The position numbers and the translations under genes were made by a program. From positions 4,167,022 through 4,231,021 of the forward strand of contig OY282376.1 of NCBI GenBank assembly GCA_958295845.1: a stretch of DNA of 64,000 nucleotides, given 5' to 3'. Within the stretch, counting starts at the first letter, position 1. Each line of letters begins with the position of its first letter. Shown here one piece after another: positions 1 through 64,000 of the stretch. The DNA comes from Caldilineaceae bacterium. Its GTDB lineage: Bacteria; Chloroflexota; Anaerolineae; Caldilineales; Caldilineaceae. The notes under the pieces were generated by a model. That model was given only the letters and a program-made list of their open reading frames with translations. It was not told where the DNA came from and ran no database searches.

Positions 1-264
1 TCGGCGAAAATTCAAATTTTTCTTAAAGCGTATTTTTTCAGGCTGCGCCCGATGGAAATCGGAGCGCTTTGTTGCGCTGGTCTGCGGCGTCGCCCCGGCA
101 CTCGGTAACCAGGTCGGGCGCCTTTTCGATAGCACGCAGATCCAAGTACCTCTGCCCCAATCCGCTCCGGCAAACGCCGCGGCCCTCCAGGGCCCCGTCT
201 CCCGGTTTGTCGGGCAACCTCTCCGCCTGGCACCGCCGGGCCGGGCCACACTGCCCCGAGCTCC

Positions 265-348
265 TGGCTGATCAACGACAATACCGCCACGCTTGATCAG
301 TTCACCTCCCTGCCCGGCATCGACACCTCAATTATGCGTCCGGTTTAA
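265..348 (+). pseudogene. Possible C-terminal remnant of a ComEA-like helix-hairpin-helix protein
   Basis: The frame ending at the TAA at 346-348 reads LINDNTATLDQFTSLPGID near its end. This resembles the helix-hairpin-helix signature of ComEA-type DNA-binding proteins, which run roughly LNINTATxxELxxLPGIG. No matching N-terminal part is visible, and the reading upstream in this frame is not recognisable. It is either the worn tail of a competence-type protein or a chance match. The Gly-Ile pair of the hairpin is kept, but the second glycine is replaced by Asp. Confidence 0.25.
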
Positions 349-366
349 GGACTTCTGAGCGAGTTC

Positions 367-381
367 ATCTCAATTTGAGAT
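367..381. promoter_or_regulatory. Perfect palindrome, possible operator
   Basis: ATCTCAA, one T, then TTGAGAT forms a perfect 7-1-7 palindrome about 170 bases before the response regulator start. Its size and symmetry suit a dimeric DNA-binding protein. The regulator it would serve is unknown. OmpR-type proteins usually prefer direct repeats, so autoregulation by the adjacent regulator is only one option. Confidence 0.35.
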
Positions 382-529
382 ATTTCTACGACATTTCCCC
401 TCTATTATTGACAGTATGTGAGGGACATCCCCCGCGTAACCCAAACAAATCGACGTGGAAAAGTGCGACGCAAGAAATCAAGGACTAGAATGGTAACCTT
501 GTCGGAGAGAGGGAATCTTTTCTGCATGG

Positions 530-548
530 GTTCATTGTGAGAATGAAC
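530..548. promoter_or_regulatory. Inverted repeat abutting the response regulator start codon
   Basis: GTTCATT, five bases, then AATGAAC is a perfect inverted repeat ending one base before the GTG start at 550. No clear Shine-Dalgarno sequence lies in this spot. The repeat therefore covers the ribosome entry region and could act as an operator or as a hairpin limiting translation. An overlapping out-of-frame ATG at 543 lies inside the right arm. Confidence 0.4.
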
Positions 549-549
549 A

Positions 550-1227
550 GTGAGTCACCTGATATTGGTTGTTGAAGACGACACAACCATCGCGAACTGG
601 TTGAGGGTATTCCTGGAGGAGGAGGGCTTTGCGGTCGAAGTCGCCCATGACGGCAGGACGGGTCTCAACCTGGCTCGCAGCCTTACCCCCGACCTGATTG
701 TGCTTGATCTGATGCTTCCCCGCCTCGATGGAATGGAACTCTGTCAAATTCTGCGCCGCGAATCGGATGTTCCGATCATCATGCTCACAGCAAAGGCGGG
801 CCTTGCAGACCGTACCAGGGGCCTGGACACCGGCGCTGACGACTATGTCGTCAAACCCTTCGATCCCGAGGAGGTTGTCGCACGCGCCAAAGCGGTGTTG
901 CGGCGCGTCCAGGACAGGGTTCAGCAGCGTTTGCGTCACGGTCGCATCACGATTGATGAGACGACACGGCGCGTCACAGTTGACGAAAAGCCGATCAATC
1001 TGAGCCGGACACTGTACCTGCTGCTGGCTGCATTCATGCGTCATCCGAACCAGGTACTCACACGGGACCAACTGATCGCCCTCGCCTTCGATGACGATTT
1101 CGATGCGTACGACCGGTCCATCGACAACCACATTTTTCGTCTGCGCAAGCAGATTGCCGCAGATGGTTTCCAGCCGATACAGACCGTCTACGGATCCGGC
1201 TATCGATTTGTAACGAAGGATGAATGA
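550..1227 (+). CDS. OmpR/PhoB-family response regulator
   Basis: Cytoplasmic DNA-binding response regulator of 225 residues, the normal length for the OmpR family. The receiver domain (about 4-115) shows the acidic pocket E9-D10-D11, the phosphoacceptor D53 in VLDLMLP, the switch residue T80 and the conserved K102 in VKPFD. The C-terminal part (about 130-222) is a winged helix ending in the typical YGSGYRF wing. The start is a GTG; the nearby ATG at 543 is in another frame. Its stop overlaps the kinase start as ATGA, so the pair is translationally coupled. Likely targets are the lipoprotein genes that follow on the same strand, but this is inferred from position only. Confidence 0.93.
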   Translation: MSHLILVVEDDTTIANWLRVFLEEEGFAVEVAHDGRTGLNLARSLTPDLIVLDLMLPRLDGMELCQILRRESDVPIIMLTAKAGLADRTRGLDTGADDYVVKPFDPEEVVARAKAVLRRVQDRVQQRLRHGRITIDETTRRVTVDEKPINLSRTLYLLLAAFMRHPNQVLTRDQLIALAFDDDFDAYDRSIDNHIFRLRKQIAADGFQPIQTVYGSGYRFVTKDE

Positions 1228-2675
1228 TGTCGTTATACTGGCGCTTTCTGGGGGCGTTTGTCCTACTGATTCTGTTCGCCGTTTCGCTCAGCGTCGGCAT
1301 CGGATACTATGCGACGCTGGACCGATTGCACACATATGGCGGCGAGCTCAGCAGCAAGGCAGCTGAGCTTGTCGCCCAGAAGCTAGGCCAATCCTACACG
1401 TACTCAGACGGCTGGGAGACGCTGGTCGTCACAGTGTCCGAAGCAGGCTCAGGCAATCTCATCAGTTCAAGAAGAGAACAAGAGCAACGCCACGAAGACA
1501 ATATGCAAGAGGAGCACTATGTACTGTTCCACAAAAGGGTAAGCGGAGATGAGATACTTGTATTTGTCGACGTTGGCGATGAATATGCCTTGTACGACGA
1601 CCTCTCCGATTTGCTGCAAGACCGAGCCGCATCCGAACTGAATGAACAGATCGTTAATGAGCAAGTTGTCAATGTAGCCGACGACAGCGCTCGCCAAGCG
1701 GTGGGGTATGCCATCCTGGATTTCTATCAGGAGTTCGGCGCAACCGAATCACGAAGCTTTGTCCGAGGCCTGCTTTACACCACAGTCATCGGCGGACTGC
1801 TGACCGTCGCCATTGCGCTCTTGCTCGCCGCCTGGCTCTCCAAACGCATCTCCACCCCTGTTACTGCCTTGACCCAGGCCTTCCGGACCGTTGCCCAACG
1901 CGGGGATACCGCTTTGCTCCCGGTTACTTCCTCTGATGAACTGGGGCAGATGAGCAGCGCTTTCAACAAGATGACAACCGCTCTGCAGACGCAACGCGAC
2001 CTGCGCAACCGTCTGCTCGACGATGTTTCCCACGAGCTGAGCACGCCCCTGAGCATCATCCGTCTCGAGGCCCACGCGCTGCGCAGAGGCCTGCAATCCC
2101 CGTCGCAGGCCGCCGACCGGATTGTTCAGGAGGTCAATATGCTGGGCAACCTGGTGCGCGATCTGGGCTGGCTGGCCGAAACCGAGTCGGACGAGTTGCA
2201 GCTCACCGTTGAATCCTGCGCCATCGATCAACTTCTCACCGCTGAACTGGCGCGCTGGCAGCAACAGGCAGAGATGAACCGAATCACACTCTCGCTGCAG
2301 TTGCCCCCTGACCCGCCGAACTTCAACCTGGACCCGATGCGCATGAGCCAGGCGCTCGGCAATGTGATAGACAACGCCCTCCGGCATACGCAGGCTGATG
2401 GACAGGTTGAGGTTGCCGCAACTATGGAAGCGGGGCGGCAGCTCACGATTTCCGTAACCGACGACGGAGCGGGGATCAGTTCCACCGATCTGCCTCACAT
2501 TGTGGACCGCCTCTACCGCGCCGACCGATCGCGCAGCCGCCGTACAGGGGGCGCAGGCCTGGGGCTGGCCATTACGCGCGCAGTCGTCGAAGCACACGGG
2601 GGTACCATTGCCGTGGCGAGTGACGGACCGGGACAGGGCACAACCGTGCGAATCGATCTCCCGCTGCAGGAGTAA
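1224..2675 (+). CDS. Membrane sensor histidine kinase
   Basis: Transmitter partner of the preceding regulator, 483 residues. One membrane helix lies near residues 8-30 and another near 183-205. They enclose an extracytoplasmic sensor of about 150 residues that is rich in acidic and polar residues and resembles no sensor family I can name. A HAMP linker follows (about 205-258), then the HisKA dimerisation helix with H270 in DVSHELSTPL, and a HATPase_c domain with the N box around 380-388 (NVIDNALRHT), the G1 box DDGAGIS (413-419) and the G2 box TGGAGLGLAI (441-450). All catalytic motifs are intact. The gene ends 11 bases before the first lipoprotein gene, which has its own AAGGAG ribosome site, so the three genes are probably one operon. 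Confidence 0.93.
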   Translation: MMSLYWRFLGAFVLLILFAVSLSVGIGYYATLDRLHTYGGELSSKAAELVAQKLGQSYTYSDGWETLVVTVSEAGSGNLISSRREQEQRHEDNMQEEHYVLFHKRVSGDEILVFVDVGDEYALYDDLSDLLQDRAASELNEQIVNEQVVNVADDSARQAVGYAILDFYQEFGATESRSFVRGLLYTTVIGGLLTVAIALLLAAWLSKRISTPVTALTQAFRTVAQRGDTALLPVTSSDELGQMSSAFNKMTTALQTQRDLRNRLLDDVSHELSTPLSIIRLEAHALRRGLQSPSQAADRIVQEVNMLGNLVRDLGWLAETESDELQLTVESCAIDQLLTAELARWQQQAEMNRITLSLQLPPDPPNFNLDPMRMSQALGNVIDNALRHTQADGQVEVAATMEAGRQLTISVTDDGAGISSTDLPHIVDRLYRADRSRSRRTGGAGLGLAITRAVVEAHGGTIAVASDGPGQGTTVRIDLPLQE

Positions 2676-2686
2676 GGAGACAAATC

Positions 2687-3448
2687 ATGTTCAAAGGAAT
2701 TCTGCTCGTCGGGCTCGTTCTTCTTGCCGCGGCCTGCACGGTTACACCGGCTGCATCTTCCGTTGCGACACGATCGGTGCAGGAGCCAAGAGCACTGGCT
2801 GTGTTGGCAGCGGAGCAAGGGTCAACACCGCTGCCTGTGTCCGGAGCGGCGCAGGGGCAGGCAGTGCTGACAGTGTCCGAAGAGCCGGCTGATTGTCCCG
2901 GCGGCTCTCTCAGGATGCTGCCCGGGCAGACTGCATTCGACCCCATTGCAGATGATATACCGGCTTATATTGACATTGTCGGCGCGGCGTCCAGCCTGGA
3001 TGGTGAAACGCTGACGGCGGTCTTCTCTCTGAGGGAGGTCCCCGCAGAGATGGCGTTCAACAGGGAAGGTGTCAAGGACCTTCACTCCGAATATATGTGG
3101 ACGGTTGAAATTTTCGTGGAGAACAGCGAGGAGTCCGAGTCTGAACAGATGGAATACATGCTGGGCGCGGTTTACTCGGCCAGAAGGGTCCTGGCAGACA
3201 CGCCGGCGGCCACTCGTCCTTTCCAGGAGGCTGTGCGAAGCACCTTGTGGAAGGCCAAGCACGATCATGAACAGGACGTGACTTTTTTGATAAACGTACC
3301 CGTTCATGTCCGTATGCTCGTCTCTCACGAAGAGGACACGCTCACGCTTATCAGCGAGGTGCCGGGCATCACGTCGGAGTCGACCCTTTTGTTCTCGACC
3401 TATGACATTCTGCTCGGTCAAGACGGCGTCTCTTGTCACCCTGGTTGA
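2687..3448 (+). CDS. Lipoprotein with one copy of the window's unnamed repeat domain
   Basis: 253-residue predicted lipoprotein. The signal peptide ends in LLAAAC, so C17 would be lipidated. A low-complexity Ala/Val/Ser linker follows, then one domain of about 170 residues. The domain contains PGQTAFDPIADDIPAYIDI, then LTAVFSLREVP, and IPAY/EVPGITSES-type elements. It is bracketed by a Cys near its start (ADCPGG) and one near its end (DGVSCHPG). The IDxDNDxxTG motif of the multi-copy relatives is degenerate here (ENSEESESE). I do not recognise the family. It starts 11 bases after the kinase gene with a good AAGGAG site. The next gene is a close paralogue with the same lipobox, so the two arose by tandem duplication. 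Confidence 0.85.
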   Translation: MFKGILLVGLVLLAAACTVTPAASSVATRSVQEPRALAVLAAEQGSTPLPVSGAAQGQAVLTVSEEPADCPGGSLRMLPGQTAFDPIADDIPAYIDIVGAASSLDGETLTAVFSLREVPAEMAFNREGVKDLHSEYMWTVEIFVENSEESESEQMEYMLGAVYSARRVLADTPAATRPFQEAVRSTLWKAKHDHEQDVTFLINVPVHVRMLVSHEEDTLTLISEVPGITSESTLLFSTYDILLGQDGVSCHPG

Positions 3449-3541
3449 TTCAGCCCTCCCGGCTCACGTCCATGCAGCACAAAGAGCGGCCGGGTCAGAC
3501 GTAACCCAAACCCTGCCTCGAGTTCCCTAGGAGAATTCACC
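3449..3541 (+). repeat. Duplicated 93-base intergenic spacer, copy 1
   Basis: The gap between the first two lipoprotein genes is exactly 93 bases, as is the next gap. The first part just after the stop codon is nearly the same in both: TTCxGCCCxCCCGG followed by xTCACGTCCATGC. Conservation fades towards the ribosome site of the next gene. This shows that spacer and gene were copied together. No terminator is visible, so read-through is likely. Confidence 0.7.
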
Positions 3542-4324
3542 GTGTTCAAAAGCTTTGTGATCGTCGGCCTCGCACTTCTCGCTGCTGCCTGCGTGCCAAT
3601 ACCTGCGGAGCCGCCGGCAGCAGCGGAACCACCGCAGACGTCAGATCCCCCCGCAACATCGGAGCCAGCGCATACATCAGAGCCGTCGCGGGGGCCAAGA
3701 ATGATCCCAGCGTTCGAAAATGTCGCCGACTGCCCCGATGGAGATGTGCCTGGCCCTGCCGTCACCCAGGTTGTCATTGACTATCTTGAAATGCTGCCCG
3801 GTCAGAGCGCGAACGATCCCGTCGCAGACAACATACCGGCTTACGTTGATATGACCAGGGCGGAATCCAACCTGGCGGGTGAGACCCTGACGGCTGTTTT
3901 CCATCTGAGGGAAGTCCCCGAGGAATTGGAGTTCAACAGGAAAGGTGTCGACCACATGAGCCCGGAGTATATGTGGATGATTCACATTGACGCCGATGGC
4001 GAGGACGAAACTGAATCTGAACGATACGAGTACACGTTTGGAGCCTTTTCCAACCTCACTCCGGGGCGGACATACAGACAGACCAAAACCCTCTCATTTG
4101 AAGACGGGATTCAGATCATTTTGTGGGAACACCGGCGTGATCACAAAGGGATTGAATCACAATTGATAGACGTGCCCGCTGATGCCCGACTAATCGTCTC
4201 TTACGACGACAACACGCTCACGCTAGTCAGCGAGGTTCCGGGCATCACATCCGAATCAGTCCTTATGTTTTTGACCTTGGACACCCTGCTCGGTCTGGAT
4301 GGGGTCTCTTGCCGTCCTGGTTAA
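3542..4324 (+). CDS. Lipoprotein with one copy of the repeat domain, paralogue of the previous gene
   Basis: 260-residue predicted lipoprotein starting at GTG, preceded by TAGGAGAATTC as ribosome site. Its signal (MFKSFVIVGLALLAAAC) matches the preceding gene almost residue for residue, with C17 as the lipidation site. An Ala/Pro/Ser/Thr-rich linker (about 18-55) follows, then the single repeat domain (about 60-260). The domain has ADCPDG at its start, LTAVFHLREVPEELEFNRKG in the middle, and EVPGITSES and DGVSCRPG at the end. The Ca-site-like motif is weak (IDADGEDETES). The product would sit on the outer face of the cytoplasmic membrane. Function unknown. Confidence 0.85.
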   Translation: MFKSFVIVGLALLAAACVPIPAEPPAAAEPPQTSDPPATSEPAHTSEPSRGPRMIPAFENVADCPDGDVPGPAVTQVVIDYLEMLPGQSANDPVADNIPAYVDMTRAESNLAGETLTAVFHLREVPEELEFNRKGVDHMSPEYMWMIHIDADGEDETESERYEYTFGAFSNLTPGRTYRQTKTLSFEDGIQIILWEHRRDHKGIESQLIDVPADARLIVSYDDNTLTLVSEVPGITSESVLMFLTLDTLLGLDGVSCRPG

Positions 4325-4417
4325 TTCGGCCCGCCCGGTTCACGTCCATGCGTCAGACAGGGAGGCCAGGTTCGACGAAGCCCGAATGTCGCTTTCATTT
4401 TCCAGGGGGAATCCACC
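4325..4417 (+). repeat. Duplicated 93-base intergenic spacer, copy 2
   Basis: Same length as the spacer at 3449-3541 and alike for about the first 30 bases, including TCACGTCCATGC. The region just before the next start codon is AGGGGGAATCCACC. It points to stepwise tandem copying of the lipoprotein genes. Confidence 0.7.
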
Positions 4418-6754
4418 ATGTTCAGAAACCTTGTGGTTGTCGGACTCGCGCTTCTCACCGCCGCCTGCGCACCCATACCGGCAGAGCCGCCGGCAGCATC
4501 GGAACTGTCGCGTCCGGTGGACGGCTCCGCAGCTGTTTCAGAGCAGGATGAATTCAAAGATCTCTCTCGCGACCTGGTTGCGCACATAGATATTCGCGGC
4601 GTCACGACAGCGCTGGACGGGGAGACCTTAACCGTCACCTTTCAACTCAGGGATCTGCCGGAGACGTTGACCTTCAACAGAACGGGGGTGCCGAAGCATG
4701 CCCTGGAGTACAACTGGGAGGTGTCGATCGATGTAGACAGCGACCCGGAAACAGGCAGCGCCGGGTTCGATTACATGCTGTCTGCCGGCCATTTCGTGCA
4801 TCCGCTCGCAAAAAACAGCGATACGGTGGCGGAGATAACCCAACCGGGCTTCGTCAAAGCCAGCCTTTGGGGGTTGAACCGGCAGGGGTACAGGGTTCCG
4901 GCAGAGGCAGATATCGCGATCGAGGTATCTGCCGAGGAGAACACGATAACGCTTTCGGGAGAGATTCCCGGGATCACGGAAGCGTCGCGGCTCAAGCTCC
5001 GGGCGTATGATTTCTTCGCCGGCTCAGTAGAGATGAGCGGTCATGGGCCGTCGAGCACGGGCCTGGCCGCCAGCCAGTGCATACCTGACCGGCCCATTGT
5101 TACGCCCGGTCAGACCGTGCTGGACGCAGCCGCCGACGTGCCGGCCGCGCATATCGACATTATCGAGATCAACAGCTCCCTTTCTGAAGAGATCCTGACC
5201 GTCGTGTTTCAACTCAGAGACGTTCCGGAGACGTTAACGTTCGACAGAACGGGCGTGCCGGAGAAGGCCCTGGAGTACAACTGGGAGGTGTCGATCGATG
5301 TGGACAACGACCGCACAACAGGCTCCTACGGGTTCGACTACGCTCTGTCCGCCATGCACTTTGTGTTCCCCAGGGCCGGCGGCATCAATACAATCGCAGC
5401 TATAGATACGCCGGGGGTTCTGCAAACCAACACCTGGGATCTGGATCAACATGACTCCATGACAATCGAATGGGGCCGCCTCGAAGTATCCGCTGAAAAC
5501 AACACGATAACGCTTTCCGGGAAAGTCCCGGGCATCACCGCGGAATCCCGGCTTGCGTTCGGGGCTTCCGATTACCTGGGCGGCACGGAGGAGGTTGGAT
5601 GTTTTCTCTCGAACAGCCTGGGTCATGAGCCGTTCAGACAGTGTACGCCGTATGACGCCCCGGTCAGGGCCGGGAGTGCCGTCGCCGATGACCTGTCCGA
5701 TGTACCTGCCGCGCATATAGATATCACGGCGGTCGACACCTCCCTTTCAGGGGAGACGCTGACGGCCGTTTTCCATCTCAGAGACGTTCCGGAGACATTG
5801 ACATTCGACAGGGCAGGCGTGCCGGATGATGAGCTTGAGTACAGCTGGAAGGTGTCTGTCGATGCGGACAATGACCCCGAGACCGGTTGGGGGGGGATCG
5901 ACTATACCCTTTCCGCCGTGCACAAAGTGTCCGCCACCTCCAGTGGAGGTGGCACAACGGCGCCCATAGAGGCAGGGAGGAATGTACAGGTCAGCACGCG
6001 CAAATTGACGCCGGGAGAAGGTTTTGCCTTCTTCGAAGATGCCCGCCTTGAAGTATCTGCCGAGGACAACACGATCACCCTTTCCGGGGAGATTCCCGGC
6101 ATCACGACCGTGTCGCCGCTCGCGTTCGAGGCTTACGACTATTCAGGAGGTACGGAGATGGTGGGATGTCTGTCTCCCGTGCCTGTCACATATGAAGCCC
6201 CCTGCGATTCTGACGACACCATGATTGCGCCTGGGCAGACCGTGAACGACGGCGTCACCGACACGTTGCCCGCGCACATGGACATCACCCAAATCAGCAC
6301 AACCCTGACCGGCGAGACGCTTGCCGTTGTCTTCCATCTCAGGGATATTCCGGAGACGCTGGCGTTCAACAGGGAGGGCGTCCGGGATGACATGTTGGAG
6401 TACCTTTGGTCTGTGTCGATCGACGTGGACAACGACCGCGCAACAGGCGGATATCTGGGAGATGACTACAGTATGTCCGCCAGCCGCTTCAGGCATCCCT
6501 CGTTCAGTGACGCGGGTGTTCATCTGCCTATTGAAGAAGCTGTGCAGGTCGACACTTGGAAGATGGACCCGTATGGCGTTTTCGCCGCCTATCTGAGCAG
6601 CGCCGGCATTGAGGTGTCGTCTGAAGAGAACACGATTACGCTTGTCGGCGATATTCCCGGCATTACGTCAGAGTCGCGGCTTGTTTTCGAGGCCTATGAT
6701 TTTCTGCACGGTTCGGAGCAGGTGACTTGCCAGGTTTCTGTTGACAGCAGGTGA
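4418..6754 (+). CDS. Lipoprotein with four copies of the repeat domain
   Basis: 778-residue predicted lipoprotein. The signal MFRNLVVVGLALLTAAC gives C17 as lipidation site, and a short Ala/Pro linker follows. Four repeat domains of about 185 residues follow, starting near residues 45, 225, 408 and 594. The common core runs hIDIxxVxTxLxGETLTxxF, then LRDxPETLTFxRxGV, LEYxWxVSIDVDND, xxTG, and ends in EIPGITxxSxLxFxAYD. Units 2, 3 and 4 have a Cys at each end. Unit 1 lacks both (SVEMS replaces the usual VGC). The domain reads as a secreted beta-rich module, and the acidic IDVDNDxxTG turn could bind calcium. Units 1, 2 and 4 are the closest relatives of units 8, 7 and 9 of the giant protein downstream. 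Function unknown; a surface adhesin or ligand-binding role is a guess. Confidence 0.87.
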   Translation: MFRNLVVVGLALLTAACAPIPAEPPAASELSRPVDGSAAVSEQDEFKDLSRDLVAHIDIRGVTTALDGETLTVTFQLRDLPETLTFNRTGVPKHALEYNWEVSIDVDSDPETGSAGFDYMLSAGHFVHPLAKNSDTVAEITQPGFVKASLWGLNRQGYRVPAEADIAIEVSAEENTITLSGEIPGITEASRLKLRAYDFFAGSVEMSGHGPSSTGLAASQCIPDRPIVTPGQTVLDAAADVPAAHIDIIEINSSLSEEILTVVFQLRDVPETLTFDRTGVPEKALEYNWEVSIDVDNDRTTGSYGFDYALSAMHFVFPRAGGINTIAAIDTPGVLQTNTWDLDQHDSMTIEWGRLEVSAENNTITLSGKVPGITAESRLAFGASDYLGGTEEVGCFLSNSLGHEPFRQCTPYDAPVRAGSAVADDLSDVPAAHIDITAVDTSLSGETLTAVFHLRDVPETLTFDRAGVPDDELEYSWKVSVDADNDPETGWGGIDYTLSAVHKVSATSSGGGTTAPIEAGRNVQVSTRKLTPGEGFAFFEDARLEVSAEDNTITLSGEIPGITTVSPLAFEAYDYSGGTEMVGCLSPVPVTYEAPCDSDDTMIAPGQTVNDGVTDTLPAHMDITQISTTLTGETLAVVFHLRDIPETLAFNREGVRDDMLEYLWSVSIDVDNDRATGGYLGDDYSMSASRFRHPSFSDAGVHLPIEEAVQVDTWKMDPYGVFAAYLSSAGIEVSSEENTITLVGDIPGITSESRLVFEAYDFLHGSEQVTCQVSVDSR

Positions 6755-6944
6755 AAGCGAGTTCCGGCATGACAATCGTTATTGCGACCGGATTGGAACC
6801 GTCGTTCTTTGACTGACCGTTCATATGAGGAAAGGAGAGGTGTTTTAGTTCGTGGTCCACTTTTCGGGACTCACAATACTGCCACCCTTTATGTTTTTTC
6901 TGGCACTTAGTCAGATGTATGCCGAAAGCTGAGAGGAGAAACTG
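6755..6944 (+). other. Gap before the SIMPL gene, with a 13-base element shared with the giant-gene leader
   Basis: This 190-base gap contains CACAATACTGCCA at 6872-6884. The same 13 bases recur at 8010-8022, upstream of the giant repeat gene. The stretch around the element is AT-richer than the genes, as expected for a promoter region. No clear -35/-10 pair or terminator was found. Confidence 0.4.
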
Positions 6945-7682
6945 ATGAACAGAATCCTGATCAACTCGCTCATCGTTCTGGCCTGCTTATTTGCGCCCGT
7001 AAATGGCTACGCGGCGCTTGCATCGGACGAGGATGTTGACGGCCTAACACCGGTGGATGGCCGGCCCGGCATAAGCGTCACCGGCTATGGATACGCTTCC
7101 GCACCACCTGATGCAGCGCGAGTTTACCTGACTCTGGGTTCCCAACCCGGTTTTCCAGGCGTTGGAAGCGGCATGCTCATGGTCGATGCGGAGAGAGTTG
7201 AAAATGTGCGTGACCTGTTGCTGGAAAGAGGGATAAGAGAAGAGACGGTGGAGACCAAACATCTCGTCTACAGCCTCTTCGCCCCTACGAACCCGACGAG
7301 TGAAATCGCGTTTATCCATGACGACCCCGGCGGCCTGCAGGAATTCCTGCAGGAGCTGCATAAGGCGTTGCAAGCGCAGCAGGCGCCGGCGCTGCTGTCC
7401 ACGCAGGTTACGTTCATCGTGGAAGACTGCTACGCTCTTGAGGAGGAAGCGATTCTGGATGCCTTCGCCGATGCCAAGATGCGGGCAGGCCGTCTTTCCC
7501 GTTTGTTGGACCTGTCTCTTGGTGAGGAGGTCATCGCTGTTTCCGAGGAGATAAGTGCTCCTCAATGCAGAGCTTCCTCCTGGTCCGACTTCATAAGCCG
7601 GGCGGCCTTTCCGCTCGAGAACAATGTTGCCGAGGTGGAGGCAGGAGCGATGCTGAGGGTTTCGTTCGCGATTGAGAGGTAG
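6945..7682 (+). CDS. Secreted SIMPL-domain (DUF541) protein
   Basis: 245 residues with a signal peptide (MNRILINSLIVLACLFAPVNGYA) and no lipobox, so it is probably exported and released or loosely held. The mature part starts with GISVTGYGYASAPPDAARVYL, the usual opening of the SIMPL family, in which a hydrophobic strand with GxG is followed by PDxA. Family members are periplasmic or extracytoplasmic proteins of about 230-250 residues with poorly defined roles; mammalian SIMPL was found as an IRAK-binding protein. A ribosome site (GAGGAGAAACTG) precedes the ATG. It lies between two repeat-domain genes on the same strand and may belong to the same regulon. Confidence 0.85.
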   Translation: MNRILINSLIVLACLFAPVNGYAALASDEDVDGLTPVDGRPGISVTGYGYASAPPDAARVYLTLGSQPGFPGVGSGMLMVDAERVENVRDLLLERGIREETVETKHLVYSLFAPTNPTSEIAFIHDDPGGLQEFLQELHKALQAQQAPALLSTQVTFIVEDCYALEEEAILDAFADAKMRAGRLSRLLDLSLGEEVIAVSEEISAPQCRASSWSDFISRAAFPLENNVAEVEAGAMLRVSFAIER

Positions 7683-8497
7683 ATCCGGTGGTTGAGCTTG
7701 GTGGGTTTACTTTATCAGGAACTGCAAGTATGTGGCCTGGACAGCCCCGGCAGGCAAGCTGTCGGGAAGCAGATTGCGCTGCTTCCTTCTCGCCGCCCTG
7801 CCCATGCACCCGGAGCAGATGATTCACCGTCCCCCGGACGGTGCGTCGACAGTCGGTTTGCGGGCTCCAGTTGTCGGGAAACGCATGGAGCGCGACAGAC
7901 GCGCCTTGCCTCTGCCGGCGCAGCGACCGGGTGCGGTCCCTGATTGGCGACGCGTAGGGACCAAACACTCTTCATTCTGTCGTTTACAGGGCGATAGACT
8001 TGATATTGCCACAATACTGCCATATGAAACGTGTTGAATTACACAAAAACTACATTTCCAGGCTGTATAATTCAAGGGCAACCTCCGCCATTCTGACGGT
8101 GGCGCATAGGGACCACCGGCCGGAAAACTCAGTTTTGAGTCTGTGCAAAGGTTTGACAGGAGGAATTTCCGCCAGTGCCATGAAAACCAGCGCATGCATC
8201 ATATCATTGCTGGTCCGGCATGCACCATGGTTCGCGGGCCCACTGTTGAGGCCAGACTCACATATCTTCGGGAACGCTGCCCACATTCTGCTCGTTTGAC
8301 GCAAAACAGTGCTTACTTGTCCTGCCTGTCATCCAAGTGGAGTGGGGCGAAGGCATATCTGAACCAGCGGACATACAGGCAAGGTCGTGGCTGGCAGGCG
8401 TCTGTCCGGCACTCATTCAATGCTGCGCGCGCTTCCCGATTTGGGAGTCCCATGGTGTCTGGAGCGGGCCCCCTTTTATCTCCCAGGAGAAGGAACA
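7683..8497. other. Long leader region before the giant repeat gene, no convincing gene
   Basis: About 815 bases without a gene I can support. Several ORFs of 60-144 codons cross it on both strands, but their compositions (runs of Arg, His, Pro) look like shadow frames and none has a good ribosome site. It contains the 13-base element CACAATACTGCCA at 8010-8022, an AT-rich patch at about 7990-8080 and an AGGAGG at 8158-8163 not followed by a well-placed start. It could contain a long 5' untranslated leader or the promoter for the giant gene. Confidence 0.5.
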
Positions 8498-11400
8498 ATG
8501 AAGAGCAAGAACCTTGTCGGTTTTCTGCTTGTTGTTGTCTTGCTGGTCACAGGGACAACTCCTGTTGTTGCGCATGAGGTCAGCCAGTGCGGTTCGGTGG
8601 AGCCGATCAGGCCGGGAGATTCCCTGACCGATGCCGTCTCGGACGTGCCGGCCGCGCATATAGACATCACCGAAGTTGAAACTACCCTGTCCGGCGAGAG
8701 ATTGACGGTTGTGTTTCATCTCAGAGACCTGCCGGAGACCTTGAGGTTCAATCGGACGGAGCATGGGGAGGGCTCGAAGGAGTATGAATGGGAGGTCGCA
8801 ATCGATGTGGACAACGACCACAGCACCGGCCCCGGCGGGTTCGATATCTTGCTGACCGCCTACCATATCGCGTTTCTGTCACACGAAGGGACTGGTGCCG
8901 ACACGATCGCGCCAATCGGGGAGATGTTAGTGGCCGCCGTATGGGAAACTCTCGCCGACGGCTCCCACAGCGGTCTCGCCGACGCCGACCTTGCGGTGTC
9001 AGCCGAGGAAGAGACGATAACTATAACCGGCTACATTCCCGGCATCACATCCGAATCGCGACTGACATTTTCCGCTTATGATGTCGAGTTCGCCGGCGAG
9101 GCCGATCAGATGGACTGCCATGCTTCATACCGCATGAGTTTGGGACCCTGGGGATGCGACTCCGGCGCGGCCCTTACGGGGCCGGGGCAAACGGTAACGG
9201 ATGAGATCGGGGGCGCTACCGATCCGTATTTGGATATAACCAAGGTCAGCACCTCTTTGTCGGGCGAAACTCTGACAGTTGTCTTCCACCTCAGAGACGT
9301 GCCGGAGACGCTGACGTTCAATCGTTCAGGCATGTCGGAAAGCTATTTGGAGTATGCATGGGTGGTGGTCATCGATACAGACAATGACCGGGAGACAGGC
9401 TCCGGAGGTTTTGAGTATCAGATGGTGGCAGGTCACTCTGTGCCCCCATCCGAAGAGGGGCGTAACGCGAAAGCGTCTATAGAGAGCGAGGTGGAGGTCA
9501 GCGTCCGGAGTTTGGAACCGGGGAGCTCCATGTCGACTGCAGACGCCTCACTTGAGGTGTCTTCGGAAGAGGACACGATAACGCCCTCCGGCAATATTCC
9601 CGGCATTACGACAGAATCACGGCTTGCATTCAGGACGTACGATCATTTGGACGGCTTCGATGAGGTCGGATGCTTTACTTCGCAAAATCAGAGCACTCCC
9701 TCCAGCCAGTGTGGGACCGTTGCTGCGGTTACGCCTGGTCAGACTTTAGTCGATGAAGTAGCAGATGTGCCGGCCGGGCATATCGACATAACCAAAGTTG
9801 AAACTTCCCTGTCCGGAGAGAGATTGACGGTTGTGTTCCATCTCAGGGACCTGCCGGAGACCTTGAGGTTCAATCGCACGGAGCATGGGCAGGGAACGAT
9901 GGAGTATGAATGGGAGGTCGCAATCGATGTGGACAACGACCGCAGCACCGGCCCCGGCGGGTTCGATACGCTGCTGAGCGCCTACCATATTGCGTTCCTG
10001 TCGCACAGAGGGGCGGACGCCAACACGACCGCCCCAATCGGGGAGATGTTGGAGGCCAGCGTGTGGGAGATCGGCTCCGACGGCTCCACCGGTACCTTCG
10101 CGGACGCCGACCTAGCGGTGTCTGCCGAGGAAGAGACGATAACGATTTCCGGCTACATTCCCGGCATCACATCCGAATCGCGACTGACATTTTCGGCTCA
10201 TGATGTTCAGTTCGCCGGAGATGCCGATCAGTTAACCTGTCACGATCCATACAGTAAGAGTGTGGAACCACGGGGATGCGCTTCCGACAAGGCTTTGATT
10301 GGGCCGGGGCAGACCGCAACGGATGAGAGCGAGGGAGCCATCGCTTCATTTGTGGATATCACCAAGGTGAGTACAACTTTGGCAGGTGAAACTCTGACAG
10401 TTGTTTTCCATCTCAGGGATGTGCCGGAGACGCTGACATTCAATCGTGCAGGCATATCGGAAAACTATGGGGAGTACGGTTGGAATGTGTCGATCGATGT
10501 GGACAACGACCGGGAGACCGGCTATGGCGGCACTGAGTACGAGTTGTCTGCCAGCCACTTTGTGCGCTCGTCCGAAAAAGGGAATAACGCGAAGGCGTCC
10601 ATTGAGAGCAAGGTAGAGGCCAGCGTCTTGAAAGCCCGTTCGGATGGTTTTATGTCTATGTTCGACGCAACCATCGAGGTGTCCCCGGAAGAGGACACGA
10701 TAACGCTATCCGGGAATATCCCTGGGATCACGGAAAATTCACAGCTTACATTCAGATCGTACGACTATTTTGGCGGTTCCGATGAGCTCGGATGTCCTGC
10801 TACGCCTGGGCAGGGCGTACCCCAGAGCACTTTCCCGACCCATTGTACGGATGGCGACGCCACGGTTGCGCCGGGGCAAACCGCAACTGACGATGTCTCA
10901 GATGTGTTTGCGGGGTATTTGGACATTGTCGAAGTCAGCACGTCCCTTGCGGGCGAAATGCTGACCGTCGAGTTCCATCTCAGGGATATTCCGGAGACGC
11001 TGACGTTCAACAGAACGGGGACCTCGGCAAGCTCGATGGAGTACGGATGGCATGTGTCGATCGATGTGGACAACGACCAGGCGACCGGCGACGGCGGATT
11101 TGAGTACCTCCTGTCCGCTTATCACATCGTGTGGCCTGCGAATGCTGGAGACAACACGGAGGCGCCGATAGCGGAGGTGGCGGAGGCCAGAGTCTGGGAA
11201 AAGCAGATGGGGGAAGGCATCAGGTCATTTAGGGATGCCACGCTTGAGGTGTCAGAAGAGACGAACACGATGATTCTCAGCGGCCGCATTCCTGGAATTA
11301 CGCCGGACTCGCGTCTCTCGTTCTGGACGCACGGGAATCTTGCTGAGTACGACGAAGTCGGATGCCAGGCTTCGCCAAGCTCAAACGCACCAGCCAGCCA

Positions 11401-13648
11401 GTGTACGGATGGCGAGCCCAGGGTTGCGCCGGGACAGACCGCAACTGACGATGTCTCAGATGTGTCTGCCGCGTATATGGACATCACTGAAATCAGCAGC
11501 TCTCTGTCCGGCGAAATGCTGACGGTTGTCTTCCATCTCAGGGATCTGCCTGAGACGCTGACATTCAATCGCGCGGGCATATCGGAAAACTATATGGAGT
11601 ACGGGTGGGAGGTATCGATCGATGTAGATAACGACCGGTCGACGGGCGATGACGGGTCTGAGTACCTGTTGGCGGCCAGCCATTTTGTGTCCCAATTCAA
11701 TAAGGGGAGCAACACGGAGGCACCAATCGAAAGCAAGGTGAAGGCCGAAATCCTGCAAGTCCAATCAGAGGGTTTCATGATTTGGAGCGACGCGATCCTC
11801 GAGGTATCTCCGGAAGAGGATACGCTCACGCTCTCCGGACATATCCCTGGGATCACAGCAGAGTCACAGCTTGCATTCAGTACGTTTGACTATTTTGATG
11901 TTTCGGACATGGTTGGATGTCAGGATCCGCCAAGCAACCTCACATCCTCGAGCCAGTGTGATACCGATAAAGCGGTTACACCGGGGGTGAGCGTCAGCGA
12001 TGATGTCTCGGAATTCCTGGCTGCGCATCTGGATGTAACGGAGATCAGCACCTCCCTTTCCGGGGAGACTCTGAAGGTCGTGTTCCATTTCAGAGACGTT
12101 CCGGAGGCACTGACATTCAATAGATCCGGCGTGCCCGGCGATAGATTAGAGTACAGTTGGGAAGTGTCGATCGACGTGGACGCTGACCAGGATACAGGCC
12201 TCCACGGGTTCGAATACCTCCTGTCCTCGATGCACGTTTCCCACGGCGGCTCCAGCGGCCGCGACCGGAGTGCGGCTATCACAACGGACATTCTGCAGAC
12301 CAACACATGGGTTCTGGATCCAAGTGGCAGTGCAAATCGCGAAATCGATTTTCTCGAATGGGCGCGCATCGAGGTGTCGGCTGAAGAGGACACGGTAACG
12401 CTTTCGGGAGAAATCCCCGGAATCACGGCGGAGTCACAGCTTGCATTCGGTGTGTATGACTATCTGGGCGGTGCGGAGGAGGTCGGCTGTCTTACCCCGT
12501 TTGGTTTGGGCCGGCCGGCCCCCTTTCAGGGTATGTCGGACGGGTCTGAAGTAACGCCGGGTCAGTCTGTATCCGAAGATGTGTCACACGAACTGGTTGG
12601 GCACATCGATATCCGAGATGTCACGGCAACGGTTGACGGGGAGACCTTGACCGTCACTCTTGATCTCCGGGATGTTCCGGAGACGTTGAGGTTCGACAGA
12701 ACGGGGGTGCCGAAAAATGCACTGGAGTACGGTTGGGAGGTGTCGATCGACGTGGACAACGATGCGGAGACAGGCGCCGGCGGGTTCGACTCGATGCTGT
12801 CGGCCGGCTATTTCGTGCATCCCCTTGTCAAAGACAGCAATACGGCGGCAAGGATAACGCAACCGGGCTTTGTCACGGCCAGCATTTTGGGGCTGGACCG
12901 GGAGGGGAACAGGGTTCTGGCGGAGGCCGATGTCGAGGTGTTTGCCGCGGTAAACACGATAACGCTTTCGGGGGAGATTCCCGGGATCACGGGGGAATCA
13001 CCACTCCGGTTCAAGGCGTATGACTACTTTGGCGGTTCGGTCGAGATGAGCAGCCACGGTCCGTCGATCACGGGCGTAGCCGCAGACTCGTGTCTGTCTG
13101 GCAGTGCGGCAATCAGGCCGGGCCAGCGTGTCGTCGGTGCGGCCTCGGAGACGCTGCCTGCATACATAGATATTACCGAGATCAGCACAGCTCTGACAGA
13201 CGACGGGAGGCTTGTGGTCGTATTTCATCTCAGGGATGTTCCGGAGACGCTGGAATTCAGTAGGAAGGATGTTCCGAAAGATGCGTTGGAGTACAAGTGG
13301 GAGGTGTCAGTAGACGTGGTCGACGACCAGGAGCCGGGGTTGCCAGGGACTGACTACTCGTTGTCCGCCAGTTATTTCGTGTTCTCCCCGTCCAGTGACG
13401 CAGGAGTTCACTTGTCTATCGAAGAAGCTGTGCAGGCAGATTCCTGGCAGACTACTGCAGACGGTGGCGGCGCTTATCTTAGCGGCATCAGTCTGGAGGT
13501 GTCGCCTGGGGAAGACACGATAATCCTCATCGGTGATGTTCCCGGCATTACGCCGCAGTCGCGGCTTGAGTTTGAGGCCTATGATTTTCTACACGGTTCG
13601 AAGCAAGTGGCTTGCCAGGTTTTGTCCAAGTCGGGTGGCGGCGAGTAG
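8498..13648 (+). CDS. Giant secreted protein with nine tandem repeat domains
   Basis: 1716 residues from the ATG at 8498, which follows GGAGAAGGAACA and opens a clear signal peptide (MKSKNLVGFLLVVVLLVTG, then TTPVVA as a type I cleavage site). The frame is open further upstream, but that part is not signal-like. Unlike its three paralogues it has no lipobox, no C-terminal membrane segment and no sorting motif, so it is probably released. Nine units of about 185-190 residues start near 8588, 9155, 9710, 10277, 10844, 11402, 11957, 12535 and 13091. Each has DITxVxTxLSGExLTVxFHLRD, PETLxFxR, EYxWxVxIDxDND and IPGIT. All units except unit 8 are bracketed by cysteines. Units 1-2 and 3-4 are a recent duplication. 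The domain is not one I recognise. Confidence 0.88.
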   Translation: MKSKNLVGFLLVVVLLVTGTTPVVAHEVSQCGSVEPIRPGDSLTDAVSDVPAAHIDITEVETTLSGERLTVVFHLRDLPETLRFNRTEHGEGSKEYEWEVAIDVDNDHSTGPGGFDILLTAYHIAFLSHEGTGADTIAPIGEMLVAAVWETLADGSHSGLADADLAVSAEEETITITGYIPGITSESRLTFSAYDVEFAGEADQMDCHASYRMSLGPWGCDSGAALTGPGQTVTDEIGGATDPYLDITKVSTSLSGETLTVVFHLRDVPETLTFNRSGMSESYLEYAWVVVIDTDNDRETGSGGFEYQMVAGHSVPPSEEGRNAKASIESEVEVSVRSLEPGSSMSTADASLEVSSEEDTITPSGNIPGITTESRLAFRTYDHLDGFDEVGCFTSQNQSTPSSQCGTVAAVTPGQTLVDEVADVPAGHIDITKVETSLSGERLTVVFHLRDLPETLRFNRTEHGQGTMEYEWEVAIDVDNDRSTGPGGFDTLLSAYHIAFLSHRGADANTTAPIGEMLEASVWEIGSDGSTGTFADADLAVSAEEETITISGYIPGITSESRLTFSAHDVQFAGDADQLTCHDPYSKSVEPRGCASDKALIGPGQTATDESEGAIASFVDITKVSTTLAGETLTVVFHLRDVPETLTFNRAGISENYGEYGWNVSIDVDNDRETGYGGTEYELSASHFVRSSEKGNNAKASIESKVEASVLKARSDGFMSMFDATIEVSPEEDTITLSGNIPGITENSQLTFRSYDYFGGSDELGCPATPGQGVPQSTFPTHCTDGDATVAPGQTATDDVSDVFAGYLDIVEVSTSLAGEMLTVEFHLRDIPETLTFNRTGTSASSMEYGWHVSIDVDNDQATGDGGFEYLLSAYHIVWPANAGDNTEAPIAEVAEARVWEKQMGEGIRSFRDATLEVSEETNTMILSGRIPGITPDSRLSFWTHGNLAEYDEVGCQASPSSNAPASQCTDGEPRVAPGQTATDDVSDVSAAYMDITEISSSLSGEMLTVVFHLRDLPETLTFNRAGISENYMEYGWEVSIDVDNDRSTGDDGSEYLLAASHFVSQFNKGSNTEAPIESKVKAEILQVQSEGFMIWSDAILEVSPEEDTLTLSGHIPGITAESQLAFSTFDYFDVSDMVGCQDPPSNLTSSSQCDTDKAVTPGVSVSDDVSEFLAAHLDVTEISTSLSGETLKVVFHFRDVPEALTFNRSGVPGDRLEYSWEVSIDVDADQDTGLHGFEYLLSSMHVSHGGSSGRDRSAAITTDILQTNTWVLDPSGSANREIDFLEWARIEVSAEEDTVTLSGEIPGITAESQLAFGVYDYLGGAEEVGCLTPFGLGRPAPFQGMSDGSEVTPGQSVSEDVSHELVGHIDIRDVTATVDGETLTVTLDLRDVPETLRFDRTGVPKNALEYGWEVSIDVDNDAETGAGGFDSMLSAGYFVHPLVKDSNTAARITQPGFVTASILGLDREGNRVLAEADVEVFAAVNTITLSGEIPGITGESPLRFKAYDYFGGSVEMSSHGPSITGVAADSCLSGSAAIRPGQRVVGAASETLPAYIDITEISTALTDDGRLVVVFHLRDVPETLEFSRKDVPKDALEYKWEVSVDVVDDQEPGLPGTDYSLSASYFVFSPSSDAGVHLSIEEAVQADSWQTTADGGGAYLSGISLEVSPGEDTIILIGDVPGITPQSRLEFEAYDFLHGSKQVACQVLSKSGGGE
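8588..10831 (+). repeat. Two tandem copies of a 1,122-bp two-domain block
   Basis: Copy A runs 8588-9709 and copy B 9710-10831, each encoding two repeat domains (374 codons). Matching landmarks are all offset by exactly 1,122 bases: the first unit Cys codons at 8588 and 9710, GGAGGTCGCA at 8791 and 9913, the second unit Cys codons at 9155 and 10277, and TCTGACAGTT at 9271 and 10393. Long stretches of the first unit are identical at the DNA level. The block therefore duplicated as a pair, more recently than the single-domain copying. Confidence 0.9.
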
Positions 13649-13993
13649 GCATGCAGTGAAAACGACGAGGCGTTGAACGCCGAATTCGACGCCAAGTATA
13701 TCGAGAAATACGGGGTCAGCCCCGATGAAATGGGCGCTTTCCACAGTCAGAGCTACGATTCGGTGATGCTGATCGCGGCTGCAATTGCCTCAGTAGCTTC
13801 TGTCGACGACAGCGGCAATCTCATCATCGACCGTGAAGCACTGATCACTGCCATTCGCTCGGTTGATGCATTCGACGGCCTCACCGGCACAATCAGGTGC
13901 GACAGCATAGGCGAATGCGGCGCAGGGGGAGTCCAGATTTACCAGGTCACCGACGGCGCTTTCGTTCAGGTTTACGGATTCGGAATGGAGTAA
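13649..13993 (+). pseudogene. C-terminal remnant of a branched-chain amino acid type ABC binding protein
   Basis: About 115 codons in the same frame as, and directly after, the TAG of the giant gene. Read from just after the stop they give SENDEALNAEFDAKYIEKYG, then SQSYDSVMLIAAAIASV, FDGLTGTIRCDSIGECG and GGVQIYQVTDGAFVQVYGF. This is the typical last third of a Leu/Ile/Val-type periplasmic binding protein (Peripla_BP_6, LivK-like), where YDAVxLLAxAI and GxTGTIxFDxxGDC are usual. Signal peptide, N-lobe and first crossover are missing, and no permease or ATPase genes follow. A TTG at 13673 could start translation, but a functional product is unlikely. A deletion or recombination probably joined the tail to the repeat gene. 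Confidence 0.75.
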
Positions 13994-14007
13994 ACGTCAG
14001 CACTTTC

Positions 14008-14037
14008 AGGAGGGAGAACGGGGGCGGTCTCTCTCCT
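14008..14037 (+). terminator. Terminator-like hairpin after the repeat-domain locus
   Basis: AGGAGGGAGA and TCTCTCTCCT pair over ten bases with one mismatch around a ten-base GC-rich loop. CTTTCCCCTT follows rather than a clean T tract, so it would be an imperfect intrinsic terminator. It lies 15 bases after the binding-protein remnant and would end transcription of the left-hand locus. Confidence 0.45.
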
Positions 14038-14275
14038 CTTTCCCCTTGACCCACCACGGGCAGGCAACGTATACCTTCAGTCTGTCAAGACTTCAACAGT
14101 AACACCAGACAACCGGACCGCCCCGACGTCCTTCTCACGGACTTTCGGCATCCCCACCTTTGCGGAGCTCGGTCCCAGACAAAAGACCGCCAGTATCGCC
14201 GCCGCCCTGGCGTTGAGCTTTGTTTCCCGTCTTCCTGTCTTCCCGCCCGATCAACTGTAAGGGGAATTCTGTTGG

Positions 14276-14560
14276 TTAGACACGTTGCTGGGGAAGAATG
14301 AACAGGGTGGTCTAGTAAGGGCGGGGCGTTGCGGGGGCGCGGAACTGCAGGGGAACGGCGGGGGAAATGCAGGGAAACTGCAGGGAAATTGCGGGGGGGA
14401 GGCAGCAGGTGGGGGTGAAGACACCTTTCTTTAGACAATATGCTGGGGAAGAATGAACAGGGTGGTCTAGTAAGGGCGGGGCGTTGCGGGGGCGCAGCCC
14501 CTGCACAAGGGAGGGCCGAAGGCCCGGACGCCCAAATGCGAGGAGAGGGTGAAGAAGAGT
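14276..14560. repeat. Composite intergenic repeat, copy 1
   Basis: Two related half-elements in a row. The first (14276-14354) and second (14431-14560) share CTGGGGAAGAATGAACAG, GGTGGTCTAGTAAGGGCGG and GGCGTTGCGGGGGCGC. The first ends with GGAACTGCAGGGG. The second ends with CAGCCCCTGCACAAGGG and GGGCCGAAGGCCCGGACGCC, which contains short GC hairpins. A direct 10-11 base repetition (AAATGCAGGG, AAACTGCAGGG, AAATTGCGGGG) joins the halves. The same two-part order recurs at 59800-60053. It sits 6 bases beyond the 3' end of the sugar-permease operon. It has no ORF and resembles REP/MITE-type elements. Confidence 0.85.
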
Positions 14561-14565
14561 GAGGG

Positions 14566-15498
14566 CTAACCTTTGAGGCCGCTGATGGCTATGCCCTGGA
14601 TGAAGTAGCGTTGGGCGACGAAGAAGACGAAGATGACGGGTACGATCATCATGGTGGAGGCGGCCATGAGGAGGTCCCAGCGGGTGCGGCCGGCGAAGGC
14701 GGTGCGGAACATGGCGAGGCCGAGGGCGACGGTGAATTTGTTGGGGTCCTTGGCGAGGTAGAGGAGGGGGCCCATGAAGTCGTTCCAGGTGCCGATGAAG
14801 GTGAAGATGGCGATGGTGGCGAGGGCGGGTTTGGCGAGGGGGAGCATGATGCGCCAGTAGATGGTGATTTCGCTGGCGCCGTCGATGTAGGCGGCGTCGG
14901 CGAGCTCGGCGGGAAGGGTGCGGAAGAACTGGCGCAGGAGGAAGATGTTGAAGGCGCCGCCGCCGAAGAAGAAGGGCACGGTGAGGGGGAGGATGGTGTT
15001 TACCCAGCCGATGCGGCTGAAAATGACGAACTGGGGGATCATGGTGACGATGCCGGGCAGCATGACGGTGGCGAGCAGGACGGCGAACCAGACGTTGCGG
15101 CCGGGAAAGTCGATGCGGGCGAAGCCGTAGGCGCAGAAGGAGGCGGAGACAAGGACTGCGACCTCGTTCAGCAGCAGGATTACGATGGTATTGCGGACAT
15201 AGAGGGCAAAGGGTCTGGTTGTCCAAGCGTCGACATAGTTGCTGAATTGGATGGGATCGGGAATCCATTCCGGCGGGTAGCGAAAGATGGAGAGCTCAGT
15301 CTTGAGGGAGCTGGAAAGCAGCCAGAGAAAGGGGAGGAACATGACGCAGGCACCGGCGAGCAGGACGGTCCAGACGAAGATCCGCCAGAAGCGTTCGTTG
15401 TCCAGGAGTTGGGTTGCTGTCGTGCCTGTCGATGCGCTCATCAGAGTTCTGTTGCTGGTTGCGCCGTTTTCGGTTCGGCGTGTGCGCGGCAGGTCCAT
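14566..15498 (-). CDS. Carbohydrate ABC transporter permease (MalG/UgpE type)
   Basis: Inner-membrane subunit of a CUT1-family sugar importer, 310 residues, six predicted membrane helices. The cytoplasmic coupling loop has the EAA-like motif [23 protein letters not shown] (about 200-222), with the conserved Ala-Asp-Gly core. The C-terminal [15 protein letters not shown] is the usual end of this subunit. A later in-frame ATG at 15441 (MSASTG) would give 291 residues. Neither start has a strong ribosome site, and the first leaves only 21 bases after the upstream permease gene. With the next two genes it forms a complete importer except for the ATPase, which in this family is often a shared MsmX/UgpC-type protein coded elsewhere. 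Confidence 0.92.
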
Positions 15499-15519
15499 GC
15501 AGACGGCGAACTGGGACGG

Positions 15520-16443
15520 CTAGGTGCCGACATCTTCGTAGTAGACATAGCGGCCGACATATTTGAAGACGACCAGGGTGAGCCCAAAGATGAGGAAGAA
15601 GAGGACCCACGCCAGCAAGGAGGCGTAGCCCATGTCGAAATACTGGAGACCGTTGCGATAGATATAGAGTACGTAGAAGAGGGTGGCGTGCTGCGGGCCG
15701 CCGCCGGTGATGAGGAAGCCGGCGGTGAATATTTGAAATGAGCCGATGATGCCAATGATGAGGTTGAAGAAGATCACGGGGGACATGAGCGGGATGGTAA
15801 CGTTGACGAGGCTGGCCCAGCGGCCGGCGCCGTCGATTTCGGCGGCTTCGTAGAGCGAGCGCGGGATGCCCTGGAGGCCGGCGAGGTAGATCACCATGGT
15901 GGCGCCGAGGGCCCAGAGGCTCATGAGGATGATGGCGGGCATGGCCCACTCGGGCTCCTGCAGCCAGGCGATTTTGGGGAGGCCGATGGAGTCCAGGAGG
16001 GCGTTGAGGAGGCCGAATTCGGTATTGAGAATGAAGCTCCAGAGGACAGCGTTGGCGACGGCGGGGACGATGCTGGGCAGGTAGTAGATGGTGCGGAAGA
16101 CGGCGATGCTGCGGGTCTTGAAGTTCATGAGGAGGGCGAGGAAGAAGCTCAGAACCAGGCCGACGGGCACGGAGACGAGGGAGAAGTAGGCGGTCACTTT
16201 GAGGGACTGGTAGAAGAGGTCGTCGGCGAACATTTTTTTGAAGTTGCCGAGGCCGATGAAGTATGGGGGGCGGATCATGTTCCAGTCGAACATGGTGAGC
16301 CAGGCGGCGACAAGGGCGGGGCCGACAAAGAAGAGGAGGAAACCCAGTATAAATGGGGAGATAAACATGTAGCCGGTGAGGGCACGGCGCGCGCGGCGGG
16401 TACGGGGCCAGGGCAATTTTGATGGTTGCGCTTCTACTGCCAT
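15520..16443 (-). CDS. Carbohydrate ABC transporter permease (MalF/UgpA type)
   Basis: 307-residue partner of the MalG-type subunit, with about six membrane helices starting near residue 25 ([20 protein letters not shown]). The coupling loop reads [22 protein letters not shown], a clean EAA motif. Operon order on this strand is binding protein, this gene, then the second permease. A 14-bp perfect inverted repeat lies in the gap to the binding protein gene. The transported sugar cannot be read from the sequence. Confidence 0.92.
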
Positions 16444-16458
16444 GACAGGTCTCCGCGA

Positions 16459-16508
16459 AGCTGGCTACAGGCGCCCCTAGGGACGTAGCGGTCTGCCTGT
16501 AGCCAGCT
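16459..16508 (-). promoter_or_regulatory. 14-bp perfect stem-loop between binding-protein and permease genes
   Basis: AGCTGGCTACAGGC (16459-16472) and GCCTGTAGCCAGCT (16495-16508) pair perfectly around a 22-base loop. No T tract follows in the direction of transcription. In well-studied importer operons, hairpins in this position protect the upstream message and lower permease output relative to the abundant binding protein. The same arrangement occurs at the two other such junctions in the window. Confidence 0.7.
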
Positions 16509-16609
16509 CTGCTGCGTTAAGTACGGGTCAGGAAGGCGACTGGGAGGCGTGAAGGACGCCTGCGCTGTCCTGTCCAATTCACTCTAATCCTGCAGAGGAA
16601 GTGCGCCGA

Positions 16610-18013
16610 CTAGGATGTGGGGCGCGCCTGTTCGGTCTCCATGATCTGGTTGGCTTCGGCAACGGCTGCGGGCAGCACGTCCTCGGCGCGTGCTTCGCCG
16701 TTGAAGATCTGGCTGAATACCGGGTTGATGGCGGTCTCGGCGGCCTTTACGTAACCGACCGGCATGGTGAGGTAGTGGCCGTAGTTGGGCGCGTATTCAG
16801 TGACGATTTTCTCGTAGCCGGGCGGGTGTTGGGGCAGGACACACCAGTCGGCGATCGATTCATCGGTCATGAGTGCGTTCTGGCTGGGGAGCCATAGGCC
16901 GGAGCGGCAGTAGCGTTCCTGGTACCAGGGTGAGGAGAGGAAGCGGATCAGCTCAAAGGCTGCATCGGGGTTTTCGGCGTCCTTGACGACTGTGACGAGG
17001 TGGGCCTGCATGTCGGTGCCGGGGCGCTGCATGGCGGGCAGGACGGCGGTGCCGATGCCGCCTTCGATCTCCCAGTTCCAGGAGAGGGCCCAGGAGCCGT
17101 CGACCTGGAGGGCGACCTTTTTAGTTTCGAGGAGCTGGGTGCCGCCCATACCGAGGGCCTCGAGCGCCTCGGTGCGAGGCATAACGCCGTGGGCGATGCG
17201 GAGGTCGGCGATGTTCTGGAGCGCCTGCATTGCTTCGGGGCTGTCTAGGACGAGTTGTTCGGACTCGGCGTCGATCCAGTCTGAGCCGTTGGATTGGACG
17301 GCGGCATGGAGCGGGATCCACCAGGTGGGCCAGTTGACGCCCCAGCGTTCCATGTTGTTGGCGTCGAAGTCGGTGTCGCCGGGGTGATTGCCGTTGACGT
17401 CGACGGTCAGATCGGTGGCGATGGCGAGGAAGTCGTCCCAGCCCCAGGCCTCTTCGGGGTCGTTGCTGGGGGGTTCTACGCCGAGCTCCTCGAAGAGGGA
17501 GACGTTGTAGTAGAAGTGGGGGGCGACCCAGCAGGAGCCGATGCCGTAGCTTTCGCCCTGGTAGACCTGGCGGTCGTTTTCCTGGGGTTGGATCCAGTAG
17601 TCAGGGGCGGAGAATTCGGGATCGGCTTCGATGTAGGAGGTGATGGGGAGGAGGAGCCCCAAGTGGGCGAATGTTCGGTAGACATCGCTTTCGATGCGGG
17701 AGGTGTCGGGCGGTGTGCCGGCAACGACCAGGGCCATGAGCTGTTCGAGGCGGGATGTGCCCTGGGCCTGCTGTACCAGAACCCACTCGATGTCCGGGTT
17801 TTCGTCGTGGAAGAGCTCCTGCTCCTCGGGGATGAGATCGGGGCTGCCGGGCATGCCGAGGAATTCTATCTGGACGCGTTCGGCGGACGGTTGTTCTTCG
17901 CTCATTTCACCGGAGCCCGCGGGCGCGGCCGGCTGACAGGCGGCCAGGACGGCTGTGCCGAGAGCGGCGCCGGAGTAGTGCAGGAATCGTCGTCTGCTGA
18001 CCTGTTGATTCAC
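16610..18013 (-). CDS. Extracellular sugar-binding lipoprotein (SBP family 1), Tat-exported
   Basis: 467 residues from the GTG at 18013, chosen because GGAGG lies six bases upstream. A longer frame from an ATG at 18034 would put that ribosome site inside the gene. The N-terminus has a twin-arginine motif (SRRRFLHYSG) and a lipobox ending at C26 (VLAAC), so a folded protein would be exported by Tat and tethered by lipid. An acidic, Pro/Ala-rich linker follows, then a family 1 binding-protein fold: EFLGMPGSPDLIPEEQELF, a central W-rich ligand region and a C-terminal YVKAAETAINPVFSQIFNGE-type segment. First gene of the importer operon. Confidence 0.92.
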   Translation of the reverse strand: MNQQVSRRRFLHYSGAALGTAVLAACQPAAPAGSGEMSEEQPSAERVQIEFLGMPGSPDLIPEEQELFHDENPDIEWVLVQQAQGTSRLEQLMALVVAGTPPDTSRIESDVYRTFAHLGLLLPITSYIEADPEFSAPDYWIQPQENDRQVYQGESYGIGSCWVAPHFYYNVSLFEELGVEPPSNDPEEAWGWDDFLAIATDLTVDVNGNHPGDTDFDANNMERWGVNWPTWWIPLHAAVQSNGSDWIDAESEQLVLDSPEAMQALQNIADLRIAHGVMPRTEALEALGMGGTQLLETKKVALQVDGSWALSWNWEIEGGIGTAVLPAMQRPGTDMQAHLVTVVKDAENPDAAFELIRFLSSPWYQERYCRSGLWLPSQNALMTDESIADWCVLPQHPPGYEKIVTEYAPNYGHYLTMPVGYVKAAETAINPVFSQIFNGEARAEDVLPAAVAEANQIMETEQARPTS

Positions 18014-18047
18014 GGATCGCCTCCTTGCTGACATTTGTGCTGGATTG

Positions 18048-18075
18048 ATTGTATTGCGCGCTATGTGGGTCAGAA
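18048..18075 (-). promoter_or_regulatory. Possible promoter of the sugar importer operon
   Basis: On the minus strand TTCTGA (18070-18075) and TACAAT (18048-18053) are separated by 16 bases. They lie about 35 bases before the binding-protein start codon. The -10 box is good and the -35 box weak. Confidence 0.35.
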
Positions 18076-18318
18076 GGGGAATGCGAGGAGATTATACAAC
18101 AGGCAGGGGACTGCTCACAAGAGGCGCGAAAATCGCCGGCCCCCCTGAAATTGGACTTCACCGGACAGGGAGACCAGAGGTGTCGGTTCATGGAATTCGC
18201 GGTCCTGTCACGGCGTAGAAAGCTTGCCAAAGGGCTTCTGCTCCTGTACGATTGGCATTTCGTGCCGTGTGCATGATTGGCGTCACCGGCTGGGAATGTC
18301 AGGAGGTCAAACGCGCGA

Positions 18319-19491
18319 ATGTTTGAAGGCGCAGAATGTAACGGAGATGTCAGGAGAACGCTTACGGCCAAGTCTCGCCCGTCTGTCGAGTCCTCCTCCG
18401 GCGTTCAAGGTGGGGGGAGTCAGCGCTTACAGGTGTTATTGGCCGGGCTTGGCGCGGTGGCTGGCTTGGGGGCGGCTCTAGGAGGTTACGCGCTGCTCTA
18501 TGAACCTTTTGACGTGCGAACGGAGCGGCTGGAAGTACGGCTGCTGCGGGACAGGGCTGGCCTGCCGAGCGAAGGGTTGACCATACTGCATCTTTCGGAC
18601 ACCCATTTCCGCGGAGCGGACCGGCGCGAACACGCGAAGATCGAGCAGGTTCGGCGGGCGACCGCGGGCGAGGAAATCGACCTGCTGATCCATACGGGGG
18701 ATTTTCTGCACAATGACGGTGGTCTGGACAATGTGCTGGCACTGATCGACTGTATTCCCAAGCCACGGTTGGGCGCGTATGCCGTCACAGGCAACCATGA
18801 CTATGTTTTCTATAACATGAAAAGGGCACCCCAACATTCGTGGCGGCTTTTCCTTGCTCGGGAAGCGGCGAACGGGGCGGGCAACGGAACTCTCTCAAGT
18901 TCGGTGAAGAAGGGTAGCGGTAAAGCGGGGATTCGCAATCTCTTACGCTTTGGGCGGTATCTGCTTCGGAACCGCTTTGACGGGGAGCCAGCCGGGGTCA
19001 ATGACATTGGGCGTTTGCGTCGGGCGCTGGAGGAACGGGGTATGCAGTTCCTGGACAACCGGGCTGTGCGATTGGGGGAGACGGGCGTCCACCTGGTCGG
19101 TGTCGAGGACCTGATGGAAGGGCGGCCGGACTTGAAAAAGAGCCTGAAAGGCGTGCCCCACGACGCGCCTACGGTCCTGCTGTCACACAATCCGGACATT
19201 ATCGAGGCTGTTGAGGCCGGGCGGGCGGACCTGATTCTGTCCGGTCATACGCATGGGGGGCAGATCGTGCTGCCGCTGATCGGCCCCACGTACACGCAGA
19301 CAGAGCAGTTGTCGCGCAGTGAAGCTTCAGGCTACTCGCGGCGGGGGAGGACCCAGGTCTATGTCCATCGCGGGCTGGGCGAGGGGGTCCCAGTGCGTTT
19401 TGGGGCGCCGCCGCATGTCACCTTTATCCGGCTGCTACCGGCGCGACAGAACTCCAGCGCTGGAGCTGGCGGCGACGGAAACAGAGGTTGA
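18319..19491 (+). CDS. Membrane-anchored metallophosphoesterase (YkuE/YaeI-like)
   Basis: 390 residues from the ATG at 18319, which follows AGGAGG twelve bases upstream; a TTG at 18277 would add 14 residues. A single hydrophobic helix near 36-61 anchors the enzyme, with the catalytic domain probably outside. All calcineurin-type metal motifs are present: DTH (94-96), GD (127-128), GNHDY (158-162), a later SHNPDI and the C-terminal SGHTHGGQ. A basic, Ser/Gly-rich insert (GNGTLSSSVKKGSGKAG, then FGRYLLRNRF) lies between GNHD and the later motifs and is longer than in simple YkuE proteins. The family hydrolyses phosphodiesters or lipid phosphates; YkuE was linked to wall metabolism. It ends 8 bases from the convergent RodZ-like gene. 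Confidence 0.88.
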   Translation: MFEGAECNGDVRRTLTAKSRPSVESSSGVQGGGSQRLQVLLAGLGAVAGLGAALGGYALLYEPFDVRTERLEVRLLRDRAGLPSEGLTILHLSDTHFRGADRREHAKIEQVRRATAGEEIDLLIHTGDFLHNDGGLDNVLALIDCIPKPRLGAYAVTGNHDYVFYNMKRAPQHSWRLFLAREAANGAGNGTLSSSVKKGSGKAGIRNLLRFGRYLLRNRFDGEPAGVNDIGRLRRALEERGMQFLDNRAVRLGETGVHLVGVEDLMEGRPDLKKSLKGVPHDAPTVLLSHNPDIIEAVEAGRADLILSGHTHGGQIVLPLIGPTYTQTEQLSRSEASGYSRRGRTQVYVHRGLGEGVPVRFGAPPHVTFIRLLPARQNSSAGAGGDGNRG

Positions 19492-19499
19492 GCGGCCGG

Positions 19500-20732
19500 T
19501 CAGTTTTGGACGTTGATCGTGACCTGGCAGGGGGTGGGGTAGTTGCTGCTAGTATCGACGACTGTGAGGCGGATGGTATAGGCGCCGTTAGTTACCCCGG
19601 CGCTGTTGAAGTTGCCGAGGGTACCGTTCTCGACAGGCCCTTCTTTGGCGCCGCCGCTGCCTGATCTGTCGCTGCCATCGAACCAGGTGAAGCCCTGGGA
19701 GGCGTCGGCGCCGGGGGCGAACTCCAGTTTGTAGAAGTCGAACAGTTCATGCGTGGCCCGGCCCGTGATCGGCACGAGGCCGCTGACGGTCTGATTGATG
19801 CCGGGTGAGGAGATTGCCAGCCGGCTGTCGGCGCAGGTTACGGGGACGATAGCGGGCGGCTGCGGTTCCTGTTGGGGGGGAGGGGCTACCTCCTCCGGCT
19901 CCTCGGTGGGCGTTGGCGAAGGTGTCGCGGTAGGTGTCGCGGTGGAGGCAGGAGCAGGGACCGGGGTTTGGGTCGGGGGCGGCAGCGGCGTGTTGGTGGC
20001 GGTCGGGGTCAAGGTGGGCGTGGCGGTAGAAGTCGGGATGGGCACTGTCGCGACCGGGGCGGCACCAGAACCAGATTCGTCGCCGCCGGAGCCGCCGTCG
20101 CCGTCAGTCGTCCCGTTTTGCTGAACACGATTGCCGTCGAGCGTTGAGGAGATTCTGTCCTGTATGGTTGACAGAGCGCTCCCGATCTCGCCGCCCATTG
20201 TGCGGACGCTCCAGACGACTATGAGAACGACCAGGACGATGAGAACGGCCGCCAATATGGGCACGAGCCAGTCTCGAATGGATTCGAAGGATTCTGAGAG
20301 GCGAGTTGAAAAGGCGGTGTGTTCGAGGTCGACGTCCTGGGGCCGGTAGTCCACCGGGCGTACCGGTGGCAGTCTGACACCTGTACTGGTACTGGCCAGC
20401 GTGCGGGAGAGGCTGTTGTCGGCCATGGCACGCCGGCGGTCGATCATCTGATTGGGGTCGAGATTGAGATAGTAGGCGTAGTTGCGGAGGAAGCCTCGTC
20501 CAACAACCTCGCCCGGGAGGAGATGCCACTCGTCGGCTTCGATGGCGGCCAGATACTTCTGTCGGATTCGCGTTGCGTGTTCGACCTCGGAGAGCGGGAT
20601 GCCTGCGCTTTCGCGACGATCTCGCAGTATGGCGCCCAATGATTGCAGGGACGGAAGGCCGGGGACATTGCCGCCGGCTCCGCCTTCTGGGGACGCGGTT
20701 GGGGACTCAAAGAAGGAGGCGTTTTCGCTCAT
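19500..20732 (-). CDS. RodZ-like protein: HTH domain, one membrane helix, Thr-Pro linker, Ig-like tail
   Basis: 410 residues. A RodZ/HTH_25-type helix-turn-helix lies at about 30-95 (LGAILRDRRESAGIPLSEVE, then GRGFLRNYAYYLNLDP). One membrane helix spans about 155-175. A Gly/Ser/Asp patch follows, then a long Pro/Thr linker (about 225-305) of TPTATPS type, and a C-terminal beta-rich domain (about 306-410) with two cysteines. In RodZ the cytoplasmic HTH binds MreB and the outside domain touches the wall machinery. Here the outside domain looks Ig-like (PITGRATHELFDFYKLEFAP). TP-rich linkers of this kind are frequent in Chloroflexota. Divergent from the amidase gene, which also acts on peptidoglycan. 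Confidence 0.82.
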   Translation of the reverse strand: MSENASFFESPTASPEGGAGGNVPGLPSLQSLGAILRDRRESAGIPLSEVEHATRIRQKYLAAIEADEWHLLPGEVVGRGFLRNYAYYLNLDPNQMIDRRRAMADNSLSRTLASTSTGVRLPPVRPVDYRPQDVDLEHTAFSTRLSESFESIRDWLVPILAAVLIVLVVLIVVWSVRTMGGEIGSALSTIQDRISSTLDGNRVQQNGTTDGDGGSGGDESGSGAAPVATVPIPTSTATPTLTPTATNTPLPPPTQTPVPAPASTATPTATPSPTPTEEPEEVAPPPQQEPQPPAIVPVTCADSRLAISSPGINQTVSGLVPITGRATHELFDFYKLEFAPGADASQGFTWFDGSDRSGSGGAKEGPVENGTLGNFNSAGVTNGAYTIRLTVVDTSSNYPTPCQVTINVQN

Positions 20733-20968
20733 AGTCAGGGTGTATTTTACACATGCGATTCTGTTCTCTCAAAATCCAGGCTTTTCACTATCAGACTCTT
20801 TTTGTGAGGGAAGGTGGAAAGCGGGAATCTGGCGGTGGATTATCCCTGAATTGGTCCTGTGACCATTGGTATTTGCGGCAAGGTATTGACAACCCGATGG
20901 CAGAGGGTACAATTTGGGCAGCATGAACGAGAGTCCATCGACTGGCAGTTTCGGCGGTTGTTGGGGCC

Positions 20969-21754
20969 ATGTCATTTTATGAAGGCCGAAGTAGATTGGG
21001 GTGGGCCATTGGGTCAACCTTTTATTCGATAATGCGAATTGTACTGATACGCAGGTTGCAGCGTGTATTCCTCATTGTCAGCGTCATCCTCTTTGCCGGC
21101 ATCGTCATTCTCGCGGCGACGGGTCTAGATTTTCTGCTGCCGCGCCCGATTGAACGCGTCACACTGATCACACCAACAGCGGAACGGGAACGGGAACCGG
21201 AACGGGAATTGGTGGCCGTGATAAGCGGTCACGCGGGATTTGACTCGGGCGCCATTTGCGGTGACAGCAACTCGCCGACATTGGTTGAGGCCGAGGTCGT
21301 TGCGCGCATTGCTGAACTGGTGCAGTCAGAGTTGGAAGAGGCTGGCCTTGCCGTGTTGTTGCTGGAGGAATACGACGAACGGTTGGACAGACTAGAGGCA
21401 GACCTTCTGCTGAGCCTACATGCGGACAGTTGTATTGCTGCCAGCGGTTTCAAGGCGGCCTATCCGTTGAACAGCGCGATTCCCACAACTGACAAGAGGC
21501 TGGTCGAGTGCATCAACACTGAGTACGCGGCGCAGACGGGCTTGCCTCTTCACTTCCACTCGATCACGCACGACATGACCTACTACCACGCGTTTCGCAA
21601 AGTATTGCCGACGACACCGACGGCGATCCTGGAGTTGGGCTTTCTGGGCGGCGACGGCAGATTACTTTCGGAGGAGCCGGAGCTGGCGGTGGCGGGCATC
21701 AGGGAGAGTATATTCTGTTTTTTGCAGGGCCAGAACGGGGCGGCCGAGCAGTAG
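20969..21754 (+). CDS. Membrane-anchored N-acetylmuramoyl-L-alanine amidase-like protein (Amidase_3)
   Basis: 261 residues with one N-terminal membrane helix (about 33-52) and an Arg/Glu-rich stalk. The catalytic domain keeps the zinc and catalytic residues of Amidase_3 enzymes: H88 (SGHAGFD), E107 (VEAEVV), H151 (LSLHADS) and E222 (AILELGFLGG). Such enzymes cut the bond between muramic acid and the stem peptide. At about 180 residues the catalytic domain is of normal size. The start is uncertain: an internal ATG at 21032 would still leave the whole helix. No strong ribosome site is visible for either. Divergent from the RodZ-like gene, which suggests a shared envelope theme. Confidence 0.85.
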   Translation: MSFYEGRSRLGWAIGSTFYSIMRIVLIRRLQRVFLIVSVILFAGIVILAATGLDFLLPRPIERVTLITPTAEREREPERELVAVISGHAGFDSGAICGDSNSPTLVEAEVVARIAELVQSELEEAGLAVLLLEEYDERLDRLEADLLLSLHADSCIAASGFKAAYPLNSAIPTTDKRLVECINTEYAAQTGLPLHFHSITHDMTYYHAFRKVLPTTPTAILELGFLGGDGRLLSEEPELAVAGIRESIFCFLQGQNGAAEQ

Positions 21755-21920
21755 AGCCATCGAGGCAGGCGAGGAAGGCCTGGTGCAGCCCGTGATGGGG
21801 ACAGAGGGACGGCACCATCTACTGGCAGCAGGCGACGGGCGTCGCGATGCGAAGATAGTTCTGCGGCAGGTAATTGTATGTGGATGGCAGGGAGGCAAAT
21901 AGGCTGCTCCCTGCTCAGGT

Positions 21921-21947
21921 GGGTCAGGCGGGTCAGGCGGGTCAGGC
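21921..21947. repeat. Three tandem copies of a 9-base unit at the 3' end of the OppF gene
   Basis: GGGTCAGGC occurs three times without a break, and a fourth partial copy (GGTCA) follows. The stop codon of the ATPase gene lies inside the third copy, so slippage here would change the last residues or the tail of the message. Confidence 0.85.
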
Positions 21948-23024
21948 GGTCACTGAGACCGTCTGGCCTTTTTCGTCCAGGGCCTGGACTTCGTCGTACA
22001 GGAAGCAGGCAACGCGGTGCCCATCGCCGACATCGGCAAATGACGGCTCGTACTGACGGCAGATGTCCATCACCTGTGGGCAGCGGGTGTTGAAGTTGCA
22101 GCCGGTTGGCGGTTCGGCGGGACTGGGAACATCGCCTTCAAGAATGATGCGCTGCCTCTTCTTTTCGATCTGCGGGTCGGGGATCGGCACTGCGGAGAGG
22201 AGGGCCTGGGTGTAGGGATGGAGCGGGTTTTCGTAGAGTACTTCGCGGTCTGCCAGCTCGACGATTTTGCCCAGGTACATAACGGCGATGCGGTCGGAGA
22301 TATGGCGCACGACGGAGAGATCGTGGGCGATGAAGAGGTAGGTCAACCCCAGTTCGCTCTGCAAGTCTTCGAGAAGATTGATCACCTGTGCCTGAATCGA
22401 GACATCCAGCGCTGAGATCGGCTCGTCGCAGACGATAAATGACGGGTTGACTGCGAGAGCGCGGGCTACGCCGATGCGCTGGCGCTGGCCGCCGGAGAAC
22501 TCGTGGGGGTAGCGGTTGATAAAGTAGGGATTGAGTCCGACGATTTCGAGAAGCTCCTGCACGCGCTGTTGCTGTTCGCGGCGGTTGCCGCCAATCTTAT
22601 GGACTTCCAGCGGTTCGCCGACGATACTGCCGACAGTCATGCGGGGATTGAGAGAAGCGTAGGGATCCTGAAAGATCATCTGCATGCGGCGGCGCATGCG
22701 ACGGAGGTCACCGCTATTGATGTCGGTCAGATCCTGGCCTTCAAAGACGACCTCGCCGGCTGTAGGTTCATAGAGCTGGAGAATGGCGCGGCCAGTGGTG
22801 GATTTACCACAGCCGGACTCTCCGACCAAGCCGAGTGTTTCGCCGCGGATCAGATCGAAGGTGATTCCGTCCACAGCTTTGATGCTGCCCACCTGCCGCT
22901 GCAAGATGATGCCGCGGGTGATGGGGAAATGCATTTTCAGATTTTGAACACTCAGCAGCACGTCGCCCTGGCCATTGTCCTGGGCAGTCGAGACGTCTGC
23001 GCTATCGGGGTTCTGTGTGGTCAT
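21942..23024 (-). CDS. Oligopeptide/dipeptide ABC transporter ATPase (OppF/DppF type)
   Basis: 360 residues. Walker [10 protein letters not shown], signature FSGGQRQR, Walker [13 protein letters not shown] and the H-loop (FIAHDLS) are all present. The C-terminal extension has the oligopeptide-type Cys motif ([17 protein letters not shown]), which marks the OppF/DppF group. It overlaps the OppD-type gene by four bases (ATGA). The pair would form the two nucleotide-binding subunits of one peptide importer. No permease or binding protein is adjacent; the ATPase-less dipeptide-type genes at 47-50.6 kb are natural partner candidates. Confidence 0.93.
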
Positions 23025-24043
23025 GCGACGGCCTCCACCTGTTCGTCGGCGCTTGTATCATAGATTTCAACATCGGAGAGGTCCACCCAGCAGGCTGACT
23101 TGCGGACGGAGCTGATGGCCATCAGCGGCGGATTTTCCTCCAGGCATTTGTCGACTACGAAGGGGCAACGGGGTGCAAACGGGCAGCTTTGGGGCGGGTC
23201 CAGGAGATCAGGGGGAAGGCCTTCGATGGGGATCAGCCTCTTTTGCCTTCCCAGATCCAAGCGCGGAATTGAACGCAGGAGGCCGAGAGTGTATGGGTGC
23301 CTAGGCTGGCCGTAGATTACATCGACGGGCCCTTCCTCGACGATAAATCCTGCATACATTACGAGTACTCTGTCGGCCAGGCCGGCCACGACGCCGAGGT
23401 CGTGTGTAATCCAGATGATGGCCATGCCGAGCTCGCTTTGCAGGCGGGTGACGAGGTCGACGATCTGGGCTTGAATGGTGACGTCCAGGGCGGTGGTGGG
23501 CTCGTCGGCGATGAGGAGCTGTGGGTTGCAGCTCAGGCCCATTGCGATCATGACGCGCTGCCGCATGCCGCCGGAGAACTGATGGGGGTAGTCGTCGAGT
23601 CTGGCGCCTGCGTCGGGGATGCCGACCAGTTCCAAGAGTTCGATGGCCCGGGCGCGGCTTTCTTCCCGGTTCATATTGAGATGGAGTTCCAAGGCTTCGG
23701 TGATTTGGCGGCCGATAGTCAGGACCGGGTTGAGGGAGGTCATTGGATCCTGGAAAATCATGGCAATGCGATTGCCGCGGATTTGCCGCAACTCTTCTTC
23801 GTTGAGTTTCAGTAGATCCTGGCCGTCGAAATCCACCTCACCGTTGACGATTTTCCCCGGTGGTTCGGGAATTAGTCGGATCAGGGACATGACGCCGACG
23901 CTTTTTCCGCTACCGGATTCGCCAACGATTGCGACCGTTTCTCCCTCAGCAACTTCATAGGTGATGCCGTTCACCGCGTGGACGATTCCATCCTGGGTGA
24001 AGAATTGCGTCTGGAGGTTGCGGACTTCGATCAGGTTGGCCAT
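23021..24043 (-). CDS. Oligopeptide/dipeptide ABC transporter ATPase (OppD/DppD type)
   Basis: 340 residues. Walker [10 protein letters not shown], signature FSGGMRQR, Walker [13 protein letters not shown] and the H-loop (WITHDLG) are intact. The C-terminal oligopeptide-type cysteine motif is [17 protein letters not shown]. Translationally coupled to the downstream OppF-type gene by a four-base overlap. A good sigma-70-type promoter lies about 60 bases upstream, so the pair is a self-contained two-gene operon. Confidence 0.93.
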
Positions 24044-24669
24044 GTCTCGCTTTTTCCTATTGCATTGTCAGAGCGGTGGATCGGGCGGTATTGGATGAGC
24101 CATTCTAACAACAGTTGTGGTCCTTTGTCAACATCAGAAATTTGGGGGCGGCGTGCCCCAACACTGGAGTGAAGGGAGGTGGAACAGTCCTGGCCGCACC
24201 TTGAACGGGGGAGGTTGTGTGCGGGATGACGCGAGCGGGCTTTGGGTGAGGACCGGAAGCAATGAAAGGAGTCAACAGACTGGGCTGGATCCTCGGATGC
24301 ACTATAGCACATGCGGACGATCGCGGACAAATGATTTCGGGGCCTCGCCATCCTGATCGGGGTACAGGGCAGGCTGGATTGCCGAGGGAGAAGGGGTGAG
24401 TTCAGGCTAGCGTGACGGCGCGAATTGTGGGGGCGGTTGGAGGTTGAGGTCAGGCCATCGTATTCTTCAGGGGCCCGTGTATGTCATTAGGGGGGAAGGC
24501 GCTGACTTTTGCGGGGTTCATCCAGAAAAATGTCCCGAAACCGGTGCTCTCTGTTTCCAATATTGGAGCCCAGAGCCATTGAATTCCAAATTTAGGCTGC
24601 TAATATGTTACGAGAGGAATTCAGCTTTGTGCCGATGGACGGAACTGACGTAAATGAACGGAGAAGTCA
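24044..24669. other. Divergent intergenic region, no gene
   Basis: About 626 bases between the divergent OppD-type and XRE-type genes. The only element I can support is the minus-strand promoter at 24102-24131. Short ORFs at 24117-24356 and 24444-24653 have no ribosome sites and no recognisable products. The size is generous for two promoters, so a small RNA or leader is possible but not shown. Confidence 0.5.
24102..24131 (-). promoter_or_regulatory. Sigma-70-type promoter of the peptide ATPase operon
   Basis: On the minus strand TTGACA (24126-24131) and TAGAAT (24102-24107) are separated by 18 bases. The -35 box is perfect and the -10 box has five of six consensus bases. It lies about 60 bases upstream of the OppD-type start codon. 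Confidence 0.7.
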
Positions 24670-25533
24670 GTGGAACACGAGACGTTCGGAAAGATCGTAG
24701 CCGCCTTGCGAAGAGAGCAGATTGATTTTGCAACGGGTCGTCGTTGGAGCCAGCAGAAATTAGCCGAGGAGACGGGTTTGACCAAAAGGATCGTGAGCAA
24801 GATTGAGCGAGGGAGGCAGGCGCGATTGGAGGGGGTAGTGTTGCAGGAAATGGCGCGAGCTTTTGAGCTGACGTCTTTGGAGCGGCGGGAGTTCTTCGCC
24901 ATGGCCAGTCAGTCTGCGGACAGAGCGGTCGTGCGCGCCGATCTCGACCATAGGGAGGTCTTTGAAAAGGCCTGGGCTTCGCTGGGCGCGATCGGTCTAC
25001 CCGCGTTCCTGATGGACACATTTGGCAATGTAATCGGCATCAATCGTGCGATGGTTTCGTTTCACGGTTGCAGCATGGTGCAGATCAACGAGGCCAAGGG
25101 TACGGTAGAGGGGGTCAACCTGCTGGGGTTGCTGTTTGCTCCTGATTCGACGTTGCGCCGGGTGCTGGGCAATGGCTGGCATTCTAATGCGATGACGGTC
25201 ATGCGCCAGTGGCGGGCCATGACCCTGCGCTACCGCCACACGGAACGCTTTCGACAGCTTTTCACGGCGCTCTCCGCATTCCCGGACTTCCCGATGTTCT
25301 GGTCGGCGAGCCGCGAACGGCGCCAGGACGTCAACAGCCGGCTGCGCAGCCACATCTATACTCACAGGTTGCACGGGCCGGTGGGATACACTGTGTTTAC
25401 AGACATCAGCTTGAGCGACCACGGCGACCTCTATCTTTCTGCTTACGTTCCCCAAGACCGCAACACGATCGACCTTTTTCAGCGGCTGGCTGGTGGAAGC
25501 CAGCAGGCGCTGCCCCTGGCCAACTGGCCATAA
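24670..25533 (+). CDS. XRE-family regulator with MmyB-like ligand-binding domain
   Basis: 287 residues from a GTG preceded by GGAG seven bases upstream; the ATG at 24654 is out of frame. The N-terminal helix-turn-helix (about 5-65) has WSQQKLAEETGLTKRIVSKI. The rest (about 95-270) matches the MmyB-like PAS-fold domain common in actinobacterial and Chloroflexota regulators: PAFLMDTFGNVIGINRAM, LLGLLFAPDSTLRRVLGNGW, then ALSAFPDFPMFW. This domain is thought to bind a small hydrophobic ligand. Convergent with argH and divergent from the peptide ATPase operon, which it may control. The target is not established. Confidence 0.85.
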   Translation: MEHETFGKIVAALRREQIDFATGRRWSQQKLAEETGLTKRIVSKIERGRQARLEGVVLQEMARAFELTSLERREFFAMASQSADRAVVRADLDHREVFEKAWASLGAIGLPAFLMDTFGNVIGINRAMVSFHGCSMVQINEAKGTVEGVNLLGLLFAPDSTLRRVLGNGWHSNAMTVMRQWRAMTLRYRHTERFRQLFTALSAFPDFPMFWSASRERRQDVNSRLRSHIYTHRLHGPVGYTVFTDISLSDHGDLYLSAYVPQDRNTIDLFQRLAGGSQQALPLANWP

Positions 25534-25612
25534 CGCACCTGTTCCACTTCCAGGTTCACAGCAGATCCAGAGGATGGCGGCTGGCTTGCGGCCGCGACGG
25601 CAGCCTGCGGCG

Positions 25613-27001
25613 CTACTCGGATGCTGGTTGGACGAGCCAGAGGAGGAGCTCGTCAATCTGCTCCTGCACGGCGCGGCGGCTGCTTCCGCCGCGGGCATCG
25701 CGTTGCTCCACGCTGCGTTCATAGCTCCAAACTGAGGCGACATCTTCTTCGAAGGCGGGGTGCAGAGAGCGGAGCGCGGCCAGCGACAGTTCGGAGAGCG
25801 CAGCGCTCTGGGATTCGGCCAGGGTCACGGCGGCGCCGGCGACGTGGTGCGTATCGCGAAATGGGACGCCTTTGCGGACGAGGTATTCGGCGAGGTCGGT
25901 GGCCAGCAGCTCGGGCACGAGGGCACGGGCCATGTTTTGGGCGTTGACGGAGAGGGTGGCGAGTGCGCCGGCGGCGACTGGCAGGGCGCGGTTCAGAGTA
26001 TCGACGGCATCGAAGAGGGGTTCTTTGTCCTCCTGGAGGTCTTTGTTGTAGGTGCTGGGGAGACCTTTCAGCGTCATCAGCAGGCCACTCATGTTGCCGA
26101 AGACTCGGCCAGACTTGCCGCGCAGGAGCTCAAGCGAGTCGGGGTTTTTCTTTTGGGGCATGAGGCTGCTGCCGGTGCTGTAGGCGTCGGCGAGGGTGAC
26201 GAAGCCGAATTCACGGCTGCTGTAGATGATGAGGTCCTCGGCCCAGCGGCTGATGTGCATCATCGTCAGAGTGGCCCAGAAAAGCGCCTCGGCGACGAAA
26301 TCGCGGTCGCTGACGCCGTCGAGGCTGTTGGGGGTTGGCGCGGCGAATCCCAGGTCCTGCGCGAGCTGGTCGCGGTCGATGGGGAATGGGTTGCCTGCGA
26401 GGGCGCCGTTGCCGAGCGGCATGAGGTTGACGCGTACGAGGAGATCGTGGAGGCGGAGGGCGTCGCGTTGCCAGGCCCAGGCGTGGCTGAGGAGCCAGTG
26501 GCTCCAGCGGGTGGGCTGGGCGGGCTGGAGATGGGTATAGCCGGGCATGAGGAGATCGATTTCGTGTGCGGCGCGTTCTACGGCGACGCCGATGAGGGTG
26601 CGCAGCTGCTGTTGCGAGGTATTCAGTTCTTCGCGCAGCCACAGGCGGAGGTCGGTCGCGACTTGGTCGTTGCGGCTGCGGCCGGTGTGGAGTTTGCCGG
26701 CTACGGGGCCGATCAGTTCGGTGAGGCGACGCTCGTTAGCGGTGTGGATGTCCTCGTCGCCATCTTCAATATCGAACAGACCGGAACGCCACTCGCCGGC
26801 AACGCGCTCGAGGCCGGTGACGATCTGTTCGGCTTCCTGCTCTGTCAGGAGTCCTGTGCGGGCCAGGGCGCGTGCATAGGCCTGGCTGCCTTGGATGTCA
26901 GCCTGCCAGAGGCGCCGGTCGAAGTCTATCGACGCGTTGAACTCTTCCATCAGCGGATCGAGGGAGCCGCTGAAGCGGCCTCCCCAAAGTTTTGTGCTCA
27001 C
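25613..27001 (-). CDS. argH: Argininosuccinate lyase
   Basis: Cytoplasmic enzyme that splits argininosuccinate into arginine and fumarate, the last step of arginine synthesis. 462 residues from the GTG at 27001, which is preceded by GGAG and opens with [11 protein letters not shown], the standard N-terminus of ArgH. The frame is open for 48 more codons upstream, but that part looks non-coding. It has the fumarase-superfamily signature [12 protein letters not shown] near residue 280, the HTGRSRNDQ motif near residue 110 and the [11 protein letters not shown] motif near 160. Length fits the family (about 460). No other arg genes are near, so it is an isolated biosynthetic gene. Confidence 0.96.
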
Positions 27002-27056
27002 TGTGTGTTTCTCCGAATGACGGTAACTGTCACCCCTTGAACTGTACTGGCATTCA

Positions 27057-28043
27057 TTATTCCACAGGAGGCTTCCCTGTGACACTTTCTTCACTGGGGG
27101 ACGACTGATATTCCGCCACGGCCAGCACGAAGCCGACTGCACCACGCGTTCGCTTCACCCACCAAACGATCAATAGAAAACCGACTATCAACGCCGCGAT
27201 ACCCAGCAGGCCGGCTTCGGGACCGAATGCGCCACCGGTCCACAGTTCAGGGCCGCCCTGGCGCACGGCGATGAAGGTCGTTTGATTGGCTGACGTCCCG
27301 CTTACGGGGAAACCGAAGACGTTGCCCTGGAAGAAGTTCCAGGTGATGTGAATGCCTATCGGCATCGCCAACTGGTCGGTGAGAAGGAAAGGCAGCCCCA
27401 AGAAGAGGCCGGCCAGGAAGAGGCTCAGGGTGCTGATAACGGTTGCATTTGGGTTGCCGGCATGCAGTAGCCCGAAGATCCCAGAGGAGATGAGCCATGC
27501 AAGCAGCATTGCTCTCCTCCGGCCCAGGGGACTGAAGCTGAGGCCCTCGGCGATGTTTTTCAGTTGATAGCCGCGCGATACCAGCTCTTCGTATATGCCC
27601 ACGAAAAGGAATTGGGTCAGAGGCCATAGAATGGCCAAGCCAAAGGGAATGGACCGGTTCGTAATGAGGGTCGCTTCGACCGTGATCCAGCCCAAGGCGA
27701 GTTCGACAAGGAAAATGAGCAGCATTAGAAATGCGCCTATGAACAGTCCGTAGCCGAGGTCTCGCCACCAGCGGGCTGAGAATTGCAGCCCAAGGTCGGA
27801 AATGGGTCTGCGGTCGAGAAACCGGGCTGCGAGCAGCGTGGCAGCCACGACCATCAGTGCGACCAGGGCCATTCCAGCGATGTCGAAGGCGAGGCCCGAG
27901 GCCGGGCCCACGTTTACATCAGAAAAGAGCGCCGCGCCCGCAAGTCCTAAGGCAGCGATCAGGAGCCCATGTAGAATTAGCCGCCATAGGGCTCGCATGC
28001 GCCTGTCGGCGGGACTCCAGAACAGGAGCAGAATTCGATTCAT
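27057..28043 (-). CDS. CPBP-family intramembrane metalloprotease 1
   Basis: 328-residue multi-spanning membrane protein of the CPBP (Abi, Rce1-like) family. The family motifs are present: E152-E153 with R157 in [11 protein letters not shown]194 and N197 in GLLHAGNPN, and H232 with N236 in [10 protein letters not shown]. These make up the glutamate/histidine active site. Eight or so membrane helices are predicted. Bacterial members process prenylated peptides or act in bacteriocin immunity; the substrate here is unknown. The next gene upstream is a paralogue with the same opening (MNxILxxFWSPxxRRxRALW), so the two are a tandem duplication. Confidence 0.9.
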
Positions 28044-28193
28044 CTCCCGAGGCCTTTCATGGGTGCTAGAGAACAGCGGCGGATAACGACCAAGCCTGTA
28101 TTCGACAACTGCACGCCTGCGGACACTTCCTGAAGATCGCTCTCATACCTACGGAGTGAGCAGTGGCCGAGTCAGGTCACCGCACCCGGGAAG

Positions 28194-29168
28194 TCAGTTT
28201 GGTGGAGGCGGCCGGTATTCGGCGAGGGAAATAGACAGATCAAGTGTACCGCGAGTGCGTTTCACCCACCAGATCATGGCCAGGGAGCCGACGATTATGC
28301 CAATGAAGCCAAGCAGCCCTGCCTCCGGCCCAAAGCCGCCGCCAGTCCAAAGATCAGGGCCGCCCTGAACGGTATTGAAGATCGTGGTGCGGAAGAAGGA
28401 CAGGCCGCTGACCGGGAAGCCAAATACGTTGCCTTGGAAAAAGTTCCAGGCGACATGGACGCCTATGGAAAGCGCCAGTTCTCCGGTCAGCAGGAAGGGC
28501 AGAGCCAGGAAGATCCCTGCCAGGGTGATCTTGATGGTCGTGCCGACGGTAGCGCCGGGATTGGCGGCGTGAATCAGTCCAAAGAGGATAGAGGTAACGA
28601 TCCAAGCCAGGAACAGGGCCGTTCTGGTACTAAGCGGGCCGAATTTGAGGCCCTCGGCAATATTTTTCATTTGATAGCCGCGGAAGACGAGCTCCTCATA
28701 GGTACCTACCAGTGTCATTTGGAACAGGAAGAGGAGGAAGGCTACGAAGAATGGGAAGGGCAAGAGTGTGACGAACATGCCTTCGATCGTGATCCACCCC
28801 ATGGCCAGCTCGACGACGAATATACCGCCCATCAGGAGACCGCCAAGAAGCAGACCGAAGAGCAGGTCGCGGCTCCATCGAGTGTTCCAGATCAGACCGT
28901 AGTCGCTAAATCTGCGCCGATCCAGATATCTGGCCGCGGCGATTGTAACGACGACATATACAAATCCGGTCAAAATCAGGGCGACCATGCTTGAGATGGG
29001 GTCGGGACCGCCGTCACCGCTGCTCTCGCCTCCAGAAAAGAGAGGGCGTATTATTGCCGTAGCGATCTGCAGTCCGACAAAGATCAGCACCAGGTGTAGA
29101 ATCACGCGCCATAGCGCGCGAATTCTCCTTTCGTTGGGACTCCAAAACGGCTGTAGGATGTTGTTCAT
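28194..29168 (-). CDS. CPBP-family intramembrane metalloprotease 2
   Basis: 324 residues from the ATG at 29168, chosen because it matches the start of the paralogue. A TTG at 29189 would add seven residues. Conserved active-site elements are TYEELVFRGYQMKNIAEGL, FGLIHAANPGAT and [20 protein letters not shown]. The paralogous pair is strongly alike in the catalytic half and differs more in the first helices. A 150-base gap separates the genes. Divergent from the DUF1992 gene, with a short shared upstream region. Confidence 0.9.
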   Translation of the reverse strand: MNNILQPFWSPNERRIRALWRVILHLVLIFVGLQIATAIIRPLFSGGESSGDGGPDPISSMVALILTGFVYVVVTIAAARYLDRRRFSDYGLIWNTRWSRDLLFGLLLGGLLMGGIFVVELAMGWITIEGMFVTLLPFPFFVAFLLFLFQMTLVGTYEELVFRGYQMKNIAEGLKFGPLSTRTALFLAWIVTSILFGLIHAANPGATVGTTIKITLAGIFLALPFLLTGELALSIGVHVAWNFFQGNVFGFPVSGLSFFRTTIFNTVQGGPDLWTGGGFGPEAGLLGFIGIIVGSLAMIWWVKRTRGTLDLSISLAEYRPPPPN

Positions 29169-29263
29169 TTTGGCTATGGCACCTTTCAATGGGGCGCTCC
29201 CAATTTGAGAGTCGCCTACGCGTTGTGATAGGGTTCACATACAGATGGCAGATGGAGGGGTTT

Positions 29264-29827
29264 GTGAGCGAGCAAGACAAACCGCGAGCAATAAAAAAGG
29301 CGTCTTCGCCGAACGTCGAGAACGTCCCTCGCCGACGCGTCCGCCCGCGCGGGCTGAACGAATGGCAAGATCTGATTACTGAGCAGCTTGATGAGGCGGC
29401 AGCCAACGGCGCGTTTGAGAACCTGCCTGGCAAAGGCCAGCCGTTGCGTCTGGACCAGTTCCCCAACGAACCAGATGAAATGCGCATGGCCAACAAGCTG
29501 CTCAAGGACAACAATCTGACGCCGACGTGGATCGGTGATCGCAAGGCGCTTCTGGCCGAGATTGAATTGTTGCGTACGGAGATGAAGCGTCGATGGGAGT
29601 TGACGTGCGCGGGCGTAGAGGCCCCTGAGAGCGAGAGGGATGCTCTGACAAGGTCATGGCGCCGCAGTGTTACTGACTGGGACGCGCGCATCGTCGAGCT
29701 GAACAGGCGTATCGTCAGCTTGAACATCTCCCTCCCCATTTGGCGGATGGAGCTGCACAGGTTGCGGCTGGATGAAGAGTTGGCGCGCATTGGCGCTCCG
29801 AATGGGGACGGCGAATCCCCCCTGTAG
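29264..29827 (+). CDS. DUF1992 (DnaJC28-like) protein
   Basis: 187 residues from the GTG at 29264, which has GGAGG five bases upstream; ATG codons at 29189 and 29252 lack ribosome sites. The region around residues 40-85 matches DUF1992: LNEWQDLITEQLDEAAANG, FENLPGKGQPL and MRMANKLLKDNNLTP. The family name comes from eukaryotic DNAJC28; bacterial members lack a J domain and their role is unknown. The N-terminus is basic (NVPRRRVRPRG), and the C-terminal half is likely helical. No signal or membrane segment. Confidence 0.85.
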   Translation: MSEQDKPRAIKKASSPNVENVPRRRVRPRGLNEWQDLITEQLDEAAANGAFENLPGKGQPLRLDQFPNEPDEMRMANKLLKDNNLTPTWIGDRKALLAEIELLRTEMKRRWELTCAGVEAPESERDALTRSWRRSVTDWDARIVELNRRIVSLNISLPIWRMELHRLRLDEELARIGAPNGDGESPL

Positions 29828-29894
29828 GTCTTCGTTTTTCTGGTACCCTCCTTTTCCCGACTGTAGTTTCTGAAGGGAGAAACCCTAGAAACTC

Positions 29895-31520
29895 TTATTC
29901 TCTTTTGACGAACCGGCCCGGAACGGCGCCGGTGTGCTCTCCTTTGCGCAGTACACGCTCGCCGTTGACCCATACGTCCTGCACGCCGACAGATAGCAGG
30001 TGGGAGTCGGCGAAGGTTGCGCGGTCGCCGATGGCTTGCGGATCAAAGAGGACTACGTCTGCGTAGTAGCCTTTGCGCAGGTGGCCCCGCTGGCGCAGGC
30101 CGAGGCGGTCTGCTACGGCGCCGGTCATTTTGCGGACCGCGTCTTCGAGAGTGAGGAGCCTCTGTTCGCGGACATAGAGGCCGAGTACGCGGGGGTAGGT
30201 GCCGTAAGCGCGCGGATGGGTGGGGCCGAGGTCGGCGGCCCAGGCCGGATCGACGCCGGCGGCGTCTGTGGAGAACTTGACCCATGGAAGCGGCAGCTGG
30301 GTGCGCAGGTTGTCTTCGCTGATTGAGAGGAAGATTGTGCCGATGCGCTGGCCTTCTGAGCGGAGGAGGTCGATGGCGCAGTCGAGCCAGTCCTGGCCTC
30401 TGTCGGCGGCTATCTGGGCGAGGCTTTTGGCGACGTAGGACTGGTTTTCCTCTTTGTGGAAGCCGACGGGTATGACACCGTTGGCGCCTCCCCGGGTTGA
30501 CGGCGCGGGTGGGCCGCTGGGGTCGTCGAGCAATTCGGCGCGAATGCGGGCTCGTACGGCGGGGTCTTCCAGGTTCGGGAAGAATTGGCCGTCGGCGGCG
30601 GTCCAGGTTGGGAGCAATGAGGAGAGACCGGTGCCGGAGGCGGCGTAGGGGTACATGTCGGCGGTGACGTCGAGGCCATGGGCGCGGGCCTCTTGGATGC
30701 GGGCGATTGTGGAGGGCATTTTGTGCCAGTTGGCGGCGCCGGAGGCTTTGAGGTGGTAGATCTCGACGGGCAGGTCGGCGCGGCGGCCGATGGTCAGGGC
30801 CTCTTCCAGCCCTTCGAAGAGCTGGGCCCCTTCCGAGCGCATGTGGGTAATGTATACGCCGTTGTAACGGCTGACGACTTTGCAGATGTCGACCAACTCG
30901 TCGGTGTCTGTGTAGGAGTCCGGAGGGTAGATGAGGGCATAGGAGACGCCGAAGGCGCCGTCTTCCATGGCCTCGGCCATGGTGCGGCGCATCAAATCAA
31001 GCTCATCGGCGGTTGGTGGGCCCATCTCCATGCCCTTGCCGACGTGGCGCAGGGTGCCGCCGCCGAGGAATGAGCCGATGTTGGGGGAAACGCCGGCGTC
31101 TTCGACGGCCTGCAGCCAGTCGCCGAAGCGGGTCCAGCCTCGGATCTTCTCAAGCCATTCGTCGCTGACGGGCATGGTCAGGATCGCGTTGGCCATGGGA
31201 TCGGTGTGGCGGCCGGCGACGGGCGCCGGCGTCCAGGCTTCGCCCATGATCTCGGTGGTTACGCCTTGTGTGATCTTGGAAAGGCAGCGTCCGTCGATCA
31301 TGAGCGACAGGATGGAGTGGCTCTGGATATCGATGAAGCCTGGGCAGGCGGCGAGGCCGGAGGCATCGATGTCTTCGGCGACGTTGGCGGTGGGAATGGC
31401 GCCGGGCGGGGCGATGGCTTCGACGCGGTCCCCGGTGAGGAGCAGGTCGCCGTACTGCCAGGGGTTGCCGGTGCCGTCGACGAGGCGGGCGTTGCGGATG
31501 AGGGTAGAGGATTCAGGCAT
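29895..31520 (-). CDS. D-aminoacylase-like amidohydrolase (N-acyl-D-amino-acid deacylase family)
   Basis: 541 residues from the ATG at 31520; a TTG at 31532, which overlaps the upstream stop as TTGA, would add four. The composite beta-sandwich plus TIM-barrel layout of the amidohydrolase superfamily is clear: LIRNARLVDGTGNP at the start, CPGFIDIQSHS, GVTTEIMGE, THMRSEG, the DLPVEIYHLKASG barrel strand and a C-terminal RGHLRKGYYADVVLFDP. The usual HxH after PGFID is here QSH, and the zinc-binding Cys of classical D-aminoacylase (NCGF) is replaced (GEAW). It may thus use one metal or a different substrate. Last gene of a three-gene operon. Confidence 0.87.
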   Translation of the reverse strand: MPESSTLIRNARLVDGTGNPWQYGDLLLTGDRVEAIAPPGAIPTANVAEDIDASGLAACPGFIDIQSHSILSLMIDGRCLSKITQGVTTEIMGEAWTPAPVAGRHTDPMANAILTMPVSDEWLEKIRGWTRFGDWLQAVEDAGVSPNIGSFLGGGTLRHVGKGMEMGPPTADELDLMRRTMAEAMEDGAFGVSYALIYPPDSYTDTDELVDICKVVSRYNGVYITHMRSEGAQLFEGLEEALTIGRRADLPVEIYHLKASGAANWHKMPSTIARIQEARAHGLDVTADMYPYAASGTGLSSLLPTWTAADGQFFPNLEDPAVRARIRAELLDDPSGPPAPSTRGGANGVIPVGFHKEENQSYVAKSLAQIAADRGQDWLDCAIDLLRSEGQRIGTIFLSISEDNLRTQLPLPWVKFSTDAAGVDPAWAADLGPTHPRAYGTYPRVLGLYVREQRLLTLEDAVRKMTGAVADRLGLRQRGHLRKGYYADVVLFDPQAIGDRATFADSHLLSVGVQDVWVNGERVLRKGEHTGAVPGRFVKRE

Positions 31521-31528
31521 GGATGCGG

Positions 31529-32428
31529 TCAAGCGTCTCCGAACGTGTCGTAGAGGAGCCGGCCGATGCGGCCGAAGGCGGCGTCGATGGCGATGGGCTG
31601 CTCGCTGCTGGCGATGGGGTCGTCGGATACCCTTTCGTCGTCCCAGCGGGAGAAGACGGTGACGGCGACGTGTGCGTTTTCGCTTGCGTAGATTATGCCA
31701 CTGTCGTTGCGAATGCCGGGCAGGGTGCCGGTCTTATGTGCGCAGGGCGTGCCGGGCGGAAGGTAGCGGGGCAGGCGGTCGTTGAGTTGCTGCTTGAGGA
31801 GAATTTCCAACATGGCGTCGCAGGCAGTGCGGCTGACGGCTTCGCCGCGCCAGATGCGGGCTAGGAGCTCTGTCAGGGCGGCGGGCGTGCCGACGTCGTT
31901 GTCGGGACCAAGGCTGTAGCAGATGCCGTCGCGATTTCGGGGCCCGGCGGCGAGGGCCAGCATATCCTGGGTCGGGTCGGAGGAAGGGAGCAGGTCGTCG
32001 AACATTTCGCGGATGGTGAGGGGCACATGGATGTCGGTGAGACCCATGTTGTGCATGGTGCTGGTGACGCTGCCCTGGCCGAGGCGGTGGATGACCATGT
32101 CGGTGGCGGTGTTGTCGCTGATGATGATCATCAGCGTCAGCAGGTCCTTCACGGTGGGCTCGAGGCCGTCGTCGAAGAAGACGAGGATGCCGCTGGGTAG
32201 ATTCTTTTCGGCGGTGGTCAGCTGCCAGCGGTCGTCGAGCGTGAAGCGTCCCTCTTCGATATGGCGGAAGGCTTCGACGAGGACGGGGATTTTGAGGACG
32301 CTGCACATTGGGAAGACACGATCGGCGTCGACGTCGGTGCGTTGTCCGGTCTCGAGGTGGAGTGCGGAGACGGCCATTTCGGCGCCGCTGTCTTGGATGA
32401 TGCTGCGGATGTCGGTTTCGAGAGACAT
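31529..32428 (-). CDS. Serine beta-lactamase-like hydrolase without signal peptide
   Basis: 299 residues from the ATG at 32428. The three class A landmarks are present: S43-x-x-K46 (CSVLK), S104-D105-N106 (IISDNTATD) and K232-T233-G234 (AHKTGTLPG). True class A beta-lactamases and DD-peptidases act outside the cell, but this protein has no signal peptide and should be cytoplasmic. The family also contains esterases and D-peptide hydrolases. The gene overlaps the D-aminoacylase-like gene at its stop and follows a sugar-isomerase-like gene, so catabolism of D-amino-acid or wall-derived amides is a better guess than antibiotic resistance. The frame stays open upstream to 33460, but that part is a shadow of the isomerase gene. 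Confidence 0.87.
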   Translation of the reverse strand: MSLETDIRSIIQDSGAEMAVSALHLETGQRTDVDADRVFPMCSVLKIPVLVEAFRHIEEGRFTLDDRWQLTTAEKNLPSGILVFFDDGLEPTVKDLLTLMIIISDNTATDMVIHRLGQGSVTSTMHNMGLTDIHVPLTIREMFDDLLPSSDPTQDMLALAAGPRNRDGICYSLGPDNDVGTPAALTELLARIWRGEAVSRTACDAMLEILLKQQLNDRLPRYLPPGTPCAHKTGTLPGIRNDSGIIYASENAHVAVTVFSRWDDERVSDDPIASSEQPIAIDAAFGRIGRLLYDTFGDA

Positions 32429-32487
32429 GGATACTTTCCCAGAGGTGAGGGACTGGCCCAGTGGTGGGGAACTGGTTGCAGGTGCGG

Positions 32488-33405
32488 TCAGGGCATGAAG
32501 TTTTTGAGATAGCGGCCGCTCTGGACGAGCGAGGCTTTGCGGCTTTCGAGTGAGTCTTCGTAGGCGCGGTCCTCGACTTCGATGCAGACGGGGCCGTCGT
32601 AGCCGACGTCGCTGAGGACGGAGAAGAACTGACCCCAGTCGATATCGCCGAGGCCTGGCAGTTTGGGCACATGGAACTCGAGGGGGGTGGCCATGATGCC
32701 GACTTCGTCGAGACGGTGCTGGTCGAGGCGGACGTCCTTGGCGTGGACGTGGACGAGCTTGTCGGTGAAATCCCGGATCGGCTTGAGATAGTCCATGTGC
32801 TGCCAGATCATGTGGGAAGGGTCGTAGTTGAGGCCGAAGTTGTCGCTGGGGATGTCGGCGAACATGCGGCGCCAGATGGCGGGCGTGTGGGCGAGGTTCT
32901 TGCCGCCGGGCCATTCGTCGTCGGTAAAGGCCATGGGGCAGTTCTCGATGCCGATTTTGACGTTGTGGTCTTCGGCGAAGCGGATGAGGGGCGTCCAGAC
33001 TTCGAGGAAGCGGGGCCAGTTGTCGTCGACGGATTTGGTCCAGTCGCGTCCGACGAAGGTGTTCATGATGCCGATGCCGAGAAGGGCGGAGGCCTCGATG
33101 ACGCGTTTGATGTGGTCGATGGCGACCTGGGCTTCGTCCTGGTCCGGGGCGAGGGGGTTGGGGTAGTAGCCCAGCCCGCTGATGGTGATGCCGACGGAGG
33201 CGGCGAGCTCGTTGACGCGGGCTGCGTCGTTTGCGGTGAAGCCGACGACGTCGATGTGGGTGACGCCTGCGTAACGGCGTTCGGCTTTGCCGGCGGGCCA
33301 GCACATGAGCTCGACGGTGGAGAAGCCGTTGGCGGCGGTGAATTGGACGACCTCTTCGAGGGAGAGGTCGGGGAGGATGGCGCTGGCGTAGCCTAGTTTC
33401 ATCAT
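32488..33405 (-). CDS. Sugar phosphate isomerase/epimerase-like TIM-barrel protein
   Basis: 305 residues from the ATG at 33405 (MMKLGYAS), preceded by AGGAGC; upstream in-frame codons are less likely. It belongs to the xylose-isomerase-like TIM-barrel group (IolE, hydroxypyruvate isomerase, tagatose 3-epimerase). The metal-binding glutamates and histidines appear in order: [28 protein letters not shown] and GPVCIEVED. Such enzymes isomerise or epimerise keto sugars or inositol intermediates. First gene of the operon with the beta-lactamase-like and D-aminoacylase-like genes. The substrate is not evident. Confidence 0.88.
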
Positions 33406-33487
33406 TTGGGTGGTTGCTCCTGTGTCTTTTTTGGACGGTGTGAACACGTCTCCTCACCATTCATGTTCTAGTGTAAGTGGGTAAGGA

Positions 33488-35701
33488 TCACTGAGGTTGC
33501 AAAAGTTTCCCTTTGAGGGCTCCAGTGATCCAGTCTTTAGTGCCATCGACGTCAAATGCTTTGGAACCATAGCCTTCATTCAGAAGGCTTTCGGGCAACA
33601 GATGGTCGTACTTTTCAATGTGTTTGTTCATGGCCAGTTTGGCCAAATCGGTATCGGATACACTTTCTTCTTCAGTGAAATCGTAAAGGCAATTTGTTAC
33701 GGCAGAGTGAGAAGCGCCATCGATTTCGATGACTCCTCTAAAATTGTTTGCTTTGTAGCCGGACCTGACCAACAGCATAGCCAATGTATTCGCGATCTTA
33801 TCTCCCATCCAAGGAATCAAGTGAACGTATTGTCCATGGCTTACAATACGCTTATTTTCTAGCCTCAGTTCGCGAAATGAAGTCAGGCCTTCAGAAAACA
33901 GATCTGTTGCCGTCGCATCCAAAAAGTCTACTTTTTTTCCTTCGACCTCAATCCGGTAATCTCCACGTGTATACACTTTCAGCATTTCCTGCCGCACAAG
34001 ATCATGTGCAGAATTGCCACCGCCAAGGAAGACTGGCGGCTTGCCGCCCTTTGCAGGAGTCACATAGATTGTCTTCTTTGCGACGTCAATGTCTAGGACT
34101 TTCCACCGATTTCCCCCAAATACAATATGTTGGTTCGGAGCAACAGGGGATTCAACAGGAAGCATTCCCAATGTCTTCCCCCCTTCCTTTACGATGATCC
34201 TGTACTCCTGAGGTGTTTCAAAAACTGCATAAAAGGAAAAATGATTGACCAACCGTTCTCCTTGTTCTGCTAGCACGAGTTCGCCGCTAGTCAGTTGTGA
34301 AATCAGGCTATTTTCACCCATTCCAGAAAGCAAGGTCTTGAAATGCTCTACAGTAACCTTGTCAAATGGGCCAGATCTGCAAAGTAGCGACCAGAGCTGA
34401 TCTGCTCGTACTCCTCCCCACTGCGCAGTGATCGCCAATACCTGATGCAAAAGTGTTGAGAAATGATATAGGTCAGTATCTGCTGGTTCATACCAGTTTC
34501 GAAGCAGGAGACGGATTATTGCTATACTCTGAAGAAGTCTCAAACGCAATCTGTCCGAAAGACTTGATTTGGCTGTCAACTCGTCCTCTATAATGAACGT
34601 TCGAAGTATAGCTGGGGAGCCCCGCCGCCCGGAGCGACCAAGTCGCTGCCGAAGACTGGCCACTGAATGCGGTGCCGTTACTTGGGCAATCGAGTTTACC
34701 TTCCCGATATCTATGCCCAGTTCCAATGTCATCGTACAGACGGCAGTGGTAGGCAGCGTCTCCTTCTGCAGTCGTCTTTCCACATAGCTACGAAGCTCTT
34801 TGGAAAGCGAACCGTGGTGGGCAAAGAACTCTTCAGGCACGTGATTATCTAGGCACAGATCATTGAGCATCACTACAAACTTTTCTGTATTGTGCCTGCT
34901 GTTTGCAAAGACCAAATGAGAGTCACCTCGCAAGAGCGCATAGAGATCCTCGGCGACCCGAAGCTCAGCAGGGGCTTCCTCTTCATTGGAAGCGTGGTTC
35001 AAATAGCCTCTCACCTGCATTTTCAGGGCGCTATTGCTTTCAGAGTCGACTATGAGCTTACTAGGGAATTTACTATCCGTTCTCAGGCAACTCAAGACGC
35101 CGTCCATATCTCCCAGGGTGGCACTCAATGCCAGCCTAGGGATAGGGGATTTCTGCCGATCGAGAAGATGCTCCAGTCGGGCCAACAAGGATTGAAGGTG
35201 GTGGCCACGTTCGAATCCGATAAAGGCATGGTACTCGTCGATGACAACGTACTTTAGGGACTCAAAAGCCGCCTGAACCCAGCCGGCATCCCGGATGAGC
35301 CGAGCTTCCAGAGATTCAGGGGTTATAAGCAAAATACCGTCCGGCGATTGCCTAGCCGCCTTCTTTTTGGACTGGGGACTGTCGCCATGCCAAGGAGTTA
35401 CCTTCATGTCTAACATGTCGCAGAGGCTCTCTAGCCGGCGATACTGATCATTGATCAGAGCCTTCAACGGGCTGATGTACAGAATACCAAAACCATCGGT
35501 CTCGCCCGCTATGGCACTGCAGGCAGGAAGAAAGACGGCCTCTGTCTTCCCGCCGGCTGTTGGTGCACTGATTACGATGTCTGTTTTACCAGAGAGTATC
35601 GGCTTGATGGCGCTCTTTTGAATTGCCCGTAGATCCCGCCATCCCTGTTTGTAGACCCATTTTTGAACGGCGGGATGTAGGAGCGAGAATTCGTCGTTCA
35701 T
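33488..35701 (-). CDS. sngC: Lhr-like DEAD/DEAH-box helicase, Shango SngC-like
   Basis: 737-residue superfamily 2 helicase from the ATG at 35701. Motif I is APTAGGKT (46-53), then the DEYH form of the Walker B box (VVIDEYHAF), motif III SATLGD and motif VI QRLGRSGRRG. A long C-terminal part resembles the Lhr/BrxHI group. It starts two bases after the BrxD-like ATPase gene, itself overlapping a TerB-domain gene. TerB protein, ATPase and helicase in one operon is the known content of the Shango anti-phage system; BrxHI-type helicases also pair with BrxD in BREX type 2. No methylase, PglZ or BrxC gene is here, so BREX is unlikely. Codon use is visibly more AT-rich than in flanking genes, a sign of transfer. 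Confidence 0.85.
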   Translation of the reverse strand: MNDEFSLLHPAVQKWVYKQGWRDLRAIQKSAIKPILSGKTDIVISAPTAGGKTEAVFLPACSAIAGETDGFGILYISPLKALINDQYRRLESLCDMLDMKVTPWHGDSPQSKKKAARQSPDGILLITPESLEARLIRDAGWVQAAFESLKYVVIDEYHAFIGFERGHHLQSLLARLEHLLDRQKSPIPRLALSATLGDMDGVLSCLRTDSKFPSKLIVDSESNSALKMQVRGYLNHASNEEEAPAELRVAEDLYALLRGDSHLVFANSRHNTEKFVVMLNDLCLDNHVPEEFFAHHGSLSKELRSYVERRLQKETLPTTAVCTMTLELGIDIGKVNSIAQVTAPHSVASLRQRLGRSGRRGSPAILRTFIIEDELTAKSSLSDRLRLRLLQSIAIIRLLLRNWYEPADTDLYHFSTLLHQVLAITAQWGGVRADQLWSLLCRSGPFDKVTVEHFKTLLSGMGENSLISQLTSGELVLAEQGERLVNHFSFYAVFETPQEYRIIVKEGGKTLGMLPVESPVAPNQHIVFGGNRWKVLDIDVAKKTIYVTPAKGGKPPVFLGGGNSAHDLVRQEMLKVYTRGDYRIEVEGKKVDFLDATATDLFSEGLTSFRELRLENKRIVSHGQYVHLIPWMGDKIANTLAMLLVRSGYKANNFRGVIEIDGASHSAVTNCLYDFTEEESVSDTDLAKLAMNKHIEKYDHLLPESLLNEGYGSKAFDVDGTKDWITGALKGKLLQPQ

Positions 35702-35703
35702 GG

Positions 35704-37014
35704 TCACAGGGTGAAGTTGGTTAGACCATCTGTGGAATCCGCAGTCCCTGGCATATCGCTGGTATGATCTTCCGGAATGGCTACGGAATCGATTAGGTCG
35801 CTCCATTCCAAGTTTTTGTTCTGTTCTAATACTGAAAGCATATCTGCAAATGCCTTGATAGTATTGCGGGGTGTCCGGAAATAGGCATCGCCGATCGTGT
35901 TGCTGCAGTGGTGGAGAAATGCTTCTAAGGCTTCGTCAGGGACAAGAAACAGAGTCTCGTCGCCCGACGCGAAGACGCGCCTGATGTTTTGCAATAGGAT
36001 GTAGACCTCTTCTGGGGTCAGGTTTGCTAGGTGAAGGGTAGGGGAGGAGTAATCGATCACGCCTGCTCGCTGTGCGAAACTGTTTTCTGCCAATCGCGAC
36101 TGGAGGGCATCATAGCTGTACAGTCCTCTGCGTGTGTCCAGGAGAAACTCTGGGGTGCCTCCTAGTAGAAACCCCATGTGTTCTGCAGTGCCCTGAAGAC
36201 AATCATTGAGGATCGACAGGATCTGCTCGTAGTTGGACAGTCTGGCACGTGTATTACTGAGTTTGTAAAGGTTGACCATTTCATCCAGACAAACCAGCAG
36301 ACCTTTATATCCGGCCTGAGTAACGAGCAGACTCATGATTTTCAGGTTACTGTAGAAGGACGTGTCTGAAATGATGTCCCGGACGCCAAGTGCTTTGCGA
36401 GCATCGGTCTTTGTCGAGTATTCCGCTCGCAGCCAGCGGATGGCATTTGACATCAGATTGTCATCGTTGTTTTCATGTCCACGCCAGTACGCCTCGATGA
36501 CTTTGGCGAAATCATAGCCGCCGACGTGTTCGGTCAAAGACGAAAGGCGCTCATCGATAACGGAAGCGACGGACACACCTGCTGAGACGGCAGCTTGCTG
36601 GGCGCTGTTGACGAATCTTTCAATGATGGCCGTCAGAGCGTTGCCCTGCGGTTTGTTCCGGGTCGCCATATTTCGCATGAGTTCTGAGTAGAGATTCCTG
36701 GCCTGTCCTGAGGATGCGTGTATCCTCCTGTCAGGTGACAGATCCCCGTTTACCGAAACCAACTGTTTTTCGAGCGCGATTGCCTTGATTACACTCAGGA
36801 AAAAGGTCTTGCCTGAGCCGTATTCGCCTATGATCAGACGAAAAGCTGAGCCTCCCTGTGCGATTCGATCTATGTCCTTGTTTATCGCTTCGATCTCATT
36901 GACGCGTCCGACCTGTATGTGTTGGATACCGGCACGGGGAGCGACTCCGGCCTTTAGCGACTGGATGATCGAATCACGCTCTCTGGGCCTAATACGCGTT
37001 CGAGTTACAGTCAT
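35704..37014 (-). CDS. sngB: BrxD-like P-loop ATPase (DUF2791), Shango SngB-like
   Basis: 436 residues. Walker A is GEYGSGKT (63-70) and Walker B is LLVCLDEMVNL with D244-E245. The N-terminal region RPRERDSIIQSLKAGVAPR and IQVGRVNEIEAINKDIDRI are typical of the BrxD/DUF2791 ATPases, which sit in BREX type 2 and related defence operons. The C-terminus has LTPEEVYILLQNIRRVF and TPRNTIKAFADMLSVLEQN, the usual lid region. The start codon overlaps the stop of the TerB-domain gene (ATGA) and the next gene begins two bases after its stop, so all three are co-translated. In Shango it is the middle gene. Confidence 0.88.
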   Translation of the reverse strand: MTVTRTRIRPRERDSIIQSLKAGVAPRAGIQHIQVGRVNEIEAINKDIDRIAQGGSAFRLIIGEYGSGKTFFLSVIKAIALEKQLVSVNGDLSPDRRIHASSGQARNLYSELMRNMATRNKPQGNALTAIIERFVNSAQQAAVSAGVSVASVIDERLSSLTEHVGGYDFAKVIEAYWRGHENNDDNLMSNAIRWLRAEYSTKTDARKALGVRDIISDTSFYSNLKIMSLLVTQAGYKGLLVCLDEMVNLYKLSNTRARLSNYEQILSILNDCLQGTAEHMGFLLGGTPEFLLDTRRGLYSYDALQSRLAENSFAQRAGVIDYSSPTLHLANLTPEEVYILLQNIRRVFASGDETLFLVPDEALEAFLHHCSNTIGDAYFRTPRNTIKAFADMLSVLEQNKNLEWSDLIDSVAIPEDHTSDMPGTADSTDGLTNFTL

Positions 37015-40000
37015 AGCATCTGCTCTTGCGTCTGCATATTGGATATCTCTTCGGCCAAGTCAAGATCGACATACACAGTACTGCCTTCTTCTATCAAGGG
37101 CGCGCCTACCCTGTCAAAGGCCCAGTCATTGATCGTTTCGACAGCCCCAACGGTCATCAACTGGAGTTCACTGCAAATCTCTTCCAGTTCTTCGTTAGTC
37201 CACTCTGCTTTGGTGATAAGTCTGCCGTAGAGCTCTTGAAAGTTGGTGTCAAGACCCTCAATTTGCCCTTTACTCATTGGAACAACGGTAGGAGTTTCAA
37301 TTTCGGATTCTTCATCAAGGTCTTCTTCGGCGAATATCGACTCAAGAACGGACTGGGCCTCTTTGGTCTCTTCTTCAAGCAGTCGCACAAGATCACGATT
37401 AAGCGCAAATGAAGAAACAGGCTGGGTCGAAGGGGTAGAGGAGGGTTTTGTTGCTTGATCTGGGCGCTGCAATCTGCTGGAGGAAATACTATGAATGTCG
37501 CTGGAGACCAACCCTTTGTCAAGCCCCAGTTGCGTGTAGAGTTTTTCAAGCTGTTTGATTTCTGCAGGCTCAATCTTGCCGTCAGCCAACGCTACCCCTA
37601 CCAAGATATGGCTGATAGCGACTTTCTCGCTTGTGCTTAGGAGGTCCAGCCGCTTCTTCAGTCCGGACATATTGGCAGGTGTGTTCAGTCGCCACAGCAT
37701 ATAGGCGTCGAGCGACTGTTTTTCGGTCTCCGTAAGACGACCATCCTGTGAAATCACATCCTTGAGTGCCTTGACTTCCGTGTCGCTGACATGGTCGTCT
37801 GTTGCAGCTACAAGAGTGCCCAGACGCAGTATGGTTCCGACCTTTCTGAACTCACTAGTCGGAGAGAAACTTTCGCCATGCCCGCCGGGAAAGAGCACAA
37901 TCTTGCCGCCGATTTCGGGCTTAGCATGATGAAAGCGGGAGTCCGGGGCGACGCCATAGCCTGCTTTCTCTACGAGCCTCGACAGCATTTCGGCTTCTTT
38001 CTTGTTGATTTTCAAGGGTGCGTCTTCGCCAAAATGGGCGAAAATCAGTTCGACCGAGATTAATGCACTTGAACCATTTGCTTTCGCCTCGATCCATGAC
38101 TTGAAGTTTTCGAAACGGGGATGGGAAACTGCGACAATCAGGTCGTTGGGCAGGAGAGAAATGGCGCCCAACGAATCATGCGAATTCTCAGGTCTACTGA
38201 CGAAGCGACTGAATTGATCAAGTTCGTCAGTACAAGTCTCTGCCAATGTAACCAGTTTCTTGATGGGTCCATTCAATCGACTGACGTCAGGTAGATCGAG
38301 TCGTAGACTCTGGTAGCCCTTGAGTGACGCGCTGGCGGGGTAATAGTCGAGCTTTAGTCTTGTTTTGTTAGGAGAAATGTCCAGGCCATTGCCAAACTTA
38401 CTCTTGAATCGCAACTTGAAGAGTGCATTGAATTCGTCTGGACAGCGACGCGAAGGTGTACGCAATGTGAATTCTGGGTGACTTCTCACCCAAGCAAGCG
38501 CCAGTTCCGCATCGACACTTTCTCCTTTTTGGACGGTTTGCGCCAGCAGAAATTTGAACGCAGACGTAAAACCTCTCTTATCTACCAGCAGCTCGAAATC
38601 ACATTCTTCGCCGAGACTCTGGCGATTTAGCACCCAAACATGCGATAGGAGGGCTATCACATAGGAACGAAAGGACCGATGGTCTCCATACACATTCTTC
38701 AATCGCTTTAGTTCTTGGATGAGGGCCCTTCGTTCGTCCTCCGAGACCTTCCCATTCGCATCGTCAACCAGTAATCGCCTTTCAATGCCATAGAAATAAA
38801 GAAAAACATATCCTATGTAAGTGTCAGGATCAGTGCGGTCGCTGGCAAGCCATTCGAGATATGCAAAGCGGCTTTGAGGAGTAATCCAGCTATAGCCGGG
38901 GGAATAGTCCATTTGGTCCCCGGCATAGTCTGGAGACCTTGAGTCAATCGTCAGTGAGGGATCTATCAACGATGCATCGTTGTCGAAATAGTAGTCATCC
39001 AACCCATTCAGTTGGCCGCCGACGTAGAAAAATCCACGCCGAATCTCGAATTTGTCTATCGTGACCTTTTCGCTCGGCTGGATCCATCTTCCCAGCTGTC
39101 CGTTGGAAGTCTCTCGTTTTTCGGCAAATCCTTGAGTTCTTGAAATCCTATATTCGACCAGTCCTGTTTCACTGCTCTGTGCTTTCTTATTCTTATTCTT
39201 GGCTTCTCTTAAGAGTTCGGCGATTTTGCTTGTGCCTACTATTGGCGCCACAGGCTGGGACTCGGATTCTCTCGAAATTGACGCCTTGTTTTTCTTTGCC
39301 CCTTGTCTTGATTTCTCCGCCTGCCGATCGGCTTCAGACGGTTCCGTTTCAAGCCGCCAACTTTCTAGCTTTGCACTTTCTGTTTCCATATCGGATCTTC
39401 GAGAGTCCAACTTGGTTTGTACTGTCTCCAATTCATCTTTTTCTGCGCTTAATCCTTCATCAGCCATCTTCTCTCTTGCTTTTGCTAAACGCTCGGCAAG
39501 CTTTTGCGGGCCAACTCCCTGTGATTTAGTTTGCCTTGCATAGCGCTCCAGTATCGCTATCTCATCAGCTAGACGATTTTCCTTACGATAGATGATGGCT
39601 AGTTGCTCGTAATACCAAGGCGCCACTCCAGAGGAGCCACCCGATTCTTTAGATTCAGCTTCGGTCGCGGCAATCAGCTTGAGCATTAGCTCAATTGCTT
39701 CGTCGTACCGCTTTTCTTGTTTCAACTCCTTGACTTTATCAATATATTTCGTGAAATGTTTGCCATCCACATGACCTGGGCTGTCTAAGTTGGAGGCTAT
39801 TTCTTCTTCATTAATTCTGTCCACAATTCTTGGTATTCTCCCCGCCACGCTTCTACGAGAGTCCGTCAGGTCAGCCCCCCTTTCTACTTCTTCGACTCCT
39901 TTTGGCTCCTGTCCAACATTCTTCGTGTCAAGACTGACCGCTAACAGTTCCTGTCTTACCTTCATATTATGCCTTCTTACAGTAACTAAGCTGACAACAA

Positions 40001-40160
40001 TTGATAATGGCCATAGTCCTAGTGGCAATTCGCCACTGAGAAAGCCGATTATGGATGTAGCCACCACTAGTACAATCCCTACTTTGACGCTTGAATAGAA
40101 CAATCCAAATGGACCAAAAGTCAGGGACAGGATAATTCCCTTAAATTGAGATCTTTCCAT
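37011..40160 (-). CDS. sngA: Membrane-anchored TerB_N/TerB/TerB_C protein, Shango SngA-like
   Basis: 1049 residues from the ATG at 40160, chosen because MERSQFKGIILSLTFGPFGL opens the hydrophobic part; a GTG at 40241 would add 27 residues. Two membrane helices lie in residues 8-60, followed by a polar, TPR-like helical region (about 130-230: YDEAIELMLKLI, YEQLAIIYRKENRL) and a charged coiled coil (to about 330). TerB_N spans roughly 365-590 (RFAYLEWLASDRTDPDTYIG, LYFYGIERRLL). TerB is near 773-880, with LAATDDHVSDTE-like and LADGKIEPAE metal-binding helices. TerB_C closes the protein. TerB proteins occur in tellurite-resistance and defence islands. First gene of the operon, so it would tether the system to the membrane. 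Confidence 0.87.
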   Translation of the reverse strand: MERSQFKGIILSLTFGPFGLFYSSVKVGIVLVVATSIIGFLSGELPLGLWPLSIVVSLVTVRRHNMKVRQELLAVSLDTKNVGQEPKGVEEVERGADLTDSRRSVAGRIPRIVDRINEEEIASNLDSPGHVDGKHFTKYIDKVKELKQEKRYDEAIELMLKLIAATEAESKESGGSSGVAPWYYEQLAIIYRKENRLADEIAILERYARQTKSQGVGPQKLAERLAKAREKMADEGLSAEKDELETVQTKLDSRRSDMETESAKLESWRLETEPSEADRQAEKSRQGAKKNKASISRESESQPVAPIVGTSKIAELLREAKNKNKKAQSSETGLVEYRISRTQGFAEKRETSNGQLGRWIQPSEKVTIDKFEIRRGFFYVGGQLNGLDDYYFDNDASLIDPSLTIDSRSPDYAGDQMDYSPGYSWITPQSRFAYLEWLASDRTDPDTYIGYVFLYFYGIERRLLVDDANGKVSEDERRALIQELKRLKNVYGDHRSFRSYVIALLSHVWVLNRQSLGEECDFELLVDKRGFTSAFKFLLAQTVQKGESVDAELALAWVRSHPEFTLRTPSRRCPDEFNALFKLRFKSKFGNGLDISPNKTRLKLDYYPASASLKGYQSLRLDLPDVSRLNGPIKKLVTLAETCTDELDQFSRFVSRPENSHDSLGAISLLPNDLIVAVSHPRFENFKSWIEAKANGSSALISVELIFAHFGEDAPLKINKKEAEMLSRLVEKAGYGVAPDSRFHHAKPEIGGKIVLFPGGHGESFSPTSEFRKVGTILRLGTLVAATDDHVSDTEVKALKDVISQDGRLTETEKQSLDAYMLWRLNTPANMSGLKKRLDLLSTSEKVAISHILVGVALADGKIEPAEIKQLEKLYTQLGLDKGLVSSDIHSISSSRLQRPDQATKPSSTPSTQPVSSFALNRDLVRLLEEETKEAQSVLESIFAEEDLDEESEIETPTVVPMSKGQIEGLDTNFQELYGRLITKAEWTNEELEEICSELQLMTVGAVETINDWAFDRVGAPLIEEGSTVYVDLDLAEEISNMQTQEQML

Positions 40161-40360
40161 TCTTACTCTACCCTCATTCGTAACTATTCTTATCGGGAAG
40201 GAGTCAGAAAACCGAACAGCCTGTCGTCGAATGGTCAGCACATATACTTGGCTCTCACGTTCCGTTTAGGCCTTCTGCCCGTTAGACCTCAACTGTGAGG
40301 ACGAAACAGACGCTCAAGAAGAGACCCGATGACCTGCAAGAGAAACCGTATGTGCTAATT

Positions 40361-40381
40361 CCATTTGCTTGTCGCAAATGG
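40361..40381. promoter_or_regulatory. Perfect hairpin in the leader of the Shango-like operon
   Basis: CCATTTG and CAAATGG pair perfectly around a seven-base loop. It lies about 120 bases beyond the furthest possible start of the TerB gene and 130 bases after the small upstream gene. It could be an operator, or with the next hairpin it could end transcription of the small gene. Confidence 0.5.
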
Positions 40382-40394
40382 AGAGGTCTTTCTC

Positions 40395-40414
40395 TGAGAC
40401 CTAAGTAGGTCTCA
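40395..40414. promoter_or_regulatory. Second perfect hairpin in the leader of the Shango-like operon
   Basis: TGAGACCT, four bases AAGT, then AGGTCTCA form a perfect 8-bp stem 13 bases from the previous hairpin. The tight loop and exact symmetry suggest either a terminator for the small gene on the minus strand or a repressor site for the defence operon. No T tract follows. Confidence 0.5.
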
Positions 40415-40510
40415 CGAATTGCTTCGCGAGAGCGACAGGCTGTATCACCGAGGATCGCAATTGGCCACATCTGGAGGACTATCTGTGTCACTCCAACCTT
40501 CCTTAAGCAT

Positions 40511-40852
40511 TTACTCCCAATCTGAAGCTAAATCGACCCTATTGACTCTTATAAGGACTACTGGATCGGAAGACCACACAGATCTTCCCATGACTGTACC
40601 TACAAATCGAACAATGTCTTCGTCGAGGGGTACAAAATCTATGTCAGATTGCCAAACCAGAAGCGCATCAGCTTCATATTCCCTAACAACTGAGATAGCA
40701 ACTGAGAACAGATCTTCGTCCTCGTCATACTCTGTGCTTAAGACTTCCCCTTCATAGCTGACCTGAGAGTCAACATATCGGGAAGGACGCCGATAGAGAT
40801 CCTTGAAAGGGGTTCCGGCTAAACTGTCGATACCTTTTTTCTTCTTCGACAT
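40511..40852 (-). CDS. Small acidic hypothetical protein, possible OB-fold
   Basis: 113 residues starting at ATG with GGAG eight bases upstream, so expression is likely. The sequence has a Lys-rich start (MSKKKKGIDS), then YEGEVLSTEYDEDEDLFSV, ADALLVWQSDIDFVPLDEDI and VRFVGTVMGR. The alternating strands with VxYEGEVL and DxVxFVGTVMG look like a small OB-fold module, as in some nucleic-acid-binding or lipoprotein domains, but I do not recognise the family. It lies on the same strand upstream of the TerB gene and shares its AT-rich composition, so it could be an accessory part of the defence island. Confidence 0.6.
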   Translation of the reverse strand: MSKKKKGIDSLAGTPFKDLYRRPSRYVDSQVSYEGEVLSTEYDEDEDLFSVAISVVREYEADALLVWQSDIDFVPLDEDIVRFVGTVMGRSVWSSDPVVLIRVNRVDLASDWE

Positions 40853-41070
40853 TTCAGTACTCCCAATTGAATAGTGAGCGATTTCGAGAGTGAGATTCGC
40901 TCTCTAGTTATCAGATAGCAATTCTTGCACGAGCTACTTTCATTCAGACTGATTTCACTTGGCCACAGGACAACATGTTTTACCATACTGTCTATTCCGA
41001 GACTTCCACACACCCGATGCCAGCAGAGCTTTCCGATCGGCCATAGGATTTGAAGTGGTCTAGCGACGCT

Positions 41071-42237
41071 TCATTCCATTGAATCTGCCGCCTCAATGTC
41101 GATCCATTCCCCCAATCCAAAACTCTCCAGGATGGCCTCGCACAGAAGGATCTCCTTATGCCCATCGGCGAAGGTTGGGAAGGGCTCGGGGGCGTTGAAG
41201 TCGGCGGCGGCGATGTAGTCGTAGAAGGACTTGAATGAGTGCTTGAAGGAGTCGTCGTAGCCCTCGTTGTGGCCGCCGGGATAGCCGATGTGGGCGAGGG
41301 CGGCTTCGGAGACGAGGCCGGGGTCGCGGAGGAGGAGCTGGTTGGGCTGGTTGCGGTGGCCTATCCAGAGTTCGTTGGGCTGCTCGCTGTTCCAGGCTAC
41401 TGAGGCTTCGCTGCCGGCGATCTCGTAGCGGAGACAGTTTTTGCGGCCGGCGGTTATCTGCGATACCCAGAGCGAGCCGTGGGCGCCGTTGGAGAAACGC
41501 AGAAGCGCGGCACCGCTGTCCTCGGTCTCGATGTCGATGGACTCGGTGGCGTCAGGCGCCTGCACTTCGGCGGAAAAGGTCTCGACTTCACCGGTGGGGC
41601 GCTGGCGGGTGGTGTGGACGGTCTTGAGGTCGGCCTGGACGGCGGTGACGGAGAGGCCGGTGACGAACTGGACGAGGTCGAGCCAGTGGGTGCCGATGTC
41701 GGCGACGGCGCGCAGTTTGCCGCCCTCGCCACTGAGGACGCGCCAGTTGTAGTCGGTGGGATAGAGCAGCCAGTCCTGGACGTAGCTGCCGGTGATGGCG
41801 TGGATGCGGCCGAGGGCGCCGCTCTGGATCATGGAGCGGACTTCCCAGTTGAGCGGGTAGAAGCGCATGTTGTAGTTTACGCCGGCGGCGAGCCCGCTCT
41901 CGTTTGCCAACTTAACGAGCGCGCCGGATTCGGCTGAGGTCATGGCGAGCGGCTTTTCGCAGTGGACGTGTTTGCCGGCCTGGAGGGTCTGGCTGGCCTG
42001 CTGGAAGTGGTGGCGATTGGGGGAGGTGATATGGACGGCCTCTGTTTCGCGGTCGGCCAGCAGCTCGGCAAAGTCATTGTATGCTTTGGGGATGCCGAGG
42101 TCGGCGGCGGCGCGCTGAGATTTCTCGGCGGAGGAGCCCAGGATTCCGGCCACGTTGATTCCGAGCCGGCGAAGGCCTTCGGTATGGGCAGGGCCCATGA
42201 AACCGGTTCCGACTATGGCTACGTTTGAGACGCTCAT
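41071..42237 (-). CDS. Gfo/Idh/MocA-family oxidoreductase
   Basis: 388-residue NAD(P)-dependent dehydrogenase. The Rossmann motif [13 protein letters not shown] is at 6-18, and the family EKP motif is at 94-96 in HCEKPLAMT. The second half carries the usual alpha/beta substrate domain ([26 protein letters not shown]). Family members oxidise or reduce sugars, inositols and sugar phosphates. It follows the ribose-type permease gene by 62 bases on the same strand, so it probably acts on the imported sugar or polyol. The end of the gene borders the AT-rich defence island. Confidence 0.9.
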
Positions 42238-42299
42238 TCAATCACCTCATGGTCTAAGTTCGGCAGCCGAATGCAGTTGGAGACTGCCGGTCACTGCGA

Positions 42300-43301
42300 T
42301 CAGGCGCGGCGGGTCAGGCCGGCGTAGCCCCACGCCAGGGCCAGGACGATTGTGCCGTAGACGACCTGCTGGATGGCCTGGCCGACGTTGAGGAAGGTGA
42401 GCATCGAGTTGAGGACGCTGAGAATGAGCGCGCCCAGGATGGTGCCGGCGTAGCCGCCGACGCCGCCGAAGATGGAGGTGCCGCCGATTACGGCCGCGGC
42501 CACGGAGGGCAGGAGAAAGGCGTTGGCGAGCTGAAGATCGACGGCTCCGGTACGGCCGCCGAGCAGGATGCCGCTGATGGAGCCAAGGACACCGGCGACG
42601 ATGTAGGCGGTGATGCGCACCTGCCAGACGCGCACGCCGGCGAGGCGTACGGCGATTTCGTTGTCGCCGATGGCGTAGATAAGCCGTCCCCAGCCGGTCC
42701 GCCTGAGCAGCCAGATCAGGCCGCCGGCGATGAGAGCCCAGACGACTACGCTATAGGGGATGCGATTGCCGAAAAAGGAGCCTCCGCCAATCAGTTTGAT
42801 GAAGGGACCCATTTGGGTCGAGCCCTGGAGGATGGTCTGCGCCCAGGCGGTAAAGAGGCCGAGAAGGATGCCGGACATGGCCAGCGTCATTATGAGGGGG
42901 TTGACGCGAAAGACGGACACGCCGACGCCGTTTGCGCTGCCGACTACCAGGCCGACCACGATGCCCAATAGAATGGCGATGGCGGCGCCCTCGGGTGACT
43001 GGTTGGCGGCCACGTAGGCGGAGCCGGTGGCAATCATGGTTACGGACAGGTCGATGCCGCCGGTGAGCATGAGGATTGTCTGGGCGCCGGCCAGGATGCC
43101 GAGGGGCGCAGCTTGCAGCAGGGTGTTGCGGGCGCCGCTGACGGAAAGGTAGTTTGGTTCGACGAAGCCGGTGACCAGGACGAGGATGGCGAGAATACCG
43201 GTCAGGGCAATAGTGGGATGCTCGGCGATGCGCGCGGCGGCGCGGGCGGCCAGGCCGGCAGGCTCGGCGGCGGCTTGGGCTGGCAAAGGGGAGTGGCTCA
43301 T
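42300..43301 (-). CDS. Ribose-type ABC transporter permease (RbsC-like) 2
   Basis: 333-residue membrane subunit of the CUT2/ribose-type importer, with about eight to ten helices. It has the RbsC-type signature [21 protein letters not shown] (about 78-98) and the [20 protein letters not shown] loop near 270-290, which contacts the ATPase. It overlaps the preceding permease gene by four bases. Two different permeases in one operon suggest a heterodimeric channel. Confidence 0.92.
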
Positions 43302-44302
43302 GCGGATCTCTCCCGCAAGAGAGTGACAAGGCCACCGACCATCATCACGCCGGCGATCAAGAGGCCCTGGATGATCTGGGCGTTGTTGGGGTCGATGCCC
43401 ACGGCGCTAAGGATGGGGTTGAGCATGATCAGGATCACCCCGGCGGCGACGGCGCCGAGAACGAGGCCGGTGCCGCCGACGAGGGCGACGCCGCCGAGAA
43501 CGACGGCGGCCACACTATTGAGGGTAGCATTGGCGCCGACGCTGAAGCGGGGATCGCCTGTGCCGGTAAGGGCGACGGTGGCGAGGCCGGCAAGGGCAGC
43601 CATTGCGCCCCCGATGGCGTAGGAGGACACTTTGGCGCGGCGCACGTCGAGGCCGGCGAGGCGGGCGGCGATGCTATCGCTGCCAATAGCGTAGATAGAC
43701 AGACCGATACGGGTGTGCCTGGAAAGAAGGAAAACGAGAATTGCTGGAGCGGCCATCATCAGTATGGGCATGATGTAGGTGCCGCCGATCCCGGACTGGG
43801 CGCCGGTAAAGAGCCAGCGGAATTCGGGCGCGGTGCCACCGCCGGGAGAGGGCAGGATCCAGAGGGCGAAACCGGACCAGATGTAGCCGGTGGCCAGGGT
43901 CACGACGATATCGGGCACGCCGGAGACGCTGATTATGTAGCCTACGAGCGCGTTGAGGATACCGAGGCCGGCGATGAGGAAGATGGCGATGAATAGCACC
44001 ATGGCAAACGGTTGATCATCCATTAAGCGGGCGGCGAGGGCATTGGTCAGCAACAGGAGCGCGCCGAGGGAGAGGTCGATACCGCCGGCAATGACGATGA
44101 TGGCCTGGCCGATGGCCAGATAGACTAATGGCAGACTGTTCTTGCTGATCGAGGTGATCTGGAACTGGCCGAAGACGGGAATCAGGGTGGCATACCATAT
44201 GAGCAGTGCACTGAGCAGGAGCCAAACGCCCAGGGTCCAGGTGTTGCGCGTCAACCCCGCGCGCCAGACGGCAGTGCTGGCGGAGCGAACCGCGGTCATC
44301 AT
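43298..44302 (-). CDS. Ribose-type ABC transporter permease (RbsC-like) 1
   Basis: 334-residue paralogue of the next permease. It shows VIAGGIDLSLGALLLLTNAL (about 71-90) and VVLGGVALVGGTGLVLGAVAAG near 268-290, the two RbsC family hallmarks. Its start overlaps the ATPase stop by four bases and its stop overlaps the next permease start by four, so three genes are translationally coupled. The two permeases share the fold but differ in many residues, which fits an old duplication. Confidence 0.92.
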   Translation of the reverse strand: MMTAVRSASTAVWRAGLTRNTWTLGVWLLLSALLIWYATLIPVFGQFQITSISKNSLPLVYLAIGQAIIVIAGGIDLSLGALLLLTNALAARLMDDQPFAMVLFIAIFLIAGLGILNALVGYIISVSGVPDIVVTLATGYIWSGFALWILPSPGGGTAPEFRWLFTGAQSGIGGTYIMPILMMAAPAILVFLLSRHTRIGLSIYAIGSDSIAARLAGLDVRRAKVSSYAIGGAMAALAGLATVALTGTGDPRFSVGANATLNSVAAVVLGGVALVGGTGLVLGAVAAGVILIMLNPILSAVGIDPNNAQIIQGLLIAGVMMVGGLVTLLRERSA

Positions 44303-45843
44303 ACGGGGACCTCCAATCCGTGTGCTGCGGTGAGCAGGGAAGCCTCGGTTGCGTGGGCGGCGTTCTGTTCGTCAACGATGCGGCCGTCGTGCATGATGAG
44401 AACGCGGTCACAGACGAGCTGGATTTCAGCGAGCTCGCTGGTGTACAGAAGGATGGCCGCGCCGCCGGCTGCCAACTCACGCAGAAGGGTGTAGATTTCC
44501 AGCTTGGTCTGGACATCGATGCCGCGGGTGGGGTCGAAGCAGAGCAGCGTGCGAAAGCCTGCTACGAGCCAGCGGCCGATGGCAACCTTCTGCTGGTTTC
44601 CGCCGGAGAGGCGCCGTACTTGCGATGCGGCCCTGGTATCGATCGAGAGCCGGTCGATGGCGTTCATTACGCGCTGGCGTTCGTCGGCGGGAATGCGCAG
44701 CCACTGGCGGATGCGGCTGAATAGCGGGACGACGAGGTTCTGGCGTACGGACAGATTTGGCAGCAGGGTCAGCAGGCGGTCACCGGGGATGAGGACGACC
44801 CCGTCAGCCACGGCGTCGGAGGGTGCGCGCCAGCGGCGCTGGCTGCCGGCGACGAGGATGTTTCCTTCGGACGGTTGCCGGTCGCCTGAGAGGAGGGAGA
44901 AGAGACGCTCCTGGCCCTGGCCTTCGAGCGCGACGAGGCCGAGAATCTCACCGCGGCGCAGGTCGAAGGAAATGTCGCGCACAAGGCCACCAGAGTTCAG
45001 ACCCTGGACCGCAAAAGCGACCTCCTGAGACGAGGTACTGGGGTCCGACTGGGGCTGCGAAGTCGGTTGGGGCTCGTCACTCTCCTCCAGTTCGCTGACA
45101 TCGGCGCCGAGCATGGCTTCGACCAGTTCATGTTCGTCGATGTCCTGCATGGTCCCTGTGGACGCGCCGCTGGCTGCGGATGCGGCCGAGTTCGGCTCGA
45201 AGAGGGCGACGTTGCGGCCATCGCGCAGGATGGTGGCGCGGTCGCAGATGCGCCTCACTTCGGCGAGCCGGTGGGTGATGAGGACGGCGGCTCGGTCCTG
45301 TTTGCGCCATTCGTTGAGGAGGGCGAAGACGCGTTCGGCCTGGTCGGCGGTGAGTGCGGCGGTGATCTCGTCGAGAAGAAGGACCTGCGGGTCGCGGGCA
45401 AGGGCGCGGGCGAGATCGACTACGCGCAGTGTCTCGAGAGGTAGTTCGCGGACGAGGGCGTCGAGGTCGAGATCTTGCAGGTCGAACCATTCGAGCCAGC
45501 TTGTGAAGTCGGATTCTTCGATTTCGCTGAGCTGGAGATTTTGGCCGACGGTGAGATCGGGGATTAGCGCGGGATCCTGGAAGACGGTGCCGATGCCGAC
45601 TGCCATTGCATCAACGGGGTCATGGAACTGCATGGCTTGACCCTCGACTTGGACAACGCCAGCGTCGGCGGGATGTACGCCTGCCAGGATTTTTACGAGT
45701 GTGCTCTTACCGGCGCCGTTTGCGCCAAGGAGGGCATGGACCTCGCCGCGGCGGACTGCGAATTCTACTTCGCGCAGCGCCACGACGGGTCCATACGATT
45801 TTGCTACTTTGTCGGTCGCAAGCAGTGGCTGCGACTTACTCAT
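44299..45843 (-). CDS. Ribose-type double-domain ABC ATPase (RbsA-like)
   Basis: 514 residues with two nucleotide-binding domains. Domain 1 (about 8-250) has Walker A GANGAGKST and Walker B VLLLDEITAALT. Its signature helix reads ELPLETLRVVDLARAL and lacks the LSxGQ core normally seen in RbsA. A Ser/Ala/Pro-rich acidic linker (about 225-272) separates the domains. Domain 2 has a degenerate Walker A (ALEGQGQERL, as usual in this family), an intact signature RLSGGNQQKVAIGR and Walker B LLCFDPTRGID, without the catalytic Glu. Both are variants of the asymmetric RbsA layout. First of three coupled genes behind the binding protein. Confidence 0.9.
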   Translation of the reverse strand: MSKSQPLLATDKVAKSYGPVVALREVEFAVRRGEVHALLGANGAGKSTLVKILAGVHPADAGVVQVEGQAMQFHDPVDAMAVGIGTVFQDPALIPDLTVGQNLQLSEIEESDFTSWLEWFDLQDLDLDALVRELPLETLRVVDLARALARDPQVLLLDEITAALTADQAERVFALLNEWRKQDRAAVLITHRLAEVRRICDRATILRDGRNVALFEPNSAASAASGASTGTMQDIDEHELVEAMLGADVSELEESDEPQPTSQPQSDPSTSSQEVAFAVQGLNSGGLVRDISFDLRRGEILGLVALEGQGQERLFSLLSGDRQPSEGNILVAGSQRRWRAPSDAVADGVVLIPGDRLLTLLPNLSVRQNLVVPLFSRIRQWLRIPADERQRVMNAIDRLSIDTRAASQVRRLSGGNQQKVAIGRWLVAGFRTLLCFDPTRGIDVQTKLEIYTLLRELAAGGAAILLYTSELAEIQLVCDRVLIMHDGRIVDEQNAAHATEASLLTAAHGLEVPV

Positions 45844-45872
45844 AGCGACTTCGATCCAAAGTCGGGCGCAGC

Positions 45873-46943
45873 CTATTCGCCCGGCGCCGTGCAGGCGGAG
45901 ACATCGGCGCTGCCGTTGTAACTGGTGTAGGGTTCAATATCGACGTATGTGCTCCAACCCACCTGCTCGTCGGGCGCGTAGATTGCATTGAGCGCATCGA
46001 GATCGGCGGTGGTGAAGACCTGCGGCGTGAGAATGGTCTCGTGGGGCGGGTTGTTGCCTGTCAAGGCGTCAAGCGCGATGGCCATCCCGACTGCGCCGAT
46101 GGCGGGCGGGTTGGTGACGGCTGCGCCCATCAGACCTGCATCAGCGAGCTGGATCAGCTGCTCCACGAAGCCGTTATTGTCGGCGCCGACGATGGGAACG
46201 AAGTCAACATCGGCTACCTGGAACTGTTCGACGACGGAATAGTCGATGCCAGAGGTCCAGATGCCGTCGATCTCCTGGGTCGTGATCAGGTCGAGGGCCT
46301 GCTGGGCGCCGGTGGAGGGGTCCCAGCCGGTGAAGGTCGAGGCTACGACTTCGATGTCAGGATAGTTGGCAAGAGCTTCATTGAAGCCGTTGTGGCGGTC
46401 GGTGTCGGCGGGGACGCCGTCAATGCCGCGCATCTCCACGACCTTGCCTGAGCCGCCGAGCTGCTCAAAGAGCCATTCGGCGCCGAGGCGGGCGTAGGCG
46501 GTCTGATCATTGGTGGCGACATAGGCGCCTTCGGCGGTCACGGCCTGGTCGACGGCGACGACGACGATGCCCTGGGCTATGGCCGACTCGATGACGGCGT
46601 TGAGGCCTTCGCGATCGGTCGGGTTGAGGATGATGGCGTCAACACCTTGCGAAATGAGGCCCTCGAGGTCGGCAATCTGCTCGGTGGGGCCGCCGTTGCG
46701 GTTGACGACGACGACGCTTTCGACGAGGCCGCTGGCTGTGGCCTCTGCCTTGATGGCGCAGATCATCTGCTCGCGCCAGCCGTTGCCGACGAGCGTGTTG
46801 CTGACGCCGACGACGAAGCCGCCTTCCTCTTCCATCATGGCGTCATCGCCGGAAGCCGGTGCGACGGCGACACAGGCGGTGAGCGCCAGTGCGACTGTCA
46901 GAAGCAGGGCGAGAATTGTGAAACGTTGTGACTGGTACTTCAT
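45873..46943 (-). CDS. Ribose-type periplasmic sugar-binding lipoprotein (RbsB-like)
   Basis: 356 residues from the ATG at 46943, preceded by AAGGAGG; a longer frame to 47009 overlaps the upstream permease gene and lacks a ribosome site. The signal ends in LALTAC with C24 lipidated. The mature protein is a Peripla_BP_4 fold: [39 protein letters not shown], then VVAVDQAVT and [20 protein letters not shown]. The ligand is probably a monosaccharide or polyol. It lies only 37 bases after the dipeptide-type permease gene, so the two importers may share a message. Confidence 0.92.
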
Positions 46944-46980
46944 GTCAACCTCCTTGTTGAAAAAGTGTCGGTGAAACCTT

Positions 46981-47880
46981 TCAGTCCCGTTCGCGTGGAT
47001 CGAGTGCATCGCGCAGGCCGTCGCCCAAGAAGTTGAACGCCAGCACTGTAATCACGATCATGAGACCGGGAAAGAATGCGATATGGGGGAAGCGAAGGAT
47101 AAAGGCTCTTCCATCGGCCAGGGTGCCGCCCCATGAGGGGTTGGGCGGGCGGATGCCCAGGCCGAGGAATGAGAGCGCTGATTCGAGAATTATAATGCCG
47201 CCAATGCCGAGGGTCGCCAAAACGATGATCGGGCCCAGGACGTTGGGGAGGAGGTGGCGCCAAATGATGCGCCAGTCGCGCACGCCAACGGCCCGGGCGG
47301 CGGTGACGAAGTCTGTCGCTTTGAGAGACATGATGTCGGCGCGTACGACGCGGGCGAAGCGGGCCCATCCGGTCACACCGATTACGACTACGGTGGTAAC
47401 GAGGCTAGGCCCAAGAACTGCGGCGAGCACGACCAGAAGGGCGATGATGGGGAAGGCCATCAAGGTATCGATTACTCTGGAGATCAGTGTGTCCTCCCAG
47501 CTGCCGAGATAACCGGCGACTGCGCCGATGACTACGCCCAAGACGACTGCGATTCCGGTTGCCAACAGGCCAACGAGCAGGGCGATGCGGCTACCGAAGA
47601 TTACGCGGCTGAGGAGATCGCGTCCCAAATGGTCGTAGCCAAAAGGATGGGCCAAAGTTGGGCTGCCGCCGCGCATTCCGCGAAAGATTTCGTCGATTGG
47701 ATCATAGGGTGAGAGCAGGGGCGCGAAAATAGCCATCGTCGCCAAGAGGAGGATCACGACTAAACCACCGACTGCGATCCGATTTGCGCGGAAGCGCCGC
47801 CAGGCTTGGCTCCATTCGGAGCGGTGGCCGAAGCCGTCAGTGAGTTGTTGGTTGAGCTCGGTGGGTTCGGAGGTCGTCAT
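46981..47880 (-). CDS. Dipeptide/oligopeptide ABC permease (DppC type)
   Basis: 299 residues, about six membrane helices. The N-terminal cytoplasmic segment ([19 protein letters not shown]) and the [21 protein letters not shown] motif mark the DppC/OppC group. The coupling loop is [23 protein letters not shown]. It lies 26 bases after the DppB-type gene, with no strong ribosome site of its own. No ATPase gene follows; the OppD/OppF-type pair at 21.9-24.0 kb lacks permeases and could serve it. Confidence 0.93.
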
Positions 47881-47906
47881 AAATTTAGAACGGCAGTTAA
47901 GGATAT

Positions 47907-48869
47907 CTAATTGATGCGAATACGCGGATCGATGATTGCGTAGGTCAGGTCGGTGAGCAGGTTGACAGCGACGACGAGAACTGCCAACACGACGACCAGG
48001 GACTGAACGACCTGGTAGTCGAGGCGAAAGATTGAGTCGGTGAATAGGCGGCCGATGCCAGGGATGGCGAAGACGGTTTCGACGACGATAGTGCCACTGA
48101 GGATAAAGGCGATGCGAAAACCGATTACAGTTACGACCGGGAGCAACGCATTGCGGACTGCGTGGCGGACAAGCACGATCGTGTTCGGCAGCCCTTTGGC
48201 GTAGGCTGTGCGCACGTAATCCTGGGTAAGGACTTCAAGAGTAGAGGCACGCATGACCCGTGTCATGACGGCCATCTGTTCGGTCGTCAGCACCAAGACA
48301 GGCAGGATGTAGCCCTGCCACGACTTCAGCCCGAAAGGCGGGATGCGGCCGATCAGGGGTAGGTCGCCGAACCAGCGCGGTACGTAGAGGGCGAAGAGGA
48401 CGATGAGCATGAGGGCCAGCCAGAAGTTGGGCAAGGCCACGCCGAGGGTCGAGCCGACGGCTGTGCCGTAGTCGAATGTGGAGTTGCGACGCACGCCGGC
48501 GATGATGCCGGCGGGGATCGCGACCAACAACGCCAGACCAAGCGAAGTGACGTTGAGGATGGCGGTCACAGGGATCGCTTCGAAGATCATCTGCCGCACG
48601 GGTATTCCCTTGCGGATCAGAGAGTCGCCGAAATCTCCGCGCAGGAGGTTCCACGCCCAGATAAAGAACTGCTCGTGGTAGGGACGATCCAACCCCCAGC
48701 GGGCGCGGATTGCCTCCATCTGTTCCTGGCTAATGCGGATTTCGCCTTCGCCAAGCAGCAGGTAGGTGGGGTCGCCCGGCATCAGGCGTATTACGAAGAA
48801 AGTGCCGACGCTGATCAGAACGATGACGACGGCGCCTTGGAGCATGCGGCGGGCGATGTAGGTAAGCAT
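47907..48869 (-). CDS. Dipeptide/oligopeptide ABC permease (DppB type)
   Basis: 320 residues, six helices. The start (MLTYIARRMLQGAVVIVLIS) and FFVIRLMPGDP are typical of DppB, as are the central helices and the coupling loop YVRTAYAKGLPNTIVLVRHAVRNALLP. The C-terminus ends in TYAIIDPRIRI, a DppB hallmark. It follows the binding-protein gene across a gap with heptamer repeats and a stem-loop. Confidence 0.93.
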   Translation of the reverse strand: MLTYIARRMLQGAVVIVLISVGTFFVIRLMPGDPTYLLLGEGEIRISQEQMEAIRARWGLDRPYHEQFFIWAWNLLRGDFGDSLIRKGIPVRQMIFEAIPVTAILNVTSLGLALLVAIPAGIIAGVRRNSTFDYGTAVGSTLGVALPNFWLALMLIVLFALYVPRWFGDLPLIGRIPPFGLKSWQGYILPVLVLTTEQMAVMTRVMRASTLEVLTQDYVRTAYAKGLPNTIVLVRHAVRNALLPVVTVIGFRIAFILSGTIVVETVFAIPGIGRLFTDSIFRLDYQVVQSLVVVLAVLVVAVNLLTDLTYAIIDPRIRIN

Positions 48870-48890
48870 GTAGGGCGATGGTCAGACTTC

Positions 48891-48932
48891 AGTGGTCAGT
48901 GGTCAGTGGTTAGTGGCCGGCGGTCAGTAGAG
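48891..48932. repeat. Heptanucleotide tandem repeats
   Basis: Seven-base units AGTGGTC, AGTGGTC, AGTGGTT, AGTGGCC, GGCGGTC and AGTAGAG run without a break, and the next unit (AGTGGCC) leads into a stem-loop. They lie in the gap between the binding-protein and permease genes. Related arrays occur at 56044-56078 and 59862-59889. Confidence 0.85.
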
Positions 48933-48972
48933 AGTGGCCGGTGACTCGATAGAAAACGGGTCACCGGCCACT
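48933..48972 (-). promoter_or_regulatory. 13-bp perfect stem-loop between binding-protein and permease genes
   Basis: AGTGGCCGGTGAC and GTCACCGGCCACT pair perfectly around a 14-base loop. It begins 6 bases after the stop of the dipeptide-binding protein gene. Read on the plus strand it is followed by CTGGCGTTTTATT, so it could also work as a terminator in that direction, but no gene comes from that side. Its left arm is built from the last heptamer unit. Confidence 0.7.
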
Positions 48973-48978
48973 GGCGTT

Positions 48979-50628
48979 TTATTCTTCGATCCACCATTTG
49001 TAGGCTTGCTGGTACATCGAGCTGTTCTTGGGGCCTTCGGGCAGCCCTTTAATGCGGGCGTTGAAGACGTTCATCCACTCGTCGAATTGCAGGTTGAGTA
49101 CAGGCTGCTCTTCGACGAAGATCTCCTGGATCTCGTGATAGTAGGGCTCGCGCTCTTCGTAGGCAACGACCTGAAGTCCCTCTTCGATGAGTTGGTCGAC
49201 GCGGGCGTTATTGAACTGGGCAAAGTTGTTGCCGCCGTTGGAGTGCATTGTGCTGAAGGGGTCGGGCTCTACGGCGCTGCCATAGGTCCAATTGTAGAGG
49301 GATGCGTCCATAGTGCCTTCGCGCATGCCCTGCAGGATGGTGGCTACCGGCGCCTCTTCCAGCTGAACGTCGACACCGACATCGGCGAACATGAGTTGCG
49401 CGAGTTCGGCGATGGGGCGGCGGGCCTGGTCGCCGGTGATGGTGGTGATGGTGAAGGAAAGCTGCTGGTCACCCTTAGCGCGGTTGCCGTCGCCGTCGGC
49501 AGCCCAGCCGGCGCCGTCGAGGAGAGCCATGGCCTCTTGTGGATCGAAGTCGTACTGCTTGAGGCCGGTGTGGTGATAAGGGCTGGCGGGCGTCAGATTA
49601 GAGTGTGAGACCTGGGCGGCGCCGTTCCAAAGTTCATCGATGATGCGCTGGCGGTCGAGGGCGTGCATGAGGGCCTGGCGCACCTCTTTTTCGGCCAGCT
49701 GCGGAATGCTGTTGTTGAGCGGGAAGTGCTTGATCGAGTTGGCGAGGGTGCGGAAGTTGACGTAGCCCGGGTCGGCTTCGAGGAAGATGCTGTCTTCGAC
49801 GAGGAGCGGCCACACGGCGGAGTCGGCCTCGCCGGTCTGGAGGGCGATCATGCGCACGGAGGGTTCGGGGACGATGTCTTCGCGCAGCACGTCGATATTG
49901 GGACGGCCGCGGAAGTGATCGTCGAAGGCTTCCAGTTCGGTAAACTCTGCCGGGCGCCACTCTCGGAGCTTGTAGGGGCCGGTGCCGATAGGCGAGGTGC
50001 TGTAGGTATCCTCGCCGAGTTCGGCGTGGGAGGCCGAATGGACGATGGGGACGGTGGCCCAAGAGGTCAGCGAAGCGGCGTTGACGGAGTCCATATTGAC
50101 CTGGACGGTGTATTTGTCGGGTGCTTCGACAGAGCTGATGCCGGTGAAGCGGCCGACAATCGGCGCGCCGTTGTCGGGGTTGCGGTAGTAGTTGTAGGTG
50201 TAGGCGACATCGTCGGCGGTCAATTCGGTGCCGTCGTGGAAGAGGACGCCTTCGTGCAGCTTGAAGGTGTAGCCGAGCCCGTCGGCTGCGACGTCGACTG
50301 ATTCGGCCAGAACCAGTTCCAGTTCGTTGAACTCGTCAACGGTCACGAGCGGGTTCTGGATGTTGATGATCATCACCCAGTGCACGGTGGGGCCCATGAA
50401 GGCAGGGCTGAGGCCGGCGACTTCCTGGTGGCCAACCCAGGTCATGGTACCGCCCTGTTTGGGTCCGCTCATTTCGGCGGCTGGGGCTTCGTCGGCCGCG
50501 GCGGCGGGGGCGGCTTCGCCGGTATCGGCGGGGGCCGCGGGGGCGCAGGCTACCAGGAGCGCTGCGGACCCGCTCATGGCGGAATAGCGCAGGAAGTCAC
50601 GCCTTGTAAATGTCTGCTTTGGCTTCAT
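48979..50628 (-). CDS. Extracellular solute-binding lipoprotein family 5 (dipeptide type), Tat-exported
   Basis: 549 residues with a twin-arginine signal (FTRRDFLRYSAMSG) and lipobox at C28 (LLVAC), then an Ala/Pro/Glu linker. The body is a family 5 binding protein (DppA/OppA): GLGYTFKLHEGVLFHDGTEL, DVAYTYNYYRNPDNG, FPLNNSIPQLAEKEVRQAL and the C-terminal LQFDEWMNVFNARIKGL. Such proteins bind peptides, sugars of plant or wall origin, or nickel complexes, so the ligand is open. AAGGAG lies ten bases before the ATG. First gene of an eight-gene same-strand run; a palindrome that looks like an operator lies about 70 bases upstream. Confidence 0.93.
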   Translation of the reverse strand: MKPKQTFTRRDFLRYSAMSGSAALLVACAPAAPADTGEAAPAAAADEAPAAEMSGPKQGGTMTWVGHQEVAGLSPAFMGPTVHWVMIINIQNPLVTVDEFNELELVLAESVDVAADGLGYTFKLHEGVLFHDGTELTADDVAYTYNYYRNPDNGAPIVGRFTGISSVEAPDKYTVQVNMDSVNAASLTSWATVPIVHSASHAELGEDTYSTSPIGTGPYKLREWRPAEFTELEAFDDHFRGRPNIDVLREDIVPEPSVRMIALQTGEADSAVWPLLVEDSIFLEADPGYVNFRTLANSIKHFPLNNSIPQLAEKEVRQALMHALDRQRIIDELWNGAAQVSHSNLTPASPYHHTGLKQYDFDPQEAMALLDGAGWAADGDGNRAKGDQQLSFTITTITGDQARRPIAELAQLMFADVGVDVQLEEAPVATILQGMREGTMDASLYNWTYGSAVEPDPFSTMHSNGGNNFAQFNNARVDQLIEEGLQVVAYEEREPYYHEIQEIFVEEQPVLNLQFDEWMNVFNARIKGLPEGPKNSSMYQQAYKWWIEE

Positions 50629-51135
50629 TGGTGGTTTTCTCCTTGGAGTGAATGAAGATTAGAGTGATGAAAGTCGACCGGCGGCCAGCAATCGTGAAAT
50701 TGACAGTTGTCAATTCCTGCACTTCGAATGGAAAGCGGCTGTTGGTCGCGGCCAACCAAGAGAACGGGCAAGCGACGAAACAGGAACTACGGAAGGCCCA
50801 CCCAACCTCTCCGGGCCCGGGCGTTGCAGGGCACGCGGGAATGGTTTGTTCGGCGTGGAGAACAAGCTGAAGGGGATTTTGCACGAACAGCGGGCGGGCG
50901 TCATTGCCTCGTCGATTTGTGTGAGTATAAGCAGAGAAGGGAGGGCTGTCAAGAATTGGGGGAATACTGGCTGCTGCACCGAAGAATCATGTGCCAGAAT
51001 TTGCTCTTGCGAATGGTAGGGATGCGTCTGATAATAGGCGATGATACCGGTGGCGCGGGGAGACTGAAGTGATTTCGGCTGTGATAGAATGACAGGGCGT
51101 AACTGACATGAAACTGGCTGTGATAAGGGGCTGCA
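50629..51135. other. Divergent intergenic region with an operator-like palindrome
   Basis: About 507 bases between the divergent importer operon and the AAA ATPase gene. Apart from the palindrome at 50698-50715, I see nothing specific. The minus-strand ORFs here (50710-51459) overlap the start of the ATPase gene and look like shadows. Confidence 0.5.
50698..50715. promoter_or_regulatory. Operator-like palindrome upstream of the dipeptide-type operon
   Basis: AATTGACA, two bases GT, then TGTCAATT is a perfect 18-base palindrome 70 bases before the binding-protein start. The AT-rich arms with TTGACA/TGTCAA resemble GntR- or MarR-type operator sites. It also contains a -35-like TTGACA in each direction, so binding would block promoter access. 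Confidence 0.55.
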
Positions 51136-52383
51136 ATGCAGGAAAATAACAGGTTTATCCGGACGCTGCAGTTGCGAAATCTGTTGTCGTTCGGGCCAGA
51201 CTCTCCGCCGATTGAATTTGGGCAGCTGAATGTGCTGATTGGGCCGAATGGGTCGGGGAAGTCGAATGTCATCGGGGCTATTGACCTGCTGAGGTCTTCG
51301 GCTACCGACGTGGTTGCGCCGATTCGTGAGGGAGGAGGAACGGAGGAGTGGTTGTGGAAGGGATCTACCGCTGCTCCGGTGGCAGAAATAAACGCAACGA
51401 TAGAAAATCCAGGTTTGGACGCTTCTCAATCCAAAGAGGAAGCCATCCCGTTGCGACACAGAATATCCTTTTCGAGGGAAAAGGGGAGCTTTAAGTTAGT
51501 TGATGAAGTAATTGAGGACGAACAAAGGGAGTTCGAATACGCTCCGCACGGTCAGTACTATTACCGCTACCGATGGGGAAGCCCTGTGCTAAGTACTCTT
51601 GCCTTGCAAGAAAGTGATGGGGCAAACAACATAGATCGAGTACAACTTCAGTTGCGGAGCGAAGATTTTCAGTCCAACCAGTCGATAGTTTCGCAGCGGA
51701 AGGATCCGCGTCAGTATCCTGAGATAACTTATCTTGACTTCATGTACAGACGTGTCAGACTCTACGGAGACTGGGATTTGGGCCAAGGCTCAAAGGCACG
51801 TTTACCTCAGTCGACTGACCTCCTAAATAATTTCCTGGCGGAAGACGCCAGCAACCTGGGACTCTACCTAAATCACCTTTCACACGGAGAGGATACAAAG
51901 TCGGCGCTTATTGCTCAACTCAAGCGCTTCTACGATCAGTTTAGTGACCTTACGTTCTTGGTTCAAGGTGGAACGCTGCAGACTTTTTTCCGCGAGCAGA
52001 ATCTGCAACATCCAGTCCCAGCTTCTCGCCTCTCAGACGGAACCTTGCGATTTCTTTGCTTGGCTTCAGTGCTCTGTAATCCGTTTGGCACTTCTCTCAT
52101 ATGTATAGAAGAACCTGAGATTGGTCTACATCCCGATATCATTCCGACGGTTGCCGAGATGCTCGTCGAGGCGTCCGAGCGAACACAGATAATCGTCACA
52201 ACCCATTCCGACATTCTTGTCGATGCACTTTCCCACATACCAGAGGCCGTGTTGGTGTGCGAAAAGGAGAGCAACTCGACAACGGTTGGTCGGTTGGACG
52301 AGAACGAGTTGAGAGTTTGGCTCAAGAAATACTCTTTGGGCGAACTATGGCTCAGGGGCGAATTGGGTGGGAATCGTTGGTGA
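51136..52383 (+). CDS. AAA-family ATPase of the OLD/AAA_21 type, possible defence gene
   Basis: 415-residue SMC/ABC-like ATPase. Walker A is GPNGSGKS (36-43) in LNVLIGPNGSGKSNVIGAID. The signature-like region is SRLSDGTLRFLCLASVL, Walker B is LICIEEPEIGLHPD and the switch His is in VTTHSDILVDAL. There is no fused TOPRIM nuclease domain. The stop overlaps the start of a DUF4276 gene (GTGA), so the pair is one unit. Paired AAA_21 plus small nuclease-like proteins occur in defence modules such as PARIS (AriA/AriB) and OLD-type systems. The middle of the gene is more AT-rich than its neighbours. Function here is inferred from the pairing only. Confidence 0.85.
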   Translation: MQENNRFIRTLQLRNLLSFGPDSPPIEFGQLNVLIGPNGSGKSNVIGAIDLLRSSATDVVAPIREGGGTEEWLWKGSTAAPVAEINATIENPGLDASQSKEEAIPLRHRISFSREKGSFKLVDEVIEDEQREFEYAPHGQYYYRYRWGSPVLSTLALQESDGANNIDRVQLQLRSEDFQSNQSIVSQRKDPRQYPEITYLDFMYRRVRLYGDWDLGQGSKARLPQSTDLLNNFLAEDASNLGLYLNHLSHGEDTKSALIAQLKRFYDQFSDLTFLVQGGTLQTFFREQNLQHPVPASRLSDGTLRFLCLASVLCNPFGTSLICIEEPEIGLHPDIIPTVAEMLVEASERTQIIVTTHSDILVDALSHIPEAVLVCEKESNSTTVGRLDENELRVWLKKYSLGELWLRGELGGNRW

Positions 52384-52991
52384 GGATAGAAATCTATGTA
52401 GAAGGGGGAGGGCAAGGAAAGCATTTGAAAGCCAAGTGCCGCGAAGGGTTTGGTGAGTTTTTCAAGAAGGCGGGACTTGCGAACCATATGCCGAGAATAA
52501 AGGCATGTGGAAGTAGAACCAATGCTTTGGAAGACTTTCGTGAAGCAGTTCGTCTAGCGAAAGATGACAGGATACCGATACTTCTAGTTGATAGCGAGGG
52601 CACAGTCCAGCGAAACAACAGACCGTGGCAGCATCTACGCTTGCGCGACGGTTGGGAGCGTCCTGCCGGTGTAACAGAAAGTCAGGCACAACTGATGGTC
52701 CAGAATATGGAATCCTGGTTTTTGGCGGATGTCTCTGCACTGGCATCGTTTTTTGGAACCGGTTTCCGGTCCGCTGCGATTCCGCAACGAAATGACATCG
52801 AACGCATACCTAAAGACGATGTTTTCGAGCAGCTTGAGTCTGCCAGCAGAGGAAGCAATAAACGCGCATATAGCAAGGGACGCCATTCTTTCGACATCCT
52901 GGCAAGGATCGATCCGGAGAAGGTGATCCGGCGCTCGCGGTTCGCGAAACGATTGATTGATACTTTGAAGAGGCACCTCATCCCCGCATAG
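52380..52991 (+). CDS. DUF4276 protein, partner of the AAA ATPase
   Basis: 203 residues from the GTG at 52380, which overlaps the ATPase stop. The frame is open upstream, but only inside the ATPase gene. It begins MRIEIYVEGGGQG and continues with RIPILLVDSEGTV. The Glu at position 8 and the D71/E73 pair are placed like the acidic residues of a TOPRIM fold (VEG, then DxD), so a metal-dependent nuclease is possible. LMVQNMESWFLADVSALASFF is the typical DUF4276 middle part (MESWxLAD). Length is normal for the family. Its function has not been established to my knowledge. Confidence 0.82.
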   Translation: MRIEIYVEGGGQGKHLKAKCREGFGEFFKKAGLANHMPRIKACGSRTNALEDFREAVRLAKDDRIPILLVDSEGTVQRNNRPWQHLRLRDGWERPAGVTESQAQLMVQNMESWFLADVSALASFFGTGFRSAAIPQRNDIERIPKDDVFEQLESASRGSNKRAYSKGRHSFDILARIDPEKVIRRSRFAKRLIDTLKRHLIPA

Positions 52992-53039
52992 CTCATTGGG
53001 TAGTGCAAAATCCAACAGTTAACTTTGAAGGAAGATGCC

Positions 53040-54368
53040 ATGAACAGCCCGCAGACCGTTACAGTCCCTTCCCACTCGTGGTTTGGGGACACAGACTTCA
53101 GGCTCACTTTTCCGGCAGGCTGGGACATTCACGTCTGCGGCTGTGAGGATGCGCCGGCGCTCAGTTCGGCGCAGATCGCGGCGGCGTTCGACAGTCCGAT
53201 TGGTACGCCGCGCATTCGCGATGCGGCCAGCGGCCGGGCCAGCGCCGCGATCATCGTTGATGACCTGGGCCGGCCGACGCCGGCGGCGGATGTGCTGCCC
53301 TATGTGCTGGAGGAGCTGGCTGCAGCGGGGGTGCCCAAGTCCGAGACGGTGATCGTCATTGGCGGGGGCACGCACCGGCCGCTAACCGAGGAGGAGGTAG
53401 TCAAGAAGGTAGGCGCGGAAGTTGCAGCGGCCTATGCGACGACCTCGCATGATTTCATGGCAGGGGATCTGGTCGCCTACGGCAGCCTGGAGGACGGTAC
53501 GCCGATCTATATCAACCGGATTGTGGCCGAAGCCGAGTTCAAAATCTGTGTGGGCGGGATTTATCCCCACCCGTCGGTCGGTTTTGGTGGAGGCGCGAAG
53601 CTGATCGTGCCGGGGGTGGCGGGATTCGCCACGATTTTCCACTTTCACAGCTTTTCTGCGCGGCGGGGCCAAGGCAATATCGAGCGGCTAAAGCCGGATG
53701 ACGGAGAGGAGAGCGGAGCAACGCTGATCGACGGCGGCGTGCGGGACCACCGGGACGTGGCTGAAGAGGTGGCGGGGCTGATCGGACTGGATATGATCGT
53801 CAATTGCGTCCTTACCTCCCGCAGGCAGATCGCTGGGCTGTTTGTGGGCGATATGGTCGAGGCTCATCGCGAGGGGGCACGTTTCGCGCAGCGGACATAC
53901 GGGACGGCGATCCCGCACGGGCTGCGGCAGGAGGCGGATCTGCTGGTGTGCAACGCGTATCCGCTGGACGCGGACCCGATTCAGGGTTCGAAGGCGCTAT
54001 GGCCGCGTCAGTATTTCGAGCGGGAGCCGTATACGGTCATGCTCAACGCGGCCAGCGACGGTATCTCCTACCATGGGCTGCATCAGCAACTGCCTTGGCC
54101 GCAGTATCTGAAGCGCAGGGTTGCGGCCGACGCCACGCCAGAACCTGCTGCCACGATCGGGGGACGGGAAACCCTGCTCGTCGTCTCTGAACATTTCCTG
54201 GCGGCGGAATTTGCGATGAAGCATAAGGGCGATCTGCTCTTCCGCAACTGGCAGTCGGTGATCGACCAGCTGGCGGACATTCTGCCTGCAGACGCCACGG
54301 TTGCCGTTTTTCCGAATACATCGATCCAGATCCTGAAACGGGAAGAAGCAGTGGCGGTGGGCGCGTAG
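53040..54368 (+). CDS. LarA-like (DUF2088) nickel-pincer racemase-family protein
   Basis: 442 residues from the ATG at 53040, which follows AAGGA; a TTG at 53025 would add five. The LarA N-terminal signature DDLGRPTP is at 74-81, GGGTHRPL at 108-115 (H112) and HPSVGFGGGAKLIVPG at 177-192, with H177 and K187, the lysine that carries the nickel pincer cofactor in lactate racemase. The family racemises or epimerises 2-hydroxy acids such as lactate or malate. The cofactor genes larB, larC and larE are not in this window. Next on the strand is an HD hydrolase, 60 bases on. Confidence 0.9.
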   Translation: MNSPQTVTVPSHSWFGDTDFRLTFPAGWDIHVCGCEDAPALSSAQIAAAFDSPIGTPRIRDAASGRASAAIIVDDLGRPTPAADVLPYVLEELAAAGVPKSETVIVIGGGTHRPLTEEEVVKKVGAEVAAAYATTSHDFMAGDLVAYGSLEDGTPIYINRIVAEAEFKICVGGIYPHPSVGFGGGAKLIVPGVAGFATIFHFHSFSARRGQGNIERLKPDDGEESGATLIDGGVRDHRDVAEEVAGLIGLDMIVNCVLTSRRQIAGLFVGDMVEAHREGARFAQRTYGTAIPHGLRQEADLLVCNAYPLDADPIQGSKALWPRQYFEREPYTVMLNAASDGISYHGLHQQLPWPQYLKRRVAADATPEPAATIGGRETLLVVSEHFLAAEFAMKHKGDLLFRNWQSVIDQLADILPADATVAVFPNTSIQILKREEAVAVGA

Positions 54369-54428
54369 GCTGAAGGGACAGCGCTGCGGGAGGCACTACG
54401 TCTGGCGTTGAACAGAGGAGAGAAAGAA

Positions 54429-55019
54429 ATGGCTTCGATGGAAGAGCTCCGGCAGGGTGTGTGCGAAAACCTGCCGGAGGTCAATGAGATAAGGGACGAG
54501 GCGTTGCGCGGGAAGGTGATAGAGGCGTGGGCCTTTGCGCTGTCGCAGACGGAGTTTACGCGCATCGACCAAATCAAGGGATCGGGTGTGCCGGACTCGC
54601 CGGCGCTGAAGGACGGAACGCAGGCGGAGCATCTGCGGGGTGTTGCGCGCATGGCGCAGGGGCTTGCCGACGGCCTGGAGGCGGTGCATGGAGAAATCGG
54701 GATTGACAGGGACCTACTGTGGGCGTGTGCGCTGTGTCATGACGTTGGCAAGCCGTTTGAGTTCAGCCCGGAGAACCAGGCGCGGTGGCAGAACGATGTG
54801 GGCGCGTCGGGTTTTCCGTCGATCCGGCATTCGGTGTACGGCGTGCACGTGGCGCTGACGGTGGGGTTGCCGGAGGCGGTGGCGCATACGGCGGGCGCGC
54901 ATTCGGCCGAGGGGGAGTTGATCAAACGCAGCCTGGAGAACACGCTTGTTAACAGCGCGGACCACGCCTATTGGGGGGCGATGGAGAGAGCCGGGCAGCT
55001 GGAGACGGAGGGGGAGTAG
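54429..55019 (+). CDS. HD-domain phosphohydrolase
   Basis: 196 residues from the ATG at 54429, with AGGAG eight bases upstream; a TTG at 54408 would add seven. The HD metal site is complete: H68 (EHLRGVARM), H104-D105 (CHDVGKP), His residues at 134/140 and 158, and D178 (NSADHAYW). It lies alone in an operon with the LarA-like gene. Such proteins hydrolyse nucleotides or other phosphate esters; the substrate is unknown. Single-domain, soluble, no signal. Confidence 0.87.
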   Translation: MASMEELRQGVCENLPEVNEIRDEALRGKVIEAWAFALSQTEFTRIDQIKGSGVPDSPALKDGTQAEHLRGVARMAQGLADGLEAVHGEIGIDRDLLWACALCHDVGKPFEFSPENQARWQNDVGASGFPSIRHSVYGVHVALTVGLPEAVAHTAGAHSAEGELIKRSLENTLVNSADHAYWGAMERAGQLETEGE

Positions 55020-55057
55020 GCTAAGCGGTTGGGACTGATGGAAATATGCTTTGCAGT

Positions 55058-55092
55058 ACTGCGTATACCGTATTCCGTATTTCGTAGTGCGT
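55058..55092. repeat. Heptanucleotide tandem repeats, second sequence type
   Basis: ACTGCGT, ATACCGT, ATTCCGT, ATTTCGT and AGTGCGT follow each other with no break, all ending in CGT. They lie between the convergent HD and PhyH genes. The period is the same as at the other heptamer sites, but the unit differs. Confidence 0.8.
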
Positions 55093-55158
55093 TACGGCAG
55101 ACGAGACAGGGGCTATTCCATTTCGCTCTGCGAGAGGAGGCTCGGCATTGGAGGGGAC

Positions 55159-55941
55159 TTACGTATTTTCCCCGTGTTGGGCTACGATTTCGCGCATGCC
55201 GTCCCACTCCATCCAGATGTCGGTGAGGGCTTCGTACAGTTGGGCCATGTAGTTGACATGTTGCAGGCGGAAATAGATGGCGTAGCGAGGGTGTGGTGAG
55301 ACGTTGGGCGAGGCGCAGTGTGCTATCTGGTAGTGTACTAGGATGGCGTCACCGGCCGCGGCGGTAATCATATTCGGTTGCGGCATATGGATGGGCGGCA
55401 TGCCTTCGGCGCCGCCGCGCATAAGGATGTCGTGCCCATTTTCGCGAAAATACTGCTGGTAGAGATGATGGGTACCGGGCCAGACGGCCAAGTTTCCGGC
55501 GTAATCGGTATTCACGTCGCTGAGGGCGATGCCGACGAGCATCGTGAATCGGCGCAGCTCGCCGGCGGGGACGCCGTTGTGGGGCGAGTGACGGCCGTCC
55601 AGATGGGGTCGCGGCGCTGGTGGGGGATCGTCCAGCCGCGGAAAGCGGACTGCGATTTGTCCGCGCTGGACCGGGTTGACCTTTCCGGCGCCAATCATGG
55701 ATTCGGCCAGCAGTTTTACGGGCGACCGGTTGTACAGATCGGTAATTTCTGGCGCTTGCCGCAGTTCCGGGCAGAATGACTGTGCATTAAAGGTCGTCAT
55801 TTGTGCGGGATCGATGCCGTTGCCGAAGGAGTGGTTGATCGCTTTGACGGCGGCGTCGACCATCACACCTGGGACAACGCCGGGCACCCTCACATATCCC
55901 TTATTGTAGAATTCCATCTTTTGCGCGTAGGTCAGATGCAT
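55159..55941 (-). CDS. Phytanoyl-CoA dioxygenase-family (PhyH) protein 1
   Basis: 260 residues from the ATG at 55941, chosen for the GGAGGG just upstream. It is a non-heme iron, 2-oxoglutarate-dependent oxygenase type. The iron site is H113-x-D115 (PHLDGRHSP) with a distal His at 203 or 208, and R219 (HPRYAIYFR) would bind 2-oxoglutarate. VPAGELRRFTMLVGIALSDV is the core strand region. The next gene upstream is a paralogue, about three quarters identical by eye. Both have the same promoter layout. Substrate unknown. Confidence 0.9.
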   Translation of the reverse strand: MHLTYAQKMEFYNKGYVRVPGVVPGVMVDAAVKAINHSFGNGIDPAQMTTFNAQSFCPELRQAPEITDLYNRSPVKLLAESMIGAGKVNPVQRGQIAVRFPRLDDPPPAPRPHLDGRHSPHNGVPAGELRRFTMLVGIALSDVNTDYAGNLAVWPGTHHLYQQYFRENGHDILMRGGAEGMPPIHMPQPNMITAAAGDAILVHYQIAHCASPNVSPHPRYAIYFRLQHVNYMAQLYEALTDIWMEWDGMREIVAQHGENT

Positions 55942-55980
55942 TTTTCCCTCCTCTATCGTCTGGCCCGATGGGATGAAAAC

Positions 55981-56009
55981 ATTAGACACCAGCGCGGTGC
56001 GAAAATCAA
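55981..56009 (-). promoter_or_regulatory. Promoter of PhyH gene 1, shared layout with the paralogue
   Basis: On the minus strand TTGATT (56004-56009), 17 bases, then TCTAAT (55981-55986). The -10 box lies in GGTGTCTAATG, which is repeated exactly before the paralogue. It is 40 bases from the start codon. Confidence 0.65.
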
Positions 56010-56043
56010 ACGGGGCGGATTGAACTGCAGGGGTCAGAACTGC

Positions 56044-56078
56044 AGTGGTCAGTGATCAGTGGTCAGTGGTTAGTGGTT
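56044..56078. repeat. Heptanucleotide tandem repeats
   Basis: AGTGGTC, AGTGATC, AGTGGTC, AGTGGTT and AGTGGTT form five seven-base units, preceded by GGGTCAG, AACTGCA and a partial unit. The same unit type occurs at 48891. The words GAACTGCAGGGGTCAG just before this array (about 56022-56037) recur at 59853 in the composite repeat. Confidence 0.85.
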
Positions 56079-56171
56079 AGAAATTGGCGGCCTCAGTAAT
56101 CTGGAAGACTTTTTTGATAAGTGCAAGTCTTTTGGACTTCCATGGATTGGGATGTAACTACTTTAGGTTGA

Positions 56172-56957
56172 TTAGCTGGACTGCTTGGTTTGGTGGGCAA
56201 TGACTTCGCGCATGCCGTCCCATTCCATCCAGATGTCGGTCAGGGTTTCGAAGCGCTGGTCCTTGTGGTCGACGTGGTTGAGGCGGAAGTAGATGGCGTA
56301 GCGGGGATGGGGTGAGACGTTGGGCGCGGCGGTGTGGGCGACCTGGTAGTGTACAAGAAAGGCGTCGCCGGGCCTGGCGGTCATCTGTTGCGCCGGCGGC
56401 ATGTCAATGGGGGGCATGTCTTCGGCGTCGCCGCAGGTCATGAAGTCATTCCCGTTGTCACGAAAATATTGTTCGAATTGACAATGGGTACCGGGCCAGA
56501 CGACCAGGTTGCCGGCGTAGTCGGTGGTCACCTCGCTGAGGGCGATGCCGACGAGCATTGTGAAGCTGCGCAACTCGCCGGCAGGGACGCCGTTGTGGGG
56601 CGAGTAGCGGCCATCCAGATGGGGACGGGGCGCGGGCGGTGGATCGTCCAGCAGCGGAAAGCGAACTGCGATCTGGCCGCCCGTGACAGGATTCAGATTA
56701 CCCGCGCCTATCAGCGACTCTGCCAGCGCTTTGACCGGCGTCCGATTGTAGAGATCGGTGATCTCGGGCGCTTCGCGCAATTCAGGGCAGAATGTCCGGG
56801 ATTGGAAGGTGATCATCTTGGCCGGATCGATGCCGTTGCCGAAGGAATGGTTGATGGCTTTGACAGCGGCGTCGACCATTACTGTGGGAACAGCGCCGGG
56901 AATCTGCACATAGCCTTTCTCGTAGAGTTCAAGTTTCTGCGCGTGGTTTAGTTGCAT
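56172..56957 (-). CDS. Phytanoyl-CoA dioxygenase-family (PhyH) protein 2
   Basis: 261-residue paralogue of the preceding protein. It starts MQLNHAQKLELYEKGYVQIP and keeps the iron site H113-x-D115 (PHLDGRYSP) and the C-terminal HPRYAIYFR. Conservation is strong through the core (NHSFGNGIDPAKMITFQS, PVKALAESLIGAGNLNP) and weaker in the loop before GDAFLVHYQVAH. The two genes are separated by about 230 bases holding a promoter and heptamer repeats, so they can be expressed separately. Divergent from the isomerase-like gene. Confidence 0.9.
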   Translation of the reverse strand: MQLNHAQKLELYEKGYVQIPGAVPTVMVDAAVKAINHSFGNGIDPAKMITFQSRTFCPELREAPEITDLYNRTPVKALAESLIGAGNLNPVTGGQIAVRFPLLDDPPPAPRPHLDGRYSPHNGVPAGELRSFTMLVGIALSEVTTDYAGNLVVWPGTHCQFEQYFRDNGNDFMTCGDAEDMPPIDMPPAQQMTARPGDAFLVHYQVAHTAAPNVSPHPRYAIYFRLNHVDHKDQRFETLTDIWMEWDGMREVIAHQTKQSS

Positions 56958-56994
56958 TTTCGTACTCTCTCGTCCCTTTTGGTCTGTTTATGTC

Positions 56995-57023
56995 ATTAGA
57001 CACCGGCCTACCACGAATTACAA
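56995..57023 (-). promoter_or_regulatory. Promoter of PhyH gene 2
   Basis: On the minus strand TTGTAA (57018-57023), 17 bases, then TCTAAT (56995-57000) in the same GGTGTCTAATG context as before PhyH gene 1, 38 bases from the start codon. The rest of the spacer is not alike, so the 11 shared bases are probably kept by function or by recent duplication. Confidence 0.65.
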
Positions 57024-57145
57024 ACGGATATGCAAGGTCGAAGGTGTCGGGTAGACGCGACAATGGCCGAGTTGAGCATGGTGAAAACGACTTTATCGCA
57101 GGCCTGACACAGAAGTCTTGAGGCGCAGTTAGAAAGGCGAAACTC

Positions 57146-58570
57146 GTGAAGAAGACAAGAATTCGGACATTGTTTCTGGGAAGCCCGAGAGGCGACTCGT
57201 TCCCGGGGGAGGAGAATGAGGCGTGGCCGATCTATCAGGGTTCGTTCAGCCACGAGAGCGTGGCCGCGCGTTACAGGGAGGAGCTGAAGGCGTACGAGCG
57301 GGAGGTGGAGTTCACGGGACAGAGGCTGGTGCGGACGCGAGCGGAGTTGGAAGAGGCGGCTGAAAATGTGGGGGACGAGGACGGTGTCCTTGCTATCATT
57401 CTGGGCCTGTTTCCGAATGTGATGCAGAAGGAGATTGCGAGCTGGGGCAAGCCGACGGTGATGTTCAATCCGACGGAAACGCCGCTTTCGCCCCTGGGAT
57501 GGCTGCATAATTTCGTGCCGGTGAAGGGTAAGCGCAATGTGATTCCCGTGCTTTCGTCGGATTTCGCCGACGTGGGGAAGAAGGTCGGCGTGTTGAAGGC
57601 CATTCACAAGATGGGGCAGTCGAAGGTGCTGTACCAGCAGTCGCATACGCCGAAGCAGGTGGAGTCGAGCCGCAGGTGGTTCGAGGAAGGGTGGGGCGGG
57701 ATCCATCTTTTTTCCGACCTGACGCCGTTGAGCGACGGCTTTATCAGGCAGACGAAGGAGAGGCTGGGGCTTGAGATCAAGGAAATCCCTCCTCAGCGGC
57801 TGATCGCGGCCTACCAGAACGCCGATGCTGAGGCTGCGGAGGCGCTGGCGCAGGGGAGGATTGCGGGGGCCACGGATGTTGTTGAACCGACGAGGGAGGA
57901 CGTGGTCGAATCATGCAAGTTGTACCTGGGACTCAAGCAGATCCTGGCGGAGGAGGAGGCGCAGGGTATTGCCGAGCACGGCATCTGTATGGGGAGCGGG
58001 CCGTATCCGCTGCCGTGCCTGGCGTTTTCGATGCTGAACGACGAGGGGCTGGCCGGGATCTGCCAGCTGGATCTGTCGAGCACTATCACGCAGCTGTTGA
58101 TCGGGTATCTCGCGGACCGACCGGGCTTTATTGGCCATATTCATATCGATACGGGGCGGAATCTGATCGGGATGTCGCACGATTTCAGCGCGACGAAGCT
58201 GGGGGGATGGGACGGCGAGAAGGCGGACGAATACGCGTTTCGCAATCACCAGGGGTTGTATCGGAGCACGTGTGTGAACGTGCAGATGGAGGTGGGGCAG
58301 ACGGTGACGATCGCCCAGTATGTGCCGTTCGACCGCATGTATGTCTTTACAGGGGTCATTGACAGCAATGTGAGTCCGCAGCGGGACTGCAGGACATCGG
58401 TGGCGATCCAGGTTGCCGATGCGAAGCGGCTGCTGCGGAACTGTATGAAAGCGGAGCACCCGCTGACGCCGGGCGGGCACAGGGTCCTGTTTTACGGGGA
58501 CTGGGTGGATGAGATTGAGGACCTGGGGCAGTTGTTGGGATTTGAGGTTGTGAACGATATGGCTCAGTGA
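57146..58570 (+). CDS. L-fucose/L-arabinose isomerase-like protein
   Basis: 474 residues from a GTG, with AAAGG nine bases upstream. The fold type is suggested by the paired domains of the FucI/AraA superfamily: TLFLGSPRGDSFPGEENEAW at the start, LAIILGLFPNVMQKEI, NVIPVLSSDFADVGKKVG, then a middle region around ICMGSGPYPLPCLAFSMLND and the C-terminal IGHIHIDTGRNLIGMSHDFS, GLYRSTCVNVQMEVGQTVTI. I see no clear copy of the full metal-binding set of E. coli FucI, so the reaction is uncertain. With the following dehydrogenase gene it may handle a deoxy- or aldose sugar. Length fits sugar isomerases. Confidence 0.7.
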   Translation: MKKTRIRTLFLGSPRGDSFPGEENEAWPIYQGSFSHESVAARYREELKAYEREVEFTGQRLVRTRAELEEAAENVGDEDGVLAIILGLFPNVMQKEIASWGKPTVMFNPTETPLSPLGWLHNFVPVKGKRNVIPVLSSDFADVGKKVGVLKAIHKMGQSKVLYQQSHTPKQVESSRRWFEEGWGGIHLFSDLTPLSDGFIRQTKERLGLEIKEIPPQRLIAAYQNADAEAAEALAQGRIAGATDVVEPTREDVVESCKLYLGLKQILAEEEAQGIAEHGICMGSGPYPLPCLAFSMLNDEGLAGICQLDLSSTITQLLIGYLADRPGFIGHIHIDTGRNLIGMSHDFSATKLGGWDGEKADEYAFRNHQGLYRSTCVNVQMEVGQTVTIAQYVPFDRMYVFTGVIDSNVSPQRDCRTSVAIQVADAKRLLRNCMKAEHPLTPGGHRVLFYGDWVDEIEDLGQLLGFEVVNDMAQ

Positions 58571-58589
58571 GCGAGAGGCAGGTAAGACA

Positions 58590-59636
58590 TTGATCAAGAT
58601 CAAGGCTGCAGAAATTACGGGGCTGCGAGAGGTAAGTCTGGTCGAGGATGAGATCGCGGGCCCGGGCGCGGGAGAAGTGGCGATACGCTCGCTTTATTCG
58701 GGTATCAGTCATGGGACGGAGATGAATGTGTATCGCGGCCACGCGCCGATGTGGCAGCGGAAGCAGGACCGCCGCACGCGGCTGTTTGTGGAAAGCGAAG
58801 AGCCTGAGTGGGAATACCCTCTGCGTTACGGTTACGCGTGCGTGGGCGTGGTCACGGAGGTGGGGAGCGATGTGAAGGCGTTTGATGAGGGCGATGTTGT
58901 CTTCAGCTTTGCCCCGCACCAGTCGGCGCACGTACTGCCAGCGGGTTCGGTGTTCAAACTGCCGGAGGGAATCGATCCAAGGGCAGGTGTGCTCACGGCC
59001 GTACTGAACACGACTTTCAACGGCATATTGGACGCGGACCTGCATTTGGGAGAGTGCGTGGTGGTCTTTGGCCAGGGTATCCTGGGGCAGCTGACGGTGC
59101 AGTGGGCCAAGCTGTCGGGCGCGGCGCCGGTGATCGCGGTGGACCTGATTGATAAGAGGCTGGAAATCTCCAAAAGGGTGAGCGGCGCGGACCTTGTCTT
59201 CAATGCGGGCGAGGTCAGGGACATTGCGATGGCAGTGAGGGAGTTGACTGACAATCGCGGCGCGGACGTGGTGTTCGAGTTTTCGGCCAGTGATCGCGCT
59301 CTGAACGAGGCGATCCGCACGGTTTGTTACAACGGCAAGGTGATCGTGATGTCGTGGTATGCAGGCGCGCTGGCCAACGTCTACCCGGGTGGGGAGTTTC
59401 ACCACAACCGCATCCAGCTGATTTCGTCGCAGATAGCCGGCATCAGCCCTGAGCTGTCGCACCGGTGGACGGCCGCGCGGCGCATGGAGGCGGTGCTGTC
59501 GCTGATGTCCAAGTTGAATCTGGATGGGTTGATTACGGATGTGGTCGACCATGGGGACGCGGCCGCGGCCTATGAAATGATCGACAAACACCCACAGGAC
59601 ATCCTGCAGATCGTGCTTGACTACGGCGAGGATTGA
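58590..59636 (+). CDS. MDR-family dehydrogenase, zinc-type alcohol dehydrogenase-like
   Basis: 348 residues from a TTG with AGGCAGGT upstream; it follows the isomerase-like gene by 19 bases. The GroES-like part has SGISHGTEMNVYRGHAP (about 38-54). This fits the group near bacteriochlorophyllide dehydrogenase (BchC-like) rather than classical zinc ADH, whose Cys ligand is missing here. The Rossmann part has VVVFGQGILGQLTVQWAK, then VIAVDLIDKRLEISK and NRGADVVFEFSA. Likely an NAD(P)-dependent oxidation of a sugar or polyol. Followed by a long non-coding region with the composite repeat. Confidence 0.87.
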   Translation: MIKIKAAEITGLREVSLVEDEIAGPGAGEVAIRSLYSGISHGTEMNVYRGHAPMWQRKQDRRTRLFVESEEPEWEYPLRYGYACVGVVTEVGSDVKAFDEGDVVFSFAPHQSAHVLPAGSVFKLPEGIDPRAGVLTAVLNTTFNGILDADLHLGECVVVFGQGILGQLTVQWAKLSGAAPVIAVDLIDKRLEISKRVSGADLVFNAGEVRDIAMAVRELTDNRGADVVFEFSASDRALNEAIRTVCYNGKVIVMSWYAGALANVYPGGEFHHNRIQLISSQIAGISPELSHRWTAARRMEAVLSLMSKLNLDGLITDVVDHGDAAAAYEMIDKHPQDILQIVLDYGED

Positions 59637-59799
59637 GGTGAAATTCGAAGAAGGAAACCCTTCCACTACGTAACTTTTAAGCCGCAAACAGTGTGTGTCT
59701 CGACAAACTCTTCATCTTCGCCGCCATTCGGGCTTTGTGATGGTGTATTCGGTTGGCAGCCGCCAGGTTGGTTGGGGCGTACTGTCGGCATGCCGCGAA

Positions 59800-60053
59800 G
59801 GTGGGGAAGAATGAACACGGTGGCTAGCCAGGGCGGGGCGTTGCGGGGGCGCGGAACTGCAGGGGTCAGGAGTCAGGGATCAGGGGCCTGAGATAGGAGT
59901 TGGGGTGGAAGACACTGTCGACTAGACGCAATGCTGGGGAAGAGTCAGCACGGTGGTCTAGTTAGGGCGGGGCGTTGCGGGGGCGCAGCCCCTGCACAAG
60001 GGAGGGCCGAAGGCCCGAACGCCCAAAAAACCGAGGAGAGAGCGAAGAGGAGT
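59800..60053. repeat. Composite intergenic repeat, copy 2
   Basis: Again two half-elements in the same order as at 14276-14560. The first (about 59800-59868) has GGGGAAGAATGAACACGG and GGGCGGGGCGTTGCGGGG, ending GGAACTGCAGGGG. The second (about 59900-60053) has GTGGAAGACAC, CTAGACGCAATGCTGGGG, then the same GGGCGGGGCGTTGCGG, CAGCCCCTGCACAAGGG and GGGCCGAAGGCCCGAACGCC. Between the halves lie heptamers GGGGTCA, GGAGTCA, GGGATCA (59862-59882), which are absent from copy 1. It lies beyond the 3' end of the MDR dehydrogenase gene. Confidence 0.85.
59862..59889. repeat. Heptanucleotide repeats inside the composite repeat
   Basis: GGGGTCA, GGAGTCA, GGGATCA and GGGGCCT are four seven-base units joining the two halves of the composite repeat. 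They replace the 10-11 base units found at this place in the other copy. Confidence 0.7.
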
Positions 60054-60247
60054 TAGGAGAGAGAACACCTTGAATCGCCTCGTTCAGGGTTGCGAATCAA
60101 TTGCGGCTGCGTAGCTATTCCACTACCAATTTATGGCTGGTTTCCGGCCGCAACGGATTGCCAAGCAAAGACTGTATTCTTCCATGAAGCAGTGCTGACT
60201 TTGGCGGTGGAACCGATTCCGGCTTCTCACACAACAGAAGATACGAC

Positions 60248-61156
60248 ATGAACATCGAAGAAATCGCTGGCAGCTTTGATCGGGACGGGTACGTCCTGTT
60301 GCCGCAAGCGATTTGCCCTGAAGAGCTGGCGGTCTTGCAGGAGGACTCGGCTCATGTCATTGAAGAGGGCTATGAGGGCAAGGAACCGGAGAGTGACTAC
60401 TTCTATGATGCGCTGCCGGATACGGGTGAGGTTGTATTCCACCGTGTGCAGTATGTCTTCCCCAAGGCCAAGAACAACTCGTTTATCAAGCTGCTGGCGC
60501 ATCCGTTGATCCTGCAGGTGGTGCAGCGGCTGCTGGGGGATGACTTCATCTGCGAGGCGGAGGCGTTTGTTTTCAAGACGCCGGGAAACGGCAAGGAGGT
60601 CCCGGTCCACTGCGACGGTGATCCCAGCCAACCGGATGTAATGGAGCTGGTGTTCAACGTCGATTACTACCTGGACGACGCGACACCGGAGAACGGCTGC
60701 CTGCTGGCCGCGCCGGGCAGTCATAAGCTGAATCTGCCCGTAAAGGAGGTGGTGGCGCAGGGCTTCGACTTTCCCGGCCTGGTTGAACTGCCGGTCAAGG
60801 CGGGCGACGTGCTGTTTCACAATGTCAAGCTGGTGCATGGTTCGAGGCGCAACAGCGCCGACAGTTTGCGGCGCACGCTCTACTATGCATTCCATTCGCT
60901 GGGCGCGGCTGCGCGCCAGGGTGAACCCAGAGCGGAGGGGTCGTACCTCAGGCCGGGACAGACGGTGCCCCAGAGCTGGATCGATGACCGTCTGCGGCTG
61001 ATGATGCACGCCATCGATCTGCGAAAGGAGAGCAGTTACGGGCGCGATGAGGTTCCCTTCGCCTATCAGCCGCCGGCGGGCTACGACGTGACGTGGCCGT
61101 CAAGGGATGAAACTCTGAATTACCGGCCGGCGCTGGGGTATAGCAAGTTCTATTGA
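60248..61156 (+). CDS. Phytanoyl-CoA dioxygenase-family (PhyH) protein 3
   Basis: 302 residues, more distant from PhyH 1 and 2 than these are from each other. FDRDGYVLLPQAI is the usual PhyH N-terminus. The iron site is H121-x-D123 (VHCDGDPSQ) with distal H197 (LVHGSRRN), and R208 (SLRRTLYYAFH) would bind 2-oxoglutarate. GSHKLN is the family GSH motif. The ribosome site is weak. It is not in an operon: the next gene is convergent. Such proteins hydroxylate lipids, small amines or secondary metabolites; the substrate is unknown. Confidence 0.9.
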   Translation: MNIEEIAGSFDRDGYVLLPQAICPEELAVLQEDSAHVIEEGYEGKEPESDYFYDALPDTGEVVFHRVQYVFPKAKNNSFIKLLAHPLILQVVQRLLGDDFICEAEAFVFKTPGNGKEVPVHCDGDPSQPDVMELVFNVDYYLDDATPENGCLLAAPGSHKLNLPVKEVVAQGFDFPGLVELPVKAGDVLFHNVKLVHGSRRNSADSLRRTLYYAFHSLGAAARQGEPRAEGSYLRPGQTVPQSWIDDRLRLMMHAIDLRKESSYGRDEVPFAYQPPAGYDVTWPSRDETLNYRPALGYSKFY

Positions 61157-61239
61157 GGTCTGGCCTGCAGGGCAGGTACAAGGCCTGCCCCTACGGGCGC
61201 GGGGGATGGCAGGGGCGTGTTCCGGCTTGATGTTGGCCC

Positions 61240-61803
61240 TCATTCGGGAGAGTTTCGGAAGCGCCAGCGGCGGGCGTAGGAGAGGGCCATGCTGGCGGCG
61301 ACGGCCATGACGGCGGCGAGGACGTTGAAGAGGAGATCGCGTGGGTCGTAGACGCGATTGGGCAGAAAGGCCTGGATGTTTTCGTCTATAAGGCCGATTA
61401 ACGAAGTGGCTACAATTGCAAGCAAAGCGGGTACCGGGACGCGTCGGCCGTGACTGGCGCGTTCTTTGAGCGCTTCGTAGATGAAAATGGACAGAACGCC
61501 GTATTCGATGAGATGCGTGCGCTCCTCCGGGGTCCCCATGCGCACGAAGATGAGGATGTAAACAGCGGCCACGCCGAGCGCGACCCCGATCTCCAGGCCA
61601 CCTGGGCGCACCTTCAGCCCGTAAACCAGGATAACAGCCCCAACCAAGACAAAACTGATCAAGAAGAGGGTTTCGAGCAGACCGTTTGTTCGCAGATGCC
61701 CGGCGAGAGTACGCGCGAGCCCGAGTGTCGAGTAGATTGCGGTTACAACGGCGAGGGTCCAGAGCCAGAGGCGGCGCTCCCGACTTGAAGTGAAGAATGA
61801 CAT
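61240..61803 (-). CDS. VanZ-family membrane protein
   Basis: 187 residues from the ATG at 61803; the open frame extends to 62121, but that part is a shadow of the permease gene. Four or five hydrophobic segments are visible. VanZ hallmarks are THLIEYGVLSIFIYEAL (about 85-101) and GLIDENIQAFLPNRVYDPRDLLFNVLAA (about 130-157), with conserved E, D and N residues. VanZ proteins confer low-level teicoplanin resistance in some bacteria, but most homologues have no known role. It lies 95 bases after the sugar permease gene on the same strand, perhaps as a distal operon member. Confidence 0.85.
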   Translation of the reverse strand: MSFFTSSRERRLWLWTLAVVTAIYSTLGLARTLAGHLRTNGLLETLFLISFVLVGAVILVYGLKVRPGGLEIGVALGVAAVYILIFVRMGTPEERTHLIEYGVLSIFIYEALKERASHGRRVPVPALLAIVATSLIGLIDENIQAFLPNRVYDPRDLLFNVLAAVMAVAASMALSYARRWRFRNSPE

Positions 61804-61898
61804 GAAATTGGATACCGAAGGTGAATAAAGTGAAATTCCCGCAGCGTATACAGGAGTGTATACCGAAGGGTGTGCATAGGCAATTTCGCGGAGGCGGG

Positions 61899-62798
61899 TT
61901 ATCCCTTGATGCCGCTGAGGGTGAAGCCTTCGGTGAAGTAGCGCTGCCCGTAGTAGGAGAGGACCATCATGGGCAGGGATACGAGGACAGACATGGCCAT
62001 CATCTGCCCCCACCTGGTGTCGCCGCGTATGCCGATGAAGCCCATCATGGCGAGGGTGAGGGTCTGCATGCTCTTGTCCTTGAGATAGAGGAGAGGGAAG
62101 AGCAGGTCGTTCCAGGCCCAAGAGGTGATGAGCACGATCTGGAGGGCAAGGATTGGCTTTGAGAGTGGAAGGATGACACGCCAGTAGATGCCCAGTTCAT
62201 TGCTACCGTCGAGGCGAGCAGCTTCGGAGAGCTCGTTGGGGATGGCGCGGAAGAATTGACGCAGCACAAAGACCATGGCGGGGTTGATCGCAAGCATTGA
62301 AGGGACGACAGCTGGCAGCCAGGTTCCGATCCAGCCCATGCGAGCCATCATTACATAGCGGGGTACCATGGTCACAAAGTCCGGGATCAGCATCAGGCTG
62401 ATGTTGAGGAGCATGAGAAGTTCGCTGCCAGGGAATCTCATGCGGGCGAAGGCGTAGGCGGCGAGAGTACAGGTAGTTATGGTTGGCACACCTACAAAGA
62501 CAGCAAGCATGAGCGTGTTGCGCAGGTTAAGCAACCAGTTTCGCTCTTGCCACCCGTCGGCAAAGTTCTGGAGGGTGACGGGATTCGGGATCCACTGGAT
62601 GGGGAAGGTGATGCGCATCTGTTCCAGCGTTTTGAAGGCGCCGCTGAACATCCAGGCCAGAGGCATCAGTGCGATTGCGAGAAAGACAGCAATCAAAATA
62701 TAGGCTATCGCGTGCTGGATAATTCTGCTGGCCCGCATTCCGAGAACGAAGCCGCTGCCTGGTGTTCCACTTCGCCGGACTAAGAAAGCTCCCGCCAT
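61899..62798 (-). CDS. Carbohydrate ABC transporter permease (MalG type), second system
   Basis: 299 residues from the ATG at 62798, one base after the stop of the upstream permease and with GGAGG eleven bases before it; an ATG at 62819 would overlap the upstream gene. Six helices. The coupling loop is ELSEAARLDGSNELGIYWRVILP, an EAA motif. The C-terminal GQRYFTEGFTLSGIKG is typical of the CUT1 family. Similar to but clearly distinct from the 14.6-kb permease. It forms an importer with the next two genes. Confidence 0.92.
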   Translation of the reverse strand: MAGAFLVRRSGTPGSGFVLGMRASRIIQHAIAYILIAVFLAIALMPLAWMFSGAFKTLEQMRITFPIQWIPNPVTLQNFADGWQERNWLLNLRNTLMLAVFVGVPTITTCTLAAYAFARMRFPGSELLMLLNISLMLIPDFVTMVPRYVMMARMGWIGTWLPAVVPSMLAINPAMVFVLRQFFRAIPNELSEAARLDGSNELGIYWRVILPLSKPILALQIVLITSWAWNDLLFPLLYLKDKSMQTLTLAMMGFIGIRGDTRWGQMMAMSVLVSLPMMVLSYYGQRYFTEGFTLSGIKG

Positions 62799-62799
62799 G

Positions 62800-63759
62800 C
62801 TAGTTGTTTCCTCCCTCATAGTAGACCCAACTTGCAGACGTTCGGAAGACGGTTACAACGATTATCACGCTGATGACGAACAGAATCCATGAAAGCGCGG
62901 CTGCGTGGCCCATTTTGAAGAATGTGAAGGCGTTTCGGTAGATGAGTTGGGCATAGAATAATGATCCGCCGGCCGGACCGCCACCGGTCATGAGCATGGG
63001 GCCGGCGAAGTACTGAAAGGCGCCAATCAGGCTGGTCAGTAGGTTGAATAGTGTGTAGGGGGTCAACATTGGCAGCGTGACGCTAAAGAGGGTCTGGATT
63101 GACTTTGCGCCGTCAATCTTGGATGCGTCATAGAGCTCCTGCGGGACGTTTTGCAGGCCGGCGAGGAAAATGAGCATGCCGATGCCGCCCTGGATCGTCA
63201 TGAAGATGAAGACCCACTTGACCATTACCGGATCGGAAAGCCAGGCTTGGCCTTTAAGGCCAAAGGCTTTGAGGAAACTATTGATAAGACCAAGGGAAGG
63301 GCTCCAGATAAACAGTGACACTGCGGCCGCACCGGCGACAGGGACGGTACCGGGCACGATCGCCAAAGTGCGAAATAGTTGGAGGCCGCGCACTTTTACG
63401 TTGAGCAACAGTGCTTGCAGGAGTCCTACCACCAGCCCCCCGGGAACGGAGACGACCACGTAGAGGAAGGTGTTCATTAGCGCTTTGCGGGTGTAGTCGT
63501 TTCCTGCCAAATTTACGTAGTTGCGAATCCCTATCCACTTGGCGGGCTGGAAGACATCGTAGATTGTGAAGCTGTGGTAGAAAGAGTCGAGGATTGGGTA
63601 GGCTTGAAAAGTGACTACGCCCAAGATCCAGGGGAGGATGAAGAGGTAGGGCAGCATTCGGCGGCGGAAGTGCCGTCGTCTTGCGATCTTTTGGAGAAGC
63701 TCGGGGCTCTCGGTGGGGTCCAATTCTGGCTGTTGTGCGCCCAGATCAGTTGTGGTCAT
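62800..63759 (-). CDS. Carbohydrate ABC transporter permease (MalF type), second system
   Basis: 319 residues with six helices, preceded by a Glu/Pro-rich cytoplasmic N-terminus. The coupling loop is LYDASKIDGAKSIQTLFSVTLP, with Ser in place of the usual second Ala of the EAA motif. VPGTVPVAGAAAVSLFIWSP and GAFQYFAGPMLMTGGGP are conserved in the family. Downstream gene follows within one base. Upstream, the binding-protein gene is separated by 120 bases with a stem-loop. Confidence 0.92.
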   Translation of the reverse strand: MTTTDLGAQQPELDPTESPELLQKIARRRHFRRRMLPYLFILPWILGVVTFQAYPILDSFYHSFTIYDVFQPAKWIGIRNYVNLAGNDYTRKALMNTFLYVVVSVPGGLVVGLLQALLLNVKVRGLQLFRTLAIVPGTVPVAGAAAVSLFIWSPSLGLINSFLKAFGLKGQAWLSDPVMVKWVFIFMTIQGGIGMLIFLAGLQNVPQELYDASKIDGAKSIQTLFSVTLPMLTPYTLFNLLTSLIGAFQYFAGPMLMTGGGPAGGSLFYAQLIYRNAFTFFKMGHAAALSWILFVISVIIVVTVFRTSASWVYYEGGNN

Positions 63760-63820
63760 ACCAATTCCGAAAGTTCGGGATTGACCAGGTACTTTTTGCC
63801 TGAAAGGTGCCGTGAAAGAA

Positions 63821-63856
63821 CGGTCACGCCCCAGACGATGTCCCGAGGCGTGACCG
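63821..63856 (-). promoter_or_regulatory. 10-bp perfect stem-loop between binding-protein and permease genes
   Basis: CGGTCACGCC (63821-63830) and GGCGTGACCG (63847-63856) pair perfectly around 16 bases. One further pair is possible with a bulge. It lies 24 bases after the stop of the binding-protein gene, without a T tract. This is the third such junction in the window with a stem-loop. Confidence 0.7.
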
Positions 63857-63879
63857 GTTGGTCCTACTTTGCGGGAAGA

Positions 63880-64000
63880 TTAACTTTGGGTCTCCCAGTA
63901 TTCGTCCAGGGACTGTTGGAGCTCGGCGTTGATGTCGAAGAGGGCGTCTTCGGCCGATTTGGCGCCGACCATGGTCTCTTCGATGGCCCGCTGCCACAGG
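63880..64000 (-). CDS. C-terminal end of a sugar-binding protein (partial)
   Basis: Only the last 40 codons are in the window; the gene runs off the right edge. They read WQRAIEETMVGAKSAEDALF, then DINAELQQSLDEYWETQS and a TAA stop at 63880-63882. This is the helical C-terminus common in family 1 extracellular sugar-binding proteins (AIEEVLxGxxSxEEALxxAxxxL). Position upstream of two CUT1 permeases on the same strand supports it as the binding protein of that importer. Confidence 0.75.
   Translation of the reverse strand, partial: LWQRAIEETMVGAKSAEDALFDINAELQQSLDEYWETQS

Follow-up and report, generated by a model that had tools for sequence, protein, structure and literature searches.

Two cysteines bracket nearly all copies of an exported domain in one genus of Caldilineaceae, and among 225 copies they are, with a single exception, kept or lost together. 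The best explanation, to which we assign a probability of about 0.88, is an extracellular intradomain disulfide joining both ends of each exported domain. The first-pass annotation had proposed an intradomain disulfide clamp outside the cell, and this proposal is supported by co-absence of the two residues, by discordant junctions between neighboring units, and by bridges in a structural model next to Cys6 and Cys178 of one unit.

Results and Discussion

Units and their cysteines in the window

The same domain is encoded by four plus-strand open reading frames (ORFs) of the window (the whole 64,000-nucleotide stretch analysed) in one, one, four and nine copies, giving 15 units. Features are listed below; Cys numbers in units of the giant protein count from position 8387.

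550-1227, + strand: response regulator (Pfam; synteny), conserved upstream neighbor
1224-2675, + strand: HAMP histidine kinase (Pfam; synteny), conserved upstream neighbor
2687-3448, + strand: lipA, single-unit lipoprotein; lipobox Cys17; unit (2894-3436) bracketed by Cys70 and Cys250
3542-4324, + strand: lipB, single-unit lipoprotein; lipobox Cys17; unit (3731-4312) bracketed by Cys64 and Cys257
4418-6754, + strand: 778-residue lipoprotein, units L1-L4; lipobox Cys17
4496-5059, + strand: unit L1, without both Cys; its upstream Cys is the lipobox Cys17 only; sister of G8
5078-5602, + strand: unit L2, Cys221 to Cys395
5642-6169, + strand: unit L3, Cys409 to Cys584
6203-6730, + strand: unit L4, Cys596 to Cys771
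6945-7682, + strand: SIMPL/DUF541 protein (PF04402; synteny), frequent neighbor, between the lipoproteins and the giant protein
8498-13648 (listed ORF from 8387), + strand: giant exported protein, units G1-G9
8588-9118, + strand: unit G1, Cys68 to Cys244
9155-9673, + strand: unit G2, Cys257 to Cys429
9710-10240, + strand: unit G3, Cys442 to Cys618
10277-10795, + strand: unit G4, Cys631 to Cys803
10844-11365, + strand: unit G5, Cys820 to Cys993
11402-11920, + strand: unit G6, Cys1006 to Cys1178; structure predicted for 11387-11938
11957-12490, + strand: unit G7, Cys1191 to Cys1368; C-terminal Cys present despite a G8 without the N-terminal Cys
12515-13072, + strand: unit G8, without both Cys; second-to-last, where most giants of the genus also keep it
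13091-13615, + strand: unit G9, Cys1569 to Cys1743; N-terminal Cys present despite a G8 without the C-terminal Cys

All 15 units described in the first-pass annotation were found again at the same positions: 13 with both Cys, L1 and G8 with neither, and none with only one. The single-unit lipoproteins lipA and lipB, also said to carry the pair, do so in addition to the lipobox Cys. In the 13 units with Cys, the N-terminal residue lies 25-27 residues before the invariant Asp of a HIDI motif (39 in lipB, whose unit has an insertion after the first Cys), and the C-terminal residue lies 21-23 residues after the Thr of a PGIT motif. Beyond these bracketing residues, the only Cys in the four proteins are those of the lipoboxes and, in the listed giant ORF, Cys24. 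Cys24 falls upstream of ATG 8498 (MKSKNLVGFLLVVVLLV..., a predicted signal peptide), which from its sequence is a likelier start than GTG 8387. Read from this ATG, the giant begins with an ordinary signal peptide; the other three proteins are lipoproteins.

The co-occurrence claimed as perfect is correct within the window, but is weaker evidence than was claimed. L1 and G8 share 69% identity, whereas neither exceeds 50% with any other unit. They are therefore one copied Cys-less lineage, and the window alone shows one joint event rather than two. By simple counting, the 13:2:0 split has a chance of 1/105, or about 1/14 if the L1/G8 lineage is counted once.

Conservation across the genus and in distant relatives

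A unit profile search found 19 copies in the genome of origin, four of them outside the window. Among 100 related genomes, units were present in 17 of 17 belonging to the genus (own genome included) and in none of the 83 others. On named genome contigs the profile matched 31 loci, all in Caldilineaceae metagenome-assembled genomes, one of which (MPML bin5) was binned from symbionts of the sponge Aplysina aerophoba (PMC5649159).

We classified 225 full units from complete regions of the genus by automatic calls that were then corrected by eye. The corrected set comprises 193 units with both Cys, 30 with neither, one with a single Cys and one interrupted gene. Before correction, 13 units had been called as having only the C-terminal and four only the N-terminal Cys. 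On inspection, an insertion proved to separate the Cys from the core in nearly all of the former. Other miscalls arose where the lipobox Cys had been counted in first units of four-unit lipoproteins, or where, as in O019, the Cys belonged to the previous unit. The only true single-Cys unit (O054 in locus L057) retains the N-terminal Cys and reads GVSYRPS in place of GVSCRPG, a Cys to Tyr change; its PGIT motif is degraded, marking a drifting copy. The interrupted gene, a single-unit lipoprotein (L062, 5945-6570), has an in-frame TGA between the N-terminal Cys and the core, and is either a broken gene or a sequencing error. Spacing across the 225 units is mostly that of the window (N-terminal Cys 25-27 residues before the invariant Asp, C-terminal Cys 21-23 after PGIT), and 221 of them have no Cys between the two bracketing residues.

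The profile also found matches in another bacterial family of the same class, namely lipoproteins with one unit and proteins of some 600 residues that end in the domain, about 30% alike to the genus units. Both Cys are present in 19/19 full distant domains and in the remote L114, that is, in 20/20 comparable sequences; in the 19 full relatives the second Cys is one of the final three residues of the chain. In two further sequences (L142 and L144), where the match starts only at model position 42, the terminal Cys is missing and other Cys are present, a point against the disulfide reading. Where the domain is C-terminal in a protein of about 600 residues (L116, L131-L140), the front part resembles a beta-propeller. 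Homologues with only one Cys, named in the first-pass annotation as evidence against a clamp if numerous, thus amount to 1/225 in the genus and 0/20 among comparable distant relatives.

Independence and covariation

Trees of the genus units were built without the Cys columns, and no root was inferred. The Cys-less units make up two clades, each set apart from all other units by a single branch (support 94-100). One holds 25 array units, L1 and G8 among them, and the other five single-unit lipoproteins, including L019, a copy from the own genome. The trees therefore record two joint Cys changes and one single change. Because distant relatives have both Cys, loss is the likelier direction. We count it against the disulfide reading that only two independent joint absences stand against one single loss.

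Covariation across homologues, a check suggested in the first-pass annotation, came out in favor of coupling. Presence of the N-terminal and C-terminal Cys is associated at phi 0.98, the highest value of 2,556 variable-column pairs, even though the residues are about 150 positions apart; the next-ranked pairs are near neighbors in sequence. Cys codons are mixed at both sites (TGC/TGT 217:162, both sites summed), and the residue has therefore been kept during codon turnover. Strong covariation was also seen within an Asp/Gly-rich loop, IDVDNDxxTGxxG (for example in 11387-11938), with phi 0.92 for its two Gly. This stretch looks like a putative calcium loop, and it is lost in lipA-like and L019-like copies.

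Predicted structure of a unit

AlphaFold2 modeling of G6, using 129 units in the alignment, yielded an all-beta sandwich with pLDDT 88 and pTM 0.85. Isolated single-residue bridges occur at residues 5 and 179, beside Cys6 and Cys178, as read from the DSSP string, which names no pairing partners. The model thereby indicates that the two Cys of G6 would be close together, in ends that are weakly modeled (residues 1-4 and 181-184 with pLDDT below 50; block 1-10 with a mean of 48). A tandem G8-G9 model (pTM 0.54) contains two domains of uncertain relative position and no bridge beside the G9 Cys.

Pairing within the unit and alternative explanations

In sequence, the two Cys facing each other across a junction are just 12-17 residues apart, and the C-terminal Cys of one unit could in principle bond with the N-terminal Cys of the next to close a loop of about 12 residues. 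Such a linker disulfide is strongly disfavored. After correction of lipobox miscalls, one linker Cys is present without its counterpart at 39 of 145 junctions, versus a single Cys in 1/225 units. All 39 adjoin a Cys-less unit whose neighbors retain their own Cys, as where G7 and G9 both keep the residue facing G8; pairing is therefore inside the domain and not across the linker, as the first-pass annotation had held. Both Cys are also present in single-unit proteins, first units and last units. Shared descent of duplicated units, with no functional coupling of the two residues, might also produce co-occurrence, and L1 and G8 are indeed sisters within one of just two Cys-less clades. We consider this extremely improbable given long retention despite synonymous codon turnover, relatives of another family that keep both Cys at about 30% likeness, and the lack of any other column pair at phi 0.98.

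Very little probability attaches to the pair holding a metal or cofactor with no bond. This idea draws on fold neighbors of the G6 model that include the gamma subunits of ethylbenzene dehydrogenase and nitrite oxidoreductase (Z 7.3 and 7.1), which bind heme. Against it, neither Cys is part of a CxxCH motif, the core is free of other Cys in 221/225 units, His follows the C-terminal Cys in some units only, and in distant relatives the second Cys sits two to three residues from the chain end. Bonds between molecules, or bonds formed by domain swapping, could build a surface lattice, and co-conservation within units would by itself be compatible with swapped partners. However, the bridges that adjoin both Cys arise in a single-chain model, and the pair is retained to an equal degree in proteins of one unit and of nine, making a lattice of this kind very improbable as well. 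An intradomain disulfide is accordingly the reading we retain.

Export, candidate oxidases and gene neighborhood

All four window proteins carry an export signal in their sequences, either a lipobox or a signal peptide. The genome encodes DsbA-like proteins, and immediately after the gene for one of these comes a DsbB-like gene; no VKOR was found in the genome. An exported domain in a cell with thiol-oxidizing genes, and Cys kept or lost jointly within one unit, are both features expected of an intradomain disulfide. We propose that a DsbA/DsbB-type oxidase would join the two Cys after export. The resulting bond would tie a flap at the N-terminus to the point where the last strand ends, closing the domain covalently at its two ends, perhaps in a stabilizing or load-bearing role. 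An array would then consist of closed beads on linkers of about 12 residues, and pulling on a linker, or its proteolysis, would leave the sandwich shut.

A two-component system, unit lipoproteins and often a SIMPL protein make up a conserved neighborhood (550-7682; syntenic loci L048-L054, L069 and L093), and the response regulator/histidine kinase pair may control the array genes. In a short ORF just 3' of the giant gene (13673-13993), the match to a periplasmic binding protein (PF13458) is confined to the end of that protein, and the ORF is possibly a gene remnant.

The Cys-less unit

The unexpected element of the finding is a single Cys-less unit in a fixed place. The Cys-less unit is second-to-last in 15 multi-unit giants, with exactly one in each, and first in seven four-unit lipoproteins; there is never more than one per protein. 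In O011 and O019 the Cys-less unit is followed by a different Cys-containing domain. In the giants at L050 (ORF from 6816) and L069 (ORF from 7488), the place of a G9-type unit after it is taken by some 230 unrelated residues with several Cys.

One conceivable function, which we regard as unlikely, is that staples act as a force bypass, such that tension along the giant would run through disulfides and linkers and the lone unstapled unit would yield as a fuse or shock absorber. Were this true, stapled units would be unstretchable, and only the unstapled unit in its fixed place, membrane-proximal in the four-unit lipoprotein, could yield. Copies with and without the putative staple occur in one protein at a conserved place and so provide a natural internal control, by which the contribution of a terminal disulfide to a tandem protein is directly testable. 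In addition, the Cys-to-Cys boundary provides clear limits for an expression construct. The units make up an exported domain family that had not been catalogued and that is abundant in one genus of sponge-associated Caldilineaceae; this is a sound result, yet no new kind of biology.

Comparison with known domains

A search of the PDB by sequence with the unit profile gave no match. Composition-type matches in Pfam and NCBIfam (YrrC OB, BON, KOW, ArfA and others) were discarded as having no passing stretch or scores far below cut-off, and antibody and immunoglobulin (Ig) rows in Foldseek as generic beta-sandwich background. Well above an Ig background near Z 6, the best structural match of the G6 model is the C-terminal domain of glucodextranase (PDB 1ug9, 776-993; VIA-align Z 10.9, rmsd 3.4, 133 aligned), pointing to a fold shared with Glucodextran_C (PF09985). 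Moreover, PF09985 members are collinear with the distant-relative profile (hhalign probability 67%, 116 columns), with IDxDxxxxTG common to both. At 12% identity the units differ from the glucodextranase domain in having the terminal Cys pair and in having no glycosidase in the chain. Pfam gave no PF09985 match for the window proteins (E up to 1), nor for 129 units among the 25 families listed, and none was found in the own genome.

CBM9 (PF06452) is a further candidate beta-sandwich match (Z 8.2 for 1i82 and 7.8 for 7nwn, 138 residues), only modestly above unrelated rows. CBM9_1 (PF06452) gave no Pfam match above cut-off, and hhalign against CBM9 members returned 0.5% and no alignment. A putative Bacteroides carbohydrate-binding protein is also a structural neighbor (Z 7.8) and, like the two gamma subunits, lies above the Ig background. 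A study of TmCBM9-2 describes Trp71 and Trp175 as an aromatic sugar-binding sandwich (PMC8280721). The parts of the CBM9 and disulfide literature covered here describe no terminal disulfide of this type. The modeled unit resembles a beta-sandwich of the broad glucodextranase-C kind and, more tentatively, of the CBM9 kind, and our guess from this fold is that the array ligand might be a surface glycan.

Ig-like and similar extracellular repeat proteins have one disulfide per domain. Like Ig-type arrays, the proteins described here would be chains of beta-sandwich domains in which every domain is stapled separately by a covalent bond. Unlike in those arrays, to which they are unrelated in sequence, the staple here would connect the two ends of a domain rather than its two sheets.
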